Shown here: positions 1-64,000 of the stretch, one piece after another | Numbering within the stretch: the stretch's first letter is position 1 | Layout of the letters: each line of letters begins with the position of its first letter | From: Bacteroidota bacterium | Lineage (GTDB): Bacteria > Bacteroidota > Bacteroidia > Cytophagales > Cyclobacteriaceae | DNA: 64,000 nucleotides | Direction of reading: 5' to 3' | NCBI GenBank assembly: GCA_018266395.1 | Contig: JAFEAM010000017.1 | Coordinates: 1 to 64,000 of the forward strand | Translations under genes and position numbers: made by a program | Notes under the pieces: generated by a model | Database searches by the model: none | What the model saw: the letters and a program-made list of their open reading frames with translations, nothing else | Told to the model about the DNA's origin: nothing

Positions 1-297
1 AGCGGTGACATAATGAAGATAAGGACGAGCACAGGATTTAGAGACAATACCCGTTGTCTTAGGCTAGCTGAATTTTCTACAATCCTACCATCCCTCCGGG
101 ATTAGTTAATTCAAAATCTTCGGCAGAATTCAAGCTAACTATCCGTTCTTTACAAAAAGATCGAATGTTGAAATTGTTTTTGTTAACCATGGGTTTTAGT
201 TACACATTTTGATCAGGTATTCCCGGAAGACCTGAATCGGGCAATTAGTATTTTGCTTCACTATCGATGAAATAGAATCTTTGTCGATGATCAAAGT
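1..297. other. No gene seen; short repeat flanking the transposase
   Basis: I see no convincing coding region here. The 12-base word GTGACATAATGA at 5-16 recurs in the same orientation at 828-839, so the two copies bracket the Y1 transposase gene. Whether they mark element ends or a target duplication cannot be decided from this copy alone. Confidence 0.3.
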
Positions 298-762
298 ATG
301 GCTGGTACATTCTCTCAAATCTATATCCATGTGATTTTTGCAGTAAGGAGACGGGAAAATCTAATCGGCGAGTCGTGGAAGGATGAACTGCACAAATATA
401 TTGCCGGCATAATAGAGGGCAAGAAACAAAAGTCGATTATAGTAAATGGTATGGCAGACCATATTCATGTTTTGATAGGCTTACGACCTTCCACGAACAT
501 TTCTGATTTGGTTCGCGATATCAAGAACAATTCATCGAACTTCATCAACGACCGAAAGTTTTTGAGGTGGCACTTTTCCTGGCAGGAAGGTTATGGTGCA
601 TTTTCTTACTCTCATTCACAGCTTAATAATGTTTACCAATACATTCTAAATCAGGAGAGGCATCATAGGACTAGAACCTTTCGAGAAGAGTACCTCGAAA
701 TTTTAGAGAAATTTGATATTACATATCAGAGTAATTATGTGTTTGATTGGATTGATCTATGA
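298..762 (+). CDS. Y1 (HUH) transposase, IS200/REP-associated type
   Basis: This 154-residue protein is a single-strand DNA transposase of the Y1_Tnp superfamily. The HUH metal-binding motif is H55-I-H57 in the context DHIHVLIGL, and the candidate nucleophile is Y115 in YQYILNQ, followed by the usual basic segment. The length is close to IS200-type TnpA and to RAYT proteins that act on palindromic REP repeats. There is no TnpB partner. No terminal inverted repeats are visible, as expected for the family, but a 12-base direct repeat lies on both sides. Domain and motifs are seen; assignment as a RAYT rather than a plain IS200 transposase is inference, made attractive by the 21-bp palindromes scattered in this window. 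Confidence 0.85.
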   Translation: MAGTFSQIYIHVIFAVRRRENLIGESWKDELHKYIAGIIEGKKQKSIIVNGMADHIHVLIGLRPSTNISDLVRDIKNNSSNFINDRKFLRWHFSWQEGYGAFSYSHSQLNNVYQYILNQERHHRTRTFREEYLEILEKFDITYQSNYVFDWIDL

Positions 763-1052
763 TCGACTTCCGTACGAAAAACCTGAATGATTGATACTAT
801 TATTGGTGGGGACAAATGGAGAAGGTAGTGACATAATGAGCTGAGTGAGGTTTTGGATATCATGCCACCCCTTCTGGGATTTGAATCTGGAGCCTATTTA
901 TTCTCAGAAATAGCTAACGCAAAGCCTGAAGGGTTGAAATTCTTCGAGCGCTACTATATTGATTTCGTCACTTAGGAATTTGAATCTGATAGCACTACGT
1001 CTTCGCAGAAATGACCACGTGCGAGATTCAACATACAAAATTTGTTCTATCA
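763..1052. other. Intergenic, no gene seen
   Basis: The stretch holds the second copy of GTGACATAATGA (828-839) and two related words around 880 and 968 containing ATTTGAATCTG. No open frame with coding character is visible. The 3' end of the transposase and of the minus-strand methyltransferase face each other across it. Confidence 0.3.
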
Positions 1053-1694
1053 CTAGGCCTTCTTCACCGCCTTCACCACCACAAACGACCCTTCGCCAAA
1101 ACCAGGCTTCACGGGTTGCTGTTCTTTGATGGAATCCAGCGGACCGAACAGGGTCTGACAGAATTCAAGCCCCCTGAAGCCGGCCAGTGTGAGTTCATCA
1201 CTGATCCTCGTGACAGGAAAGAAGTTGGCGTGTTTGTAGAAAGTGCTCTCGTGCTTTCTTGCTTCATACTCCTGACCGATGACACTGTCGCGGTCAACAA
1301 AACCTACAACCAGCGTGCCATTTCTTTTAAGTACCCTGAAGGCCTCCTCGAATGCGGCGCCAAGGTCCTTGAGGTAGGAAACGCAAAAGACCATCAGCAC
1401 AAAATCGAAACGCATGTCGCCGTACGGCAATTCCTCTGCCTTTGCATTCATGGTCTCGATTCCTCTTTTGTTGGCCACCACCCGCATGGGAGTGGAGGGT
1501 TCTATTCCTTCCTTGATCCCGAGAGCCTTTGCATATTGTCCTGTTCCCAGTCCGATTTCGATGCCCGACAAGTGTTCTCCTTCCGGCAGCATTTCGCGCA
1601 CGGCCTCAATTTCAGAACGAAACACAAATGGATATTGCCTGAACCATTCCTCGTATTCGGCAACATGTTGGTCAAACAATTCAGTGGTTGTCAT
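1053..1694 (-). CDS. Class I SAM-dependent methyltransferase
   Basis: The 213-residue protein has a Rossmann-type methyltransferase fold. Motif I is at residues 43-52 (SGIEIGLGTG), an acidic residue follows after the next strand (IEPS), and a motif IV-like segment FDFVLMVFCVSYLKD is followed by FRVLKRNGTLVV, typical of Methyltransf_11/25 proteins. It is cytoplasmic, with no signal peptide. The substrate cannot be read from the sequence; small-molecule methylation is the usual role of this family. It is a single gene with its own upstream gap of about 130 bases to the Lon-like gene, which runs in the same direction. Confidence 0.8.
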   Translation of the reverse strand: MTTTELFDQHVAEYEEWFRQYPFVFRSEIEAVREMLPEGEHLSGIEIGLGTGQYAKALGIKEGIEPSTPMRVVANKRGIETMNAKAEELPYGDMRFDFVLMVFCVSYLKDLGAAFEEAFRVLKRNGTLVVGFVDRDSVIGQEYEARKHESTFYKHANFFPVTRISDELTLAGFRGLEFCQTLFGPLDSIKEQQPVKPGFGEGSFVVVKAVKKA

Positions 1695-1827
1695 ATCCTG
1701 TGCAGCTTTTTAGGGGAGATGAATGTTAATACCAAGCTACCTGAATAGACGGCCAATTGACATGACGGTAGTCACGCAGGTGTTATGATTGATAATGCAA
1801 GCGATGACCAAATTTCATGGCAGGTTC

Positions 1828-4212
1828 TCAATGAGGTGCCCCCTGTGCGCTGCTTTCAGCGAAGGTCTTCAGCTTTTGTGCGTACTCGCCCAGCCGGTGA
1901 TTGACCAGGAAGTCGATGGTTCCTTCTTCATCAACGTTGCCTGCTGGACACCCGGTGAGAATCTCGATTCCTTCGTCAACGGTGTCGATGGCCCAGATGT
2001 TGAAGCGTCCGTCGCGGACGGCCTCCTGGATCTCTTCCTTCAGCATGAGATTTCTCATGTTTGCAGAAGGAATGATAACACCCTGGTCGCGCTGCGCACC
2101 CAGTCGCTTGCACACTTCGAAGAATCCTTCAATCTTTTCGTTCACACCGCCAATAGCCTGTATCTCGCCTTTCTGATTGATGGAGCCTGTCACCGCGATA
2201 TTCTGTTTGATGGGTACACCGGAGAGACTGGAAAGGAGGGCGTATAACTCTGTGCTCGATGCGCTGTCGCCCTCCACTTCAGAATAACTTTGTTCAAAGG
2301 CCAGACGGGCATTGAGACTGATGGGGCGGTCCTGAATGAATTTTTCGGAGAGATATCCGGATAGTATCATGACGCCCTTGGTGTGAATGGGGCCGCTGAG
2401 TTCGGCCTCTCTTTCAATGGCTATGATACCGTCTTTGCCAAGACCCGTTGTACAGGTAATTCTGCTGGGAATGCCGAAGTCAATGTCTCCAAGACGGATA
2501 ACCGACAAAGCATTTACCTGGCCTACCCGCGTGCCCTTCACATCAATCATGATCTGGCCGTTGCCGATCATCTCATTGAGTTTATCCCGGATCAGGCTTG
2601 AACGGTAGACCTTCTCTTCAATGGCCTTCTGCACATGCGCAACGGTGATTTCCCTGGCGTGATCAGACGATGCAAAGAAATTGGCTTCTCTCATCACGTT
2701 TGCGATTTCACTGAAGTAGGTTGTGAGTTTGCCCTGATCGTCGGCCAGCCTGGAACCATGTTCGATGATTTTCGCGACAGCCTCATCGTTCAACTGCAGC
2801 AATCCTTCCTTGTTCCTCAGGAAAGAGCAAAAGTGCATGTATTCGCCGATGGCCTTGTCGTTTCGTTCCATCGAAACGTCAAAGTCGGCCTTGACCTTGA
2901 AGAGTTCCTTGAAGTCGGTGTCGTATTCGTACAGCAGCGAGTAGAACAGCGGACTGCCGATGAGGATGACTTTCAATTTCAAGGGTATGGGCTCTGGCCG
3001 CAATGTCTTGGTGGTGATAAAGCCCCACTGGTCACCTGCCTCCTCTATCACAATCTCCTTGTTCTTGATTGCGCGCTTCAGACTCTCCCAGGAGAAATAG
3101 TTCTTGAACAGGTCTTCCACCCGGAGGATAAGATAGCCGCCGTTGGCAGCATGCAACGATCCCTGGCGGATCAGCGACAGATCTGTCACCCAGGTTCCCA
3201 TGGACGATTCTTTCTCGACGCGTCCGAACAGGTTGTTGTAGGTGGGATTCAGTTCAAGGATGACGGGCGCACCCTGCACTCCTGTGTTTTCAACCAGTGT
3301 ATTCACATCATACCGCCTGCGGAAGTTGCTCTCTGTGCCATCGCCGGGGATGCCATCACCAGGTTTCTCCGGCATCAGCAACAGGGAGAAATTGATGAGG
3401 ATGTCCTTCCTCACTTCCCTCAAATGCTGCAGGACATCGGGAATGGTGGTGTACTTTTCTTCCATCTCCTCCATGAGCGCGCTGATGGCATAGGTGGCCA
3501 CCTCTTTCTCCAGCTTGATCACTTCTTCGTTGGCGGACTTCTTCAGTTTCCTCGCTTCCCGCACCACCACCTTGATTTCTTCCATGAACTTTTCCTGCTT
3601 GGCGCGGATCTCTTTCTGCTCGTCCTCGCCGAGATCGTTGAATTGTTTTTCCGTCATGGGCTTGCCGTTCTTCAGCGGGACGGTGTAGATGTCCATCGGT
3701 GTTTCTTCCACCATAATGGATTCCTTCCTTGCCCGTTCGTTCAGCTCATTGAACAACCCGGCCTGTTGGGCACTGAAGTGCTCTGCGATGTCGCGCTTGC
3801 GACGCAGGTAGTCTTCATTTTCGAATGCCTTCATCAGCGTCTGGTGTGCATCGCTGATGAGGGTCTTCATGTCCTGTTTGAATTCCACGGCCATTCCTGC
3901 AGCCAAGCTGAGGCGCGTGGGCTTGTACGGATCCTTGAAGTTGTTGACATAGCACCAATCGCTTGGGACCGGCTCTTTGCTGGCAGGCTCCTGAATAAAC
4001 CTCTTGATAGCCGTCAGTTTTCCCGTACCCGGTGCTCCCGATACAAATATGTTGTAGCCGTCGGCCCTGATGCCGAGGCCGAACTGGATGGCTTTCACCG
4101 CGCGGTCCTGCCCGATGATAATCTCATTGGCTCCATTCAGCGGCGCGAGACGCTTCACCAACTCCGGATCGCAAACCTTTCTTACCGCTTCAAAACTGAG
4201 GGGATTCTTCAT
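1828..4212 (-). CDS. ATP-dependent Lon-family protease (LonB/AAA_32 type)
   Basis: The 794-residue protein combines an AAA+ ATPase with a C-terminal Lon Ser/Lys peptidase. The P-loop is GAPGTGK at 59-65. A long charged helical insertion fills about 110-280, as in AAA_32-type Lon-like proteases. The catalytic serine is S650 in EGDSASS, and the catalytic lysine is K693 in GGVNEKIEGF. The DSAS context rather than PSAG places it with LonB-like enzymes, not with classical LonA, and there is no N-terminal LAN domain. It should degrade damaged or regulatory proteins in the cytoplasm; no membrane segment is seen, unlike archaeal LonB. It is monocistronic here. The full length matches the family. Confidence 0.9.
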   Translation of the reverse strand: MKNPLSFEAVRKVCDPELVKRLAPLNGANEIIIGQDRAVKAIQFGLGIRADGYNIFVSGAPGTGKLTAIKRFIQEPASKEPVPSDWCYVNNFKDPYKPTRLSLAAGMAVEFKQDMKTLISDAHQTLMKAFENEDYLRRKRDIAEHFSAQQAGLFNELNERARKESIMVEETPMDIYTVPLKNGKPMTEKQFNDLGEDEQKEIRAKQEKFMEEIKVVVREARKLKKSANEEVIKLEKEVATYAISALMEEMEEKYTTIPDVLQHLREVRKDILINFSLLLMPEKPGDGIPGDGTESNFRRRYDVNTLVENTGVQGAPVILELNPTYNNLFGRVEKESSMGTWVTDLSLIRQGSLHAANGGYLILRVEDLFKNYFSWESLKRAIKNKEIVIEEAGDQWGFITTKTLRPEPIPLKLKVILIGSPLFYSLLYEYDTDFKELFKVKADFDVSMERNDKAIGEYMHFCSFLRNKEGLLQLNDEAVAKIIEHGSRLADDQGKLTTYFSEIANVMREANFFASSDHAREITVAHVQKAIEEKVYRSSLIRDKLNEMIGNGQIMIDVKGTRVGQVNALSVIRLGDIDFGIPSRITCTTGLGKDGIIAIEREAELSGPIHTKGVMILSGYLSEKFIQDRPISLNARLAFEQSYSEVEGDSASSTELYALLSSLSGVPIKQNIAVTGSINQKGEIQAIGGVNEKIEGFFEVCKRLGAQRDQGVIIPSANMRNLMLKEEIQEAVRDGRFNIWAIDTVDEGIEILTGCPAGNVDEEGTIDFLVNHRLGEYAQKLKTFAESSAQGAPH

Positions 4213-4308
4213 ACTCCGGGAGGCAATGTCCCGTAATTAAAGATAGAGTTCGACAGTGCTGTACCCTGTGATTTGGGTAGTATGGAGAGATGATGTTTGT
4301 CAGGGAGC

Positions 4309-4443
4309 AGCGGCTAGCGACTGGCTTCTGGCGACTGGCGATGATTCCAACGCTTCAGGCATAATCCTACCTGTAAACAGTCGAGGAGTGTTCGTCAATA
4401 TGATTACCTGCCAGCAGCCAGTGCCTAGAAGCCAGTCGCCGCT
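4309..4443. repeat. Large imperfect inverted repeat of CTGGCTTCTGGC-like words
   Basis: The left arm (4309-4339) and right arm (4410-4443) are imperfect reverse complements built from words such as CTGGCTTCTGGC, separated by about 70 bases. The right arm runs into the stop codon of the minus-strand amidohydrolase, so the structure could act as its transcript end. Similar words appear at 6240-6275 and 49107-49160. Confidence 0.6.
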
Positions 4444-6070
4444 AACGCCACCCCGGTCCCCTGATTACCTTCCCTGGTTTGGCACCTGTATATTTTCCTC
4501 CTTCAATGACAATCACCCCATTGACCATCACAAATTCCATACCTTCAGAGACCAGTGCGGGCGATTCAAAAGTGGCGCGGTCGCGAATCTTGTTGTAATC
4601 AAACAACACAATATCCGCCGCGAGTCCGGGAGCGAGGCGTCCACGATCATAGGCCATGATTTCATTGGCTGCGACTGCACTCATGCGATGTATGGCTCCT
4701 TCCAATGACAACACCCCCAGGTCACGCACGTAGCGTGCGATCACCCTCGGGAACGCGCCGTAGCCGCGGGGGTGTACGGCGAATCCTGTAGCAGCAGGAC
4801 CGGCATCGGTATCAAATGAGGTGAACTCCTGACTGATAGCTTTGATCTTGTTGGCCTCCGACATGCTTTGCGGCATGGCAAACACTTCGTACTGGCAAAG
4901 TTCGAAGAACACATCCCATGGTGATTTGCCGGTGGCCGTGGCGATGGCGCCTATGCTCTGTCCATTGTAGGAGGCATAAGGTGTGGAGGTAAGTCCTGCC
5001 ACCACTACGCGTTCCCAATCCTTGCCCGTGTGTGCATACCAGTTCTCCCAGCCATCCAATGTCTCCATGTCCCTGCGCATCTCCGTTCTCACAGCCGGGT
5101 CTTTCAACTTGTTCATCAGTGCCGCCTGACCTTCAGCAGCATGCCTGGGATGCAGCAGTGCGCGGATGCCGAGACCATTGTTGATATAGGGGTACACATC
5201 CACGCCCACCTCCTGACCATTGGCACGGGCAGCTTTTATTTTGGCAATGGCCTGGTCCATCTTGTACCAGTTCCGCTGACCAGCTGTTTTGAGATGGAAG
5301 ATGTGCACGGGTGTTCCGGCATTCTTGCCGATGCGCAGCGCTTCGTCGATGGCTTCAATGAGGCGGTCGCCTTCGTTGCGCATGTGAGAGAAATAGCGGC
5401 CACCGTATTGGCCAGCCACTTTGGTGAGTTCTGTAATTTCTTCTTCCGAGCCATAGATGGCAGGAGGGTAGATCAGCGAGGTGGACACGCCGATAGCGCC
5501 GGCTTCCATGGCCTCCTTCACCATGCTTCGCATTTTCTCCATCTCCGCCGGGGTGGCCTGGCGATCCTTGTCGCCTATGACGATAGACCGGATCTGGGTG
5601 TGTCCAACTGTCTGCACCATATTCATCGGCATGCCGCTCGCTTCGAGCTTGGTCATGAACTGCCGCATGGTCTGATAACCCGTTTTTGCAACATCGGCAT
5701 CCCGGACCGGAGCATCCGACTCACCTTCGCCGGCATTGATGGTGGTGATTCCCTGCGTAAGAAGATTGAAGGCAGCATTGGGGTCCTTGATAAAGGGTGC
5801 AGCAGTCTGCCCCATCATGTCGATGAACCCAGGTGAAATGACCAGGCCCGTTGCGTCAATGGTGCGCACGGCCTTCACATTTGTGAGCTTGCCCATCGCG
5901 GCGATCCTGCCATCGCGCACAGCCACATCGCCGGTATACCACGGTGCGCCCGTGCCATCCACGATACGGCCATTTTTGATTAGGAGGTCAAATGGTTTTT
6001 CTGATTTTTCCTGGGCGAGGGTTTGGACAAATGTTAGGAGGTAGATGCAAAAGGAAAGAATGAGTCTCAT
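4442..6070 (-). CDS. N-acyl-D-amino-acid deacylase-like amidohydrolase, exported
   Basis: The 542-residue protein belongs to the D-aminoacylase/dihydroorotase-like amidohydrolase group. I start it at the ATG at 6070, because this gives a clean signal peptide (MRLILSFCIYLL..LAQ); the longer frame would start at a TTG. Recognisable parts are the N-terminal strand DLLIKNGRIVDGTGAP, a PGFID motif, HMRNEG, FHLKTAG, SFDTDAG and the HPRGYGAFPR segment typical of D-aminoacylases. The usual HxH metal pair after PGFID is replaced by MMGQ, so metal binding must differ from the classical enzyme. It is predicted to be periplasmic and to act on N-acyl-D-amino acids or related dipeptides; the real substrate is unknown. 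Confidence 0.8.
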   Translation of the reverse strand: MRLILSFCIYLLTFVQTLAQEKSEKPFDLLIKNGRIVDGTGAPWYTGDVAVRDGRIAAMGKLTNVKAVRTIDATGLVISPGFIDMMGQTAAPFIKDPNAAFNLLTQGITTINAGEGESDAPVRDADVAKTGYQTMRQFMTKLEASGMPMNMVQTVGHTQIRSIVIGDKDRQATPAEMEKMRSMVKEAMEAGAIGVSTSLIYPPAIYGSEEEITELTKVAGQYGGRYFSHMRNEGDRLIEAIDEALRIGKNAGTPVHIFHLKTAGQRNWYKMDQAIAKIKAARANGQEVGVDVYPYINNGLGIRALLHPRHAAEGQAALMNKLKDPAVRTEMRRDMETLDGWENWYAHTGKDWERVVVAGLTSTPYASYNGQSIGAIATATGKSPWDVFFELCQYEVFAMPQSMSEANKIKAISQEFTSFDTDAGPAATGFAVHPRGYGAFPRVIARYVRDLGVLSLEGAIHRMSAVAANEIMAYDRGRLAPGLAADIVLFDYNKIRDRATFESPALVSEGMEFVMVNGVIVIEGGKYTGAKPGKVIRGPGWR

Positions 6071-6175
6071 GGGTGGAGGTAATGGCAATTATATGAAGGT
6101 AACAAAAAGGTTGTGGGTATTGCTTTAATGCAAAGTTCAAGGTTCAATGTTCCGAAGTTCAAAGTTCCGGGTTCA

Positions 6176-6221
6176 CCCCGACATTTATCGTCGGGGTTAG
6201 TCCCGACATTCATCGTCGGGA
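6176..6221. repeat. Two 21-bp palindromes of the CCCCGAC/GTCGGGG family
   Basis: Units at 6176-6196 and 6201-6221 each have 7-base arms (CCCCGAC and GTCGGGG, the second with TCCCGAC/GTCGGGA) around a 7-base centre ATTTATC or ATTCATC. They sit between GTTCAAAGTTCC-type low-complexity words and CCAGAAGCCAGC-type words in the divergent gap 6071-6363. The same palindrome recurs at 29418 and in an array at 32793-32888. Confidence 0.75.
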
Positions 6222-6363
6222 TTCAAAGTTTCGAGTACCACCAGCCAGAAGCCAGCGGCCAGCAGCCAGAACCTGCTTATTTAAATCATCCATCATCACA
6301 ACCAATATCATTTGGCTTACCCTCATTCTCCGGTATTCTTGTAATGTTAAAAGTTGCCTGTAT

Positions 6364-7320
6364 ATGCGTAGGGCAATCCCGTTCATTATACTGCTGGCGT
6401 TCGCACTGGTTTCGTACCGGCCCGCCGGCGCCACTGCTCCGGACACCGTAAAGGTCGGAGTCTATATCATCAGCGTTCACAACATCAGTTTCCGCGACAA
6501 GGAATACACCGTGCGGTTCTGGTTGTGGTTTGTGTACAAGCCCAATGCAGCTTTTGATTTTACCAAGCAGCTCGATATTCCCAATGCGAAGGAGATTGAT
6601 CCCATCGAGCCACATGAGATCATCACCGACACCCTCAACGGCAAGGCATGGGTGCAGATCAAAATGAAATGTGTGATGAAAGAAAACTGGGCGGTGCATA
6701 ATTTTCCTTTCGACAAGCAATGGTTGCACATCCATGTGGAGAACATGGTGAATGACCGGAGCAGGTTGGTCTTTATTCCGGACCCCACCTCGACGTTCAA
6801 TCGGGCGGAGGCATCCGACGGTTGGCGGATCAAGGAGTTCACCGTGTCCTCGGACACGAGCCGTTATGACACGGGTTTTGGCGATCCGGAGGGGCACATG
6901 CATCAGACCTTCGCCAACTTCAGTGTGAAGATGGGACTTGATCGCAGTTCAGTCGGCCTGTTCATGAAGATCTTCATCGGCATGTACATCGCCTTCATGA
7001 TTTCACTGATCAGTTTCATGTCCTCGCCATGGGAGACCGATCCGCGGTTCGGCCTGCCGGTGGGCGGTTTGTTTGCCGCTGTCGGTAACAAGTATATTAT
7101 TGACTCCCTTCTGCCGGAGTCATCGGAATTCACCCTGGTAGACGCCCTGCACAGCCTCACCTTCTTCGGCATCCTGGCCGTGCTGATCGTATCGGCCATA
7201 GCCATGAAATTCTACGACCACGACAACGAGGAGAAATGCCTGCAGGTGGACAAGTGGGGTTTCAGGATCCTGGTGGTGATCTATGTGGTGGGGAACTTGT
7301 ACTTCATTTTTACGGCGTGA
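6364..7320 (+). CDS. Pentameric ligand-gated ion channel-like protein
   Basis: The 318-residue protein starts with a signal peptide (about 1-24), followed by a beta-rich extracellular half and four hydrophobic segments at about 200-220, 229-248, 259-282 and 299-317. The extracellular half contains FRDKEYTVRFWLWFVY and NFPFDKQWLHIHVEN. The FPFD (114-117) is the hallmark of the Cys-loop receptor loop, and a cysteine (C103) lies 11 residues before it, but there is no second loop cysteine. Order and spacing match prokaryotic GLIC/ELIC-type channels. The ligand and ion cannot be read. It stands alone, divergent from the amidohydrolase. Family assignment is from motif and topology; a search is needed to exclude a channel-like paralogue without pore function. 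Confidence 0.65.
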   Translation: MRRAIPFIILLAFALVSYRPAGATAPDTVKVGVYIISVHNISFRDKEYTVRFWLWFVYKPNAAFDFTKQLDIPNAKEIDPIEPHEIITDTLNGKAWVQIKMKCVMKENWAVHNFPFDKQWLHIHVENMVNDRSRLVFIPDPTSTFNRAEASDGWRIKEFTVSSDTSRYDTGFGDPEGHMHQTFANFSVKMGLDRSSVGLFMKIFIGMYIAFMISLISFMSSPWETDPRFGLPVGGLFAAVGNKYIIDSLLPESSEFTLVDALHSLTFFGILAVLIVSAIAMKFYDHDNEEKCLQVDKWGFRILVVIYVVGNLYFIFTA

Positions 7321-7476
7321 CAGGGATCCTGCATTAGTCAGAAAAGACATTCTTTGCTTCTTTAATTCATGACTATCTATTGATTGATTCAGCGTTTCCC
7401 GAGGGCTTGAAGCCATGAACGAGTTTCTTCAGCTTCCAGATCTCCGCAGCAAAAGTTAACTTGGTTTACAGAAGGC

Positions 7477-7683
7477 ATGAAAAGGAAGTACAAAGTCTAT
7501 ATAATTCTTGTCAATCTTTTGCTTGCAGGAGTCTTTGGATCCGTTTATGGGTACTACATCACGACCAGGATTGATTCAAGTCTCGTTGTAGTGTCAATTA
7601 TCTTTCTTGCTTTCCTCGGCACAGCCCTTCAACAGACTTATTGCAGGTCGTTCCAAGAGAGATCCATATGGAGGAAAATCTGA
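7477..7683 (+). CDS. Small hypothetical two-pass membrane protein
   Basis: This 68-residue frame has two hydrophobic segments (about 7-27 and 36-52) and a basic C-terminus (RSFQERSIWRKI). No family is recognised. It lies between the channel-like gene and a secreted protein on the same strand, with its own ATG and no overlap. Coding is plausible but not proven at this size. Confidence 0.4.
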   Translation: MKRKYKVYIILVNLLLAGVFGSVYGYYITTRIDSSLVVVSIIFLAFLGTALQQTYCRSFQERSIWRKI

Positions 7684-7747
7684 AGTCAGTTGATGCTTGA
7701 ATGGCAGGTTGGCACAAAATGTGCAGATTCACTACAAATGATGTCCC

Positions 7748-8269
7748 ATGAAAGCCAGATTATTCATATTGACGCTCTTGTTTCCTTGCTTCCAGTCAAA
7801 TTCGCAAGACAAGAGAATCACTTTGATGTGCCTGGAGCAGGCGAATGAGATGAACAAGGCATATCTTCGAGATGATCTCGAGACTTATTTGGATTTCATG
7901 TATCCGCCAGCGGTAGAAGCATTTGGCGGAAGGCAACTCCTGCTTGAAAGTCTTAGGAAGAACAGGGCTAAGGCACTTGAAATGGGAATTGCATTCGAAG
8001 AATTAAGTTGCAAGGAACCCGGTACCATATTTGAGAAACGGAGCGTTACACATGACAGATCCAAAGTTCTTCAATGCCTCCTTCCTCAGCGTCAGGTAAC
8101 CAAAGATGAAAGTGGCAAAGAAACAGTGGATGGTGATCTGTTTGCGATCTCAGAAAATGATGGCAAGAAGTGGTTCTTTTTTAATATGTCGTGGGTGCCA
8201 AGGGACAGAATCTCGAAATACATCCCGGGGTTTGATGAAAGAATATTGACGAAAAAGAATGGCAATTGA
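7748..8269 (+). CDS. Hypothetical secreted protein
   Basis: The 173-residue protein has a signal peptide (MKARLFILTLLFPCFQSNSQ). The mature part contains a segment rich in aromatic and acidic residues (EMNKAYLRDDLETYLDFMYP) reminiscent of the first helix of NTF2/SnoaL-like folds, and a C-terminal strand KKWFFFNMSWVP. That resemblance is only suggestive; I do not recognise a named family. It is predicted to be periplasmic. It is probably not co-transcribed with the next gene, because a gap of about 130 bases follows. Confidence 0.6.
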   Translation: MKARLFILTLLFPCFQSNSQDKRITLMCLEQANEMNKAYLRDDLETYLDFMYPPAVEAFGGRQLLLESLRKNRAKALEMGIAFEELSCKEPGTIFEKRSVTHDRSKVLQCLLPQRQVTKDESGKETVDGDLFAISENDGKKWFFFNMSWVPRDRISKYIPGFDERILTKKNGN

Positions 8270-8403
8270 GTCTGGTCAACTAAATGGACTAAGTTGTGAA
8301 TTGACTGGAAAGCATACCTGGAGATAAGTATATCGGCCCGACAGTTCGGGGTTGTATTGGGTTACCGGATTGACGATATTTCATCGATGACCTAATCCTA
8401 AAC

Positions 8404-9156
8404 ATGAAACCCATCCTCATCCTCCTCATGATGGCTGTGACCTTCTGCGCATGGTCCCAGCACAAAGCGAGCAAAGCAGAAGTAGAATTCAATAACCGTG
8501 TCATGCACGCGCTCAACGGCGCGCTCCCAAAGGATTACAAGAATTGGGACCTTAACCTCCTAAGCGAGATGGATGATCAGATGGAGGAAGGTACCCAGAT
8601 CCAGGATTGCAAGCCCAACGACTGTTGGGAGACGTTGAACGCAACGGCCGTTTATGAAGCGCCCTACAACAGCGAAGAGTATATGAGACTGAGCAAAGAA
8701 ATTGACGCCATCACCGGCACGGCAAGCAAAGCGAAAAGGCGTGTGCTCGAGTTCAAACAGATAAACAACTTCCGCCTGACGATCAAGCTTTTCGCCAATT
8801 TCAGAAACAATGAATCCATGACTTACTGCAAGGCCGGTGGATACCAGAAGCTTCCTCCGCCGGCTGGTTGGGATGTCCACTATTTTGGTGAGATGGGGCC
8901 CTGCCCGCAGCCTGTCACCGACGCAGTACAGCAGGATGCAAGTTTCATCGTCATGGGAGCACCTGCGAGCAGTGTGAGGGAGACCCGTTATGAGACCAAC
9001 TACCTTGGCGACCCGCAATTTCCGCTTAACCCGGCTCTCGGTGGCCAGCACAAGGTCCAGAATATTGTTATGTACATCCAGGGTTCGAAGGAACTGGTAC
9101 AGGATTTCATGACCCACGTCGATGCACAATCGCTTCGCGCATTGATGCAGAAATAG
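8404..9156 (+). CDS. Secreted protein, paralogue of the gene at 41684
   Basis: The 250-residue protein has a signal peptide (MKPILILLMMAVTFCAWSQ). It aligns over its whole length with the product of 41684-42436, also 250 residues. Both share a QDCxxxDC cysteine cluster, LFANF/LMANF, YCKxxxYQKLxPPAGWD, DASFxxMG, FPxNP and YIQGSKELVxxF..D..SLRxL. Four conserved cysteines suggest disulfides in the periplasm or outside the cell. No named family is recognised. The two copies are 33 kb apart in different contexts, so the duplication is old or the gene is dispersed. Confidence 0.7.
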   Translation: MKPILILLMMAVTFCAWSQHKASKAEVEFNNRVMHALNGALPKDYKNWDLNLLSEMDDQMEEGTQIQDCKPNDCWETLNATAVYEAPYNSEEYMRLSKEIDAITGTASKAKRRVLEFKQINNFRLTIKLFANFRNNESMTYCKAGGYQKLPPPAGWDVHYFGEMGPCPQPVTDAVQQDASFIVMGAPASSVRETRYETNYLGDPQFPLNPALGGQHKVQNIVMYIQGSKELVQDFMTHVDAQSLRALMQK

Positions 9157-9243
9157 AATGATAATTTATAGTCAGTCAATGAAGCCTCATGCGTGCTTGT
9201 GTAGGCTTACAGGGTAGGAGAACCTACGCGTCTTGCGTTCATA

Positions 9244-10800
9244 CTACTCCACGATTCTTAAATCCAACTCCTGCACCAGTGCTTTCGCCTCGGGGGTGAG
9301 GGTGAAGAACACTTCGATGTCTTTCTTTTCGCCATGGATGACGAAGCTGCCGCGCAGCTGATTCTCCGGCACCAGGGGTCCGACGGAAACAACCTTGCCC
9401 GCCTGTTCAAATGTCCGTTTCGCTTCCGCCCGCCGGATCTCTACCGGGAAGTCAGGGAAAAAGTTTTCGGCGAAAATGTCGAACGACTTGTCATCGGACC
9501 AATCGGGCAGGATTTTCACCAGTTGGTCCTTGCGCGTCTGCAGCACTGCCGACACCGCCAAGGCCCGCGGTTTGAAGCCCGCCAACTGAATGAGGGTGTC
9601 CAGTACCTTGTTGTTGATATAGCTTGTGCCGCCATAAGTACGGTTGCTAAATGACACGATACCGAGGTCATAGTCTGGGTAGATGCGCCAGTCGCTGCCG
9701 AAGCCGGGCAGGCCGCCGCCATGAGAGACCCGTACCACGCCATTGCAGTCCTTGCGCCAACCCAGCCCGAAGCCATAACCGCCGGCCACCGCGCAGGGTT
9801 GGCCGGTTCGCAGGTAAGATTTGGTATTGAACCCGCTGAACCGCCATGGCTGTTGCATCTCTCTCAGGGAGCTGCGCCGCACCGGACCGGCCTCGGCCTC
9901 ATCGCGCGGAGGCCAGGCACTCAGGTGCAGGGAAACATATTTGCTGAAATCTTCAATCGAGCAGATCAGTCCACCCATGGCGCCGTAGCTGCCATCGTGC
10001 AGCATGGGCTCCTCCTTCCATTGGTCATCTTCCCAGCGATAACCCTTCGCCAGCAGCGCGGGGTCCGCCTGCGCGTATTCCCACAAGGAACTGTTCATGC
10101 CCAGGGGCTTAAGAATGTTTTCGGTGATGTAGGTCTGGTAGGGTTTGCCCGACACGTTGGTGATGATCTTGCCCAGCAGCGCAAAGCCCAGGTTGCTGTA
10201 TTCAAATTCCACGCCGGGAACATTCGAAAAGGAGATCTTTTCTTTCAACAACTGCAGCAGTTCTTCGTCGGTGTCCGCCAGTTGGCGGTCACCCCAGGGG
10301 TTGTCCTCGGGGAAGCCTGCCGACATGGTGAGCAGGTTCTGGATGGTGATGGGTGCCGAATCTTTGGTGGGCAGCCCTGCCGCCGTCATCTCCGGAATGT
10401 AGCGCGATACGGGGTCACCGAGCTGCAAGCGCCCTTCATCGCGCAGCTTGAGTATGCTCATGGCTGTAAAGCTCTTGCTCATCGACGCAATGCGGTAAAG
10501 GGTCTTGGTGGACGACGCGGTCTGACCTTCTACCTGCGACACTCCGGTGCTGCCGGAATACAGCACGGTGTTACCTCTTACAATGGCGTAAGCCACGGAG
10601 GGGAAGTGATTTTTCTCGGCGTAGGATTTGAAGAGTTGATCGACCATAGGAAAGTAGGGTGCTACTTGCTCCCTGGACACCGAATCACCGGTGATGGCCG
10701 GCGTGTAGGTCTGAGCAGAAGGCTGGTAGTCGCTTACGGTAGATTTTTGCTGCACGCATGCAGCAGCAACAAAGAGCAACAGGAGGGTCAGTTTATTCAT
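9244..10800 (-). CDS. Serine hydrolase, beta-lactamase/class C-like lipoprotein
   Basis: The 518-residue protein carries the PF00144 signature: S106-M-S-K109 (SxxK nucleophile), Y201-S-N203 and H360-G-G. I chose the ATG at 10800, because it yields a lipoprotein signal (MNKLTLLLLFVAAAC, C15 lipidated) absent from the longer frame. After the catalytic domain (about 50-390) there is a C-terminal region of about 120 residues with strands, common in Bacteroidota esterase/peptidase members. It probably hydrolyses an ester or D-amino-acid peptide at the cell envelope; lactamase activity should not be assumed. Confidence 0.85.
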   Translation of the reverse strand: MNKLTLLLLFVAAACVQQKSTVSDYQPSAQTYTPAITGDSVSREQVAPYFPMVDQLFKSYAEKNHFPSVAYAIVRGNTVLYSGSTGVSQVEGQTASSTKTLYRIASMSKSFTAMSILKLRDEGRLQLGDPVSRYIPEMTAAGLPTKDSAPITIQNLLTMSAGFPEDNPWGDRQLADTDEELLQLLKEKISFSNVPGVEFEYSNLGFALLGKIITNVSGKPYQTYITENILKPLGMNSSLWEYAQADPALLAKGYRWEDDQWKEEPMLHDGSYGAMGGLICSIEDFSKYVSLHLSAWPPRDEAEAGPVRRSSLREMQQPWRFSGFNTKSYLRTGQPCAVAGGYGFGLGWRKDCNGVVRVSHGGGLPGFGSDWRIYPDYDLGIVSFSNRTYGGTSYINNKVLDTLIQLAGFKPRALAVSAVLQTRKDQLVKILPDWSDDKSFDIFAENFFPDFPVEIRRAEAKRTFEQAGKVVSVGPLVPENQLRGSFVIHGEKKDIEVFFTLTPEAKALVQELDLRIVE

Positions 10801-11053
10801 GGAGATGGGTTGGATATTCAATATATCAATCTCGTTCCATATGGCCACGATGGTATCATGAGTCCGGCAACGTTTTTTTTTAATGTTTTAGATTGACAGG
10901 CAGCCGTCGTGGGAGTAGTGGCGGATGAGGCTGTCTGCCGGTGTAAGTTTGTTAGGTGATTTCTCCCCTCTTATGATCAAGAAGCTGCTCAGTGCTTCAT
11001 CGGTGAACCCATCCGGGCGTTGATTCTCCTTCAAACGGCTTAACCTACACCCT

Positions 11054-11431
11054 TCAATTCCGAAACGTTTCTCCAACGACCTCCTTCTTCTTCCCGAAAT
11101 CAAAGGAAATCAGTATCGCAATCACTAAAATGATTCCTGGCATGATGAACCGAATCGGCGGCTCGTGGAGAAGGTAGCGGGTGACCAGGGCACCCAGCAT
11201 GACTACGCCAATCAGGGCACTTCCAAGCCGTTTGGTAGCCGAGGCTGTCATTAAAACAAGAATCCCACCAAGCATTTCGACTCCACCGATGACATAGTAA
11301 AACCAGGTCGGGTAGTTGGCGCGTACAAAGACCGCTTTCAGCTCCGGCTCAAGGGACAAGTACTTGAGCAAACCTACAGCGATAAAAGAAATACCAACAA
11401 TCCAGATGAGGACTACGCGGGTCTTTTGCAT
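11054..11431 (-). CDS. DoxX-like small integral membrane protein
   Basis: From the ATG at 11431 this is a 125-residue protein with four hydrophobic segments and the DoxX-like features GLLKYLSLEPE near the first segment, YYVIGGVEMLGGILVL, and a final IIILVIAILISF-type helix. The longer upstream frame starts at codons without a signal and is less likely. DoxX-like proteins are inner-membrane proteins of uncertain redox or stress roles. It is not in an evident operon. Confidence 0.6.
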   Translation of the reverse strand: MQKTRVVLIWIVGISFIAVGLLKYLSLEPELKAVFVRANYPTWFYYVIGGVEMLGGILVLMTASATKRLGSALIGVVMLGALVTRYLLHEPPIRFIMPGIILVIAILISFDFGKKKEVVGETFRN

Positions 11432-11838
11432 ACACGGCAGGTTTATTCGGTAGGCGTAATGAATATAGCAAAAAAATTTGAAGTATGAAGTCATTCCTCC
11501 AGGCCGTCCCTGAAATCAAAAAAAGGTCTCCACCCCTGATGATTCAGACAAATCATGCCTTGCGGTTTGTATGGGCAGCCTGAGGGATCTTTTTGTCAAA
11601 AGTTAACTGCCCGATTCTTACAAGAAGTTAATGACAGTTTTGACCGTCGAGGCGAATGCTGACCGACTATCCGCGAGGCCGTCAATTACTTCTGGCGCAG
11701 GTCTGAGCCGGGATACAACATTATGACCAGTAAAAGTATCGCTCCATACCTTTTCACGGGCATGGCGTTACACTGCAGAAATCGTTACCAAATAATGTAA
11801 ATTACAATGCCTTCAACCGACCGCTGGTCATCAATCAT
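11432..11838. other. Intergenic gap of about 400 bases, no gene seen
   Basis: This divergent region separates the DoxX-like gene from the permease gene. No coding frame, tRNA or strong hairpin is visible to me; it presumably holds the promoters of both flanking genes. Confidence 0.3.
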
Positions 11839-14247
11839 ATGCTTAGAAATTACATAAAGATTGCCGTTCGCAATTTGACCAAAAACAAGGTCTACGCGTT
11901 CATCAACCTGCTTGGCCTGAGCATTGGACTGGCCTGCGTACTGGTCATTGTTTCGTATGTCAACTTGGAGTTAAGCTATGACAAGTTTCATCATCACTAC
12001 AAGGAAATATACCGTGTAACCGAATATCGCACCCGCGATGGTAAGACAACACACTCAGCCACCTCCTTCAGTCCGATGGCCGAATTGATTGAAGCACATG
12101 TTCCTGCGGTTGAAAATGTAGTAAGGATGTATCCCGTGGCCGGGTTTCTGAGTGCCGACAAGATTAATAAGTTTAAAGAGACAGATTTTGCCCTGGTCGA
12201 TTCTCTGTTCTTTAAAACCTTCACCTTTGAGCCCATTCAGGGAAGTCTTAGCCGTGCACTTGACGATCCATTCGCTGTTGTGATCACAGAGAATAAAGCC
12301 ATCCAATATTTTGGTAAGACCGACGTCGTGGGAAAAGCGCTATACTTTGAGAATGCGACACAGACCTTTATGTTCAATGTCAAGGCAGTGATAAAGGACT
12401 TTCCTCAGAACGCTCACTTCACGGCAAACTTCCTTGCATCTTTCAGCAGCATCAGAACCATGCAGCCCTGGTATAACAATTGGTTCCACCCTGCCATCTA
12501 TATCTACGCGCTTTTGAAACCCGGTTTCAACGCGCACGATCTCGATACGCAAATTGCTACCATGGGCAAGCAACACTTTCCTGATCATGTAAAAGAAAGC
12601 AGAACCTACGAGAGTCAGAACTTGGCAGAGATTCATCTATATTCAAATTTGACGGATGAATGGGGGCCCAACTCGAGCAAAACCTATGTGAACCTGTTTG
12701 CCCTCATCGCAGTATTTATTTTGCTGATTGCCTGCATTAACTTCATGAACCTTGCCACGGCTCAGGCGACCCAAAGAGCGAAAGAAGTGGGCATGCGAAA
12801 AGTCATGGGCGCTGAAAGGCGTCACCTCGCAGGTCAATTCCTGGGCGAGTCGTTCATCATGACCCTGCTTTCATTTGTGATTGCCTTTGGGATAGCTCAA
12901 CTGGTACTGCGTATTTCTTTTAATCAGCTTATCGGCAAGGAACTATCGGTCGGTTACCTTCTATCGGGTTATAACCTTTTCTGGACCCTGCTGTCTGTTG
13001 TTTTGGTGAGCTTACTGGCAGGAAGTTATCCCGCGTTCTACTTGTCGGGCTTCAATCCCATTTTGTCCCTTAAAGGGAAAGTAATTAAGATAGCCGGACT
13101 TGGAAGCGTAAGAAAATTCATGGTCACCTTTCAATTCTTTATCTCCTGTTTATTGATCATCGGAACTGCCATCGTGTTGAGTCAGATCAATCTGTTGAGA
13201 AATAAATCTCTCGGATTTGATAAAGAGCAGATGGTAGCGGTTAGCCTGATCGATCGAAAGGATCAGATCAATTACCGGGTATTGAAAGATGCCTTGCTGA
13301 GCGAGTCGTCGATAGTGGATGTGGCTTTATCTTCCACCTTGCCAGGACGCGAGGAGTTCTATGCGTTCCCGATCGCGGCCGAGGGTGTCTTGGACGAGGA
13401 AATGACGATGAAATCACTGGCTGTGGATGAAGACTACATCGATACGTATAAATTGGAGGTGATAGCCGGCAGAAAGTTCTCGAAGGACATTTCATCCGAT
13501 GTGCGAGGGGCTTTTATTTTAAACGAGGCAGCTGCACGAAAATTGGGTTGGGATGAACCTTTAGGAAAGGACTTCACCATTACCATTCATGCTGAAACCC
13601 AGGAGATACGGAAAGGCAAGGTCATTGGCGTGGTCAGGGATTTTCACTTTCAGTCGTTGTACAATGCGATTGATCCGCTGGTGATCTATCTGAATGCGAG
13701 CCCGTTTTACAGCAATTTCCTGAATGTAAAGCTCGCTCCCGGAAACTGGGAAGATGCAATTGCCTTGCTGAAGAGCAAATGGAAGGAATTCAGTCCCAAC
13801 AAGCCATTTGAGTTTTATTTTCTGGACGAGGAGTTAAAGAAAGTCTATGATTCCGAAGTCAGGATTGGCCGGATATTTTCTGCCTTTGCAGGTTTGTCGA
13901 TTATCATATCCTGCCTGGGTCTATTTGGTCTTTCTGCTTTTTCTGCTCAGCTGCGCGTCAAGGAGATAGGCATACGCAAGGTGATGGGAGCCAACATAGG
14001 GGGCATACTCATTCTGCTTTTCCGGGAATACATCACCTTAATCATCGTAGCCAACGTGATTGCCTGGCCGCTTGGCTGGTATGTGAGTACAGAGTGGCTT
14101 TCGTCATTTCCTTATCACACGGGATTGAACATTGGAATTTTCATCATGACATTGCTGGGAGCCCTGATCATTGCACTTGCAACGGTGAGCTATCAATCCA
14201 TGAAAGCTGCAGTGGCCAATCCGGCCAAGTCCTTGAAGATTGAATGA
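11839..14247 (+). CDS. ABC transporter permease, MacB/FtsX type (two FtsX domains)
   Basis: The 802-residue protein follows the Bacteroidota pattern of a double-FtsX permease: an N-terminal membrane helix (MLRNYIKIAVRNLTKNKVYAFINLLGLSIGLAC), a MacB-type periplasmic domain, three helices from about 285 containing QRAKEVGMRKVMGA, then another helix, a second periplasmic domain, and a last three-helix FtsX unit with LRVKEIGIRKVMGAN. The duplicated KE(V/I)G(M/I)RKVMGA motif marks the coupling-helix region of each half. The ATPase partner is not adjacent. Such proteins extrude or mechanically release substrates such as lipids, peptides or antibiotics; the substrate is unknown. Confidence 0.9.
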   Translation: MLRNYIKIAVRNLTKNKVYAFINLLGLSIGLACVLVIVSYVNLELSYDKFHHHYKEIYRVTEYRTRDGKTTHSATSFSPMAELIEAHVPAVENVVRMYPVAGFLSADKINKFKETDFALVDSLFFKTFTFEPIQGSLSRALDDPFAVVITENKAIQYFGKTDVVGKALYFENATQTFMFNVKAVIKDFPQNAHFTANFLASFSSIRTMQPWYNNWFHPAIYIYALLKPGFNAHDLDTQIATMGKQHFPDHVKESRTYESQNLAEIHLYSNLTDEWGPNSSKTYVNLFALIAVFILLIACINFMNLATAQATQRAKEVGMRKVMGAERRHLAGQFLGESFIMTLLSFVIAFGIAQLVLRISFNQLIGKELSVGYLLSGYNLFWTLLSVVLVSLLAGSYPAFYLSGFNPILSLKGKVIKIAGLGSVRKFMVTFQFFISCLLIIGTAIVLSQINLLRNKSLGFDKEQMVAVSLIDRKDQINYRVLKDALLSESSIVDVALSSTLPGREEFYAFPIAAEGVLDEEMTMKSLAVDEDYIDTYKLEVIAGRKFSKDISSDVRGAFILNEAAARKLGWDEPLGKDFTITIHAETQEIRKGKVIGVVRDFHFQSLYNAIDPLVIYLNASPFYSNFLNVKLAPGNWEDAIALLKSKWKEFSPNKPFEFYFLDEELKKVYDSEVRIGRIFSAFAGLSIIISCLGLFGLSAFSAQLRVKEIGIRKVMGANIGGILILLFREYITLIIVANVIAWPLGWYVSTEWLSSFPYHTGLNIGIFIMTLLGALIIALATVSYQSMKAAVANPAKSLKIE

Positions 14248-14275
14248 TTCATGTGGATTGCGTAACAAAAAACAA

Positions 14276-14303
14276 AGGCAGTCACAATTCAATGTAACTG
14301 CCT
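14276..14303 (+). terminator. Hairpin after the FtsX permease
   Basis: Arms AGGCAGTCACA and TGTAACTGCCT pair with one mismatch around the loop ATTCAA, followed by CATTTT. It lies 29 bases after the permease stop codon and fits a rho-independent terminator with a weak T tract. Confidence 0.6.
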
Positions 14304-14487
14304 CATTTTACAGTGCTCCACCTCTTGTAAGATAATCGAATGTATTGATAGAGAGATCAAGAGCAAATAAAAGGTTCTCCTAAAGAAGCGCGTTCAGTCA
14401 TAGCCTTCTGTGTGTGAATTTGGATTTGTAAGCCAATCCTTGGGAAATACCTTGGGTTCTGTTACTAGTTTTGTTACCACTTTGATC

Positions 14488-14521
14488 AAAAAATTAAAGG
14501 TTACCGAATTGGCAACCTTTA
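14488..14521 (-). terminator. Terminator of tRNA-Asn
   Basis: A hairpin with arms TAAAGGTTACC (14495-14505) and GGCAACCTTTA (14511-14521), one mismatch, is followed on the minus strand by six T residues (14488-14493). It sits directly downstream of the minus-strand tRNA gene. Confidence 0.75.
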
Positions 14522-14539
14522 ACTATTTGACTCTCAGCG

Positions 14540-14613
14540 CTCCTCCTCTTGGACTTGAACCAAGGACCCTCTGATTAACAGTCAGATGCTCTAACCAGCT
14601 GAGCTAAGGAGGA
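14540..14613 (-). tRNA. tRNA-Asn (anticodon GTT)
   Basis: On the minus strand the 74-nt gene has acceptor arms TCCTCCT and AGGAGGA, a discriminator G, a D arm AGCTCAGCTGGTTAGAGC, anticodon stem TCTGA/TCAGA with loop CTGTTAA (anticodon GTT), and a T arm with GGTTCAAGTCC. The 3' CCA is not encoded. It stands at the left edge of the accessory island, but the island lies on its 5' side. Confidence 0.95.
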
Positions 14614-14792
14614 ATATGTCCCTCAAAGGGAGTGCAATATTAGTGCATTGGGGGAAAATGGCAAAACATGCCTTTATTTTAAAAGGGATAAGCTTTGAGA
14701 CCGGGGCCGGGGTGAGCCAAATCTCCGCCAGTATTTATGATTAATATACGTCGTTGCGTCAGGAGCGACGGAGTAAGCCACTTGACTTATTT

Positions 14793-14970
14793 TTTCACGC
14801 AGAGGCGCCAAGACGCAATAAAATTGATGATTAAATAAGAATACCTCGCAGGCTCGGGAGATCGCCAAGAGATGAAAACAACGCTTTCGGAGAATCTTTG
14901 CGGACTTCCGAGCTACGCGAGGTTAACTTCTTACAATTAATGCTTTGCGATTTTGCGACATTGCGTGAAC
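14793..14970 (+). repeat. Composite palindromic repeat, copy A
   Basis: This copy of about 178 bp has outer arms TTTCACGCAGAGGCGCC and the near reverse complement ending TTGCGTGAA. Nested inside are arms beginning CCTCGCAGGCTCGGGAG (from about 14845) and ending CCGAGCTACGCGAGG. Copies B (30299-30475) and C (31150-31347) match it almost throughout and have the same orientation. No frame is conserved among the copies, so the conservation is of structure rather than protein. Confidence 0.85.
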
Positions 14971-15010
14971 CCTTGGTCGTCACAATGAAGTTGCTTCGTC
15001 GGCCCTGGGG

Positions 15011-15106
15011 GCTTCTCAATGAGGTTTTGCTTCGTTGGTTCATAAGATGAACCGCCTCGCAATGACGTTGCTTCGTCGCCCATAAGATGGGCGCCTCGCA
15101 ATGACG
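15011..15106 (+). repeat. 40-bp tandem units with covarying hairpins
   Basis: Two units repeat with a 40-bp period. Each contains GACGTTGCTTCGT-like sequence, a small perfect hairpin and CGCCTCGCAATGACG. The hairpin of unit 1 is GTTCAT-AAG-ATGAAC (15038-15052); unit 2 has CGCCCAT-AAG-ATGGGCG (15077-15093). The arms changed on both sides while pairing was kept. A related degenerate unit follows copy B of the composite repeat at about 30486-30535. Confidence 0.75.
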
Positions 15107-15134
15107 TGCTTTGAGTATTTAAAGAAGGAGCGGA

Positions 15135-15166
15135 GATCGCTTCGCCGACTGGGTCGGCTCGCGATC
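15135..15166. terminator. Hairpin downstream of the 15191 gene
   Basis: Nested arms GATCGC/GCGATC and GCCGAC/GTCGGC form a GC-rich stem-loop 25 bases after the minus-strand stop codon. There is no T tract, so a terminator role is possible but not established. Confidence 0.4.
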
Positions 15167-15190
15167 ATAAACCGGCCCATGGCTTACTCC

Positions 15191-15643
15191 TTATTGATGA
15201 GTATTCCATGTTACAGCATTCATATCCCAAACACAACCACTGCTCACGGCCCAGTTCTGTAACCAGATAATAGACCGCCAAGCGCAGGCTGAGTATAGAT
15301 TCTCATAATCCCGGACCTCAATCCCGGAGTAGTCAGTCTTAACTTTTTGCCAGTCAATCGCACTAATAGCATCGCGGTGTTTGTAGCTGTACTTCCAATG
15401 AAATTCCATCACAGGTTTAACATCGTCCAGTACGCACACATTGCTCATATCCACATCCAGCAGATGTCTGTGTCGATATCCAGCAATATTCTCGGCATTA
15501 TGCTCTTTGACCCAGGCCCACCATGTATCATCCATCGTGTACCACAGCCCATTGGGTTTAAAAAGGGAATCAGCCTGTCTGCCCGACAAGTAGGTAACAT
15601 CCTTGCTCAAATATTCACAACTACTATAATGAATTCTTTTCAT
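15191..15643 (-). CDS. Hypothetical protein, tryptophan-rich
   Basis: From the ATG at 15643 the frame encodes 150 residues (the longer frame starts at TTG). It is rich in Trp and Tyr: LWYTMDDTWWAWVKEHN, FHWKYSYKHRDAISAIDWQKV, DYSGIEVRDYENLYS, and a terminal SGCVWDMNAVTW. The IDWxxVxxDYxGIEV and SGCxWD combination looks like a conserved small domain found in phage- and island-borne hypothetical proteins, but I cannot name it. It is divergent from the gene at 15808 and lies at the left edge of the restriction island. No signal peptide is present. Confidence 0.55.
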   Translation of the reverse strand: MKRIHYSSCEYLSKDVTYLSGRQADSLFKPNGLWYTMDDTWWAWVKEHNAENIAGYRHRHLLDVDMSNVCVLDDVKPVMEFHWKYSYKHRDAISAIDWQKVKTDYSGIEVRDYENLYSACAWRSIIWLQNWAVSSGCVWDMNAVTWNTHQ

Positions 15644-15807
15644 CAGCCCACAAGACAATTGACCTTACAAAGGTTCATCAGAACCGTTCCAAAAAGAAAT
15701 AAATTAATCAATTAGGTAGTATGGATACATCCACCCACATTCGCCGTCGAATTCAAGGAACACGGTCACAAAAGATAAAATAATTAATAACTAAATAATT
15801 AATCACT

Positions 15808-16092
15808 ATGAAAATGCAACACTTATCAATCGCTCTTGAGCGCTATGATCAAGGGGATTTCAAGACCACACGTCAACACTTGTACGCTTTTGCAATTGGG
15901 CACAGATACTATCCCTTGCGTGCAGTTGTTAACTATGCGCGCAGACTAGCAGGAAAAAGTGAAGGGACAACAGTATCTTGTGCTGACATCATTAAGAAAC
16001 TTCTGAATGTACAAATCACAAAAGTTTATTTTGATGGCACAGGACCAGTCACAAGGAATTCCACCATGGTAGTCATGGATTACCTGAGGTGA
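15808..16092 (+). CDS. Small hypothetical protein
   Basis: This 94-residue frame starts at an ATG after a very AT-rich leader. It contains YDQGDFKTTRQHLYAFAIGHRYYPLRAVVNYARRLAG, which reads as two amphipathic helices, then a Thr/Val-rich tail. No family is recognised. It converges on the metallopeptidase gene, nine bases away. Composition and position fit a real island gene. Confidence 0.45.
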   Translation: MKMQHLSIALERYDQGDFKTTRQHLYAFAIGHRYYPLRAVVNYARRLAGKSEGTTVSCADIIKKLLNVQITKVYFDGTGPVTRNSTMVVMDYLR

Positions 16093-16101
16093 AAGTGTAA
16101 T

Positions 16102-16800
16102 TCAAGCCATCACCCTCTCCAACTTCTCCTTCCACTTCTCCCAATCCGGCATCATTTTTCTTTGAAGGTCAAAGAATTTAGCACTATGGTGTGGATGAAT
16201 GAGGTGGCACAATTCGTGTGTAATCACGTACTCAATGCACGCCCTGGGCGCTTTGATCAACTCAGGATTGAGTATGATTTTGCCCTTTGGGGTACAACTG
16301 CCCCAGCGGGACCTCATGGACTGTAAGTACAATCCCGTTGGTCTCACCTTGTAGCGTGCGAACCTGGCAACGAGGGGTTCAGCGATCTCTGAAAATTTCT
16401 CAATGGCCTGCCTGCGGTACCAGGCGCCCAACACTGCCTTAACAGTTGATTTCTTCCTGATCGAAACTTCAATGGTGGTGCGCTTGCGATGCACACCATT
16501 CTTTTTGCCATGAGTTACTTTCAAAACGTATTGCCGGCCCAGGAACAGGTGGCTTTCGCCGCTGACATACCTCCTGGCTGGAGTGCGGGGATGAAAACTG
16601 AGAAAGAAGTCTTCCTGCCTTAAAATCCATGGAGCACGCTTGATGACACGTTGATTGATCTTTTCAATGGATGCACCTACCGGAGCCTTGACAATAATTT
16701 GTAAATCCGGGGTAACTGAAATACCGAGTGTTTTCCTCCCATTGTATTCCAGGCGGAAGCGAATTTCCTTCGATCCAAAATGAACAATGTGGTCGGTCAC
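16102..16800 (-). CDS. M48-like zinc metallopeptidase (DUF45/YgjP family)
   Basis: The 232-residue protein carries the DUF45/YgjP signature: MRSRWGSCTPKG at 162-173, the zincin helix H195-E-L-C-H199, and the third ligand region HPHHSAKFF (203-211). It is cytoplasmic. Its GTG start overlaps the hsdR stop by four bases (GTGA), so it is translationally coupled to hsdR and belongs to the restriction operon. Homologues are often found beside hsdR genes, but the target is unknown; processing or turnover of the restriction complex is a reasonable inference only. Confidence 0.85.
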   Translation of the reverse strand: MTDHIVHFGSKEIRFRLEYNGRKTLGISVTPDLQIIVKAPVGASIEKINQRVIKRAPWILRQEDFFLSFHPRTPARRYVSGESHLFLGRQYVLKVTHGKKNGVHRKRTTIEVSIRKKSTVKAVLGAWYRRQAIEKFSEIAEPLVARFARYKVRPTGLYLQSMRSRWGSCTPKGKIILNPELIKAPRACIEYVITHELCHLIHPHHSAKFFDLQRKMMPDWEKWKEKLERVMA

Positions 16801-19800
16801 TTGTAACGGACTTTAGCCACTTCTATGTATCGTTCTGCCATGGCATCCATCTCGCCAAAGGATAAGTCCAGGGCGTGTTTGTCACGCACCTCGTCAATAA
16901 GGTAGTCGCCAATGTCGATCTGGAGTTTGCCGGTTATGTTGGATTTGTACTGCCAGTCGACCACGGGCTTACCGTTATCCAGAACTGCTTTGCGGATGAG
17001 TTCATCAATATGAAGTGCCGCATCAATGGATATTTCCTTGCGAAGATTTGCATCTGGAATCTTTTCGTTCAGGGACTCGGTGGACAGCCCGAAGAAAGCC
17101 TTGGCTGTCTCTTTACCTTCTAGTTCTTTTGGAATGTCCGCATCTGTATGCGAAAGCACCGATTCCATGATTTCATTCACTCTTGTCAGGTACTGAGCCT
17201 CACTGATACGATGTTCCTCATATTCGCGGATGGTGTCTCTGAGCATCTCAGAGAACTTCCTGAAAAACGCGGGGTCTTCCTCCATCTTCTCAGAGATGTG
17301 CTTGGCCGTTCGTGAAGCAATCTTGTCAGCCTTGGCTGCCACACCTTCTGTCTTCTCTACCTCAGCCTGAAACTTCTCCTTGTCGAAGATGTTGACTAGG
17401 TCCGTAATGACCTTGACTTCGTCGGTCTCAATGTGTGTATCAATGAGCTTCTGGATTTGCCCCTCATACTGACTATAATCCACAGCATCAGAGTATCGCT
17501 GGATAACGTTGGCACGCAGTTTCAAGAAAAAGGCAAGATCATCTTTGTATTTGTCAATAGTCCTGGCGTCAACCTGCTTGTGAAAGTCGATGGAGGACAT
17601 CGCCACCTTCAAGGCCTTCGCAAACATCGACAGCTTGTCATAGAATACAGTTCTTACCGCTATATCACGAAGTAGCTGCGCATAGGCTTCTGCATCCCGG
17701 CGGTTGGCGATGGTCTTGAAAATATCCCAGACCTCTGCGTGCTTTTGCGGCAGTTTCCTGATCTCTTCGATGATATTGGTGAGTGTGCCCTGGAGATCGG
17801 CCTCGTCAAATTCATCGAGCGTGGAATACAGCTCAAGAGCATTGTCTAGGTCACCCAATACTCCATAATAATCTATGATGTAGCCGAAATCCTTATCGGG
17901 ATAAACCCTGTTTACGCGGGCAATGGCCTGAAGCAGGGTATGACCTTTCAAACTGCGGGTCAGGTACAACACGGCGTTCTTCGGTTCGTCAAAGCCAGTG
18001 AGCAGTTTGTCCACTACGATAATGATCTCAGGTTCCGGCGTATTTTTGAAGCGGTTGATCAGGTTATCCTGGTATTTCTTGGGCGTGCCATGTTCATTCA
18101 TCATCCGCTCCCAGAATTTCTTCACCCTGTCGCTTGACTTCGCAAAGGCGCTGTCTTCGCCTTCACGGTCATCCGGTGGAGAAATCAGCAATTCCGTTGA
18201 CACTATACCAATCTCATCAAGAAAGTCCTTGTACTTTACTGCCGCGTCTTTGCTTTGACATACGAGCTGGGCCTTGAAAGGAGTTCTCTTCCAGTTGTCA
18301 CGGTAATGCTGACTGATGTCCCAGGCAATGGCATAGATCTTCTGATCAGCGACATTCAGTTGGTCCGCCCTGGAGAACTTACGCTTTAGGTCTGCCTTCT
18401 GGTAGTCATTCAGGGGTTCCGATATCAATGCGAAATAGTTGTCAATGGGCGCCTCATTGACTTTCTGCACGGCAAAGCGCCCTTCATATAACAGAGGCAC
18501 TACGGCTTTATCCTTGACAGCCTGATCAACGGTGTAGCTGTCGATGATGCCACCAAACTTCAATGCCGTGTTTTTCTCCTTCTTGAATAATGGTGTACCA
18601 GTAAGTGCCAGGTAGCATGCATTGGGTAGCGTCTTCTGCATGTCTATGTTGAACATGCCGTGCTGACTGCGGTGCCCTTCATCGACTAAAACGAATATGT
18701 CCGGAGAGGTGAGCGGATTGGGAATTCTGCGTACCGCCGCATCAAACTTATTGATCACCGTGGTAACCACTGCATCGCTCTTGCTTTCCAGTAACTCAAT
18801 AAGACGCTGACCAGTGGTGGCATTCTCCACCGGCTTACCGCACTTCCGAAAGGTCTTGGTGATCTGGTCATCCAGGTCAATGCGATCGGTGACGAGAATA
18901 ATTTTTGGATTGCGGATGCTTTTTTCCAGGGCAATAGCCTGGGCCAACATCACCATGGTGAGTGACTTACCGCTTCCCTGCGTGTGCCATATCACACCTC
19001 CTTGCCGACGACCATGGTCGACATTTCGAATACGAGCCAGCGTCTTCTTGATAGCGAAAAACTGCTGGTAGCGCGTAATTTTCTTTTCGCCGTTGTCGAA
19101 GGTGATAAAATTGAAGGCCAGGTCCAGCAATCGCTCAGGACGGCAAAGGTTAAAAAGGTAATTATCCTGAACGGTGGGCAGAATGTTTTCAGTTTCCAAT
19201 GCATCAAAATGCCGGCGTACATAGCGAAACCTGTCGCTGAACAACTTGTCTTTTTGATCGGTTGGTAAAGGCTGATTCTTAAGGACCCTTAGCCGGTCCT
19301 CATACTCCTTCCTCTCCGCACTACCCAATCTCTCTTCCCATTTAGCCCAAAACTCAGGCTTCGTACCGTTGGTGGCAAAGGCTGCCTGGTCGGTGGCCAT
19401 GCTTATGATCAATTGTGCATAGACATACAGTGACCGGATTCCATCTTCCTGCTGGTTGCGCAGGTGTTGTGAGATAGCCTGCTCCAGTGGCTCCTTCATA
19501 TCAGGGCGCTTGCATTCGATGATGCAGAGTGGAATGCCGTTTACAAACAACACAATGTCAGGGCGATAGTGTTCCTTGCTTGTACTGCGCATCACGCTGT
19601 ACTCTTCCGTTACATGAAAGACATTGTTTGTGGGGTTCTCCCAGTCTATGTATTGTAAGGTAAAGCTCTTCTTGTCACCGTCTATGCTTTGTTCCAGGGC
19701 CTTGCCCAAGGTGAGAAGGTTATAGGCGGCTTCGCATGCATTGATGTAACCCTCATTCATGGGGAGATCTCTCAATGCCAGAATCCCATGCTCAATATTG

Positions 19801-20018
19801 GAATCACTAAAAATGGTAGTTCGTGTGGAACTGATACGTGGTGAGTTGATGACTTTGAGCTGTCTTCGCAGCACGTCTTCCAATAGCACGTTCACTGTCT
19901 TCTCACCGCGTAACTTCAGGGCCTCTTCCTGGGTCAAATAGATGTATCCCATCTTCTGAAGAAGTTGCAAGGCCGGAATTTGGCTGATGTGGTCTTCGCG
20001 GAAGCTAGGTAAAGACAT
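16797..20018 (-). CDS. hsdR: Type I restriction endonuclease subunit R
   Basis: The 1073-residue motor and nuclease subunit of a type I restriction system. I start it at the ATG at 20018; the longer frame begins at TTG. The N-terminal nuclease has PDIVLFVNGIPLCIIECKRPD, giving D154, E168 and K170 of the PD-(D/E)xK site. The SF2 translocase has a P-loop GSGKS at 348-352, DEGH at 446-449 and a LTGTP motif. C-terminal helices bind the methylase core. A gap of 160 bases separates it from the upstream NTPase gene, the longest gap inside the operon, so an internal promoter is possible. Length and motif order look intact. Confidence 0.95.
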   Translation of the reverse strand: MSLPSFREDHISQIPALQLLQKMGYIYLTQEEALKLRGEKTVNVLLEDVLRRQLKVINSPRISSTRTTIFSDSNIEHGILALRDLPMNEGYINACEAAYNLLTLGKALEQSIDGDKKSFTLQYIDWENPTNNVFHVTEEYSVMRSTSKEHYRPDIVLFVNGIPLCIIECKRPDMKEPLEQAISQHLRNQQEDGIRSLYVYAQLIISMATDQAAFATNGTKPEFWAKWEERLGSAERKEYEDRLRVLKNQPLPTDQKDKLFSDRFRYVRRHFDALETENILPTVQDNYLFNLCRPERLLDLAFNFITFDNGEKKITRYQQFFAIKKTLARIRNVDHGRRQGGVIWHTQGSGKSLTMVMLAQAIALEKSIRNPKIILVTDRIDLDDQITKTFRKCGKPVENATTGQRLIELLESKSDAVVTTVINKFDAAVRRIPNPLTSPDIFVLVDEGHRSQHGMFNIDMQKTLPNACYLALTGTPLFKKEKNTALKFGGIIDSYTVDQAVKDKAVVPLLYEGRFAVQKVNEAPIDNYFALISEPLNDYQKADLKRKFSRADQLNVADQKIYAIAWDISQHYRDNWKRTPFKAQLVCQSKDAAVKYKDFLDEIGIVSTELLISPPDDREGEDSAFAKSSDRVKKFWERMMNEHGTPKKYQDNLINRFKNTPEPEIIIVVDKLLTGFDEPKNAVLYLTRSLKGHTLLQAIARVNRVYPDKDFGYIIDYYGVLGDLDNALELYSTLDEFDEADLQGTLTNIIEEIRKLPQKHAEVWDIFKTIANRRDAEAYAQLLRDIAVRTVFYDKLSMFAKALKVAMSSIDFHKQVDARTIDKYKDDLAFFLKLRANVIQRYSDAVDYSQYEGQIQKLIDTHIETDEVKVITDLVNIFDKEKFQAEVEKTEGVAAKADKIASRTAKHISEKMEEDPAFFRKFSEMLRDTIREYEEHRISEAQYLTRVNEIMESVLSHTDADIPKELEGKETAKAFFGLSTESLNEKIPDANLRKEISIDAALHIDELIRKAVLDNGKPVVDWQYKSNITGKLQIDIGDYLIDEVRDKHALDLSFGEMDAMAERYIEVAKVRYK

Positions 20019-20178
20019 GGTCCGGATTATGATTGGGACAATATTAACAGCTATGATTTGCTGAGGTAACAACTAACAGTTCGCGATTCCCCACAATTGA
20101 CTCATAAAAGATTTCAGATAAAACCGGGATAAGGTTTGGGGAGATAGTCTATCAAAAGGTGTAAACTGCATACGCTGG

Positions 20179-22284
20179 TTATTTGATTGATAATCTGTAC
20201 TTGTTAAGGAAGGAAATCAATTTCGGATTTAACGCCAGTGCCTTCAGGTCTGACCAATTGATCCCGTACTGATTTAGTTTCTCTTCATCAAAATGATACT
20301 GATGATCAGAAGGATTCTTTGCAAGCACCTTTAGATTGACCAAGTATGCAAGCATTTTGGTCCTAATTGGATGATCCTTTACGATTGCTTTTTCAATGAA
20401 TTCGTAATGCTTGGCAAAATCACCTCTACCGTGCTTTCTGAATGGAGAAAGTATCATCTTCAGTGCATATAATTCATCATCATAACCTTCAGCATTGGAT
20501 GGCACAAATTTCTGATAATAATCAGACCATGGGAACACCTCACCATTAGGCCAGTTGATCCTGACATTTCCATTACCTGTCTTATGAAGAATCAAGGAAT
20601 GATCTTCTTGAAGACAATCCTTTGCCATCATGCTAATATCGGAGTCATAGCTACAGTTCAGGTGAAATTCCTTTCCTCTAAGACGTATTTTCTTTGCTGA
20701 GATGTCTACATCAAATAATTCAAATGCACCACCCTCTCTTCCAAGAACCAATTCTTGATCAATATCTATTGTTGCATGATGCAACCTTCTCTCAAAAACA
20801 AGGGGATCGAGCTCGTCAATATGACAGTCTAAATGCAAATTGGAAGCCTTCGCACCATCTGAATTGACAATATCAACTGCATACTTTTTTGAAGACGTCT
20901 CCTTAATAAAGGTGAAAAGCCTACTATCTTCAAGTCCTAGCCTAGCAGCTACTGACTCATAAAGATGTCCTACATGCGGTCCTCTACATTGACCATTGTG
21001 AAACCTATTATAGAAGAAAGCGAACAATGGAGTTAAAACGAAACGACCATTGTCAAGGTATTTTTTACAAGAGTCCTCGTAATATGGGAACATGAGCATT
21101 TTTCCAATGCAGTAATCCCTGAAAGCTGGGCTATTAAACTCACCTGCCCTTAAGAATGGATGGTTAGGCAAAAACTGAGAAACTGAACTAACGTATTCTG
21201 AAAGCATCCAATCAGGCACATGATCGGCGTGCACTTTAGGATTAATCCGTCTACCATTAGCCAAATAGGTTATAAGAGCTTTCACTTGCTCGCCAGGGCT
21301 ATAGAGCTCAGTCCATCCATCCCATTCTTTTGGCACATTTCTAATATTTCCTTTTAATGGGACTACTATTTTTTCCTGCTCTCGCAACAATAGCCTTTCA
21401 ATAAATTCAGCGATTACTTCCATCCCCTCCAAAGAGTTTCGTTTTTCTTCAAAAAACCTAAATACTTCTTCATAGTTTGAATCAAACAAGAAACTTCCTA
21501 TAGTCTGAAGCACAGGGGAGTAACCAACAAAGGATCTTGTTTCAGAATTCGTCCAAATGTTATTGGCTTTGCTGTCAATCCCAGAACCAATTGCCGTGAA
21601 TATTGCTTCAATGGCCTTCTCAAAGGGTACTCTATGGTTATCGTATTCCGTGTCTCCTTTACTCCTTAGGTATTCTTTCACAAATTGTACAGAACCATCG
21701 TGGTCGAAGTAGTCAATTTCATACATTGAATAACTATTAGCCCCGCCCAATTCTTCGAGCTTCATTTGCAAGAACTCAGCGGTTTCTGAACGCGAAAAGA
21801 AGATTAAATTGGGATGACTTGAACCGGTACAGCTCCTAAAAATGTCCTTAACAAAAGTCTCAACTCCTTCCCATCCACTAATTATTTCAGCTTCGTCGAA
21901 AGCATCGAAACAGATTGAAAGCTCACCTTTAGAAATGCTTGACACAACATCGCTTAATTTCCTTGATCCAAATACTTTGGCCACAGTTCCAATAAAAGAA
22001 TTATCGCCAAGCTTCAGCAAAGACAAATCCCAATAGAGGCCTTTTTTATCAAATGCCAACCTTTTAGCAAAGGTAGTTTTACCAACTGCACCGGGAGCAG
22101 AGACAATTATAATGGAACAATTGTTCTCGTGCTTGATAACTCTAAGCCGAGGAGCAATGTAAGTTACAGGGGCCTCTGGTCTTCCAAGACCATCGCGCTC
22201 GTCAGTTTCCATTGCGTATTGGACTGTTGATGTCCAAATTTCTCTTGTTACTGTTAATGCATCAACCAATGTGACCTCTTTCAT
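20179..22284 (-). CDS. NACHT-like P-loop NTPase inside the type I RM operon
   Basis: The 701-residue protein has a P-loop APGAVGKT at 63-70, a Walker B with the NACHT/STAND-style acidic pattern CFDAFDEAE (D127, D130, E131), and a sensor-like FFSRSET at about 162-168. After the NTPase come helical segments (about 200-450), a beta-rich stretch (about 480-600, for example IDQELVLGREGGAFELFDVDISAKKIRLRG) and a helical end that could form a winged helix. No N-terminal nuclease or TIR effector is present; only about 60 residues precede the P-loop. It lies 19 bases after hsdS, in the same operon. A role in defence signalling or in control of the RM complex is inference. Confidence 0.75.
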   Translation of the reverse strand: MKEVTLVDALTVTREIWTSTVQYAMETDERDGLGRPEAPVTYIAPRLRVIKHENNCSIIIVSAPGAVGKTTFAKRLAFDKKGLYWDLSLLKLGDNSFIGTVAKVFGSRKLSDVVSSISKGELSICFDAFDEAEIISGWEGVETFVKDIFRSCTGSSHPNLIFFSRSETAEFLQMKLEELGGANSYSMYEIDYFDHDGSVQFVKEYLRSKGDTEYDNHRVPFEKAIEAIFTAIGSGIDSKANNIWTNSETRSFVGYSPVLQTIGSFLFDSNYEEVFRFFEEKRNSLEGMEVIAEFIERLLLREQEKIVVPLKGNIRNVPKEWDGWTELYSPGEQVKALITYLANGRRINPKVHADHVPDWMLSEYVSSVSQFLPNHPFLRAGEFNSPAFRDYCIGKMLMFPYYEDSCKKYLDNGRFVLTPLFAFFYNRFHNGQCRGPHVGHLYESVAARLGLEDSRLFTFIKETSSKKYAVDIVNSDGAKASNLHLDCHIDELDPLVFERRLHHATIDIDQELVLGREGGAFELFDVDISAKKIRLRGKEFHLNCSYDSDISMMAKDCLQEDHSLILHKTGNGNVRINWPNGEVFPWSDYYQKFVPSNAEGYDDELYALKMILSPFRKHGRGDFAKHYEFIEKAIVKDHPIRTKMLAYLVNLKVLAKNPSDHQYHFDEEKLNQYGINWSDLKALALNPKLISFLNKYRLSIK

Positions 22285-22303
22285 AAACCGCCTTCATTAA
22301 TAT

Positions 22304-23485
22304 TCATAAATTCAAACGCGTTCTTCCTGTCAACAATGCCTGGATCAATCCTTGCTTCTGTTGGTCCAGACTTTCAACCAAGCGCTTCAAAAGAAATAGT
22401 TCTTTTTCACTCTCTTTGATGACGTTAGCAATTACTTTTTGCTCAGCTAATTGTGGTATATCGTAGTGGATCGCAAGGAAAGCCTCAACCTTGACGGCCA
22501 TTCTTTCTACTAGCGTACCTTCCACAATTGAAGCATAAAATTTGATTTGGTTTGGCGAGGTAACTAGACTTGAAACAAAGTCCACGTCAAATGGGCGCTT
22601 TAGATGCATTACTTCATAGATGGGTGACACGAGCACTTTGTATCCAAAATTGTTCTTGGCTATTGCCCCCCACCGCAGGTTAGCTGGATTAAATACTATA
22701 TCATTTGGATAGACAACCTTATACTTCTTCTCCGCTATATTCTTAACTAGGAACTCTCTCTCGTACCTTTCTGTTTTAGGTGTTATCCCTTCTTCTATAG
22801 TTAAAGAAAACAAGGGAATCCTTCCATCGTTGACAGCAAATTCCCTTCTAACCTCTAAGAATTCGCAAGCAGCTTTTCGTTCCCAATTTTCATTGTATCC
22901 AAGTCTTCTTTTCCCGGTCAACAACTCACGCATCAGCCACTTTTTCCTAAGCTCCTTCTGAGCGATGAGTTGGGTACTGACTGCAATGGCTCGGTCCCAG
23001 GTCGCAAGGAGGTTGGCAATTGCGATCTGTTCGGGTAATCCGGGAATTGGTAGTTGAATGTTTCTAAGTTGTGCTAACGAAATTTCTCTGAAAGTGCTGC
23101 CTTTTGCGACCTTATTGATTTCTCGAATCACTGGACGGCTTCTAAGAGCATAAGCGATATACGCTGTAGAGAATTGGCTATTGTTGACTGAAATACGAGC
23201 TGTGCCTTGTGTAAGATTTGCAACTTTTAACATTGCTGGCACTATACTAACCTGCCCAATGTTGCCACGCAGGGAGAATACTATTTGGCCAGGGTTCACT
23301 TCAGAACGCTTATATTTATTAGCAATCTCATATGACGTATTGCTGAGCTTGGACAAATCAATTTCGCCGCCAACATCGGTGCTCTTAATATAAGGAATGC
23401 CACCAGGCACCTCAGGGCCAGCTTGCACTATACCATAAACAATCGGTTTATCAGTAATTTCTTTCAAGGCTAAGACTTTCCACAT
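22304..23485 (-). CDS. hsdS: Type I restriction specificity subunit S (two target domains)
   Basis: The 393-residue protein has the full HsdS layout: TRD1 (about 1-150, ending REISLAQLRNIQLPIPGLPEQ), a conserved helical spacer (about 150-195, ending LLTGKRRL), TRD2 (about 205-345, ending IPQLAEQKVIANV) and a second conserved helix (about 350-393, ending LLTGRTRL). The repeated LLTGKRRL/LLTGRTRL marks the internal duplication. It recognises a bipartite DNA site and binds two HsdM subunits. The recognition sequence cannot be predicted. It lies 20 bases after the fic gene and 19 before the NTPase gene. Confidence 0.92.
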   Translation of the reverse strand: MWKVLALKEITDKPIVYGIVQAGPEVPGGIPYIKSTDVGGEIDLSKLSNTSYEIANKYKRSEVNPGQIVFSLRGNIGQVSIVPAMLKVANLTQGTARISVNNSQFSTAYIAYALRSRPVIREINKVAKGSTFREISLAQLRNIQLPIPGLPEQIAIANLLATWDRAIAVSTQLIAQKELRKKWLMRELLTGKRRLGYNENWERKAACEFLEVRREFAVNDGRIPLFSLTIEEGITPKTERYEREFLVKNIAEKKYKVVYPNDIVFNPANLRWGAIAKNNFGYKVLVSPIYEVMHLKRPFDVDFVSSLVTSPNQIKFYASIVEGTLVERMAVKVEAFLAIHYDIPQLAEQKVIANVIKESEKELFLLKRLVESLDQQKQGLIQALLTGRTRLNL

Positions 23486-23505
23486 CTAGCTATCCTGATT
23501 TGTAT

Positions 23506-24843
23506 CTATAAATCCTTCCCAGTTGCCTGTTTATAATTCTCCTTGAATCTTAATAACGTATCAGAAGTAGTTTCATCAACGATTCTGGCAATTTCGGTCT
23601 CAGTGAGCTGTTGCGAATACAATTTCTTTAGTCCTGGTCGTCGCTCAGGAACCTGCATCTCATTAATTCTGTAATCAAATTCCTCAAGTTGTATTTTGAG
23701 TTGGGCATTAAGCCAAAACGTATTGGCACCCGCACGATTAAACCCGCCCCACTGAAAGTTGATTGTTATCTCTCTTACTCGGTTGCGCTTAAAATACTCT
23801 GGAAGGAATAAATCAACCGCTGATTTACTGCCAGAGTTGCCAGTGCCATCCATAAAGGTGCTTATTTCAAAATCAGCAAAGAAGGAATTGAATTTGGACA
23901 GCCTGATATATAAGGCGTCAAAAAGGGGTTTAATTGATTGCTCAAAAACGTCTATTACAAGGTCCGGAGTTCGTCTAACAACCTTTGCCTCCTCATTCTT
24001 GAGTTTAATGTCTATTTGTTTGAGTTCCTTTTCCAGGTCATCGGGTTCTTCAATGTCCCCACCCTTGATTGCTGTGTCAACCATTTCCATAGAACGGATG
24101 AGCAGATCGAGCATGAGTCCATAGTAAAAGTCTTTGCTCCCCCCATAGCCTTGCACATCGGCCAAGTATTGGTAGTATTTTGCTTTATCTCCCGTTTTGA
24201 TAATAATTGGAGGGTAACCCCTTGAAATCAGAATAAGATTCATCAATATTCTTGCCGTACGGCCGTTCCCATCATAGAAAGGATGTATGGTCAAGTATTT
24301 CAGATGAAATTCTATCGCCAGTATCGCAGGGTGGATAATGCTGTTATCCTGCTTTTCATTTTCTGATGAAAGCCAGTTAATGAGTTTATGCAATTCCTCG
24401 GCAACATCCTCAGGTTTAACGAAATCAAATCGCTCGCCCTTATAGTTAAGAATATAATTATCGACTGTTTTCCATGCACCAATCTTAGCTTTGTTCTCGT
24501 CTGTTTCCTCGTGCATTATGGCCTTGTGGATATCCTTGATGCGTTTTTCCGAAATGTTCAATTCACCCTTACCGATCTTTAGTATCTCAGTTATGGCGTC
24601 ATCGTGACCGCGCATTTCAAGCACATCTCGGATTGGCTTGCCATGAATAGTGATATTACCAATCATGATACTGCGGGTTTCATCTTTTGTCAACGTGTTA
24701 CCCTCCATTGTATTGGAGTAGTAATTCCAGTCAAGCCGGAACTTATAATTGATTTTTTTCAGCAACTCAGATGATAGTTTTCCGTGACCATCGATACTGG
24801 CTTTTAGTTGACCAATCACCTTAAGCTTTTCTGCAATCTCCAT
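23506..24843 (-). CDS. Fic family protein (class II, N-terminal inhibitory helix)
   Basis: The 445-residue protein has the Fic active site HPFYDGNGR at 187-195 with the catalytic H187. The inhibitory motif (S/T)xxxE(G/N) is S43NTMEG48, in front of the Fic core, which makes it a class II self-inhibited Fic. The C-terminal 200 residues, including GGDIEEPDDLEKELKQIDIKLKNEE (about 260-285) and a later alpha/beta part, are not in the compact Fic fold and may be a target-binding module. The expected activity is NMP transfer, usually AMP, to a hydroxyl of a protein. It sits between hsdM and hsdS with a 4-base gap to hsdM, so it is an integral cargo gene of the operon. Confidence 0.88.
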   Translation of the reverse strand: MEIAEKLKVIGQLKASIDGHGKLSSELLKKINYKFRLDWNYYSNTMEGNTLTKDETRSIMIGNITIHGKPIRDVLEMRGHDDAITEILKIGKGELNISEKRIKDIHKAIMHEETDENKAKIGAWKTVDNYILNYKGERFDFVKPEDVAEELHKLINWLSSENEKQDNSIIHPAILAIEFHLKYLTIHPFYDGNGRTARILMNLILISRGYPPIIIKTGDKAKYYQYLADVQGYGGSKDFYYGLMLDLLIRSMEMVDTAIKGGDIEEPDDLEKELKQIDIKLKNEEAKVVRRTPDLVIDVFEQSIKPLFDALYIRLSKFNSFFADFEISTFMDGTGNSGSKSAVDLFLPEYFKRNRVREITINFQWGGFNRAGANTFWLNAQLKIQLEEFDYRINEMQVPERRPGLKKLYSQQLTETEIARIVDETTSDTLLRFKENYKQATGKDL

Positions 24844-24847
24844 TTGA

Positions 24848-26374
24848 TTATTTTTGAAGTTCTTTCAAATATTTCTCCATCTGACTCTGGACAAGTTTCA
24901 ACTCTTCCTGCAATCCGTCTATTTCATTTTGCACTTTGAAAATATCAACCTCTGCCTCCTCCTCAAACGTATCCACATACCTCGCAATGTTCAGATTGAA
25001 CTCATTCCCTGCAATCTCCTCCGGTGTAGCCACATAGCTGTACTTCTCTTCAGCAACACCTTCCTTGAGTTTGCCAGCATTGAAATCCAGATAAGTCTCC
25101 ACAATATTGTCTATATCCTCCATGCGTAGCTTGTTCTGGTTTTTGCCGGCCTCAAAGTGCTGACTGGCATCAATGAAGAGATTGTTGTTGGTCTTCTTGT
25201 CCTTATTGAATACCAGGATGGCGGCAGGGATGCCTGTGCCAAAGAAGAGATTGGACGGGAGACCGATTACTGCCTCAAGCAGGTTCTCTTCAATGGTTTT
25301 CTGCCGGATCTTACCCTCACTGCCGCCGCGGAATAGAACACCATGTGGCACCACTACTCCGGCTTTGCCATGTTCATTCAAAGTCTCAATCATGTGGCTG
25401 ATGAAGGCCCAGTCTCCCTTGCTCTTGGGCGGTGTGCCACGCCAGAAACGATTGTACTTGTCGGACACGGCTTCGTCTGCGCCCCATTTATCCAGGGAGA
25501 AAGGCGGATTGGCTACGACTGTGTCAAACTTCATCAGGTTGTCGCCTTCTTTCAACTTGGGGTTCCGGATAGTGTCACCCCAACGGATGGTGGCGTTGTC
25601 AAAGCCGTGCAGGAACATGTTCATCACCGCCAAGGCCCACGTGCTGCCGTTGGCTTCCTGACCATACAGGGAGAAGTTATCAGAACCCACTTCCTGCCCG
25701 GCCTTGATGAGCAATGATCCGGAACCGCAGGTGGGATCGCAGATTCGTGCACCGGGTTTCGACTTGGTGAGCCTGGCGATGAGGGTGGAAACTTCAGCGG
25801 GTGTGTAAAATTCTCCGGCCTTCTTCCCTGCATCGCTGGCAAAATTGGCAATCAGGTATTCGTACACACTGCCGATGACATCGTGTCCTTGTAAGTGTGA
25901 AGGACGCAGGTCGAGCTTGGCGTCGCTGAAGTCAAGGAGCAGGTTTTTCAGCCGGGTATTCTTGTCCTTGGCATCTCCAAGGTTGGAACTGTTGAAGTCA
26001 ATGTTGCGGAAGATACCACTGCCGTCTTCGCTGCTCAGTTTCTCCCGGTTCGATTCCTCCAGATCGTTCAGGGCCACGTTGATCAGCTCACCGATGTTGG
26101 CCTCGTTGCGATGCTCGAACAGGTAGTCGAAGGAGCAATGCTCCGGCACGACGAACCGCTCGTGCTTCATGGCTCTGGCTGCGCGTTCTTTGTCGCCTTT
26201 ATACCTGGTCAGATATTCATTGTACTTGTCCTTATGCACATCACTCACATACTTCAAAAACAGCATGGTGAGAATGTAGTCCTTGTACTGGCTGGGATCG
26301 ATGACTCCGCGAAACGTATCGCAGGCCTTCCATACAATGTTGTTGATTTCCTTCTGTGAGATTTTGTCTGCCAT
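24848..26374 (-). CDS. hsdM: Type I restriction methyltransferase subunit M
   Basis: The 508-residue N6-adenine methyltransferase has an N-terminal HsdM_N helical domain (about 8-140), the AdoMet motif DPTCGSGS at 213-220, the catalytic NPPF at 289-292 and a conserved AGEFYTPAEV just before the core. The C-terminal 40 residues form a coiled coil (NEIDGLQEELKLVQSQMEKYLKELQK), the usual HsdS contact. It protects host DNA and with HsdS and HsdR forms the restriction complex. It is five bases after the half-size HsdS gene, so the two are co-transcribed. Confidence 0.95.
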   Translation of the reverse strand: MADKISQKEINNIVWKACDTFRGVIDPSQYKDYILTMLFLKYVSDVHKDKYNEYLTRYKGDKERAARAMKHERFVVPEHCSFDYLFEHRNEANIGELINVALNDLEESNREKLSSEDGSGIFRNIDFNSSNLGDAKDKNTRLKNLLLDFSDAKLDLRPSHLQGHDVIGSVYEYLIANFASDAGKKAGEFYTPAEVSTLIARLTKSKPGARICDPTCGSGSLLIKAGQEVGSDNFSLYGQEANGSTWALAVMNMFLHGFDNATIRWGDTIRNPKLKEGDNLMKFDTVVANPPFSLDKWGADEAVSDKYNRFWRGTPPKSKGDWAFISHMIETLNEHGKAGVVVPHGVLFRGGSEGKIRQKTIEENLLEAVIGLPSNLFFGTGIPAAILVFNKDKKTNNNLFIDASQHFEAGKNQNKLRMEDIDNIVETYLDFNAGKLKEGVAEEKYSYVATPEEIAGNEFNLNIARYVDTFEEEAEVDIFKVQNEIDGLQEELKLVQSQMEKYLKELQK

Positions 26375-26379
26375 AATGG

Positions 26380-26952
26380 TTAACGGGTTGCTGCTCGCAG
26401 CAATTGATATTTAAGATACTGATCCTTTTTCTCCTCCAGGGTTCTGCTCAAGGATTTTTCCTTGTTCCGCAATTCCTGGACAGAAACAATTTGTTGCTGT
26501 CGCTCCATTGGAGGGATGGCTACGGGCAGCTTGCTGAGATTGCTGATAGAAATGGACGGTACGGTTGTGCCCAACTGCTTGTGGAGCATCAGAACATCGG
26601 GCGTGTGGCCCAGGTACCAGGCGAGGTAATGAGGATCAATGCCTTCCATGTTCTCCCGCTTAAGCCTGATCACAATAAAAGTAGAAGAAGCTACTGCAGG
26701 CACCGCTATTTCATCCTCATCAAATACCACAGCATAGTTATAGAGTCCCTTGGCTGCAAATAACACATCACCATGGTGGAGCAGGTGCTTTTCAGTCTTC
26801 GGGCTGGATTTCACCTGGGGCCTGACTGTCTGGTCAAACATGCCAAATTCATTGAAGTGGATTCCCTGGAGGTAATAGGTATCCGCCACGGCATCTGTCT
26901 TTAAATAGAGACCAGTGGTGAGCACAGCGATATTTTCCAGCGTAATTGGCAT
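26380..26952 (-). CDS. Half-size type I specificity subunit (single TRD)
   Basis: From the ATG at 26952 the protein has 190 residues, about half of a normal HsdS. It has one TRD-like region ending GTTVPSISISNLSKLPVAIPPMERQQQIV, the canonical end of a Methylase_S domain, followed by one conserved-region helix (ELRNKEKSLSRTLEEKKDQYLKYQLL). It is the first gene of the operon, before hsdM. Half-size HsdS proteins can dimerise to give symmetric recognition or combine with other subunits. No frame remnants of a second TRD are visible on its 3' side, so it looks like a designed short protein rather than a fresh truncation. Confidence 0.8.
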   Translation of the reverse strand: MPITLENIAVLTTGLYLKTDAVADTYYLQGIHFNEFGMFDQTVRPQVKSSPKTEKHLLHHGDVLFAAKGLYNYAVVFDEDEIAVPAVASSTFIVIRLKRENMEGIDPHYLAWYLGHTPDVLMLHKQLGTTVPSISISNLSKLPVAIPPMERQQQIVSVQELRNKEKSLSRTLEEKKDQYLKYQLLRAATR

Positions 26953-27052
26953 TATTCCTTCGAACGACTGCAAAGGTAGAATAGTTCAATTAATTATGCA
27001 GTATATCATATACTAATAGAATAGTGTTTCAATAATATGACCATAACATGGT

Positions 27053-27087
27053 AATAAGGGCAAAAAGTAACTAGTTTTGCCCTTATT
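27053..27087. promoter_or_regulatory. Perfect 13-bp inverted repeat between divergent operons
   Basis: Arms AATAAGGGCAAAA (27053-27065) and TTTTGCCCTTATT (27075-27087) are perfect reverse complements around a 9-base centre. The site lies between the start of the restriction operon and the start of the SoFic-like gene, whose C-terminus looks like a winged helix. The natural reading is an operator controlling one or both directions; a terminator is unlikely because both flanking genes start here. Confidence 0.7.
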
Positions 27088-27096
27088 GTATCGATG

Positions 27097-27117
27097 AGGG
27101 CACGGCATGCCCTTATT
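27097..27117. promoter_or_regulatory. Second inverted repeat overlapping the Fic start codon
   Basis: Arms AGGGCA (27097-27102) and TGCCCT (27108-27113) flank CGGCA, and the right side continues as GCCCTTATT (27109-27117), the same half-site as in the upstream operator. The annotated ATG at 27107 is inside it. If the alternative ATG at 27131 is used, the site falls in the leader instead. Confidence 0.6.
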
Positions 27118-28216
27118 CAACCAGGCTGAAATGGCATTTGATCCTCTCGTACCATATAATGAACTGCCCGGCCTTCCGCCGGTAGAAGAGCTGGAAACAG
27201 CCGGTATCCTGAAGCTTTCGATTCGGGCTCACCGGGCATTGGCCAAACTGGAAGGCTCGATTCATACCCTTCCCAATCCTTCCATCCTGATCGACTCTAT
27301 CGGTTTACAGGAAGCCAAAGTCAGTTCCGAGATTGAGAATATCGTCACCACCCATGATGAGCTGTACCAATACGCCATCGCAGACCGGGCAGTAGAAAAT
27401 GCAGCAACCAAAGAAGTACTCCACTACAAGCAAGCACTGTGGAACGGATTCAATGAAGTAAAAGAGAAAGGCGCGTTAACCACGAACTTGTTCATCAGGA
27501 TCGTTCAAACCATCAAAGAGAACCAGGCAGGCATTCGCACCACGCCGGGTACACAGATCATCAACGACCGGACCCGCGAAGTGATTTACACGCCGCCTAT
27601 GGCTGGCGACCTTATCCGCGATAAACTCAAGAATCTTGAGCAGTTCCTGAACCTGAATGATGATGGTCTTGATCCTCTTGTAAAAATGGCCGTGGCTCAT
27701 TACCAGTTTGAGGCCATTCATCCCTTCAGCGATGGAAATGGCAGAACCGGGCGCATTATTAACATTCTGTACCTCGTGCAGCAGGAGTTGATCTCATTAC
27801 CCATCCTGTATATGAGCCGCTACATCCTGGACAACCGCCAGGATTACTACAGGTTGTTGCGCGAAGTAACAGAGAATGGCAACTGGCAGTCATGGATTAA
27901 CTACCTCATCCGTGCTGTTGAAGAAACCAGCAGGCTCACGCTGCACAAGATTGAAGCAATTCGGGAGACCATGTCCACCATGGGAGAGTCAATCAAGAAA
28001 GAGATTCCAAAAATCTACTCCAAGGATTTGATAGAGGTCCTGTTCCACCATCCTTACTCCAAGCGTCAGTTTCTGGAGGATGCCGGAATAGCAAAAGCAA
28101 AGACCGCCGGTGTCTACCTAAGTCAACTGGAAGAGAAGGGGTATTTGAAGAGTGTGGAATTGGGGAGGGAGAGGTTGTATTTGAATATCTCTTTTCTGAA
28201 TATTTTGAAGCAATAG
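27107..28216 (+). CDS. Fic protein adenylyltransferase, SoFic-like, with winged helix
   Basis: The 369-residue protein matches the Shewanella SoFic architecture in length and order: Fic_N region with the inhibitory motif S73SEIEN78 (class II), the core with HYQFEAIHPFSDGNGRTGR (active site HPFSDGNGR at 205-213) and a C-terminal winged helix (about 300-369, KRQFLEDAGIAKAKTAGVYLSQLEEKGYL). It transfers AMP to proteins or to itself. The start at 27107 lies in an inverted repeat; M9 (27131) is an equally good start. Autoregulation through the winged helix and the AAGGGCA repeats is an inference. The next gene follows after 20 bases. Confidence 0.9.
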   Translation: MPLFNQAEMAFDPLVPYNELPGLPPVEELETAGILKLSIRAHRALAKLEGSIHTLPNPSILIDSIGLQEAKVSSEIENIVTTHDELYQYAIADRAVENAATKEVLHYKQALWNGFNEVKEKGALTTNLFIRIVQTIKENQAGIRTTPGTQIINDRTREVIYTPPMAGDLIRDKLKNLEQFLNLNDDGLDPLVKMAVAHYQFEAIHPFSDGNGRTGRIINILYLVQQELISLPILYMSRYILDNRQDYYRLLREVTENGNWQSWINYLIRAVEETSRLTLHKIEAIRETMSTMGESIKKEIPKIYSKDLIEVLFHHPYSKRQFLEDAGIAKAKTAGVYLSQLEEKGYLKSVELGRERLYLNISFLNILKQ

Positions 28217-28236
28217 TTCAGTAGCCTTCCTACGAT

Positions 28237-29085
28237 ATGAGATCACCTCATGACCTATGTTTATTGTGCCAGAATTCCAAAGCAGTAAAGAGGAATTCGC
28301 ACATTATTCCGAGGTTCCTGACCAAGTCAATGATCATAAACGACGCGAAAAAGCAGAGCTACCTGATAGACGTAAGGAAGCAGCCAAACAAATCTAAAAT
28401 TGTCCAGGACTCAGCAAAACTTGATTACATACTTTGCCCTCATTGTGAGAGCTATTTTGGTATTCTTGAGAAACGCATCACAAAAAGCCCGCTCCAAAAG
28501 ATTAGAAATCAGATTCCTCCCAAAGATGTAGAGTTCGTTACCAATGCCGGTGGGCTAACCCATGTACGATTGCACCATTCTGACATACTCAGTTTCCATT
28601 TGTTTTGGCTGTCCATTCTTTGGAGATGTTCTATCTCTACTGAGGAACTATTCAAAGGCGTTAAACTTGAGCCCGGCTTCGAGGAATCTTTGAGAATAGC
28701 TTTGTTGAATTACAAGTCGACCAGGGAAGCAGAATTTTCCAAGCTAATCCAGGCACATGAGTCGACTCTGCCCTTCGTTCGCTATGTATTATTAACACCA
28801 AAAACGCTTGGCAAAAGATCTAATGGAATTGTTGCAATAATCAAGTCTAAAGCTCCGCTACACGTGCTGGCGTTAAATGAGTACTGGCTTGCAATGTCCA
28901 ACGACCCCGCAGATGAATTCATCAATAACTTGAACGAGATCAGCAACCGAACGCAAGAGATGAATTCAGTCAAAATTTGGATCCTTGATAAAGAAGCTTG
29001 GGATAACGTCCATAGAGATCAAACTGCTCGACTCGTAAATCTTCATTTTCAACATTTGAAAGATCAAGAGCATCACAATTCCTGA
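28237..29085 (+). CDS. HNH-like zinc-binding protein
   Basis: The 282-residue protein begins with a C8xxC11 pair, then SHIIPRF (H22), and a second knuckle C67PHC70-E. This order of CxxC, (E/S)HIIP and CxxC resembles a treble-clef HNH nuclease or an HNH-derived zinc finger. The rest is mixed alpha/beta with a hydrophobic patch LSFHLFWLSILWRC (about 116-130). The canonical HNH asparagine and last histidine are not obvious, so nuclease activity is uncertain. It lies 20 bases after the SoFic-like gene and is probably co-transcribed with it, at the edge of the restriction island. Confidence 0.6.
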   Translation: MRSPHDLCLLCQNSKAVKRNSHIIPRFLTKSMIINDAKKQSYLIDVRKQPNKSKIVQDSAKLDYILCPHCESYFGILEKRITKSPLQKIRNQIPPKDVEFVTNAGGLTHVRLHHSDILSFHLFWLSILWRCSISTEELFKGVKLEPGFEESLRIALLNYKSTREAEFSKLIQAHESTLPFVRYVLLTPKTLGKRSNGIVAIIKSKAPLHVLALNEYWLAMSNDPADEFINNLNEISNRTQEMNSVKIWILDKEAWDNVHRDQTARLVNLHFQHLKDQEHHNS

Positions 29086-29122
29086 GTTATCTCAAGACTT
29101 CCTTATCGCACGCCGTTCACTT

Positions 29123-29275
29123 CTACACCTTTCTTTTCTCGCGCCTCTCTTCCCTAATCCTTTTCGCCACTTCCGCATCCGGCGTATATACCTTATTCAA
29201 CTTCTCCACAATAATTCCCACCTGCTTGGGTGTAAACAAATATCCGAGGCGCTGGCCCAGCTCGAGCTCATCGTC
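29123..29275 (-). pseudogene. C-terminal gene remnant fused to repeat DNA
   Basis: The last 50 or so codons look like a real protein end (DDELELGQRLGYLFTPKQVG, then a charged tail KRIREERREKRKV). The upstream part of the same open frame (to 29398) is translated from GTTCAAAGTTCC and GGGTTCCGGGTTCC repeats and cannot be genuine. I read this as the 3' remnant of a gene whose 5' part was replaced by repeat DNA. Confidence 0.4.
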
Positions 29276-29438
29276 GGGATTGTGCGTTCTGGGTTCTGGG
29301 TAGTTCCGGGTTCCTGGTTCCGGGTTCCGGAACTCGATGAATGTCGGGGCAAGCCTGGAACTTTGAACCTTGAACTTTGAAACTGCTCTTTGTTTCAAGT
29401 TTCAGATTTCAGATTAGCCCCGACATTCATCGTCGGGG
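29270..29438. repeat. Low-complexity repeats with one 21-bp palindrome
   Basis: GGTTCCGGGTTCCGG-like words, TTTGAACCTTGAAC-like words and TTTCAGATTTCAG follow each other, ending in a full CCCCGAC/GTCGGGG palindrome at 29418-29438. A half palindrome (ATGAATGTCGGGGCAAGCC) lies at about 29337-29355 and a further half near 29268. The mixture is the same as at 6120-6280. Confidence 0.65.
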
Positions 29439-29712
29439 TTTCAGGACTCCCTGTGGAATCAGGCTTCAACGATGAAGCGTGATACCCCGTTGTGTAAAGT
29501 GCTTTGGCAGCTTTATCCGACATCTGCTGCTTGGCCTACTGCGCCGCCAACAGAAACTTTTCCTGGACAGCGAGCTGCGCAGGAGTGGCTTTTGCACGAC
29601 GGTCCGGTTTGTTTGCCATCTGCAACTGGTTGCCTGTCTTCCTGATAACATCCGTGTCTCCCAGCAATCCGCGCACACCGCGGAGGAGGATATTGTTTTT
29701 GATTAAGCTCAT
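29395..29712 (-). pseudogene. Small Bacteroidota protein gene broken by an amber codon
   Basis: The minus-strand frame starts MSLIKNNILLRGVRGLLGDTD and runs to FLLAAQ, then a TAG at 29536-29538. In the same frame it continues AKQQMSDKAAKALYTTGYHAS down to 29395. The start resembles a conserved Bacteroidota hypothetical family that begins SLIKNNIVLRGMRGLLGD and later has a KALYxTG segment, so the frame on both sides of the TAG belongs to one protein. The 3' part then runs into the 21-bp palindrome. One substitution (probably a sense TAC/TAT to TAG) plus loss of the C-terminus explains it. Confidence 0.65.
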
Positions 29713-29830
29713 TTCCATTTGAATTAAAATTTCACATCGTCTGCGGTGATGCCTGATTTTCCGGGCGCCCTGGAAAGCCGGCGTCCACCTGTCCGCGATG
29801 CTTGATGCAAATGTGAAACACCCGGTTGAC

Positions 29831-29900
29831 GCGTTGGCCGGATCTGGCCGGAATTGGCCGGAATTGGCCGGATTTGGCAGAACTTGGCAGAATCTAGGAT
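29831..29900. repeat. 10-bp-phased TTGGCCG array
   Basis: Seven consecutive 10-base units share the consensus GAATTGGCCG (units read GCGTTGGCCG, GATCTGGCCG, GAATTGGCCG twice, GATTTGGCAG, AACTTGGCAG, AATCTAGGAT). The unit is 10 bases, so it is not codon-phased but matches one helical turn. Confidence 0.85.
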
Positions 29901-29936
29901 GACCTTTCGGAACTTTTGGCAGAACCTGGGAGGAGA

Positions 29937-30092
29937 GTCTATAGCGGTCTATAGATCGTGGCCATGTGGTCTATAGAATTCTCGAACACGTTCAAAACAC
30001 ATTCAAAACACATTCAAAAGACGTCCTATAGAACGTCTATAAAACGTCTATAAAAAGTGTATAGCGGGTCTATGGCAGGTCTATAGCGGGTC
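29937..30092. repeat. 10/11-bp-phased GTCTATA and TTCAAAAC arrays
   Basis: GTCTATAG occurs at 29937, 29947 and 29969. TTCAAAAC occurs at 29991, 30002 and 30013 (11-base period). GTCTATA or a close variant starts at 30035, 30046, 30057, 30068 and 30079, with a last GTC at 30090, exactly every 11 bases. No coding frame fits. Together with the TTGGCCG array it forms about 260 bases of helically phased sites upstream of the broken minus-strand gene. Confidence 0.85.
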
Positions 30093-30298
30093 GCAAGCGC
30101 CGGGGTGGTCGCGTCTGAAGGACGACCCGGCCATAAACCTGACAAGGGTCGGCTCAAGGCTGTCACTTAACGATTGTTAGGTCCGGATGCTCAGACCCCA
30201 GGCGTTAGTCTTGAGAAGCAATCTCCGCAAGTTTCTTTCTATTAATCGTCGTCATTGTAAGGAGCTCGACCAGGGGCGACGAAGCAAGTCTGATTATT

Positions 30299-30475
30299 GT
30301 TTCGCGCAAAGCTCGCCAAGGCGCAAAAAATATTGGTTAGTAATAAGGCCTCGCAGGCTCGGGAGATCGCCAAGAGATGAAACGGCGTTTTCTGAGAATC
30401 TTCGCGGACTTCCGAGCTACGCGAGGGTAACTTATTATCATTAAGGCTTAGCGATTTTGCGGCTTTGCGTGAAAC
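30299..30475 (+). repeat. Composite palindromic repeat, copy B
   Basis: This 177-bp copy matches copy A, with outer arms GTTTCGCGCAAAGCTCGCC and TTGCGTGAAAC and the nested arms CCTCGCAGGCTCGGGAG and CCGAGCTACGCGAGG. It is preceded at about 30252-30292 by sequence with GGGGCGACGAAGCAAG that looks like an inverted form of the unit found after copy A, and followed by a degenerate hairpin unit (to about 30535). Confidence 0.8.
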
Positions 30476-30557
30476 TTTTTGCACTGCGCAATGGGTTTTG
30501 CTTCGTCAGCACATGGGATGTACCTCTTCGCAAAGTGGTCTTGAATAAAAACAAAGC

Positions 30558-31091
30558 TTAAGCGAAAAACAGTTCGCGCAGGGTGCCGAGCAGCGCCAGT
30601 ACGATACCAACAAGTACCACATGGTAGAGTTTTATAGGCACGAGCGGCAGGATAACGGTAGCATGACCGCGCTTTTCCAGCCAACGAAGCCAAAAAGCTG
30701 TGACGACGAGCGATGGGACGAGAATGTAGCCGTAAGCGGCGCCTCTGTATTCCTCCAGCATCAGGATGAAATAGATCAACACGGCCGGAAGCAGCCCGAT
30801 GGCGAGGGTGAAGTAATCACCCACCCAGACTAGCCCGGTAACTTCTTCCACGAAAGTCGGAGGTGACGGGGGTGGTGTACTTTCAGCGGAAGCAGGTGTG
30901 ATCTTTCGCCTGGCGGCTGCGAGGGCATCGGTGACAAGTTTGAGAGCAAGCACAGGCACCGACAAAACGATCCATACAGACGGGATGGTGGCAAGCTCGA
31001 AATACTTGCTGCCGCTGATGAGGGCGCAGAAGAAAGGGGTGAGGGCAGCGGAGAGCAGGAGCGAAAAGCGAATGGTCCGGAGAAATTTCAT
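30558..31091 (-). CDS. Hypothetical multi-pass membrane protein
   Basis: From the ATG at 31091 (MKFLRTIRFSLLLSAALTPFF) the frame encodes 177 residues with about five hydrophobic segments and a Pro/Ser-rich loop (ASAESTPPPSPPTF, about 66-79) between the second and third. No family is recognised. It is flanked on both sides by copies B and C of the composite repeat, so it sits in a repeat-bounded pocket of about 670 bases. Confidence 0.6.
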   Translation of the reverse strand: MKFLRTIRFSLLLSAALTPFFCALISGSKYFELATIPSVWIVLSVPVLALKLVTDALAAARRKITPASAESTPPPSPPTFVEEVTGLVWVGDYFTLAIGLLPAVLIYFILMLEEYRGAAYGYILVPSLVVTAFWLRWLEKRGHATVILPLVPIKLYHVVLVGIVLALLGTLRELFFA

Positions 31092-31149
31092 GGCCAGGCA
31101 GACCTTGCAAGATAAGTACTTCGGTGTGAAGCAAGCCACCTCACTTTTG

Positions 31150-31347
31150 TTTCACGCACCTGCCTGCCGGCAGGCAGGGAGGCGCCAAGACGCAAAAAAT
31201 TGATGCTTAGATAAGAAGGCCTCGCAGGCTCGGGAGATCGCCAAGGGATGAAGACAGCGCTTTCAGAGAATCTTTGCTGACTTCCGAGCTACGCGAGGGT
31301 AACTTTTTGTTATTAATGCTTTGCGATTTTGCGGCTCTGCGTGAAAC
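31150..31347 (+). repeat. Composite palindromic repeat, copy C
   Basis: This copy is 198 bp long and the same as A and B, except that a 20-base perfect palindrome is inserted in its left outer arm at 31159-31178. Removing those 20 bases restores the CACGCA-GAGGCGCC junction seen in copy A. It fills most of the gap between two minus-strand genes. Confidence 0.85.
31159..31178. repeat. Perfect 20-bp palindrome inserted in copy C
   Basis: The sequence is CCTGCCTGCC followed by GGCAGGCAGG. It interrupts the repeat arm with no loss of flanking bases and no target duplication that I can see. Similar CCTGCCGGCAGG palindromes are known as highly iterated intergenic elements in several environmental lineages, from memory. 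Confidence 0.8.
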
Positions 31348-31401
31348 ATTTTTTGCTCTTAGCAATGACAAGTCTAGGTTGCTTTGTGGCAAAGGCGCCA
31401 T

Positions 31402-31836
31402 CTATTTATCAGGAATGGTCGTCATTTTTTGAATGTGCCATCCACCTTTTTCAAGCCATTTCCAATTCACCACGAATCTTCCTGACACCGTGACGGTGTC
31501 CCTTTGGGGAAGAATATCGGTTTGCCGGTATGAACCTGTATGAGTGGCACTATCGGCAGAGATGTTGATTGAGTCGGTAGTGGATTCCTGAAAAATCACC
31601 TTGATATTTTCGAACTTATGCAACAGGGCTCTTATTGAATCTCTTCCAATGGCGACTCCGCCGAGATTTCCGTCAGGGGTGTAGAGATTGGCAATGGAGT
31701 CAACTTGCATTTCCAAAATGAACCGATCGTATCTTCTCATGGCTTGTACAATCTCATCTTTTGAATGCTTGCCCTTGCAAGAGAAAAGTAAGACGATCAA
31801 AATGAAAGCAGTTGTAAGTAAATGGAGCTTTGTCAT
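31402..31836 (-). CDS. NTF2/SnoaL-like lipoprotein
   Basis: The 144-residue protein has a lipoprotein signal (ending LIVLLFSC, Cys about residue 20) and an NTF2-like pattern: first helices HSKDEIVQAMRRYDRFILEMQVDSIANLYTPDG, then strands with GRDSIRALL, SADSATHTGSYRQTD, TVSGRFVVNWKW and GGWHIQKM. This matches DUF4440/SnoaL-type proteins exported by Bacteroidota. It has no catalytic residues I can identify; ligand binding or a toxin-immunity-like fold is possible. It is monocistronic. Confidence 0.75.
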   Translation of the reverse strand: MTKLHLLTTAFILIVLLFSCKGKHSKDEIVQAMRRYDRFILEMQVDSIANLYTPDGNLGGVAIGRDSIRALLHKFENIKVIFQESTTDSINISADSATHTGSYRQTDILPQRDTVTVSGRFVVNWKWLEKGGWHIQKMTTIPDK

Positions 31837-32144
31837 GATAAACAGGTTAATTCGGTGTCAAAACCTTTATTCTGCATATGGGTTTCAGTTTGGTATTTCA
31901 TTAACGATAAAGAAATAAAACAATATAAACTGCAGCAGGAATGTGAATAGCCAAATCGCAATTATCCACCAGCCTTTCTTGAGCCGCTGTCTGTAGATTT
32001 CGAATCTTGATGCGGAAATTGCAATTCCCCCTGATCATGCATTCGTGATGAACGTCTTCTATGATCGTGGCTAAGGCACGCGTCGCAGCCGCCGCGCCAG
32101 ATCAGCCTCTTAAGAAGTGCATCATTTCCGCAGCGACTGCCATC
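31837..32144. other. Intergenic gap, only a start-less frame
   Basis: A 49-codon stop-to-stop frame on the minus strand (31885-32034) reads RFEIYRQRLKKGWWIIAIWLFTFLLQFILFYFF, very like a single-pass membrane protein, but it has no ATG, GTG or TTG before the hydrophobic part. It may be the remnant of a small membrane protein gene. Nothing else is visible. Confidence 0.3.
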
Positions 32145-32738
32145 TTACGATCCAATGGTCCCGGTCTTCACTTTCCCGGCTCGCTTGTAATTGGCGATGA
32201 TGACGCCGCTGGGTGTTACGACAGAATCTGTCAATGTGAAGGCTGCCGGAATCGCAGTATTATCAAAGAGCTTCTTGCCCTTGCCTAAAATCACAGGATG
32301 GATCTTCAGCCTCAGTTCGTCTGCGAGATCATGCTTGAACAGCAGATGAGCCACTTCACTGCTTCCCCAAACCTGAAGATCGGGACCTTTTGATTGCTTG
32401 AGTTTTTTGATATCGGCCACACCTTTCAGGAAGACGGAATTTTTCCATTCCGACTTCTTACGGGTTTTGGACACCACGTATTTCATGCCTTCGTTGATGC
32501 CAGGCCAGAATTCTGCATGCGCGGGCCAATACCTTTCCCAGATCTCAAATGTCTTTCTGCCCAGCAGATATTCGGCTGGCCTCAGCTCTTCCTGTACCAC
32601 CTTGTCATAGACTTCGTCACCAAATGGTTCCACCCAGCCACCCAACTTGAAAGCGCCGGATGTATCTTCCTTCGGTGCACCCGGCGACTGCAACACTCCG
32701 TCAAGGGTGATCATGGAGAGGATGGTTATTTTTCTCAT
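32145..32738 (-). CDS. Dihydrofolate reductase-like protein (RibD C-terminal family)
   Basis: The 197-residue protein belongs to the RibD_C/DHFR-like family common in soil bacteria: N-terminal strand KITILSMITLDGVLQSPG, LLGRKTFEIWERYWP, KYVVSKTRKKSEWKNSVFL, LQVWGSSEVAHLLFKHDLADELRLKIHPVILGKGKKLF. It is expected to bind NAD(P)H and reduce a small substrate; a true role in folate metabolism is not implied. It is cytoplasmic and monocistronic, with a palindrome array upstream. Confidence 0.85.
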   Translation of the reverse strand: MRKITILSMITLDGVLQSPGAPKEDTSGAFKLGGWVEPFGDEVYDKVVQEELRPAEYLLGRKTFEIWERYWPAHAEFWPGINEGMKYVVSKTRKKSEWKNSVFLKGVADIKKLKQSKGPDLQVWGSSEVAHLLFKHDLADELRLKIHPVILGKGKKLFDNTAIPAAFTLTDSVVTPSGVIIANYKRAGKVKTGTIGS

Positions 32739-32792
32739 GACATTGAATTTAGGTGGTTCAGCTGACTATTGAAAGTTCCTTTTCTTTAGTTT

Positions 32793-32888
32793 CCCCGACG
32801 ATGAATGTCGGGGCAGGCCCCGACGATAAATGTCGGGGCAAGCCCTGACGATGAATGTTGGGCTGGCCCCAGACGATAAATGTCGGGG
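32793..32888. repeat. Array of four CCCCGAC/GTCGGGG palindromes
   Basis: Units start at about 32793, 32818, 32842 and 32867, a 25-base period. Each has arms CCCCGAC and GTCGGGG (unit 3 GCCCTGAC/GTTGGGC, unit 4 with one extra A) and a centre GATGAAT or GATAAAT, with 4-base spacers. The array lies between two minus-strand genes. Confidence 0.85.
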
Positions 32889-32933
32889 AGCTAAACAACA
32901 TCCAGGTCTCTCAATGATTTGTACGTTTCAGCA

Positions 32934-33851
32934 TCAGATCTCAAACGTAAAGTGCTTTTCAATGATGGCCTCCTTTTCTTTTCGTACAAACTCGAGGAAG
33001 GCGGCCGCCACCGGTGAATGTTGCTTTCCTTTCGGCCAGATCAACCGCCAGGTGTTACGGATCGGCAGCCCGGTAACGGGGATAACCTGCAACTGTCGGC
33101 TTTCGAGTTCATTCTTGATGGCGATGTGCGGCATAATGGAATAGCCCAGTCCTGCCAGTACGGCCTGCTTTACCGCTTCATTGGATGTGAGCTGCATCTT
33201 CCGGTTGATCACCAGATGATTGCGGCGGATGAAGTGGTCCATGGCCAGCCGGGTGCCGGAGCCCTCTTCCCGGAACATCAGCGGCAGCTCTTTCAGGATG
33301 TTTTTCGGATAGGGCGACTTTCTGAATTTTTCATCTGTATTCCCCACTAGGTAAAGTCGGTTCTCCAGCAAGTCGACATGTTCAACCATCGGATTCACAG
33401 GCAGGATGGAGACAAAGGCAAAGTCGACCGCGTTGGTTTCCATCCCTTCAATCACCCCGCTCCGGTTGGTCACATCCATATTCAGTTCAACGGACTTGTG
33501 CTGCTTCATGAATGGCGCGAGGAAGAAAGGCATCAGGTATTTTCCCGTTGATACCACCGAAAGCTTTAGCCTCCCGGTGAGCATTCCTTTAAAGGAGTGA
33601 GTCTTGTTGTCGATGTTGGCTACCTGCTGCAGAATGCTTTCGGCCGACTTGGCCACCTCCTTCCCAAAATCCGTGATATAAATCCGGCGTCCGACCACCT
33701 CGGTCAGGGGGATGTCGAATTGATCCTGAAAATTCTTCAGCTGGATGGATACGGCGGGCTGTGTAAGGTGAAGCTCCTCGGCAGCTCTCGTAACACTAAG
33801 CGTTTGTGTGATTTTCAGGAAGATTTGCAGTTGGTTCAGCGTATAGTTCAT
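32934..33851 (-). CDS. LysR-type transcriptional regulator
   Basis: The 305-residue protein has the N-terminal LysR HTH (about 1-60, LSVTRAAEELHLTQPAVSIQLKNFQ) and a two-lobe effector domain (LKLSVVSTGKYLMPFFLAPFMK, then MFREEGSGTRLAMDHFIRR). The sequence resembles CbbR/CysB-like branches, but the inducer cannot be read. It is divergent from the small ORF and RND efflux operon at 33895-40261, so regulation of that pump is the most likely function. Its start codon lies within a 21-bp palindrome. Confidence 0.9.
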   Translation of the reverse strand: MNYTLNQLQIFLKITQTLSVTRAAEELHLTQPAVSIQLKNFQDQFDIPLTEVVGRRIYITDFGKEVAKSAESILQQVANIDNKTHSFKGMLTGRLKLSVVSTGKYLMPFFLAPFMKQHKSVELNMDVTNRSGVIEGMETNAVDFAFVSILPVNPMVEHVDLLENRLYLVGNTDEKFRKSPYPKNILKELPLMFREEGSGTRLAMDHFIRRNHLVINRKMQLTSNEAVKQAVLAGLGYSIMPHIAIKNELESRQLQVIPVTGLPIRNTWRLIWPKGKQHSPVAAAFLEFVRKEKEAIIEKHFTFEI

Positions 33852-33867
33852 AAATACTATTTATGAA
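33847..33867. promoter_or_regulatory. LysR operator candidate over the start codon
   Basis: TTCATAAATA-C-TATTTATGAA is a perfect palindrome with a single central base, and the ATG of the regulator (33849-33851) is inside it. Further TTTATG and CATAAA half-sites (to about 33885) continue towards the divergent gene. The T-N11-A geometry and location fit an autoregulatory LysR site. Confidence 0.65.
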
Positions 33868-33894
33868 TGTGATAATAAACATAAATAATTAAAA

Positions 33895-34365
33895 ATGAAC
33901 GCCAAATCCCATCATTGCGCCTCTAAATGCCGAACTAAAAAGGTCCTAACCTTGCAACCGATTTCGAAATACTTTCTAAGCATTCTTGTGCTGTTGAGCG
34001 GGCACATACTGCTGTTTGGGCATTCCTGTATGGAGCAATGCTCCTCGTCTAAAGAAAATCTGAGCAAGGCAGAGCCTCAATGTGTTGTGGCATTGGGCGA
34101 TATGAAGCTGTCCGTGGCTCATCCCGTCACCCTTTACAGGGAGGGCGCGCCAAGGCACGAAGTGATAGAGATTGAAGAAAACGAGCTGGAACGCACATCC
34201 TCGAGGAAGTATCTGGGTGATTCCAGGTTGCCCCTGCTATGTACATACAACCATAAACCGCTGGGCATGATGGACTTCATGAGCCGGCTCTCATACCTGG
34301 AATACTTGTCTGGAATTTCCTGCGGAATCCCGCTGCATATCATGCTGAGTGTGATCAGGTCATGA
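33895..34365 (+). CDS. Hypothetical protein upstream of the RND operon
   Basis: The 156-residue frame starts at an ATG 43 bases from the divergent LysR start. It has one hydrophobic segment (about 26-44, YFLSILVLLSGHILLFGHSC) and a Cys-rich beginning (HHCASKCR, SCMEQC). No family is recognised. Its position at the head of the efflux operon argues for reality; the absence of a standard signal peptide argues for caution. The following gap of 139 bases separates it from the MFP gene. Confidence 0.4.
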   Translation: MNAKSHHCASKCRTKKVLTLQPISKYFLSILVLLSGHILLFGHSCMEQCSSSKENLSKAEPQCVVALGDMKLSVAHPVTLYREGAPRHEVIEIEENELERTSSRKYLGDSRLPLLCTYNHKPLGMMDFMSRLSYLEYLSGISCGIPLHIMLSVIRS

Positions 34366-34504
34366 TGGAAATCAATGGTTATGGCCTGAATGGGTCATTT
34401 CAAATCCGGCTGTCCTGCATGTCATTAAAATTAAATTGCGGGTGGTCATTTCACCATTAAGAACGCTTTATTGAAACCATAGAAAGTTAACCGGTATTTC
34501 TCTT

Positions 34505-35602
34505 ATGCAATTGAACCTGACGAGCCGAATCCTCATGCTGCTGAGCCTGGGAGCGCTCATATTCTTACAAAGCTGCCACTCGAAGGAAGGTGAGGGGGAC
34601 GAAGAAATAAAGTTTTTGGTGACCAGTCCCCTCACGAAGGACACCACCATTACGAGGACCTATGTGTGCCAGATCCGTTCCATACAGCACATCGAACTGC
34701 GCGCGCTGGAGAAAGGCTATCTGCAGAATATTTTTGTGGATGAAGGAAAGTTTGTCCGGAAAGGGCAAATGATGTTTCAGATCATGCCGTTGCTTTACCG
34801 TGCGGAGCTGCAGAAAGCGGAGGCTGAAGCCAAATTCGCAGAGATCGAGTACCTCAATACGAAGCAGCTTGCTGACAGCAATGTGGTCTCCAAGAATGAG
34901 CTGGCGCTGGCCAAGGCCAAGTTCGACAAGGCAAAAGCGGAACAGGCACTGGCGCAGGTTCATCTTGGATTTACGGAAATCCGCGCGCCATTTGACGGCA
35001 TCATGGACCGGTTCTATGTACGGCTGGGCAGTCTTGTAAACGAAGGAGACCTGCTCACCACCCTTTCCGACAACAGCCAGATGTGGGTCTACTTCAACGT
35101 CCCGGAAGCGGAATACCTGAACTACAAGCAGCATCAGCGACAAGACAGCCTGCTGAAGGTGCGGCTGCAGATGGCCAACCAGCAGATATTTGAATATCGC
35201 GGTGTGGTAAAGACGATAGAGGCGGATTTCAATAATGAGACAGGCAATATTGCCTTCCGTGCCACCTTCCCCAATCCGAAAGGACTGCTGCGTCACGGAG
35301 AGACAGGAAATATCCTGATCACGGATGTGCTGAAGAAAGCGCTGATCATTCCTCAAAAGTCCACGTTCGAGGTGCTGGAGAAGAAGTATGTATTTGTCGT
35401 GGACAAGGACGGCATTGCAAGACAGAGAGAAGTTGCGATCGGAGCCGAAATACCTGACCTGTACATCATCACTTCAGGATTGACCAGCGATGATAAGATC
35501 GTACTGGAAGGAATCAGGAAAATAAGTGACGGACTCAAGATCGAGTACACTTATGAAGATCCCAAAACCGTGCTCCCCCGTCTTAAAGTTTATGTTGAGT
35601 AA
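34505..35602 (+). CDS. RND efflux membrane fusion protein (HlyD/AcrA type), lipoprotein
   Basis: The 365-residue periplasmic adaptor has a lipobox ending FLQSC (C24), a split lipoyl domain (KGYLQNIFVDEGKFVRKGQMMFQI and GFTEIRAPFDGIMDRFYVRLGSLVNEGD), a coiled-coil hairpin between the halves (AELQKAEAEAKFAEIEYLN, ELALAKAKFDKAKAEQALAQ), and beta-barrel and membrane-proximal domains. It is the first member of the MFP-RND-OMF operon, 26 bases before the pump gene. It links the inner-membrane pump to the outer-membrane channel. No substrate specificity can be read. Confidence 0.92.
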   Translation: MQLNLTSRILMLLSLGALIFLQSCHSKEGEGDEEIKFLVTSPLTKDTTITRTYVCQIRSIQHIELRALEKGYLQNIFVDEGKFVRKGQMMFQIMPLLYRAELQKAEAEAKFAEIEYLNTKQLADSNVVSKNELALAKAKFDKAKAEQALAQVHLGFTEIRAPFDGIMDRFYVRLGSLVNEGDLLTTLSDNSQMWVYFNVPEAEYLNYKQHQRQDSLLKVRLQMANQQIFEYRGVVKTIEADFNNETGNIAFRATFPNPKGLLRHGETGNILITDVLKKALIIPQKSTFEVLEKKYVFVVDKDGIARQREVAIGAEIPDLYIITSGLTSDDKIVLEGIRKISDGLKIEYTYEDPKTVLPRLKVYVE

Positions 35603-35628
35603 GTAGCCGTTCCGCAAACAGAAAAGCA

Positions 35629-38600
35629 ATGTTTAATAAGTTTTTAAAGCGGCCTGTACTTGCGATTGTATTGGCACTTGTTACGGTGTTCATGGGGATG
35701 CTCGCAATCGAAACCCTTCCGACATCCCAATTTCCCAATATCGCGCCCCCGATGGTCATGGTTTCTGCTTCCTATCCCGGAGCCAGCGCCAAGACTCTTA
35801 CGGAATCCGTGATCATCCCTCTGGAGCAATCCATCAACGGTGCGTGGGGTATGCGTTATATGACCTCCGATGCCACCAGCGCCGGTGAGGCCAACATCCA
35901 GATCATCTTTAACCTGGGTACCAATCCCGATCAGGCCCTCGTTCAGGTTTCCAACCGTGTGGAGCAGGTGAGGAACCGACTTCCACCGCTCGTGCAACGG
36001 GAGGGGGTAATCATTACGCCCATCATGCCCAGCATGCTCATGTATGTAAACCTCTACAGTAAGGATGAGAACGCGAACATGAAGTTCCTTTTCAACTATG
36101 CGGGGGTGAACATGATCCCTGAACTTCAGCGTATCAACGGTATCGGACAGGCGCGTATCCTCGGAAGCCGGCAATATGCCATGAGGGTATGGCTGAATCC
36201 GGACCGCATGCGCGCATACAGCGTTTCTCCGGATGAAGTAATGGAGGCGCTCAGCGATCAGAGTATCATTGGTAAAGCCGGACGTATAGGACGGGGCGAT
36301 GCCAACCGCGCAGAAGCACTCGAATACGTGCTTGCGTATTCAGACCGTTTCAGCGATCCCAAACAATATGAAAATGTGATCATCCGCGCCAATCCCAACG
36401 GCGAATTGCTGCGTCTAAAAGATGTCGCCAAGGTGGTGTTGGGGAGTGAATACTATGACATCTATTCCAATATCAACGGACACCCTTCTGCCGCCATCGT
36501 ATTGAAGCAAACTTATGGCAGCAATGCCAGTGAGGTAATCAAGAATGTGAAGGCTAAACTGGACGAGCTGAAGAAATCCTTCCCGCCGGGAATGGACTAT
36601 GAGATCAGCTATGACGTATCCAAGTTTCTTGATGCTTCAACGGAGAACGTGATCCACACCCTGAGGGATGCATTCATCCTCGTGGCGTTGGTCGTGTTCA
36701 TCTTCCTCGGTGACTGGCGCTCCACGCTGATCCCCACGCTTGCGGTTCCGATCTCGCTTATCGGTGCCTTCATCTTCATGCAGATCTTCGGGCTTACCAT
36801 CAACATGATCACACTATTCGCACTTGTGCTGGCCATCGGTATTGTGGTCGACGACGCAATTGTGGTGGTGGAGGCAGTCCATGCCAAGATGGAAGAGGAG
36901 CACTTGTCGCCGTACAAGGCGGTACAGAAAGTGCTGGGCGAAATCAGCGGAGCGGTGATTGCCATCACCTTGCTGATGACGGCGGTATTCGTGCCGGTGG
37001 CATTCATGACGGGTCCCGTGGGCGTATTCTACAGGCAGTTCTCCATCACCATGGCCAGTTCCATTGTATTGTCGGGTCTGGTTGCCTTGACACTTACGCC
37101 GGTGCTCTGTGCCATGATCTTGAAAAACACGCATGGAAAACCCAAGAAGCGAAATCTGCTGACCAGGTTCATCGATGGATTCAACGTGATTTTCGAGAAG
37201 GTGACCGGAAAATATGTGGGCCTGCTCAGACTCATCGCGCACCGGAGGCTTGTTACAGCAGGATTGTGGATCGTCTTCGTTCTGGGAATCTATGCAATCG
37301 CCGAAAGTCTTCCTTCCGGCTTCATACCCAGTGAGGACCAGGGAATGATCTACGCGATTATCCAGACTCCGCCCGGTTCAACCCTGGAACGCACCAATGA
37401 TCTTTCCCGCGAACTGCAAGACTTGATCATGAAAGTGGAGGGCATTCAGTCCGTCTCTTCCATCGCAGGCTATGAGGTGTTAACTGAAGGCCGGGGTTCC
37501 AATGCCGGTACCTGTTTGATCAACCTGAAGCCCTGGAATGAACGCGATCATACGGTTCAGGAAATCATTTATGAGCTGGAGGCAATATCCAAGGAAATTC
37601 CGGGAGCTACGATAGAATTCTTTGATCCCCCGGCTGTACCCGGGTATGGTGCGGCAGGAGGTTTTGCATTGCAGTTGCTGGACAAGACCAATACAGGAAA
37701 CTATGACGACCTCGAGCGGGTGAAGAATGAATTCATGGCTGCTTTGGGAAAACGGAAGGAGATCATTGGATTGTTCACCTTCTTCAGCGCAAACTACCCT
37801 CAGTATGAAATCGAGTTTGACAACCAGATGGCGATGCAGAAGGGTGTATCCATAGGTAATGCCATGAACACCTTGTCCATCTTCGTGGGAAGTACGTATG
37901 AACTTGGCTTCATCAAGTTCCAACGCTTCTTTAAAGTATTCGTTCAGGCATCACCTGAATTCAGGAGACTTCCTTCTGACTTGATGAACCTCTATGTGAA
38001 GAGCGACAAAGGGGAGATGGTTCCCTTCTCTTCATTTATGAAGATCACCAAAAAGCAGGGGGCCAACGAAATCAACCGGTACAACATGTACAATACAGCC
38101 GCCATCAGGGGTGCGCCCGCCAAGGGTTATAGCTCCGGTGAGGCGATTCAGGCGGTGAAGGAAGTGGCGGCAAAAACCCTTCCTCACGGATATGATATTG
38201 ACTGGGCAGCCTTGTCCTACGACGAAGTGCGTCGCGGGAATGAAGCCATCTATATCTTCCTCATCGTATTGACATTCGTTTACCTGGTGCTGTCGGCCCA
38301 GTACGAAAGCTTCATCATTCCATTGGCAGTGGTGCTCTCTTTACCAGCAGGGGTATTCGGCTCTTTTGCCATGATCAGATACATGGGACTGGCCAATGAC
38401 ATCTATGCCCAGGTGGGATTGATCATGCTCGTCGGTCTGCTTGGTAAGAACGCAGTCTTGATTGTTGAATTTGCCGTGCAAAAGCACCGGCAGGGTGCGA
38501 CGATCCTGGAGGCGGCCATTGAAGGTGCGAAGGTCCGATTCCGCCCCATCCTCATGACCTCTTTTGCATTCGTGGCCGGATTGATCCCGCTCGTTATATC

Positions 38601-38835
38601 GCACGGAGCTGGTGCCATCGGCAACAAAACCATCGGTTCTTCGGCACTCGGAGGTATGATATTTGGAACCGTGTTTGGAGTTATCATCGTGCCCGGGTTG
38701 TATTACATCTTTGGCAGCCTCGCGGAAGGCAGACACCTGATCAGGGACGAAGAGGAAGACTCTCTGACTGAAGATATTGTTCACCGGGTGGACACTTTTC
38801 CTCAAATTGAAGGCAGCGAAGAAAATGCGCATTAA
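35629..38835 (+). CDS. RND efflux transporter, HAE1 (AcrB-like) family
   Basis: The 1068-residue inner-membrane pump has 12 hydrophobic segments and two large periplasmic loops. It begins with the HAE1-type MFNKFLKRPVLAIVLALVTVFMGM and ETLPTSQFPNIAPP; the proton-relay aspartates D408 and D409 are in GIVVDDAIVVVEAV. Length and pattern match AcrB/MexB homologues, which export hydrophobic compounds by proton antiport. Its end overlaps the outer-membrane factor start by 11 bases, indicating translational coupling. The operon is complete, with regulator, adaptor, pump and channel. Confidence 0.95.
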   Translation: MFNKFLKRPVLAIVLALVTVFMGMLAIETLPTSQFPNIAPPMVMVSASYPGASAKTLTESVIIPLEQSINGAWGMRYMTSDATSAGEANIQIIFNLGTNPDQALVQVSNRVEQVRNRLPPLVQREGVIITPIMPSMLMYVNLYSKDENANMKFLFNYAGVNMIPELQRINGIGQARILGSRQYAMRVWLNPDRMRAYSVSPDEVMEALSDQSIIGKAGRIGRGDANRAEALEYVLAYSDRFSDPKQYENVIIRANPNGELLRLKDVAKVVLGSEYYDIYSNINGHPSAAIVLKQTYGSNASEVIKNVKAKLDELKKSFPPGMDYEISYDVSKFLDASTENVIHTLRDAFILVALVVFIFLGDWRSTLIPTLAVPISLIGAFIFMQIFGLTINMITLFALVLAIGIVVDDAIVVVEAVHAKMEEEHLSPYKAVQKVLGEISGAVIAITLLMTAVFVPVAFMTGPVGVFYRQFSITMASSIVLSGLVALTLTPVLCAMILKNTHGKPKKRNLLTRFIDGFNVIFEKVTGKYVGLLRLIAHRRLVTAGLWIVFVLGIYAIAESLPSGFIPSEDQGMIYAIIQTPPGSTLERTNDLSRELQDLIMKVEGIQSVSSIAGYEVLTEGRGSNAGTCLINLKPWNERDHTVQEIIYELEAISKEIPGATIEFFDPPAVPGYGAAGGFALQLLDKTNTGNYDDLERVKNEFMAALGKRKEIIGLFTFFSANYPQYEIEFDNQMAMQKGVSIGNAMNTLSIFVGSTYELGFIKFQRFFKVFVQASPEFRRLPSDLMNLYVKSDKGEMVPFSSFMKITKKQGANEINRYNMYNTAAIRGAPAKGYSSGEAIQAVKEVAAKTLPHGYDIDWAALSYDEVRRGNEAIYIFLIVLTFVYLVLSAQYESFIIPLAVVLSLPAGVFGSFAMIRYMGLANDIYAQVGLIMLVGLLGKNAVLIVEFAVQKHRQGATILEAAIEGAKVRFRPILMTSFAFVAGLIPLVISHGAGAIGNKTIGSSALGGMIFGTVFGVIIVPGLYYIFGSLAEGRHLIRDEEEDSLTEDIVHRVDTFPQIEGSEENAH

Positions 38836-40261
38836 CAGATTAATCATATTGTCGGGGATTGCAGGTCTTTCCCTTTTGTTTGACGCCTGTAAGGTTCCTT
38901 CCTCTATGGTTCCCCGGGACGAAAACAAGTCGGTACCTACTGGATTCAAGGACACCCGTGACACCACCAATTCAGGCACCATGAAGTGGAGGGAATTCTT
39001 TACGGATCCCAATCTGGTTCAGCTGATTGATACGGCGCTCCACCATAATCAGGAACTGAACATTATCATGCAGGAGATCAATGTGGCGCGGAATGAAGTG
39101 CGAGCCAGAAAGGGGGAATACCTGCCCTTCATCGACCTTCAGGGAGGCGTGGCCGTGGAGAAGGCGGCGCGCTACACACGCAATGGCGCTGTGGATGCTA
39201 CCACCGAGATTGAACCCGGAAAGGAGATTCCAGATCCTTTGCCGGATATCCTGGTTGCGGCTAACATGTCATGGCAGGTGGACATCTGGAAGAAACTGAG
39301 AAACGCCAGAAAGTCGGCGATGTACCGCTACCTCGGTTCTACGGAGGGAAAGAATTTCATGGTTACACAGTTGATCGCTGAAATTGCAACATCCTACTAT
39401 GAGTTGATGGCCCTCGATAACCAGCTGGAGATCCTGAAGAAGAACATCGAAATCCAGCAGAACGCGCTGGAGATCGTGAAGCAGGAGAAGCAGGCTGCCA
39501 AGGTAACGGAACTGGCGGTGCGCAGGTTCGAGGCCGAAGTGCTGAAGAACCAGAGCAGGTTGTACTACATCAGCCAGATGATTACCGTAACGGAGAACCG
39601 GATCAATTTCCTCGTGGGGAGGTTTCCGCAGTCCGTGCCAAGAAGCTCAAGCATGTTCACCGAGTTGCTGCCGGCTACGGTATTCGCGGGGATTCCGCCG
39701 AACTTGCTGCAAAACAGACCGGATATCAGACAGGCAGAGCTTGAGTTGATGTCATCCAAGCTTGATGTCAGCATTGCGAAGGCGAACTTCTACCCTTCAC
39801 TTAATATTTCGGCGGCCATCGGTCTGCAGGCGTTCAACGCGTCATACCTGGTTACAAGACCAGAGTCCATGTTGTATTCGGTGGGAGCGGGGCTCGCTGC
39901 GCCGCTGATAAACCGGAATGCCATCAAGGCGATGTACTACAGCGCTAATGCCAGGCAGATCCAGGCAGTATACAATTATGAGCGGACAATACTGAACGCC
40001 TATATTGAAGTATCCAACCAACTGTCGAACATCAGCAACCTTGAGCAGAGCTATTATCTGAGGTCGATGCAGGTGCAGGCACTCACGCAGTCGATCGACA
40101 TCTCCACCCGTTTGTTCAAGTCGGCCCGCGCCGACTACATGGAAGTGTTGCTTACACAGCGCGATGCACTGGAGTCAAAGTTCGAGCTGATCGAGACCAA
40201 GAAGCAGCAGATGAACGCCATGGTCAACATCTACCAGGCGCTGGGAGGAGGATGGAACTAG
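38825..40261 (+). CDS. Outer-membrane efflux channel (TolC/OprM type), lipoprotein
   Basis: From the ATG at 38825 the 478-residue protein has a lipobox ending LLFDAC (C22) and the two-fold OEP repeat of long helical hairpins (WREFFTDPNLVQLIDTALHHNQEL, then NLLQNRPDIRQAELELMSSKLDVSIAKANFYPSLN). The start chosen inside the pump gene (11-base overlap) gives a signal sequence that the longer frame would bury. It forms the trimeric duct for the MFP-RND pump. A tandem repeat tract follows its stop. Confidence 0.92.
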   Translation: MRINRLIILSGIAGLSLLFDACKVPSSMVPRDENKSVPTGFKDTRDTTNSGTMKWREFFTDPNLVQLIDTALHHNQELNIIMQEINVARNEVRARKGEYLPFIDLQGGVAVEKAARYTRNGAVDATTEIEPGKEIPDPLPDILVAANMSWQVDIWKKLRNARKSAMYRYLGSTEGKNFMVTQLIAEIATSYYELMALDNQLEILKKNIEIQQNALEIVKQEKQAAKVTELAVRRFEAEVLKNQSRLYYISQMITVTENRINFLVGRFPQSVPRSSSMFTELLPATVFAGIPPNLLQNRPDIRQAELELMSSKLDVSIAKANFYPSLNISAAIGLQAFNASYLVTRPESMLYSVGAGLAAPLINRNAIKAMYYSANARQIQAVYNYERTILNAYIEVSNQLSNISNLEQSYYLRSMQVQALTQSIDISTRLFKSARADYMEVLLTQRDALESKFELIETKKQQMNAMVNIYQALGGGWN

Positions 40262-40264
40262 ACA

Positions 40265-40384
40265 TTTCGTGATTTGGTGATTTGGTGATTTGTTGATTTG
40301 GGGGTAACCCTGACTTTTCGGGTTGCAAATTGAAATCTGAAACCTGAGATCTGAAACCTGAGATCTGAGATTAGTAATCATCAA
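40265..40384. repeat. Low-complexity repeat tract after the efflux operon
   Basis: GTGATTTG-like words repeat three times (from 40269), a GGGTAACCC..CGGGTTGC hairpin follows, and a 14-base unit AACCTGAGATCTGA occurs in tandem at 40341-40354 and 40355-40368, preceded by a partial copy. The tract fills the gap between convergent genes, where a two-way transcription end is expected. Confidence 0.7.
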
Positions 40385-41500
40385 TCATACCCTCAAGAAC
40401 ACACCCTTTTTATACATGAAGTAAAGAAACCACCATTGCACGAGAACATAGCAGCAGGCCATGGCAACTTCCTTCCAGGGTGAAGTGAATAACTGGCCGA
40501 TCCACCCAAGCAGCGCTTGTGAAGCGTAGTCCCAGTTGATGAACCCGCCCGAGAGGTAAATCAGGATCGAGTTCATGCCGATGATCGTGAAGAAGAAAGC
40601 CCACCTTCTGAATCCCTTCACATCGATGATATAATAGAAGATGGAGAGGAGAATAAGACTGCAGCCGCCAGCCAGCAATACAAAAGAGCTCGTCCACAGA
40701 TTCTTGTTGATAGGGAAGTCCATGTTCCACAATTGGGAGAGACCGAGCAGTATAATGCCTGACAGGAACATGTACGCGGCCTTGCGTGTGGATGTCAGAC
40801 CCGGATTGTTTTTGATGAAGGTTCCGGTAAGTATGCCAAGCAACCCGGTACTGATGGCGGGAATGGTTGACATCAGGCCTTCCGGGTCGTGAATCCCCCG
40901 GTAAAGACGGCCAGGGATCACTATCCGGTCAATATAGGAGGCAAAATTTCCTTCCATGGTCAGATCACCGGGGGCAAAGCCTGGCGCCGATTCAAACTTC
41001 AACAGCAGCCAGTAGCCAATGATAAGCGCCCAGAACCAGACAATCTGTGCCCGTTGCCTGGAGTACAGGAAAATGATGTTCGCAAACATGTAGGCAAGGC
41101 CGATCCTTCCCAGTACGCTTGGGAAGCGAATGTCTGCAATGGGTTGAAACTTCAATCCATTATTGTAGATCAAACCCAGAAGAACCAGTATCAATCCCCG
41201 CTTGATCACGCGCAACAGCAGTGCGGTGTGGTCCTTTCCTTTCTCCAGTTCCCGGCCAATGGAGTAGGGGGTAGCCACTCCTGCAATGAAGAGAAACAAC
41301 GGGAAGATCAGGTCATAGAAATGAAATCCATTCCATTCGGGATGGTCCAGCTGGACGGAGAAGCCTTCCCAGAATCCGTTGCCGGTTGCCTTCGCGAGGT
41401 TGTGCACGATATTTTCGGCGCCCATGATCCAGAACATGTCAAAGCCGCGCAGGGCATCCAGGGAATAGAGTCGCTGGGATGGGATTGTGGAGGAGGGCAT
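40385..41500 (-). CDS. Heparan N-acetyltransferase-like membrane protein (DUF5009/NAGAT type)
   Basis: The 371-residue protein starts at the ATG at 41500 (MPSSTIPSQRLYSLDALRGFDM), giving the family start RLxSLDxLRGFDM just before the first helix. About ten hydrophobic segments follow, with DLIFPLFLFIAGV, RVIKRGLILVLLGL and WAFFFTIIGMNSILIYL. These are features of acyltransferase_3-related proteins annotated as heparan-alpha-glucosaminide N-acetyltransferase-like. It is expected to transfer acetyl groups across the inner membrane to sugars. The longer frame adds a non-conserved hydrophobic start. Confidence 0.85.
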   Translation of the reverse strand: MPSSTIPSQRLYSLDALRGFDMFWIMGAENIVHNLAKATGNGFWEGFSVQLDHPEWNGFHFYDLIFPLFLFIAGVATPYSIGRELEKGKDHTALLLRVIKRGLILVLLGLIYNNGLKFQPIADIRFPSVLGRIGLAYMFANIIFLYSRQRAQIVWFWALIIGYWLLLKFESAPGFAPGDLTMEGNFASYIDRIVIPGRLYRGIHDPEGLMSTIPAISTGLLGILTGTFIKNNPGLTSTRKAAYMFLSGIILLGLSQLWNMDFPINKNLWTSSFVLLAGGCSLILLSIFYYIIDVKGFRRWAFFFTIIGMNSILIYLSGGFINWDYASQALLGWIGQLFTSPWKEVAMACCYVLVQWWFLYFMYKKGVFLRV

Positions 41501-41683
41501 CGCTGTAACGAATATAAGAACGGGAAGAATATTGAAAGTTAAAATCAAAGTAGAATATCCAATGTTGATTATCACACAATGGACAATCAACAATCAGTAA
41601 TTAGTAATTGACCACCGTTTTTCATACCTTATTCCGAGCCTTCGACCAAAAGAATTATTCTCGACCAACTAACCTTACCTTCT

Positions 41684-42436
41684 ATGAAAACCGGGAAACT
41701 CCTCACCCTTCTTATTTTGATTTCGTTTGCCTCCCACGCCCAAAAGCACAAGGCTACAAAGGCTGAGGCCGATTACTACAACCAATTTCAGGTCTTGTAT
41801 TCTTCGATGCCTGAGAAGTTCAGGGGCGGAAGTATGGATGATTTTGGTGCGCGGCCTTCGGAGATCAGTGAAGGCGATCAAATGCAGGATTGCAAATCCC
41901 TTGATTGTTATATGCTGCTGGCCACGGCCAATTATGGATTTGCTTACAAAAATGCTGATGCAGTTGCTTTAAAGAGTCAGATAAACGCCATCAAGGGCAC
42001 TGACGCTGCAAGCCTGAAAAAGAAAGACCAGCTTGAATATAAATTGACCAATGAATATGGACTGAGCATAAAACTGATGGCGAATTTTGTCTCCGGAGAA
42101 TACTTCCTGTACTGCAAAGGATCAAACTATCAGAAACTGACACCCCCGGCAGGCTGGGATGGCTGGTACATGGGTTCAATGGCGAACTGCCCCGACTTCA
42201 GCGGAGTCCAGTCCGCTGATGCAAGTTTTGTCTTTATGGGCTCAGCCCCTGAGGTCAAAGAAACAGCCCGGCCGGAGACGACTAAAGGAGTACCCACTTT
42301 TCCCATCAATCCATCCGACATCAACCAGTTTAAAGTAAAAAATGTGGTGCTCTACATCCAGGGCTCAAAAGAGCTGGTCGCGGAGTTTGTCAAGAATATG
42401 GATACCGCCTCATTGCGTGGGCTGATCGCCAAGTGA
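41684..42436 (+). CDS. Secreted protein, paralogue of the gene at 8404
   Basis: The 250-residue protein has a signal peptide (MKTGKLLTLLILISFASHAQ). It shares with the 8404 product the QDCxSxDC cluster, LMANF, YCKGSNYQKLTPPAGWD, DASFVFMG, FPINP and YIQGSKELVAEFVKNMDTASLRGL. The four shared cysteines and the fixed length argue for a folded, disulfide-bonded periplasmic domain of unknown function. It has a different neighbourhood from its paralogue. A large inverted repeat follows it. Confidence 0.7.
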   Translation: MKTGKLLTLLILISFASHAQKHKATKAEADYYNQFQVLYSSMPEKFRGGSMDDFGARPSEISEGDQMQDCKSLDCYMLLATANYGFAYKNADAVALKSQINAIKGTDAASLKKKDQLEYKLTNEYGLSIKLMANFVSGEYFLYCKGSNYQKLTPPAGWDGWYMGSMANCPDFSGVQSADASFVFMGSAPEVKETARPETTKGVPTFPINPSDINQFKVKNVVLYIQGSKELVAEFVKNMDTASLRGLIAK

Positions 42437-42529
42437 CGATTCAATGATTTGTTGATTAGGTGAATTGTTGATTGGGGTGAGCAGGATTTGACTAGCCACA
42501 ATCAATAATCAACAATCCACCAAATCATC
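42437..42529. repeat. Inverted repeat of TGATTTGTTGATT words between convergent genes
   Basis: The left arm (about 42441-42475, TCAATGATTTGTTGATTAGG and onward) and the right arm (42499-42529) are imperfect reverse complements. The right arm overlaps the stop codon of the minus-strand gene. Position between two convergent stops suggests a bidirectional transcript end. Confidence 0.65.
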
Positions 42530-43217
42530 TCACACCAACGATCTCCTCAGCCACTTTCTTTCCCTTGTAGTAGATGAACAGTGTGCATCGGTGCCGTCCC
42601 TGGGCAGGGCGGATGTTATAGATTTGTTTATGATCCCTTACAACGTCGGCTTCATTGGAGCGAATATCGCATTGCCACCAGGGAACGGGTTCCGAATGTG
42701 ACAACAACTTCATGGAAATGAAATTGTCTTTGCCTGCCGTTAGCTCGGCCATGCCACCTCCATATTCTACAACCAGTAAAGAGTCTTCCAGCGTTGTTTT
42801 TCCGTTCGGTTGAAAGTTTCTTACCTGCGCAAGTCTTCCCCGCGGGTTGGGAAATGCGGCCTTGAACGCAGCGTCGTTTGAAGGAGGCTGAACACAAGTG
42901 CCGCGGAGTTTGCCCACGTAATGAAATACGGACGCTATTTCAGCATAGACGTCAATCGTAAATGAATTCTCTTTAGGCAGGATAAAGAATTTGCCCGACC
43001 TGTCGTAGTCAATCTGGGCCCCCGAAGCTTTGGCTTGCGGGAGAAACTTCCGCCCCTGCATGGAAAGATCCTGGATTTGAACGACGGCCGCATTTACGAT
43101 GCCGCAATAGAAAGTTGCAGACGCAGGCATCAGCCTGACCTGATATGCATCCTGTGCGGCAAGAGGTGCTGCATACAGAATGAAGATGCCAATGATTCTT
43201 GCGGCAACCATTCTCAT
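42525..43217 (-). CDS. Hypothetical secreted protein
   Basis: From the ATG at 43217 the 230-residue protein has a signal peptide (MRMVAARIIGIFILYAAPLAAQ). The mature part is beta-rich: ATFYCGIVNAAVVQIQDLSM, GKFFILPKENSFTIDVYAE, FPNPRGRLAQVRNFQ, YGGGMAELTAGKDNF. The NPRGRLAxVRNF..N segment and YGGGM are faintly like the C-terminal half of gliding protein GldM, but I would not name it. It starts seven bases after the stop of the upstream BNR exoprotein gene and is very likely co-transcribed with it. Confidence 0.65.
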   Translation of the reverse strand: MRMVAARIIGIFILYAAPLAAQDAYQVRLMPASATFYCGIVNAAVVQIQDLSMQGRKFLPQAKASGAQIDYDRSGKFFILPKENSFTIDVYAEIASVFHYVGKLRGTCVQPPSNDAAFKAAFPNPRGRLAQVRNFQPNGKTTLEDSLLVVEYGGGMAELTAGKDNFISMKLLSHSEPVPWWQCDIRSNEADVVRDHKQIYNIRPAQGRHRCTLFIYYKGKKVAEEIVGVR

Positions 43218-43224
43218 GACGATG

Positions 43225-46200
43225 CTACTTATCCGGTAACGGGTCTCCTTCCACCCAGGGGGCCCCGGCATCGATGAGTGCTTTCGACAAGCCGGTCATC
43301 TTATCCTTGATGGCATTGAGTTGGGTCTGTATATCTTTAACCTCACCATCAACAATGGCAAGCGCCCGCTTATTGGTCTCCGTAGGGCCATAGGTTGAGT
43401 GATAGATTCCGCGGCTTACGCCGAATAGCCTTGTTCCCATAACTGTCCGCGATCTTTCTCCGATCTGACTTTTGGCTGGATCACCGTTGAGTCTGGCATT
43501 CAACTCCATCAGTTCCATTCGCACTTTATAGATCTGCGCATCCAGATCTCCGGGATTGACTTTAGCCTGCGCAGCTGCCTTCTGCATGGCTGCGATGCGT
43601 TTGACGGTGTTGTCCATTTCCATCTGGAGCGCAGAAGCATTCCGCACCGAATGTTCGTACATGCGCCAGAATGCAGCTGCCTCTTGAGGTGTTGAACCTG
43701 GGAGTGAACCTTTACGCAAGGGTTCCACTACAAAACTGACCGGCTTCGACAATTCCGTGATCACGCCGTCAACCTGCTTCGACAAGGTGACGGTATAAGT
43801 TCCGGGTGCGGCCAGCATGCCCCCTCGCAATTGACCGAAACCATAGCCTGAATTTGACAATCCTATACTTTCGGGTGCCGGGTAACGCAAATCCCAGGTT
43901 ACCCGGTGAAAGCCTTTGTCCATCGGTCCTTCGATCCGCCTGACTACTGCGCCGCTGGCATCTTTTACTGTCAGCCATATCCTTGGTGCATCCTGCTGTG
44001 CTTCAGCTTTCAGCGCATCCCATCCTGGCCAGGGAATGTTTTGGTTCTTGGTACGCAAAGGTTGCTCGGCATCTTTACGCGCAGCTTCTTTGGTTTTCAA
44101 TGAAGTTTTCAGGTAATACGTGAAAGTGGCTCCAAATTTCGGATTAGGGGCCACATAATGATCGGCTCCCAGTCCGCCTTTCTCTTCATCGAAGCTTAGA
44201 TGTGAACGCTGGATGTACCACCATGCTTTACGGGCAGGGAACAGGGTCGCTTCCTGCTGCAATTGCTGATCGCTCACTTCACGCAGCACACTGTAATCAT
44301 CAAATACAAAGAATCCCCTTCCGAAGGAGGCGCCTACAAGATCGTTTTCCCGGCGCTGGATGGTCACATCCCTGAAAGAGATCGTGGGCATGTCACCTGT
44401 AAGTTTCATCCAGCGGGCACCACCGTTGAGGGTGAAGTAGATTCCAAACTCAGTGGCAGCAAAGATCAAATCCTTTTTCACGTGATCCTGAACTACGCGC
44501 CAGACCAGTGTCCGGTCTGGGAGGTTTCCCCGGATGGACTGCCACGTCTTGCCGCGATCTGTACTCTTGATCAGGTAGGGTGAGAAGTCGCCGGCCTTGT
44601 GGTTATCAAGTGCGGCATATACAATATTGGCGTCGAAGAGATCTGCCCTTACATCATTGACAAACGATGCGGCCGGTATCCCGGGTATTGAACCCAACTC
44701 AGTCTTTTTCCAATTGGCCCCGCCATTTTCAGTTACCTGAATGATTCCATCGTCGGTGCCGGCATAAATAAGCCCTTCCTGTTTTGGTGATTCTGAGAGC
44801 GAGGTGATGGTGTTGAAATTGGACATGGCCCCTACATCCCATGCCTCATCCCAACTTTGGTTCTTACCCATAATAGGCATTGTCATGCGGTCCTGGTTGC
44901 GTGTGAGATCAGGAGAGATGGCAGTCCACTTGTCGCCACGGTTGTCGGACCTCCACACGCGTTGTGATGCATGATAGATACGAGCCGGATTGTGAGGACT
45001 TACCAGAATGGGGGCATCCCAGTTGAAGCGTTCATAAGGTTCGTTGGGTTCGGACTGCGGCTGGATATCAACGACCTCACCTGTGGTCATGTCAATCCGT
45101 GACATGGTTCCTTCCTGGCGGTGTGCATAAACAATATTGGGATTCCCTGGCTCTGTAGCAGGCTGGTAACCATCCCAATCCAGCACGAGTCTCCAGTCTG
45201 AATTCTGAATGCCGTGTACATTATCGGTGCGCGACGGTCCGCCCTGTGTCCCGTTGTCCTGTGTGCCACCATAGATATTATAAAATGGTGTGGCATCATC
45301 CACCGCCACTTTGTAAAACTGTGTGACGGGCAGGTGTTCCATGAACCGCCAGGATTTGGCGTTGTCAAAGCTTTCGTACACGCCACCGTCATTTCCCACA
45401 ATGAGATAATTAGGATCACTTTTTTTGAAGGCAATGGTGTGATTGTCCACATGCCGGTGCTCTGTTTCCATATCCCTGAAAGTTTTTCCTCCATCATCGG
45501 AGACGAGGATGTTGAAGCTCATCAGGTAAATTCTGTCAAAATGATGGGGCGAAGCGTATAATTCCTGGTAGTAATGAGGACCGGTTGCAATGGAGACTGT
45601 ATTGGACTGTTTCTCCCATGACATGCCACGGTTGGTTGACTTGAACACGCCTCCCGACTTTCTGTCCAGCTCGATGGCCGCATAAACTACATCCGGTTGT
45701 TGAAGTGAAATGGCCAGGCCTATCTTGCCCATGTCACCACCGGGGAGACCGTTGGAAAGTTTGGTCCATGTTTCACCGCCGTCAGTGCTGCGATGCACTC
45801 CGCTTCCAGGACCACCGCCAATATAGTTAGCAATGGTCCGGTGGCGTTGCCAGGTTGCGGCATACAGCCAATCCGGATTTCTTGAATCAATCACCACATC
45901 GGTAGCGCCTACCCATTCAGTGTCTCCAAGTGTGCGCTTCCAGGTTTTGCCGCCGTCAGTTGTCTTGAATATTCCGCGTTCTCCACCTTTGGCCCACAAC
46001 GGCCCTTGAGCCGCTACCCATACAATATTCGAGTTGGAAGGATGGACAACGATTTTGGAAATGTGTTCGCTGTTTTTCAGTCCCGCGTTCTTCCATGTGC
46101 GGCCACCGTCGTCGCTGCGGTAAACGCCATCACCATAGCCCACATGACGTCCGCCAACATTTTCGCCTGTTCCCACCCATACTGTATTGGGATTGGAGGG

Positions 46201-46521
46201 ATCTATAGTCACACATCCGATGGAGTAGGAGCCCTGCTGGTCAAAGATGGGCACGAGGGTAACGCCTGCGTTTGTTGTTTTCCACACACCACCGGATGCT
46301 GTGGCGACATACCAGGTGTTTTCGTCACTTGGATGGATGGCGATATCGGCGATACGACCGGAGGTGAGGGCAGGTCCGATATTACGAAGTTTAAGTCCGG
46401 AGAAGGTGGTATCCGACATTTGCGGGGTGGTCGTGCCGGGTGCGGCCTGTTTTGTTGTGTTCTTCTGCGCCCACGTGAGCGTCGACACCAAAAGCAGGAG
46501 TATTGAGGTACGTAAAATCAT
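43225..46521 (-). CDS. BNR/sortilin-like beta-propeller exoprotein (glycosyl-hydrolase-type)
   Basis: The 1098-residue protein has a signal peptide (MILRTSILLLLVSTLTWAQ). At least seven Asp-box motifs (SDDGGRTW, TTDGGKTW, STDGGETW, SDDGGKTF, TENGGANW, STDRGKTW and a related STNRGMSW) fill the first 700 residues and predict two propellers of the VPS10/sialidase-related type. A C-terminal part (about 800-1098) resembles an Ig-like and helical region (APGTYTVTL, then long helices). Proteins of this kind are widely annotated as glycosyl hydrolases, but without visible catalytic residues. It is upstream in an operon with the 42525 gene. Confidence 0.85.
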   Translation of the reverse strand: MILRTSILLLLVSTLTWAQKNTTKQAAPGTTTPQMSDTTFSGLKLRNIGPALTSGRIADIAIHPSDENTWYVATASGGVWKTTNAGVTLVPIFDQQGSYSIGCVTIDPSNPNTVWVGTGENVGGRHVGYGDGVYRSDDGGRTWKNAGLKNSEHISKIVVHPSNSNIVWVAAQGPLWAKGGERGIFKTTDGGKTWKRTLGDTEWVGATDVVIDSRNPDWLYAATWQRHRTIANYIGGGPGSGVHRSTDGGETWTKLSNGLPGGDMGKIGLAISLQQPDVVYAAIELDRKSGGVFKSTNRGMSWEKQSNTVSIATGPHYYQELYASPHHFDRIYLMSFNILVSDDGGKTFRDMETEHRHVDNHTIAFKKSDPNYLIVGNDGGVYESFDNAKSWRFMEHLPVTQFYKVAVDDATPFYNIYGGTQDNGTQGGPSRTDNVHGIQNSDWRLVLDWDGYQPATEPGNPNIVYAHRQEGTMSRIDMTTGEVVDIQPQSEPNEPYERFNWDAPILVSPHNPARIYHASQRVWRSDNRGDKWTAISPDLTRNQDRMTMPIMGKNQSWDEAWDVGAMSNFNTITSLSESPKQEGLIYAGTDDGIIQVTENGGANWKKTELGSIPGIPAASFVNDVRADLFDANIVYAALDNHKAGDFSPYLIKSTDRGKTWQSIRGNLPDRTLVWRVVQDHVKKDLIFAATEFGIYFTLNGGARWMKLTGDMPTISFRDVTIQRRENDLVGASFGRGFFVFDDYSVLREVSDQQLQQEATLFPARKAWWYIQRSHLSFDEEKGGLGADHYVAPNPKFGATFTYYLKTSLKTKEAARKDAEQPLRTKNQNIPWPGWDALKAEAQQDAPRIWLTVKDASGAVVRRIEGPMDKGFHRVTWDLRYPAPESIGLSNSGYGFGQLRGGMLAAPGTYTVTLSKQVDGVITELSKPVSFVVEPLRKGSLPGSTPQEAAAFWRMYEHSVRNASALQMEMDNTVKRIAAMQKAAAQAKVNPGDLDAQIYKVRMELMELNARLNGDPAKSQIGERSRTVMGTRLFGVSRGIYHSTYGPTETNKRALAIVDGEVKDIQTQLNAIKDKMTGLSKALIDAGAPWVEGDPLPDK

Positions 46522-46785
46522 ATGAGGTTAGGTTTGTCTTCGTACTGGATATTGGACAAGATACTTTATGATCCGGAATTTGCACCGTTTAACCTTAGCA
46601 ATTCCTGGTTCCTCAATTCATGCGGCTTTATTTGGCCCCGAACGGCATAAAGACCGGCAAATTGCACGTGGCCGTCTGTTTCCATGTTGTCATTATCGGT
46701 GTTCGAGGCAGTCCGATAATCAACATTTATCCCAATCAACACTTTAATTAACTTGTATCAGCAGGCGATATAACCGGCCCCGACC

Positions 46786-49125
46786 ATGCGCATCCTTCTG
46801 ATCTTAGTGTTTGCCCCTTTGCTAAGCTTTTCCCAGCACCTCGTCACACCGTCTGCGCGCTGGACTTCCCAGCTCTGGGATGCGCGATGGATCACCGGCG
46901 ATGCCCGTACTGGAGTTTACCTGTTCAGGAAGACTTTTGATCTGCCGAGAAAACCGGCTGGCTTTATTATTCATGTCTCTGCTGATAACCGCTACCGGCT
47001 TATGGTCAACGGAAAGTACATCAACGATGGTCCGCAAATGAGTGATCTCCGCCATTGGAGATTTGAGTCGCTGGATATCGCCGACCTGCTTCACCAGGGA
47101 CATAACACGATTGCTATACAGGTGTGGAATCTGGGTGATGCAGCTCCTGTTTATGAAATGGGCAAACGGCTTGCCCTCATCGTGCAGGGTGAGGATGTAA
47201 CAGCAAAAGCTGTCAATACCGATAAGTCGTGGAAGATTGCCCGCAACCCCGCCGTCACCCCGATTCCGTTCGGGCCGGGTAACCCGGAACTCTTTAATCA
47301 GTACTATGCCGCTGGTCCGATGGATAGGATTGACGGATCTATGTGTCCATGGGGCTGGGAGCAGCCTGGGTTTGATGATACATCATGGACAAATCCGCAG
47401 GAGCTTGAAAAAGGAATTCCATTTCAGACTGCACCTTATGGCGACCCTCAATGGGAGCTACTTCCCAGAAGCCTTCCATTGATGGAAAGGACATGGCAGA
47501 ACTTTCACAGCATTCGCAGAACCGAGGGGATGAATAATCCAGGATTGAAGTTTCCTATTGCCGTACCGGCAAAGCAGAAAGTGAAGATACTCCTTGACCA
47601 GGGCAGCCTTACTACCGCCTTTCCTGAATGGGTATTCTCCGGCGGCAAGGGGCGTGAAATCAAGATCACCTACGCTGAAGGTCTGTTCAAGAAGCTGGGC
47701 ACGGGCAACCGGGACTCAGTTGACGGGAAGGTTATCAAGGGAGTGAGTGACCTTCTTGTTATGGATGGTGGCAAAAGCAGGATGTACACAACACTCAGTT
47801 ATCGTGCTTTTCGATACGTCGAGTTGGAACTCTCGAGCGGAGAAGAGCCGTTGACTATCGAGAAAATGGGAAGCTGGTTTACGGGTTATCCATTTCAAAA
47901 GTTGGCGGACTTCAAGTCTTCCGATCCTGCGCTCAGCAAAGTATTTGATATCGGATGGCATACTGCCCGACTATGTGCTTATGACACCTACATGGATTGT
48001 CCCTATTGGGAGCGATTGCAGTACATCGGCGACACCCGGATCCAGGCGCTTGTTTCCTACGCAGTTTCAGGAGATGACAGGCTTGCCCGGAATGCCATCG
48101 AACAGTTTTACTGGTCACTTCAGCACGATGGCCTCACATACAGCCGCTACCCTTCCGAGTTGCCGCAGTATATACCGAACTATTCACTGGTGTGGGTGCT
48201 GATGATCCATGACTTCATGATGTACAGGAACGATCCTGCTTTCGTAAAGCAATTTCTCCCGGGTGTGCGCCTGGTGATGGATCATTTCAAATCCTACATG
48301 ACTCCTGACGGGATGATGGGACTTCAGCCGTACTGGGATTTCCTGGATCATACCTATCGTACCAGGGAAGTATATGACAAGAGTTTGTACAAAAGACTGG
48401 CGACCAATTCACTCTTTTACGCCTACGCCCTCGGAAAGGCGGCAGACTTGTTTCTTGAATTCAAGGACGATGCCACCGCCAGAACCTGTATTCAACTGAG
48501 TCAGCAACTAAAGGAAAGTGTACAGCGGCAGTGCTGGGATGGCGCAAGCGGCCTGTATGCAGATACGCCAGATAAGAATACATTCAGCATGCATATCAAT
48601 ATTCTTGCCATTCTCTGCGGGATGATGACCAAAGACGAGCAGGAGGTTCTGCTTAAGAAGATAACCTCTGCAAAGAACATCACGCCCACCACACTCTATT
48701 TCGACTTCTACCTCGGTCGCGCGATGAATCAGGCGGGAACGGGTTCACTCTATGCGTCCCTTCTGTCAAAATGGAAGGATCTTCTTTCACTCGGGCTCAC
48801 CACTTTCCCGGAAGGTGTGACGCGCAGCGACTGTCACGCATGGAGTGCGAGCCCGGATTTTGAAATGTTATCCACGTTTGCCGGCATACGCCCGCAGGTA
48901 TTTGGATTCAGGAAAGTACTCATCCGGCCAGAGATGGATGTCCTGGAAAGTGTTGATGCTTCCATGGCTCACTGGGCTGGCAAGATCACCGTGCAGCTGG
49001 AGAAGAAAGGAAAAGGGGTGAAGGGAAAAATCGTCCTGCCGCCGGAGATAACTGGCAGGTTCGAGTGGGGGAATAGTGTGGTGGAGCTAAAATCGGGCGA
49101 GAATGAAGTGGCAGTTGGCTATTAG
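46786..49125 (+). CDS. Alpha-L-rhamnosidase (GH78-like), secreted
   Basis: The 779-residue enzyme starts with a signal peptide (MRILLILVFAPLLSFSQ). The N-terminal beta-sandwich contains WDARWITGD, LFRKTFDLP and RLMVNGKYINDGP, as in GH78 carbohydrate-binding domains. The catalytic (alpha/alpha)6 barrel begins near 385; D404-CPYWE409-R is the GH78-type DxxxxER segment, with later WSLQHDG and SDCHAWSASPDFE. It releases rhamnose from glycosides. It is monocistronic, followed by CTGGCTTCTGGC-type words; the next genes (oxidoreductase, MFS) run the other way but fit sugar use. Confidence 0.88.
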   Translation: MRILLILVFAPLLSFSQHLVTPSARWTSQLWDARWITGDARTGVYLFRKTFDLPRKPAGFIIHVSADNRYRLMVNGKYINDGPQMSDLRHWRFESLDIADLLHQGHNTIAIQVWNLGDAAPVYEMGKRLALIVQGEDVTAKAVNTDKSWKIARNPAVTPIPFGPGNPELFNQYYAAGPMDRIDGSMCPWGWEQPGFDDTSWTNPQELEKGIPFQTAPYGDPQWELLPRSLPLMERTWQNFHSIRRTEGMNNPGLKFPIAVPAKQKVKILLDQGSLTTAFPEWVFSGGKGREIKITYAEGLFKKLGTGNRDSVDGKVIKGVSDLLVMDGGKSRMYTTLSYRAFRYVELELSSGEEPLTIEKMGSWFTGYPFQKLADFKSSDPALSKVFDIGWHTARLCAYDTYMDCPYWERLQYIGDTRIQALVSYAVSGDDRLARNAIEQFYWSLQHDGLTYSRYPSELPQYIPNYSLVWVLMIHDFMMYRNDPAFVKQFLPGVRLVMDHFKSYMTPDGMMGLQPYWDFLDHTYRTREVYDKSLYKRLATNSLFYAYALGKAADLFLEFKDDATARTCIQLSQQLKESVQRQCWDGASGLYADTPDKNTFSMHINILAILCGMMTKDEQEVLLKKITSAKNITPTTLYFDFYLGRAMNQAGTGSLYASLLSKWKDLLSLGLTTFPEGVTRSDCHAWSASPDFEMLSTFAGIRPQVFGFRKVLIRPEMDVLESVDASMAHWAGKITVQLEKKGKGVKGKIVLPPEITGRFEWGNSVVELKSGENEVAVGY

Positions 49126-49165
49126 CTATTGGCTTCTGGCTCCTGGCCATTGGCTAGAGCTGCGA
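49107..49165. repeat. TTGGCTATTAGCTATTGGC/CTTCTGGC tract after the rhamnosidase
   Basis: Words GGCTATTAGCTATTGGC, CTTCTGGCTCCTGG and CATTGGCTAG follow each other, overlapping the 3' end of the gene. They belong to the same word family as 4309-4443 and 6240-6275, here without a clear opposite arm. Confidence 0.5.
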
Positions 49166-49227
49166 CCAATTCAATTATAATCAGATCAGTTCAGGATCTG
49201 AGTCCTCTAATGCACGGTCTTTCAGAG

Positions 49228-50340
49228 TTAGCGGCTCTGGGTAAAATCGGGTAGCCTGATAATCTCGCCGCCTTTCATGGCTGACTCGTGTGCAAGGATT
49301 CCGACGCAGGTGATGTTGGCAGACTGACGGGCGTTGGGATATGGCTCCCTTTTCTCTTGCAGCGCGGTGATGAAAGCGTGCGCCAGGTGAGGGTGGGATC
49401 CGCCGTGGCCGCTACCCTGGATAAAGGAGAGATGTTGTTTCTCATCTGCATCGTACACCCCTGCTTGTGTGAATGCCTGAATTTCCTTGGGAAGCAGATG
49501 GGCATAGTCCGGAACCTTTACGCGGGATGGGACTTCACCGGTGTGAATAACAGCATCCTCGTGTTCTACCTGTGGCCATTCGAAGGTCTTTTTGGAACCA
49601 TAAACATCAAAACTCTCGCGGTATTGACGTGCGGTGTTGAAGAGTGAGCGCGTAATCTCCGCCGAAAGATCTGAGTTCCTGAATTTGATGTGGCAGGTTT
49701 CGATAGCAAACGGTGAGTTGTATTTGGTGATGAGATTCTTGTCTATGGTGCCGGACCCAAAGCAGGAGACATATTCCGCTTCAGCATGAGTTAAGGCAAG
49801 GACCGGTCCCACACAATGGGTTGCATAATGCATAGGAGGCAAGCCTTCCCAGTAGCCAGGCCATCCCGCCATCTCTTGCTGATGGGATGCGCGGAGGAAC
49901 TGGATCTTGCCCAACTCACCTTTTTCATAGAGCTCTTTTACAAAGAGAAACTCCCGGCTGTACACGACGGTTTCCATCATCATGTAGGTCAGGCCGGTTT
50001 GTTTGACCAGTTCTACAATCTGACGGCATTCTTCCACTGTGGTGGCCATCGGTACAGTGCAGGCTACATGCTTGCCGGCTTTCAATGCGGCAATCGACTG
50101 TGAAGCATGACTTTGAATTGGTGTGTTGATGTGAACGGCATCCACATTGGGATCTTTCAGCAACTCCTCATAGCTCGTGTATCGTTTCTCTATGCCAAAA
50201 GCATCTCCTACCTGGCGCAGCTTGCTCTCTGTGCGCTGGCAGATGGCATTCATGTTTGCACCGGGATGGCGCTTATATATTGGAATGAATTCGGCTCCAA
50301 AGCCAAGACCGATAATGGCGATGTTTATTTTCTTGCTCAT
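49228..50340 (-). CDS. Gfo/Idh/MocA family oxidoreductase
   Basis: The 370-residue protein begins with a Rossmann strand and dinucleotide loop (INIAIIGLGFGAEFIPIY) and has ADGIHV-type strands (RQTESKLRQV..), EELLKDPNVDAVHINTP and GKHVACTVPMATTVEECRQ, which are the Gfo/Idh/MocA hallmarks. The usual catalytic EKP lysine motif is CTVPMA here, so the K of EKP is missing. There is no signal peptide. It follows the MFS gene after 25 bases and is probably co-transcribed. Substrate probably a sugar or inositol derivative; the missing lysine leaves activity open. Confidence 0.85.
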   Translation of the reverse strand: MSKKINIAIIGLGFGAEFIPIYKRHPGANMNAICQRTESKLRQVGDAFGIEKRYTSYEELLKDPNVDAVHINTPIQSHASQSIAALKAGKHVACTVPMATTVEECRQIVELVKQTGLTYMMMETVVYSREFLFVKELYEKGELGKIQFLRASHQQEMAGWPGYWEGLPPMHYATHCVGPVLALTHAEAEYVSCFGSGTIDKNLITKYNSPFAIETCHIKFRNSDLSAEITRSLFNTARQYRESFDVYGSKKTFEWPQVEHEDAVIHTGEVPSRVKVPDYAHLLPKEIQAFTQAGVYDADEKQHLSFIQGSGHGGSHPHLAHAFITALQEKREPYPNARQSANITCVGILAHESAMKGGEIIRLPDFTQSR

Positions 50341-50365
50341 GATATGTTATGCTCAACGCGCAAAT

Positions 50366-51889
50366 TCAGGTTTGATGGAGGATGTCAACTGCCTTGTACC
50401 CGCCTTTCGAGCGGAAGTACAGAATTAGAATGACATATGTCACCAACATGATGACCGGGAAGATGGCTACTGTTTTCAAAGCGCTCTTCTTTGCCGACTC
50501 CTGTATGCCCTGAACTGTGCTGCGTTCTTCTTCCGGAGCAGCGGAGAGTTTGGTGTAGTCAAGCCCCTGGTATTCTCCAAAAATACTATGGTGTGAAATG
50601 GTGGCATAGGAGGCATGTAGTGAAGTGGAATGCTCACGATCATATTGATCAAGCTTTGCATCAATTTCCTTATCCTGCACGAAGCCGAGGATGACGGCAC
50701 CTATTACTCCGGCTGCGATCATGCCCACCCCGCCTGTGATATTGATGGTCAATGCACCGCCTTTTGGAAACTGTTCAGAAACTACTCCAAGCATGGTTGG
50801 CCAGAAGAAAGTCTTGCCAAGCGCAAAGAGGGTTGCAGCTACGAGGACCATCATGCCCGCAGACGCCGACAACATCAGCAATCCTGCACATGCGATGGTT
50901 GATGATACGGCCAGTAATCCCAGTGGGGAAATCCTGTGGGTGATCTCACCGGCAAATAATCTGAGTACGGCCATGATGGCAGAAGTGTACACGAGAATCC
51001 AGCCTGCCTGGAGTCCGATGACTTTCATTTCAGGCGCCATGAGATCGGAGATCCAGCTGTCGGTGCCCAATTCTGTTGTTGCCAATGGGATCATCAATAG
51101 CAGGAGAAGAACAAAAATCGGTTGGCCAAAACTTCTCACATAAAATCCAAAGATGCCAAGCACGACGCCGGTAATCACAAGATTGATTGTGTTCGACCAG
51201 GCGAAGATGGAGCCGATCTGAAAAATCACCAGCGTGGCCACCACGGCCATACCGCCGATGCCAGCTTCTTTAAGCATATCGAGGTAGGATACACCGGCCT
51301 GGACGCGTTCATTGACAGGGAATTTTCTCGGAAACATCAGGATGCCATACGTCACAGTGGGAAGCAGGATGAGAACCATCTTCAGTTTCCAGGAAGTCTC
51401 GGGACCAAGAACAAGGGCAAGGATCCCTCCCAGTACAAGTCCAACGGGCCAGCCTGAGTGCAGGATGTTCAGCCATTTGGTCTTGTCCCTGGCAAAGGCG
51501 GTTGCCACCACCGGGTTGATGACTGCCTCGACTGTTCCATTGCCCAGGGCCACAATAAATGTTGCTATATATAAGGAGTAGTAGCCGGTGGCAAACAGGG
51601 TAAGAACGGCGGAAGTGGCATGGCAGAAGAAGGCAAACATCATCGCATTCTTATAGCCAACGCGATCAATAATGAGACTGAATAGCACGATGCTGATGGC
51701 AAAAGGCCACAATCCCACACCTGCGATCTCACCGATCTGTGTATTGGAAAGGTTGAATTCTCCGCCCCACTGGGGCAGGGTCAGTGCCCTTAGGATAAAG
51801 CCAAATGAGGTGGAGGTGAGAGCCACAACACAGGCAATGAACAGTTTCATGTCCGGTGCCTTGTCACTGGCGGAAGCTTCATTCGTCAT
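50366..51889 (-). CDS. MFS transporter
   Basis: The 507-residue protein has twelve hydrophobic segments in two halves with a charged loop, an MFS-type region SLIIDRVGYKNAMMFAFFCHA between helices 2 and 3, and a second half with GEITHRISPLGLLAVSSTIAC. An extra stretch (AKLDQYDREHSTSLHASYATISHHSIFGEYQGLDYTKL) lies before the last helix. Inner membrane. It is the first gene of a two-gene operon with the Gfo/Idh/MocA oxidoreductase, which suggests uptake of the sugar-like compound that the oxidoreductase handles. Confidence 0.85.
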   Translation of the reverse strand: MTNEASASDKAPDMKLFIACVVALTSTSFGFILRALTLPQWGGEFNLSNTQIGEIAGVGLWPFAISIVLFSLIIDRVGYKNAMMFAFFCHATSAVLTLFATGYYSLYIATFIVALGNGTVEAVINPVVATAFARDKTKWLNILHSGWPVGLVLGGILALVLGPETSWKLKMVLILLPTVTYGILMFPRKFPVNERVQAGVSYLDMLKEAGIGGMAVVATLVIFQIGSIFAWSNTINLVITGVVLGIFGFYVRSFGQPIFVLLLLLMIPLATTELGTDSWISDLMAPEMKVIGLQAGWILVYTSAIMAVLRLFAGEITHRISPLGLLAVSSTIACAGLLMLSASAGMMVLVAATLFALGKTFFWPTMLGVVSEQFPKGGALTINITGGVGMIAAGVIGAVILGFVQDKEIDAKLDQYDREHSTSLHASYATISHHSIFGEYQGLDYTKLSAAPEEERSTVQGIQESAKKSALKTVAIFPVIMLVTYVILILYFRSKGGYKAVDILHQT

Positions 51890-51992
51890 AGGTCTGGAGA
51901 GAACAGGTTTGGTCGGTTCGTCAGAAATGAGTTCATCAAAGTAGTCGAATTTATCTATATTTCATCACCACTCATAAATTTTGCCCAAACCC

Positions 51993-54900
51993 ATGTCCTT
52001 ACCACCTAACCTTATCGTTGTTCGCGCGGCAGTGTATCGCTTCCGTCTTTGTTTTTATGTGATCACTTTGTGGATCGCTGCCTCCTGCACTAAACCTGCC
52101 GAAGACGATAGCGCCTATAGTGGTGTAAACTTCAGTGAGAATATTCGTACCACTCCTGCTCGATCAGCGGAGGAAGAAAGATTGGGTTTTAAGGTTCCGC
52201 CCGGATTCGAAGTGACGCTGTTCGCCAGCGAACCCGATATTCAGAAACCGATGAACCTGCAGTTCGATGCGAAGGGTCGGATGTGGGTAACACAATCCTT
52301 TGACTATCCTTTTCCAGCTGATCCACACAAGGGTACTGATCATATCACCATCCTGGAAGATACCGATCATGATGGCAAAGCAGACAAGTTCACAAACTTC
52401 ATTGATACGCTCAACATTCCGATTGGCTTGTATCCCATGGCGGATGGAGCCATTGCGTACAGTATCCCCAATGTTTACCGCTATACAGATCAGAATCTCG
52501 ATGGGAAGGCAGATGAGGTGAAGAAGATGTTCGGCCCCTTCGGTTATACCGACACGCACGGGATGGTCAGCAATTTTATCCGTGGTTATGATGGATGGAT
52601 TCACGCCTGTCATGGATTCACCAATGACTCAAGGATTGCAGGCTCGGACGGAGATTCCATTCACATGGTGTCCGGAAACACATTCCGTTTCAGGCTGGAC
52701 GGAAGCAGGGTAGAGCAAACCACCTTTGGTCAGGTCAATCCTTTTGGGTTAACGTATGACGACTATGGCTACATCTATTCCACCGACAGCCATAGCTCAC
52801 CATTGTATCAGCTCATTACAGGAGGAGACTATCCACATTTTGGAAAGTTGGAAATCATGGCCTTCGTGCCGGACATGAAACCGCTGGTGAACGAGGCCAC
52901 CGCACTTGCCGGAATCAGTTACTATGCAGACACTCAATTCCCATCTGAGTTTCAGAACAATCTTTTCATCGGGGATGTGGTCAACTCCAGGGTTCATCGT
53001 TATTCCTATGAAAATAGGGGTTCCTCACCAGTGGGTAAATCCGAGGATGATTTCATAAAGAGCAAAGATCCCTGGTTCAGACCCGTTAATATCAAGCTCG
53101 GACCAGACGGTGCCTTGTATGTAGCTGATTTCTACAATGCCATCATTGGCCATTATGAGGTTCCGCTTGCACATCCGCTTCGAGACAAATCGCGAGGAAG
53201 AATCTGGAGAATCAGTTATAAAGGGAATGCCCACCCGGTCGCAGACATTTCAGCTGCAAAGCCGGAGGAGTTGGTTGCCATGTTGAATCATGACAACCTT
53301 CCCGTTCGTCAGCATGCAGCGGACCAACTGGTGGAACGGATTGGGAATGATGCAGTGCCGCTCATCACTGCAATGCTTGATAATCCTGGATCCACAGCAC
53401 GTCAGGTGGTCCAGGGTCTGTGGATCCTTCAGCGGTTGCATGCGCTGAACCCTGATCAGCTCAGCAAAGCATCGGCAAGCAAAGAAGAGATGGTGCGCGT
53501 TCATGTGATGCGCATCCTTAAAGAAGAACCGACATCTCCTGCAGCAAAGGCCCTGGCACTCCAGGGAATGAAAGACTCAAGCCCACATGTTCAACGTGCA
53601 GCGGCAGAAGCCCTTGGACAATATCCTGAGCTTGAAACGGTCGTCACCATGTTGAAGATCTTGCATGACACCCCCGCCGCGGATACTCACCTGGTTTACA
53701 CATGCCGGATGGAGATCAGGAATATTCTCCGGCATGAAGATATTCTTAAGCAGGCACTGGCGGCAAAGTGGAGTGATGAGGAGATCAAATGGATTGAGGG
53801 AACATTAGTAGATGTATATTCTCCAACTGCGGGCACCTTTCTGGCCAATAATATAACAGATCACCCCTTGCCAGCGGCCAAGATGGGCCTTGCCTATCAG
53901 CAGATCGCGCGCTTCGCACCTGCATCACAGCTATCCAAACTGGTAACCGCTGTGCTTGATGACAAGAACAAAGATGTGGATGAAAGGGCTGCGATCTTCA
54001 AAGGAATCCGTCAAGGTCTTGCACAGCAGGGCGGGAAGGATTTACCAGGCTTTAAAGACTGGGCTTCAGGCATTGCCACGGATTTGTTAAAGAAGTATCC
54101 TGTCACTACCCCGCCCAATCCCAATGAAGACCTGGCGGACATTGTCCCCAACCTGCAGAAGCAGGCCTTCGATCTGGCTGGCGACTACAAAGTTGAATCG
54201 CTCGTCCCGGTCATCACCGGATTTGTGCGGGATCGTTCAGCACTGAGGACGGACGTAAGGGTCTCTGCTTTCAATGCGCTTTTGAAAATCCAGCCCGAGC
54301 CTTCAATTACCCTTGGAGGGAAAATTATCATGGATGATTCGGCGGCTATTGACTTCCGGAAAAAGGTGGCGTCAACCCTGAGCACCAATCCGGGTAAATC
54401 TGTCAATGCCGTCCTTGCACAGATTCGTAATGTTCCGCCTGATCTTGCGGTAGCTGTGGCGTCCACATTGGCTTCTACGAAAGAGGGTAAGGCCATTCTT
54501 TATAAGAAGGTGCGGGATGGTGATATTGCCAACAGGACTTTGCGTAATCCCCAGGTGCAGGACCGTCTGATGCTCAACATGACAGCTGCCGAGAAGAAAG
54601 AATTCGATGATCTTACTTCCAGGCTTAATACCGTGAGCGCAGAAAGGGATCAACTGATCGATGAACGCCTGAAAGCATTTCGGTCCACAAAATTGACGGC
54701 AGTACAGATCGATTCCGGTGCCGTCATCTTTGTCCAGAACTGCAGGGTGTGTCATACCAAGGTGAGCAAGGAGACCATTGGACCTCCATTAGCCGGAATA
54801 GGCAAACGAGGGGACCAGGCGATTGCTGAGAAAGTTCTTGATCCGAATCGCAACATTACCGAGGCATTTCGGAATTATACCATCAGGACGAAAGATGGGA

Positions 54901-55100
54901 AAGTATACAGCGGGGTATTCCGCCGCGAGGTGGGTGAAATTCAGGTCTATGCTGACCTAACTGGCCAGGAATTCCAGATTCCAACCAGGAACATTGCAGA
55001 GCGCAAAGCCTCTCCATTTACTGTCATGCCTGATACATTCGGCAGCACACTGACCCAGAAAGAGTTCAACTATCTATTGGCCCATTTGCTGGAATATTGA
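51993..55100 (+). CDS. PVC-type membrane-bound dehydrogenase with cytochrome c domain
   Basis: The 1035-residue lipoprotein starts at the ATG at 51993 (an upstream TTG is less likely); a lipobox IAASC follows the hydrophobic start. The N-terminal propeller (about 60-420: MNLQFDAKGRMWVTQSFDYP, GPDGALYVADFYNAIIGHYE) is the soluble-glucose-dehydrogenase-like domain, then HEAT-like repeats (about 425-800), then a c-type heme site C917-RVC-H921 and the HxxM-like end. Such proteins oxidise sugars in the periplasm and pass electrons to a cytochrome. It heads an operon with two propeller lipoproteins, one base before the next gene. Confidence 0.88.
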   Translation: MSLPPNLIVVRAAVYRFRLCFYVITLWIAASCTKPAEDDSAYSGVNFSENIRTTPARSAEEERLGFKVPPGFEVTLFASEPDIQKPMNLQFDAKGRMWVTQSFDYPFPADPHKGTDHITILEDTDHDGKADKFTNFIDTLNIPIGLYPMADGAIAYSIPNVYRYTDQNLDGKADEVKKMFGPFGYTDTHGMVSNFIRGYDGWIHACHGFTNDSRIAGSDGDSIHMVSGNTFRFRLDGSRVEQTTFGQVNPFGLTYDDYGYIYSTDSHSSPLYQLITGGDYPHFGKLEIMAFVPDMKPLVNEATALAGISYYADTQFPSEFQNNLFIGDVVNSRVHRYSYENRGSSPVGKSEDDFIKSKDPWFRPVNIKLGPDGALYVADFYNAIIGHYEVPLAHPLRDKSRGRIWRISYKGNAHPVADISAAKPEELVAMLNHDNLPVRQHAADQLVERIGNDAVPLITAMLDNPGSTARQVVQGLWILQRLHALNPDQLSKASASKEEMVRVHVMRILKEEPTSPAAKALALQGMKDSSPHVQRAAAEALGQYPELETVVTMLKILHDTPAADTHLVYTCRMEIRNILRHEDILKQALAAKWSDEEIKWIEGTLVDVYSPTAGTFLANNITDHPLPAAKMGLAYQQIARFAPASQLSKLVTAVLDDKNKDVDERAAIFKGIRQGLAQQGGKDLPGFKDWASGIATDLLKKYPVTTPPNPNEDLADIVPNLQKQAFDLAGDYKVESLVPVITGFVRDRSALRTDVRVSAFNALLKIQPEPSITLGGKIIMDDSAAIDFRKKVASTLSTNPGKSVNAVLAQIRNVPPDLAVAVASTLASTKEGKAILYKKVRDGDIANRTLRNPQVQDRLMLNMTAAEKKEFDDLTSRLNTVSAERDQLIDERLKAFRSTKLTAVQIDSGAVIFVQNCRVCHTKVSKETIGPPLAGIGKRGDQAIAEKVLDPNRNITEAFRNYTIRTKDGKVYSGVFRREVGEIQVYADLTGQEFQIPTRNIAERKASPFTVMPDTFGSTLTQKEFNYLLAHLLEY

Positions 55101-55101
55101 A

Positions 55102-56271
55102 GTGAGCAGAATCATCACTGTTGGGACTATGCTTTTGCTGTTGATTGCATTCTGCAGTTGCAGGAAGGAATCACCGTTCAGGAAAACGATAATCACTACC
55201 GATTTTGTTTCGGAAGCAGTTGCTACAGGAGATGTAAATCATGACGGTAAGAAAGATATTCTGGCCGGTACTTCCTGGTATGAAGCACCTGACTGGAAAA
55301 GACATGAGATAATGTCAGGGCCATATGCATTCAACCCTGATAAGGATTACAGCCATTCCTTTGCTTCTGCAGCGGCCGACGTTAACCATGACGGCTGGAT
55401 CGACTGGCTGAATGTTGATTTTCCGGGCACAACGGCATCGTGGTTTGAAAACCCGGGTCAGAGAACAGAGCCATGGAAGCAGCATGTCATTTTCCCAACT
55501 TTGAGCAATGAATCACCTGCCTTTGTTGATTTGGATGGTGACGGCAACCTGGACCTTGTGGGCGCAGATTCTGTGGCTCGTCAGATCATATGGATGAAAG
55601 GTCCTTCGGGTAACGAGATGGAATGGAAGAAGTTTGCAGTTAGTGACACGAATGCTCCTGGTACGGAAGTTTTTTCCCATGGTCTGGGCGTGGGAGACGT
55701 CAATCAGGATGGCAGGAAAGACATTCTGGTTACGAGAGGCTGGTGGGAAGGACCCCTTTCATACACTGACGTCAGCTGGAAATTTCACGCCGCAGATTTG
55801 GGAGATCCTTGCGCGCAGATGTACACCATGGATGTGAATGGCGATGGTTTACAGGATGTCATCAGTTCTTCGGCACACCTTTCGGGGATATGGTGGCATG
55901 AACAAATTCAGGGTGGAGAACCCGGTTGGGAAAACCATGTCCTCAGCTATGCTTTTTCAGAGTCGCACGCTCTGGCAATGGCAGACCTGAATGGAGACGG
56001 CTTTGCAGATATGATCACCGGCAAGCGCTCTTTGAAAAGGAATACGTGGAGGAAGAACCCAGGTACGCATGGCGCGCCTCTGCTTTTCTGGTTTGAATAC
56101 ACCACTTCAGAGCCTTACTGGACACCACATCAGATTGATGACGCATCTGGCGCAGGGCTCAATATTACCATTGACGACATGAACGGGGATGGTAAACCAG
56201 ACATTGTTATTGCTAACTTCAAGGGAGTTTTTCTTTTCGAAAACCACCTCACCGGACAAAAGAAACTTTAA
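55102..56271 (+). CDS. Seven-repeat VCBS/FG-GAP propeller lipoprotein
   Basis: The 389-residue protein starts at a GTG one base after the dehydrogenase stop and has a lipobox LIAFCSC. Seven DxNxDGxxD motifs (DVNHDGKKD, DVNHDGWID, DLDGDGNLD, DVNQDGRKD, DVNGDGLQD, DLNGDGFAD, DMNGDGKPD) predict a seven-bladed, calcium-binding propeller. It is probably a periplasmic or outer-membrane-facing accessory or binding protein of the heme dehydrogenase. The next gene is its diverged duplicate. Confidence 0.88.
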   Translation: MSRIITVGTMLLLLIAFCSCRKESPFRKTIITTDFVSEAVATGDVNHDGKKDILAGTSWYEAPDWKRHEIMSGPYAFNPDKDYSHSFASAAADVNHDGWIDWLNVDFPGTTASWFENPGQRTEPWKQHVIFPTLSNESPAFVDLDGDGNLDLVGADSVARQIIWMKGPSGNEMEWKKFAVSDTNAPGTEVFSHGLGVGDVNQDGRKDILVTRGWWEGPLSYTDVSWKFHAADLGDPCAQMYTMDVNGDGLQDVISSSAHLSGIWWHEQIQGGEPGWENHVLSYAFSESHALAMADLNGDGFADMITGKRSLKRNTWRKNPGTHGAPLLFWFEYTTSEPYWTPHQIDDASGAGLNITIDDMNGDGKPDIVIANFKGVFLFENHLTGQKKL

Positions 56272-56281
56272 TGACCATTTT

Positions 56282-57484
56282 ATGAAATCGATCAGACCAT
56301 CAGGCGCAATAATCATCCTACTATTGCTTTCTTCTCTGCCGTCCATTGCACAAGTGGCGGGGAAGGACCTTCGATTCAAGCGATATCATTTATGGGATGA
56401 GTTTTATACAGAGGCCGCAACTGTGGCAGACGTAAATAAGGATGGAAAGCTGGATATTATCGCAGGTGCCAGGTGGTTTGAAGCGCCGGAGTGGAAGGCA
56501 CACGATATATGGAAGCATAAGAAGTTTGACTACACCAAGGGATATGCAGACTCTTTCCTGAATTTTTCCACGGACGTAAATGAAGACAGCTGGCCGGACC
56601 TTATTTGCTTCGACTTTCCGGGTAAGGAAGTGTACTGGCTTGAGAACCCGCAAGGCGCAGATGTGCTCTGGAAGAGATATTTGATTGACTCTGTAGCATC
56701 AAATGAATCTCCTTTTATGGGAGACATCGACAACGATGGCAAACAAGATCTGGTGTTTGGTAATGAGAAAATAGGGCAGATGGCATGGTGGAATTATTCG
56801 GTAAAGAACAAAAAGGTAACATGGACCCGCCACCCGATCAGCGAGAAGGGTGCCAAAGGCGTGGGACTCTTTTCACACGGCCTGGGTTGGGGAGACATTA
56901 ACGGCGACGGGGTAAAAGATGTTATGATCCGGGGCGGCTGGTGGGAGGCCCCCAAAGACATGAAGGCCTCAACTCCCTGGCCGTTTCACGAGGCAGACCT
57001 GGGAGAATCTTGCGCCCAGATGGTCACCTATGACCTTGATGGTGACGGGGACAATGACGTGATCTCTTCTTCAGCACACGAATATGGCGTGTGGTGGTAC
57101 GAGCAGCAAAAAAATTCCTCCGGAAGCATTTCATTCATAACCCATACCATTGACAGCACTTTTTCTGAAAGCCACAGCCTGGTGCTCGAGGATATGAATA
57201 ACGATGGATTGCCTGACCTTGTGACAGGTAAGCGATTCTTTTCACATCAGGGCAGAGGACCTGGAGGTCTGGAGCCGGCAGTTATCTATTGGTTCGAACT
57301 GCTCAAGGATGGCAAGAACCGCCCGGTATGGGTTAAGCACCTGATTGATAATACCTCCGGCGTGGGGATACAATTTGAGGTTCGCGACATGAATAAGGAT
57401 GGTTTGAAGGACATCGTAATCGGAAACAAGAACGGTGTATTCTATTTCGAGGCGCTGGATGGCAGCAAGGTCAAAATGAAATAG
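56282..57484 (+). CDS. Second seven-repeat VCBS/FG-GAP propeller protein
   Basis: The 400-residue protein starts at the ATG at 56282, ten bases after the previous stop; the longer upstream frame is not needed. It has a signal peptide (MKSIRPSGAIIILLLLSSLPSIAQ) and no lipobox. Seven DxNxDG-type motifs (DVNKDGKLD, DVNEDSWPD, DIDNDGKQD, DINGDGVKD, DLDGDGDND, DMNNDGLPD, DMNKDGLKD) and FSHGLGWGD in the same order as in the upstream gene show tandem duplication. It closes the heme-dehydrogenase operon. Confidence 0.87.
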   Translation: MKSIRPSGAIIILLLLSSLPSIAQVAGKDLRFKRYHLWDEFYTEAATVADVNKDGKLDIIAGARWFEAPEWKAHDIWKHKKFDYTKGYADSFLNFSTDVNEDSWPDLICFDFPGKEVYWLENPQGADVLWKRYLIDSVASNESPFMGDIDNDGKQDLVFGNEKIGQMAWWNYSVKNKKVTWTRHPISEKGAKGVGLFSHGLGWGDINGDGVKDVMIRGGWWEAPKDMKASTPWPFHEADLGESCAQMVTYDLDGDGDNDVISSSAHEYGVWWYEQQKNSSGSISFITHTIDSTFSESHSLVLEDMNNDGLPDLVTGKRFFSHQGRGPGGLEPAVIYWFELLKDGKNRPVWVKHLIDNTSGVGIQFEVRDMNKDGLKDIVIGNKNGVFYFEALDGSKVKMK

Positions 57485-57504
57485 ATAAGAACCTTTCTGA
57501 ACAA

Positions 57505-57546
57505 AACGCTCACCGGGGCCACTAGGCGTTTTTTTATTACACCTTA
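57505..57546 (+). terminator. Terminator of the heme-dehydrogenase operon
   Basis: A hairpin with outer arms AACGC and GCGTT is followed by a long T run (TTTTTTT) just after the stop of the second propeller gene. Confidence 0.65.
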
Positions 57547-57594
57547 AATATTTTCCAATTAACGGCAACACATATACCTCCTATACCGTATCTT

Positions 57595-57613
57595 TACTTT
57601 GAAATACAAAGTA
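57595..57613. promoter_or_regulatory. TACTTTG/CAAAGTA palindrome upstream of the CreD operon
   Basis: Perfect 7-base arms TACTTTG and CAAAGTA surround AAATA, directly followed by CTTTCAAA and the ATG at 57622. The element overlaps TA-n-TTTG-like promoter sequence. An operator for the HTH protein encoded in the operon is the natural inference. Confidence 0.65.
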
Positions 57614-57621
57614 CTTTCAAA

Positions 57622-58209
57622 ATGAAGGAAATTCCTGAATATGAGAAGGACCTGGCCTCCATCCGGTCCATGATGGAGCGGTCTGTCAAATTCATCTCCC
57701 TCAGTGGCCTGGCAGGTGTGATGGCCGGCATCTACGCGCTGGCAGGCGCGGCATATGCCTACAAGGTGATCTGTTTAGATCTGATGGAAGCCAAGTATCC
57801 CCTATTGATTGATGCTTTGATTGTATTGGTACTGTCGTTGTCTACAGGATACCTTTTCAGCATGCGTAAGGCGAAGAGGGCAGGGGTACCGGTCTGGGGC
57901 CCTGCCAGCTGGATGATGCTTTATGATATCAGTTTTCCGCTGATCAGCGGTGGTGCTTTAATCCTCGTTATGGTATTTGAAGGCTATTATGGCCTTATAG
58001 CTCCATCAAGCTTGATCTTTTACGGGCTGGCGTTGATTGCGGGTGGAAGGCACACATTTGAGGTAATCCGGTATTTGGGCGTGAGCGAAATTGTACTGGG
58101 ACTGATCTGCGCTTTATATCCTGAGTACGGATTACTTGCCTGGGCAGCTGGATTCGGCGTGCTGCATATAATCTATGGTGCCATCATGCATTTTAGCTAC
58201 GATCGGTGA
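57622..58209 (+). CDS. Multi-pass membrane protein of the CreD operon
   Basis: The 195-residue protein has a short cytoplasmic start (MKEIPEYEKDLASIRSMMERSVKF) and about six hydrophobic segments (LSGLAGVMAGIYALAGAAYAY, LLIDALIVLVLSLSTGYLF, ISGGALILVMVFEGYYGLI and others). It is a recurrent Bacteroidota partner of the HTH and CreD genes. No biochemical role is known to me. It overlaps the next gene by GTGA. Confidence 0.7.
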   Translation: MKEIPEYEKDLASIRSMMERSVKFISLSGLAGVMAGIYALAGAAYAYKVICLDLMEAKYPLLIDALIVLVLSLSTGYLFSMRKAKRAGVPVWGPASWMMLYDISFPLISGGALILVMVFEGYYGLIAPSSLIFYGLALIAGGRHTFEVIRYLGVSEIVLGLICALYPEYGLLAWAAGFGVLHIIYGAIMHFSYDR

Positions 58210-58508
58210 AGAACCCTTTTGAACATCTGGATAAAATCCTGGAACACCGGGTTCGGCTGCAGATCATGTCCGTGCTGATCGCCAGTGAGTCCTGTGACTT
58301 CAATTCCCTGAAAGAGCTTTCCGGCGCAACAGATGGTAGTCTCGCTACCCATATGAAGGCGCTGGAGAAGGAAAAATATGTTTCGATCACCAAGTCGTTT
58401 GTTGATCGTAAACCCAATACCCGTTACAAAATCACAGATAGAGGCAGGAATGCCTTTCGTAAGCACCTGGATGCATTGGAAGCGCTGGTGCGCCAACAGA
58501 AGAAATAG
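58206..58508 (+). CDS. Winged-helix transcriptional regulator (HTH_34/MarR-like)
   Basis: The 100-residue protein starts at a GTG overlapping the upstream stop by four bases. It has the HTH_34 pattern: LDKILEHRVRLQIMSVLIASESCDFNSLKELSGATDGSLATHMKALEKEKYVSITKSFVDRKPNTRYKITDRGRNAF. It is probably a repressor acting on the TACTTTG palindrome upstream of the operon. It is followed by creD after 46 bases. Confidence 0.85.
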   Translation: MKNPFEHLDKILEHRVRLQIMSVLIASESCDFNSLKELSGATDGSLATHMKALEKEKYVSITKSFVDRKPNTRYKITDRGRNAFRKHLDALEALVRQQKK

Positions 58509-58554
58509 AATCTAGCTTAATTTTTTGACAGCAACTAACAATAAAACTCTTCCT

Positions 58555-59985
58555 ATGGAAACTTCAATCATTGACCGTTTCAACAAGTGGTTACAGGAGT
58601 CCGTCACCGTGAAGCTCATGTCAATCGGATTTCTTGTCCTGCTCCTTCTCATTCCCTCCACGTGGATACAGCATCTCATGCATGAGCGCCAGTCCAGGGC
58701 AGAAGATGTCGTTGATGAGATTTCCTCAAAATGGTCAGGACAACAGTCGCTCAGTGGTCCCGTGCTGGTAATTCCATATCATTACCGCGAGACGGTGATT
58801 GACAGAGACAAAAAGGGGGTTGAATATGTCAAGAGAAAAGCAAATTATTATTTGCTTCCTGAGAAGCTGGACGTTAAAGGTACAGTGAAGCCACAGGTAC
58901 TGCATCGCGGAATATTTGATGCGGCGGTGTATGAATCCCAAATTGAAATGTGGGCGGAATTTGCCAGGCCGGTAATTGATGCGGAAGGGATTAGCGAAAA
59001 GGATGTGCTATGGAATGAAGCACGCATGGTTTTTTCAGTCTCGGACCTCCGCGGCATCAGTGATAATCCCGTATTTCTTGTGGGGAATACGAATTTGGCT
59101 ACTGAACCTACAGGTGATATCGGTCTGGATATCCCCGTGAACAAATGGGAGGATAGTGAATCAGAGAGGGTTTCAGGCAATGGAGCAGGTTCGGTTTATC
59201 TTTCCAATGGAATTGTAGCGCGGCTGGGTTGGACTTCAGAAAAGGACTTCAACGGACATACTGAAATTACTTTGCCCCTGAAGGGAAGCCAGCAATTGGC
59301 TTTTATCCCCTCCGGAAAGACCACTGAAGTAAAGCTCTCCGGCCCTTGGTCCAGTCCCAGTTTTAACGGTGAATTTCTGCCGGCAGAACGGGAGATTTCA
59401 GACGAGGGTTTCTCTGCCCGATGGAAGGTGCTGCATTACAATCGCCCTTTTGCGCAGTCATGGAACACGGACCATCTGAAACTTGCAGGTGCGGACTTTG
59501 GAGTCAAACTACTGATTCCAGTGGACCAATACCAAAAAAGCATCCGCACTTCCAAGTATAGTGAACTGATTATCATTTTGACCTTTGCGGCATTGTTCCT
59601 GGTTGAAATTTCAAGGAAGATCCGCATTCATCCCTTCCAGTATATCCTGATAGGTGCGGCCCTCATAATCTATTATACACTGCTGATCAGTTTATCCGAA
59701 CAGGTGGGATACAATGCAGCCTACTGGGTTTCAACATTGGCAACTGTGGGTTTGGTGGGGGCCTACTCGCTTTCCTTTATGGAGGAAAGAAGGCTGACGG
59801 CGCTCCTGATCTCTCTCATGCTGGTCTTCTATGCCTTCATCTTTGTGATAATCCTCCAGCAGGATTTCTCACTGCTCCTCGGAAGTATCGGTTTGTTCAT
59901 CATTATCGGAGCCATGATGTACTTCTCGCGCACTATTAAATGGTATGATGAAGGCAGGGAACCACATGTCAAGATCGGCAACTGA
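58555..59985 (+). CDS. creD: CreD-like inner membrane protein
   Basis: From the ATG at 58555 the 476-residue protein shows the CreD pattern: an N-terminal helix (SVTVKLMSIGFLVLLLLIPSTWIQHLMHERQSR), a long periplasmic domain with GPVLVIPYHYRE, FDAAVYESQIEMWAEF, and five C-terminal helices from about 345 including YSELIIILTFAALFLVEISRKIRIHPFQYILIGAAL. CreD proteins are envelope-stress and colicin-tolerance linked in enterics; their function in Bacteroidota is less clear. It is third in the operon. Confidence 0.88.
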   Translation: METSIIDRFNKWLQESVTVKLMSIGFLVLLLLIPSTWIQHLMHERQSRAEDVVDEISSKWSGQQSLSGPVLVIPYHYRETVIDRDKKGVEYVKRKANYYLLPEKLDVKGTVKPQVLHRGIFDAAVYESQIEMWAEFARPVIDAEGISEKDVLWNEARMVFSVSDLRGISDNPVFLVGNTNLATEPTGDIGLDIPVNKWEDSESERVSGNGAGSVYLSNGIVARLGWTSEKDFNGHTEITLPLKGSQQLAFIPSGKTTEVKLSGPWSSPSFNGEFLPAEREISDEGFSARWKVLHYNRPFAQSWNTDHLKLAGADFGVKLLIPVDQYQKSIRTSKYSELIIILTFAALFLVEISRKIRIHPFQYILIGAALIIYYTLLISLSEQVGYNAAYWVSTLATVGLVGAYSLSFMEERRLTALLISLMLVFYAFIFVIILQQDFSLLLGSIGLFIIIGAMMYFSRTIKWYDEGREPHVKIGN

Positions 59986-59993
59986 TTAAAATG

Positions 59994-60033
59994 AACTGCG
60001 AACCTTATTCAAGGCCGAGTCAGGTTCGCAGTT
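59994..60033. terminator. Bidirectional terminator between creD and the P5CDH gene
   Basis: Perfect 12-base arms AACTGCGAACCT (59994-60005) and AGGTTCGCAGTT (60022-60033) form a strong hairpin between two convergent stop codons. On the minus strand a CATTTTAAT follows. Confidence 0.8.
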
Positions 60034-60065
60034 CCTATGTTATGTTCCGCCGCGGCGGGGTCAAA

Positions 60066-61691
60066 TCAATCCAGGAATGGATACCTGTAATCCCGTGGTG
60101 TGACGAATGTTTCTTTGATGGTTCGCATGCTTACCCATCGCATCAGGTTGGCTTTTGCTCCAGCCTTGTCGTTGGTGCCCGAACCCCTGGCACCTCCGAA
60201 GGGTTGTTGTCCCACCACAGCGCCGGTGGGCTTATCATTAATATAAAAGTTGCCGGCCGTGTTGACCAGCTTGCGCGCTGCCAGTTCGATGGCATAACGG
60301 TCTTGTGCAAGGATGGACCCGGTCAGTGCGTAGGGCGATGTCTTGTCAACAAGTTCAAGCGTCTCCTCAAAGTGTTCTGCATTGTAAACGTAGATCGTGA
60401 GTACCGGTCCAAAGATTTCTTCGCACATGGTTACAGAAGAAGGGTCTTTGGTCAAAATGATCGTCGGCTCAATGAAATATCCTTTTGTTTTGTCATACTT
60501 GCCACCGGCTACGATCTCATTCATAGGATTCTTTCGCGCCGTTTCGATGTATCCTGTTATGGAATTGAAAGCCTTCTCGTCAATGACGGCATTAATGAAG
60601 TTTGAGAATTCTTCAGGCCCACCCATCTTAAAACTATTCAGGTCCTCGACAAGATTCTTCTTTACCTCATCCCACAAATTCGAGGGAATATAGGCGCGGC
60701 TTGCTGCCGAACATTTTTGCCCCTGGTATTCAAATGCTCCTCTTGAGAGTGCAGTGGACACTTCTTTGGGATGCGCACTCTTGTGTGCGATCACATAGTC
60801 TTTGCCACCGGTCTCACCAACGATCCTGGGATATGAGCGGTAGGTTGCGATGTTCGCTCCGATGGTTTTCCACATCCCCTGGAAAACGCCTGTGCTGCCG
60901 GTGAATTGAATGCCGGCGAAATCCGGATGTTTGAAGATCACTTCGCCTGCATCGGGTCCGCTTACATATACAAGATTGATGACACCGTCGGGGAGACCTG
61001 CTTCCTTCAGTATCTGCATGAAGACATGTGCAGAGTAGATTTGCGTATTCGATGGCTTCCAGACGACCGTATTGCCCATCATGGCCATGCTGGTGGGCAG
61101 GTTGCCTCCGATGGCAGTGAAATTGAATGGCGTGAGCGCAAAAGTGAATCCCTCAAGAGGCCTGTATTCCATGCGATTCCAAACGCCTGGGCTGGACTCC
61201 GGCTGTTCGTGATAGATTTCGCTCATGAAGTGCACATTGAAACGGAGGAAGTCGATGAGTTCGCATGCGGAATCTATCTCGGCCTGAAATGCATTCTTCG
61301 ATTGACCCAGCATGGTGGCAACATTCATCCGGAAGCGCCATGGCCCGGCGAGAAGCTCTGCTGCTTTTAGAAAGATACTTGCCCGTTGCTCCCACGACAG
61401 GCCGGACCACATTTCCTTTGCGCCCAATGCTGCATTGATGGCCTGTTCAACATGCCCCTTATCACCCTGGTGATAGTAGCCAAGTATGTGCTTGTGATCG
61501 TGGGGAGGACTGATCGGCTTCTTGTTGCCGGATCTTACTTCCTCAGCCCCGATGTGCATGGGGATGTCTATGACTTTGCTTCGTGCTTCCTCTATCGCCT
61601 GCTTTAGCGCCGCCCTTTCCTTTGTTCCTGGTCCGTAGGTAAGTACCGTTTCATTTTTCGGATGCGGTACCTTATAAAAGCCTTTTGACAT
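60066..61691 (-). CDS. pruA: L-glutamate gamma-semialdehyde dehydrogenase (1-pyrroline-5-carboxylate dehydrogenase)
   Basis: The 541-residue aldehyde dehydrogenase has NAD-binding and catalytic motifs TPFNFTAIGGNLP (188-200), the general base E293 in VGETGGKDYVIAH, the nucleophile C327 in GQKCSAASR, and EEIFGPVLTIYVY. Length and motif details (FNFTAIGGNLPT) match the eukaryotic-type P5CDH also found in Bacteroidota. It oxidises glutamate semialdehyde, the product of proline and arginine degradation, to glutamate. It is monocistronic with a hairpin terminator. Confidence 0.92.
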   Translation of the reverse strand: MSKGFYKVPHPKNETVLTYGPGTKERAALKQAIEEARSKVIDIPMHIGAEEVRSGNKKPISPPHDHKHILGYYHQGDKGHVEQAINAALGAKEMWSGLSWEQRASIFLKAAELLAGPWRFRMNVATMLGQSKNAFQAEIDSACELIDFLRFNVHFMSEIYHEQPESSPGVWNRMEYRPLEGFTFALTPFNFTAIGGNLPTSMAMMGNTVVWKPSNTQIYSAHVFMQILKEAGLPDGVINLVYVSGPDAGEVIFKHPDFAGIQFTGSTGVFQGMWKTIGANIATYRSYPRIVGETGGKDYVIAHKSAHPKEVSTALSRGAFEYQGQKCSAASRAYIPSNLWDEVKKNLVEDLNSFKMGGPEEFSNFINAVIDEKAFNSITGYIETARKNPMNEIVAGGKYDKTKGYFIEPTIILTKDPSSVTMCEEIFGPVLTIYVYNAEHFEETLELVDKTSPYALTGSILAQDRYAIELAARKLVNTAGNFYINDKPTGAVVGQQPFGGARGSGTNDKAGAKANLMRWVSMRTIKETFVTPRDYRYPFLD

Positions 61692-61805
61692 GGTATTGTA
61701 TTAATTTGATTTATATAAATGCTCGTTTGGAGGCTGCAAAAATCGCCAAGTTTTCCTGCCCTTACAAGAAAGGGACAACTCTTTAGTAACGGCAACAGGA
61801 TAACA

Positions 61806-62501
61806 TCACAGAACTGCGCGAAGTTCGTTCAGTGTGCGGATCTCAAGGGTAATCTTCTCATCATGTGCTGCTTGCCTGGGGTTGAAGTATACCTGATCAA
61901 TTCCGGCTGCTCTGGCACCGGCGATGTCAGTCTGTAAATTATCACCGATCATGATCGCCTCAGCGGGATCAAAACCCAATTCCCCCAGGGCAAACATGAA
62001 GATGCCCACTGACGGCTTCTTGCTGCCCGCCCTTTGTGAAGTAACGATCGTGGAAAAGAAGTGACTGATTCCACCGGACGAAAGCTTGGTGCCCTGGATT
62101 TCATCAAAACCATTGGTCACGACTCCCATTGGGTACCTGGGACGTAGATATTGGAGAAGGTCTTGTGCGCCAGGCAGCAGGTTTTTCTTTCTTGGCAACA
62201 AGGAGAGATAATCGCCGGAAAACTGGAGTGACAATTTGTATTCATCCAGTCCGGCAGCACTGAACACTTTGTGGAATCGTTCTGTCCGTATTACACTTTG
62301 ATCGATGAGCCCGCGGTCATACAAATCCCAAAGTCCGGTGTTGATCCTTCCGAACACCTCGAAGAAATAATTGAAACTTGTGATACCTGCCTGTTGCAGC
62401 TGGTATCGGTCAAAAAGTTCGCGCAATGCTTCCTCTGAATTGGACTCATAATCCCAAAGGGTATGATCAAGGTCGAAGAGGATGCACTTGTAGGACTTCA
62501 T
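61806..62501 (-). CDS. HAD hydrolase, YjjG family noncanonical pyrimidine nucleotidase
   Basis: The 231-residue protein has HAD motif I ILFDLDHTLWDYESNSEEAL (D10, D12), motif II VTNGF, motif III SKKPSVGIFMFAL and motif IV IMIGDNLQTDIAGARAAG. The cap sequence and the LFDLDHTLWDYExNS start are typical of YjjG-like nucleotidases, which remove phosphate from damaged or noncanonical dUMP/dTMP-type nucleotides. Its ATG overlaps the ArsR-type stop (ATGA), so the two are coupled. Confidence 0.9.
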   Translation of the reverse strand: MKSYKCILFDLDHTLWDYESNSEEALRELFDRYQLQQAGITSFNYFFEVFGRINTGLWDLYDRGLIDQSVIRTERFHKVFSAAGLDEYKLSLQFSGDYLSLLPRKKNLLPGAQDLLQYLRPRYPMGVVTNGFDEIQGTKLSSGGISHFFSTIVTSQRAGSKKPSVGIFMFALGELGFDPAEAIMIGDNLQTDIAGARAAGIDQVYFNPRQAAHDEKITLEIRTLNELRAVL

Positions 62502-62893
62502 TTGGCCAGCGGTGTACGTAAGGGTGAGATACGCAGTTTGTTGATGGCAAGTTCCCGGTTGGTGTACAAAGTCTGAAAAATTTGCTGGTCATGCTGCAGC
62601 ACGGGATCGCGGCGCAAAAACTCCAGCATTTGCTTGAGTATATCGGCAACTTCGTCCTTGATCTGATAGAAGGCCCACTGGTTATGTTTTCTGGAAGATA
62701 AGATTCCGGAATTTTTGAGGTAAATGAGGTGTCGTGACGTCTTAGCCTGGGTGAAGTCTAAAATGCGCTCCAGATCGCTGATGCACATCTCACCATTGTT
62801 CATGATCAGGTTCAGGATTCGCAGCCTTGCCGTATCTGAACACGCCATGAAGATCTGCGAACCGGGATCAAGATTAAAATGTTTTAGTCTCAC
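62498..62893 (-). CDS. ArsR/SmtB-family winged-helix regulator
   Basis: The 131-residue protein starts at GTG and has the ArsR HTH: MACSDTARLRILNLIMNNGEMCISDLERILDFTQAKTSRHLIYLKNSGILSSRKHNQWAFYQIKDEV. The CxxxxR/CISD cysteines (C18, C37) do not form the ELCVCDL metal motif, so a metal sensor role is uncertain. It is upstream in an operon with the nucleotidase and divergent from the gene at 62980. Confidence 0.88.
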   Translation of the reverse strand: MRLKHFNLDPGSQIFMACSDTARLRILNLIMNNGEMCISDLERILDFTQAKTSRHLIYLKNSGILSSRKHNQWAFYQIKDEVADILKQMLEFLRRDPVLQHDQQIFQTLYTNRELAINKLRISPLRTPLAK

Positions 62894-62956
62894 GGGCGCG
62901 AAATTACCAAAAAACCTCCCGGTATCTTTTATTTAGGCATATCATGTCATTTGACT

Positions 62957-62964
62957 TATCTTTG
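62957..62964 (+). promoter_or_regulatory. Bacteroidota-type promoter box TATCTTTG
   Basis: The sequence fits the TAnnTTTG -7 consensus of Bacteroidota sigma-A promoters and lies 16 bases before the ATG at 62980. It argues against the earlier ATG at 62944, which would place the promoter inside the gene. No clear -33 TTTG partner is seen. Confidence 0.4.
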
Positions 62965-62979
62965 GCCCCGTTCCGGAAA

Positions 62980-63612
62980 ATGAAATTCAGGTCCGTCTAT
63001 CTGGTTGTGTGGTTGGTCGCCCTTTTTGGTGTGCTGGCGGTTTCGGACGGCATGGCGCAGAATTACAAGCGCAGGGTTATTCAGTTATCGGGTGTGATTT
63101 TGGGTGAAGACAGTGTCAGCGGGCTCCCCGGGGTGCATGTTTATGTCCCCAAGGCGGGCAGGGGAACCACTTCAAATAATACCGGATTCTTCTCCATGCC
63201 TGTCCTTGTCGGCGACAGTGTGGTGATCAGTTCAGTGGGCTACGTGCGGCAACATTATATCGTGCCAAATTCGCAGGATGATTTCCTGACTATCATTGTT
63301 GAGATGGTAACGGACAATACCCTCCTGAAAGAAGTTACTATTCTTCCGTTCCCGACCGAAGAAGTATTCAAACAGGCGGTCCTCGCACTGAATGTTCCTA
63401 TGGATGATAATGGTATCGACAAGCGGAATCTCAATGCTGAACTCATGGCGCTCATGATGCGCACCACGCCCATGGACGGGAATCTGAACTATCGTTACTA
63501 TATGGATCAGTACAACCAGTCCATCAGCGACAAGTCTATTGTGCGCACTAATCCTTTCCTCAACCCGTTCAACTGGGCGAGATTTTTCAGGGATTTGAAG
63601 CAGAAGAAGTAG
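62980..63612 (+). CDS. Carboxypeptidase-regulatory-like domain protein, secreted
   Basis: From the ATG at 62980 the 210-residue protein has a signal peptide (MKFRSVYLVVWLVALFGVLAVSDGMAQ), then a CarboxypepD_reg-like fold (IQLSGVILGEDSVSGLPGVHVYVPKAGRGTTSNNTGFFSMPVLVGDSVVISSVGYV) and a C-terminal helical tail (LNYRYYMDQYNQSISDKSIVRTNPFLNPFNWARFFRDLKQKK). This is a common Bacteroidota outer-surface layout without TonB receptor. Its role is unknown. Confidence 0.8.
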   Translation: MKFRSVYLVVWLVALFGVLAVSDGMAQNYKRRVIQLSGVILGEDSVSGLPGVHVYVPKAGRGTTSNNTGFFSMPVLVGDSVVISSVGYVRQHYIVPNSQDDFLTIIVEMVTDNTLLKEVTILPFPTEEVFKQAVLALNVPMDDNGIDKRNLNAELMALMMRTTPMDGNLNYRYYMDQYNQSISDKSIVRTNPFLNPFNWARFFRDLKQKK

Positions 63613-63687
63613 GGGTCACTGTGTGTACCTGAAATCAGTGGTGCGGCCTCAATTTGAAAATTGAACTTTTTCGTATAGGTTGGGTGG

Positions 63688-64000
63688 ATGAAGTCAAATT
63701 TCTTTCTTGTTGCATCCATCATCCTGATTGGATCTTGCACCTCACCGAATAAGCCGGCACGCGTCTTCCGTAACATTGAACATTCACTGCAGACACAGCT
63801 GATTGCCGCTCACAATGGTGATACCATCAATTTGCCGGAGGGCAATTTCATGTTCACGAAGAGCCTGATCATGGATGGGAAATCCAATATTGTAATCCGT
63901 GGCATGGGCATGGACAGGACGGTGCTTTCCTGGAAAAACCAGGTTGAAGGTGCACAGGGCATTCTCGTAACCAACGGCAGGAATATTGTGCTGGAAGATT
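63688..64000 (+). CDS. Beta-helix lipoprotein, 3' end outside the window
   Basis: Only the first 104 codons are in the window. A lipobox ends at C17 (SIILIGSC), followed by FRNIEHSLQTQLIAAHNGDTINLPEGNFMFTKSLIMDGKSNIVIRGMGMDRTVLSW, which is the repeating strand-turn pattern of right-handed parallel beta-helix (pectate-lyase/periplasmic copper-like) proteins, similar to parallel beta-helix lipoproteins of Bacteroidota. The end and the catalytic residues cannot be seen. Confidence 0.75.
   Translation, partial: MKSNFFLVASIILIGSCTSPNKPARVFRNIEHSLQTQLIAAHNGDTINLPEGNFMFTKSLIMDGKSNIVIRGMGMDRTVLSWKNQVEGAQGILVTNGRNIVLED

Follow-up and report, generated by a model that had tools for sequence, protein, structure and literature searches.

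A recurring type I restriction-modification frame with variable cargo genes, among them a Fic protein and a NACHT-like NTPase

A seven-gene operon of a Bacteroidota bacterium (Cyclobacteriaceae) is, with a probability that we put at about 0.6, a type I restriction-modification (RM) chassis which carries exchangeable defence genes and whose half-length specificity subunit (half-HsdS) probably limits its own promoter. It is located in a window of 64,000 nt, the whole stretch of DNA analysed (GCA_018266395.1, contig JAFEAM010000017.1, positions 1-64,000). The frame, comprising half-HsdS, HsdM, HsdS, HsdR and a YgjP-type peptidase, would methylate host DNA and cut unmethylated DNA, and exchangeable genes in two slots, between hsdM and hsdS (slot A) and between hsdS and hsdR (slot B), would be co-transcribed and expressed together with it. 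The auto-inhibited class II Fic protein of slot A would, once released, arrest growth through AMP-modification of a host target, and the NACHT-like STAND NTPase of slot B would sense an infection cue and oligomerise; both would act in the cell as separate second layers alongside restriction. As a pair and together with HsdM, the half-HsdS probably recognises GTA-N7-TAC in its own promoter, by binding or methylating it, and would thereby limit expression of the unit. That type I operons contain embedded cargo is already known, for example from an E. coli island in which an M48 peptidase occupies the corresponding position; the newest point is the GTA-N7-TAC motif before half-HsdS, which was not part of what the initial annotation had claimed.

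The features are listed in Table 1. ORF coordinates and Pfam searches confirmed seven ORFs in one direction (minus strand) with the order and gaps given in the initial annotation: in operon order the intergenic distances are 5, 4, 20, 19 and 160 bases, followed by a 4-base overlap between hsdR and the peptidase gene. The 160-base gap depends upon the hsdR start being placed at residue 19 of an ORF open from 20072; the matches of most relatives to this ORF begin at residue 19, and none before residue 18. The half-HsdS ORF is open from 26973 (Methylase_S, Pfam) and its start was placed at ORF residue 8. The type I gene set is complete (HsdM, HsdS and HsdR, plus half-HsdS), and a motif check found intact NPPF in HsdM, PD...ECK and DEGH (nuclease and SF2 motor motifs) in HsdR, which also matched T1R_D3 in Pfam, and HELCH in the peptidase. 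The genes flanking the low-GC block have 50.4% (hsdM) and 48.5% (hsdR) GC.

Table 1. Features of the operon and its upstream region (window positions)
Feature	Position	Strand	Basis or remark
Half-HsdS, operon gene 1	26380..26952	-	PF01420 E 6e-9, residues 57-166 of 197; single target recognition domain and single helical region
HsdM, adenine methyltransferase subunit	24848..26374	-	N6_Mtase E 9.7e-103; HsdM_N E 1.2e-26; TIGR00497 above cut-off
Fic, slot A cargo	23506..24843	-	PF02661 E 7.8e-20; PADLOC PDC-S04 E 4.7e-36; PDB 3cuc E 1e-33
Full-length HsdS, specificity subunit	22304..23485	-	PF01420 E 2.7e-17; PADLOC Specificity_I E 9.1e-73, residues 106-389
NACHT-like STAND NTPase, slot B cargo	20179..22284	-	A3 model and PDB match
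HsdR, nuclease/translocase	16797..20018	-	HSDR_N E 8.5e-38; SWI2_SNF2 E 6.9e-77; TIGR00348 above cut-off
YgjP-like (SprT/M48-type) metallopeptidase, final gene	16102..16800	-	PF01863 E 8e-54; HELCH
Low-GC block fic-hsdS-NTPase	20179..24843		GC: fic 40.8%, hsdS 42.2%, NTPase 39.5%
GTA-N7-TAC site GTATATGATATAC	27001..27013	-	Perfect palindrome upstream of half-HsdS
TACCTTTG	26971..26978	-	Sequence match; fits TAnnTTTG
Further GTAN7TAC match	20161..20173	.	Inside the 160-base gap before hsdR

The order half-HsdS, HsdM, slot A, HsdS, slot B, HsdR, YgjP-type peptidase recurs. Thirty-eight such loci were read, of which 35, the window included, are uncut by contig ends; the other three (L058, L064 and L075) run into such an end. 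L107, a further chassis locus which later turned up among the controls, stands outside the 35, and L059 duplicates L033 as L038 does L068. As another 34 uncut loci have this frame too, the cluster in the window is more than chance. HsdM, HsdS, HsdR and YgjP follow in this order in 35/35, half-HsdS leads in 34, and cargo is present in all (that of L071 was taken from its annotation). The peptidase, initially noted as a type met near hsd genes, is a fixed member, following HsdR in every one of the 35. Identities of the frame proteins track that of HsdM (Spearman 0.77 for HsdR, 0.76 for YgjP and 0.77 for half-HsdS). The 134 cargo ORFs form 72 clusters and include CBASS, Pycsar, Shedu, Tin, RhuM, Fic and others; cluster representatives match CBASS, Pycsar, Shedu, Tin, kinase and PADLOC candidate models, and among the latter PDC-S05, S10, S13, S22, S54 and M04A/B are matched by slot genes other than those of the window. 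In a wider relative, represented by seven E. coli loci, slot B is empty in two, holds one gene in two and two genes in three. Half-HsdS is absent from these seven loci, by annotation, and from a Klebsiella plasmid locus; four of the 423 plasmid records with a match were opened.

The G+C content of the cargo is below that of hsdM and hsdR in 33/33 loci computed (the 35 less L066 and L071). Because HsdS is likewise low in all 33, low GC alone is no proof of cargo import and was rejected as such. Carrying cargo is also not a peculiarity of this frame, since extra ORFs lie inside 9/10 other type I loci of the same genomes; these controls are 10 of 15 regions, after removal of L107 (the frame itself), L108 (without an HsdM ORF), L109 (without HsdR) and the cut L112 and L115. 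Searched against the same genus, the DNA 2 kb beyond the operon yielded matches of 44-116 bases and nothing longer, so that no empty operon site could be defined.

GTAN7TAC precedes half-HsdS in 16 of 18 close loci, 12 of which have two phased copies, versus 9 of 220 other upstream regions (one with two copies) and at most 4/18 loci over 1000 shuffles. In the window the site lies between half-HsdS and a divergent SoFic gene, and the gene-proximal copy is lacking; over its full length the window shows no enrichment of the motif (10 observed versus 16.4 expected). It occurs in only 3/18 distant loci, and is missing from the close loci L063 and L079 and from L107 (HsdM 72%). TAnnTTTG, which we take to be the consensus of the -7 box and which TACCTTTG fits, is found within 60 bases upstream in 15/18 close loci. 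The 200 bases preceding hsdR also contain a GTAN7TAC match in 4/17 close loci, among them the window, where it may possibly, on weak grounds, mark a second control point.

Two phased copies have the geometry of the target of a paired half-HsdS, a candidate target derived from promoters only. We tentatively propose, as something rather more apt to fail than to hold, that a natural half-HsdS serves, paired and either alone or with HsdM, as autoregulator of a defence-carrying operon by occupying two phased GTA-N7-TAC operators in its promoter. Methylation or occupancy of these sites would report free methyltransferase, and a phage which inhibits or titrates the RM enzyme would open the promoter and co-induce restriction and cargo. 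A somewhat unlikely alternative is that the motif belongs to another regulator or to the promoter itself, half-HsdS being merely a second specificity subunit with a symmetric target. It would fit with the proximal copy sharing its first G with the TAnnTTTG box in 9/18 loci, but the distal copy, 54-75 bases away, shares half-sites and flanks with it. The site-less HsdM-close loci also speak against it, as their half-HsdS proteins have diverged (L063, L079 and L107 score 194, 190 and 130 versus at least 238 elsewhere, with a profile trained on site-positive loci), and no gene other than half-HsdS was seen to be common to all close loci before half-HsdS. In its favour, GAAN6TAC, the motif most often present in two copies in the distant loci, lacks symmetry, and the first gene of the E. 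coli RRDM island encodes a separate repressor, RptR, with different operators (PMC12255303, in the part available). As an operator of the distant loci GAAN6TAC is only a lead, since its two copies in 5/20 loci are no more than the highest count that any motif reached over 60 shuffles. GAAN7TTC occurs in 10/18 stretches before hsdM, but these stretches are for the most part half-HsdS coding sequence.

Class II Fic proteins are characterised by HPFx(D/E)GNGRxxR together with an N-terminal (S/T)xxxE(G/N). The Fic protein of the window fits, having the Fic motif HPFYDGNGRTAR and the inhibitory SNTMEG intact, and by motif is a candidate AMP-transferase toxin. It matches PDC-S04, which, with the other embedded PADLOC candidates, reportedly originates from Payne et al. 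2024; the NTPase of the window matches none of these. Fic occupies slot A in 8/35 uncut loci, and a distant Fic (26% identical) is placed between the M and S genes of a different type I locus (L118). Fic is thus a recurrent companion of hsd genes, as initially suggested, and the outcome that would have marked the unit as a chance cluster, Fic never accompanying type I hsd genes elsewhere, did not arise. Only 2/18 first-fetched Fic neighbourhoods contained hsd genes like those of the window, and a close Fic is present in 17/198 class genomes, that of the window included. Fic identity correlates with HsdM identity (Spearman 0.69 over 28 non-independent pairs), and free movement of Fic was rejected on this partial co-inheritance with the frame.

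The 701-residue NTPase gave no Pfam, NCBIfam or PADLOC match at E≤0.01 and no PF05729 match at E≤1. Its A3 model (pLDDT 77.2, pTM 0.71) has the NACHT of NLRP3 as best PDB match (E 1.9e-7), and the five best PDB entries are all NLRP3 structures; therefore the initial designation "NACHT-like" holds for the modelled fold, and we assign the protein on this model as a NACHT-like STAND NTPase of a family without a name in the libraries searched. A single-sequence model (pLDDT 38.5) was unusable, phmmer against the PDB gave no match, and the A3 profile reached only E 0.045 there. Walker A and B are intact; the CFDAFDEAE Walker B is present as described, with D127, D130 and E131 invariant in a 16-sequence alignment. 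Eight of these 16 members weakly match nSTAND3, eight weakly reach PDC-S01 (best E 5.9e-4), and one matches Pfam NACHT (E 0.074). Residues 1-40 of the model are below pLDDT 50, and no N-terminal effector domain was found; strand-rich and helical parts make up the C-terminal portion.

Phage records contained no match to the NTPase, and initial scans, of viral contigs with an alignment of three sequences and of genomes with the NTPase sequence by itself, gave no relative; 395 class genomes yielded its own gene and two marginal matches, and 395 phylum genomes its own gene only. Twenty-two relatives outside the chassis were collected, which are not 22 independent cases because several on viral contigs are near-identical (L090 and L099; L091-L095); L006 runs into the end of its record. 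Fourteen stand alone, with no same-strand ORF within 60 bases. In the flanks examined 21 have no detectable hsd neighbours and none has a detectable Fic; the remaining one (L010) follows hsdS-hsdR, by which the expectation that the NTPase is met with type I hsd genes elsewhere narrowly survives. Among the 35 chassis loci the 701-residue NTPase occurs in the window only.

These distributions bear on how cargo and frame are related. The RM complex might sequester Fic and NTPase, or be guarded by them, with both firing once restriction is blocked by a phage, like PrrC in EcoprrI, a real precedent for embedding a gene in a type I operon (PMC12707154, PMC3874165, in the parts available). Co-directional genes with short gaps allow such coupling, and the recurrence of Fic, with its identity partly tracking HsdM, is in accord with it; we consider it improbable, however, since the slots hold many unrelated kinds of cargo, CBASS, Pycsar and Shedu among them being known independent systems, and hsd genes were detected in the examined flanks of a single NTPase relative out of 22. 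Very improbable is a single restriction and signalling unit of all seven genes, the combined system which the initial annotation had proposed. The tight order, single direction, NACHT-like fold and recurrence of Fic would fit it, but the identical frame occurs elsewhere with wholly different cargo, neighbours vary while the frame is constant, and no NTPase relative has a detectable Fic beside it in those flanks; because the cargo is separable, a single combined machine is not supported. That an ordinary RM operon merely has chance neighbours is scarcely credible and was already disfavoured: Fic genes are common, but frame and slots recur, genes are co-directional with gaps of 4-20 bases, and many known or candidate defence families occur in the cargo, by count of matches rather than by an enrichment statistic.

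With the chassis carrying exchangeable genes as the preferred reading, an apparent one-off cluster of seven genes becomes a recognisable carrier, and its restriction frame offers a bait with which to find new defence genes. One such candidate is the NTPase family, whose relatives extend to other bacteria and to viral contigs. If half-HsdS controls its own promoter, expression of an entire defence island would be tied directly to the type I methylation state, and the quieting and subsequent switching-on of type I operons with toxic cargo would become testable.

The closest known arrangement is the RRDM island of E. coli E2348/69 (RptR, HsdM, HsdS, DarTG2, HsdR and an M48 peptidase), a site which its authors regard as a potential recombination hotspot (PMC12255303). 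As far as its available description goes, it resembles the window in having cargo between hsdS and hsdR, an M48-named peptidase after hsdR, a DNA-binding first gene product and a defence island setting. It differs, compared by description rather than by protein sequence, in its DarTG2 cargo and its lack of a slot A gene. RptR, the product of its first gene, acts on TAGCTA operators, whereas half-HsdS and GTAN7TAC occupy that position in the window, where TAGCTA was not found by eye in the 160 bases inspected. TgvAB, inside the VPI-2 type I operon of Vibrio cholerae (PMC11411939), likewise lies between hsdS and hsdR; in the accessible text it is a two-gene defence system protecting on its own and, unlike the window's cargo, a GmrSD-like type IV nuclease without Fic or STAND NTPase; that text makes no mention of a half-HsdS. 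PrrC is described, in the portions available, as an anticodon nuclease retained by the RM complex, a coupling that would be hypothetical for the cargo of the window. The embedded-candidate study of Payne et al. 2024 is cited in the available parts of PMC12255303, PMC11411939 and PMC12988326.

The bNACHT/Avs proteins, in the available part of PMC12169576, share with the NTPase a NACHT-like NTPase fold and extra C-terminal parts, whereas in the NTPase, unlike bNACHT as defined by Pfam, no NACHT domain was recognised by sequence. Of the tripartite bNACHT layout, which has an effector at the N-terminus and a sensor at the C-terminus, no effector domain was found. Lastly, the engineered half-HsdS proteins EcoR124INT (PMC3320862) and CC398-1 M-half-S (PMC6158711) pair and read GAAN7TTC and ACCN5GGT, respectively. 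Single-TRD pairing on a symmetric bipartite site of fixed spacer, as given in the accessible text of both, is the mode presumed for half-HsdS of the window. Those are laboratory constructs, whereas the window has a natural half-HsdS gene beside a full hsdS and, unlike them, its presumed site would lie in its own promoter.

The seven ORFs that the initial annotation placed on the minus strand are all present, their identities coming from Pfam, NCBIfam and PADLOC; for the 701-residue NTPase, none of the three gave a match at E 0.01. From the half-HsdS (a specificity protein with a single TRD) through HsdM, Fic, HsdS, NTPase and HsdR to the YgjP-type peptidase the genes are separated by 5, 4, 20, 19 and 160 bases, followed by a 4-base overlap at the peptidase, and a motif check found the key motifs of the proteins intact. 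The start of hsdR was set at ORF residue 19, where most relatives' matches begin (none earlier than 18).

This operon is a type I restriction frame with two slots, A between hsdM and hsdS and B between hsdS and hsdR, which hold extra genes (cargo). The Fic protein has a close match in 17 of 198 class genomes (its own counted), and two of the 18 other Fic neighbourhoods fetched (L033 and L038) possess the same hsd frame with different inner genes. HsdM at E≤1e-190 was found in 17/395 class, 7/194 order and 15/395 phylum genomes (own included; the sets overlap). Our sample of 38 loci comprises the window, all 33 HsdM places outside it and four of 423 plasmid records; contig ends cut three (L058, L064, L075). 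HsdM, HsdS, HsdR and the YgjP-type peptidase occur in the same order in all 35 uncut loci, each of which carries one or more extra ORFs in slot A or B. Some of these ORFs are short (e.g. 105 residues in L065) and possibly spurious; the cargo of L071, a DUF3800 gene missed by ORF calling, was taken from annotation. A half-HsdS heads the frame in 34 of the 35, none being found in front of that of the Klebsiella plasmid locus L072. Within reach of the literature searched, the two-slot frame with this head is new. The HsdM relative of L072 was matched in 551 of 5,426 E. coli genomes (446 cover at least 80% of the query). Seven loci opened among the 30 matches listed, none with an annotated half-HsdS, indicate that in this wider relative slot B may hold no gene, one or two.

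The 134 cargo ORFs, contributed by 37 of the 38 loci, form 72 clusters; five of the ORFs sit between half-HsdS and hsdM. Representatives were scanned with Pfam (30, eight without a family at E 0.01) and PADLOC (20). Fic proteins occupy slot A in eight loci (the window, L033, L062, L068, L073, L074, L083 and L084), every one with active and inhibitory motifs, and the earlier expectation that Fic accompanies type I hsd genes elsewhere thus holds in seven loci besides the window. Slot B carries SoFic-like proteins in L062, L073 and, with 28% identity, L079. In the window a SoFic-type gene diverges from the operon, sharing with it a control region of about 150 bases which contains the GTAN7TAC site described below. 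A three-gene module (a metallophosphatase and two proteins that in the L054 copies matched no Pfam or PADLOC model) recurs in slot A (L054, L077) and in slot B (L053); a module can thus move from one slot to the other.

Features of the window and of loci fetched for comparison (L-numbers)
Locus	Coordinates	Feature	Remark
Window	20179..22284 (-)	NTPase	slot B
Window	23506..24843 (-)	Fic	slot A
Window	26380..26952 (-)	half-HsdS	first gene
Window	27001-27013	GTAN7TAC	before half-HsdS
Window	27107-28216 (+)	SoFic-type Fic gene	PADLOC SoFic E 1.7e-112
Window	28237-29085 (+)	282-residue gene	after SoFic-type gene
L074	7003-10229	hsdR as two ORFs, few-base overlap	possibly frameshift or assembly error
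L118	4403-5722	distant Fic relative between hsdM and hsdS	type I operon unrelated to frame
L004, L006	L004:12825-17022	NTPase relative last in multiubiquitin-ThiF-DUF6527 operon	two similar acidophile plasmids
L008	2600-6475	NTPase relative joined in frame to another protein's end	Polaromonas metagenome-assembled genome
L010		NTPase relative with hsdS-hsdR	EcoR124 type
L011		NTPase relative with AAA_21 protein and 203-residue protein	
L012		NTPase relative with HEPN protein	
L013		NTPase relative with DUF6602 and AAA protein	
L097		NTPase relative with close unnamed neighbours	
L125, L126		empty slot B	E. coli
L121, L122		YecA-family gene in slot B	E. coli
L120, L123, L124		YecA and cold-shock-domain gene in slot B	E. 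coli
L033, L062		CBASS-type nucleotidyltransferase	by cluster L073, L079, L083
L062		SLATT_4 with CBASS-type nucleotidyltransferase	by cluster L073
L079		SAVED with CBASS-type nucleotidyltransferase	by cluster L083
L061		Pycsar cyclase and PycTM	by cluster L084
L033		guanylate-cyclase-like protein	by cluster L077
L033		patatin	by cluster L082
L085, L070		Shedu	L070 by annotation
L069		Abi-family gene	annotation
L084		protein kinase	matches mad6 and PD-T4-6 models
L081		Tin	
L056		Schlafen AlbA_2	cluster of five
L060		RhuM/PDC-S05	cluster of eight
		Bro-N/PDC-S13; KilA-N/PDC-S22; DUF3800/PDC-M04A with PDC-M04B; PDC-S54	other cargo

Identity tracks that of HsdM for HsdR, YgjP and half-HsdS (Spearman 0.77, 0.76 and 0.77) and less so for HsdS (0.55; 34 loci, non-independent pairs); for Fic the value is 0.69 (28 non-independent pairs). 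In all 33 loci for which it was computed, GC content is lower in the cargo, and likewise in hsdS, than in hsdM/hsdR; the cargo difference in the window (9.5 points) is the second largest. In L052 and L078 HsdR is just 54-55% identical to that of the window despite 78-80% for HsdM, and hsdR itself therefore seems exchanged in some loci.

The window is the only locus with the NTPase in slot B, and one of 22 relatives (three on plasmids, seven on genome contigs and 12 on IMG/VR viral contigs, several of the last near copies of each other) lies beside hsdS-hsdR. Fic was not detected in the flanks examined of any of the 22, and 14 are without a same-strand ORF within 60 bases. The fusion partner in L008 looks, by eye, like glutaminyl-tRNA synthetase; the fusion could reflect insertion at the end of the synthetase gene or an assembly effect. 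In a model built from 16 sequences (pLDDT 77.2, pTM 0.71), residues 1-40 at the N-terminus are poorly predicted; an NTPase core and helices come next, then a segment rich in strands (about 454-577) and, at the C-terminus, a helical part. Foldseek ranked NLRP3 first (E 1.9e-7, probability 1.00); the five best matches have low whole-length TM-scores (0.23-0.31), so that the likeness covers part only. Among 16 family members there are matches to nSTAND3 (8), AAA_16 (7), NPHP3_N (6) and NACHT (1), all weak (best E 7.1e-4), and a weak match to PADLOC PDC-S01 in eight. From its predicted fold we call the protein a NACHT-like STAND, not a proven bNACHT; as cargo the family is new as far as the literature was searched.

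As a control, an hsdM family search of 24 frame-holding genomes gave 16 further matches in 15 regions, one of which, L107, holds an additional copy of the frame. ORFs are embedded between M, S and R in nine of the ten other control loci having all three in view (L113 has none). In these genomes embedding is thus a general feature of type I loci, the frame being one example. Among the nine, L118 has a distant Fic between M and S and L119 embeds a SoFic; the last gene of L110 is also YgjP-like. Payne 2024 is cited in published work on defence genes embedded in type I operons.

On reading the 150 bases upstream of half-HsdS we noticed that GTA-N7-TAC recurs. It precedes half-HsdS in 16 of 18 close loci (HsdM at least 70% identical to that of the window, which is included), with a distal copy (-61 to -100) in 15, a proximal one (-23 to -26) in 13 and both in 12; 1000 shuffles gave a mean of 0.73 and a maximum of 4/18 loci. 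The motif occurs in 9 of 220 other upstream regions of 17 close loci (twice in one), and before hsdR in 4/17, hsdS in 1/17 and hsdM in 0/18. A ranking of 24,576 bipartite motifs, which omitted the two site-free close loci, puts it as the most enriched in the 16 loci that have it (two copies in 12), and in 60 shuffles no motif had a two-copy count above 5. The copies lie 54, 65, 54, 65, 64, 65, 75, 54, 66, 65, 64 and 68 bases apart, clustering near a period of 10.5 (R 0.84, nominal p 2e-4, loci not independent; R 0.80 for 10.0 and 0.85 for 11.0). In 9 of 18 close loci the proximal copy shares its G with a TAnnTTTG box, the -7 consensus of Bacteroidota, to which the host probably belongs. The single copy before half-HsdS in the window is the perfect palindrome GTATATGATATAC, upstream of TACCTTTG; the whole window has 10 sites versus 16.4 expected.

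GTAN7TAC is present in 3 of 18 more distant loci, and GAAN6TAC, within 120 bases, in 9 of 20 loci (these 18 plus L063 and L079), doubled in five. L076 has two GTAN6TAC 52 bases apart before half-HsdS, the spacer being one base shorter than in the close loci. On their own profile, the half-HsdS proteins from 15 loci with the site score 238-307, and those where it is absent 194 (L063), 190 (L079) and 130 (L107). In the distant L082 and L083 the site is present although half-HsdS scores 123 and 132, which counts against a simple rule. Within the literature searched, the promoter motif is new.

Defence genes embedded in type I operons are already published (PMC11411939, PMC12255303 and PMC12409362). 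Among the open-access papers listed on half-length or truncated HsdS and on autoregulation of type I operons, titles and abstract openings mention no natural half-HsdS that acts at the promoter of its own gene. We propose that half-HsdS may autoregulate the operon through GTAN7TAC in its own promoter, in view of the geometry of the site, its position where a repressor would act, and a first-gene repressor elsewhere. GTAN7TAC is symmetric and bipartite, like the targets of paired engineered half-HsdS proteins: EcoR124INT reads GAAN7TTC (PMC3320862) and a Staphylococcus enzyme reads ACCN5GGT (PMC6158711). The latter paper points out that dimers of half-HsdS resemble a repressor. The first gene of the E. 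coli RRDM island encodes a repressor that acts on the entire unit (PMC12255303).
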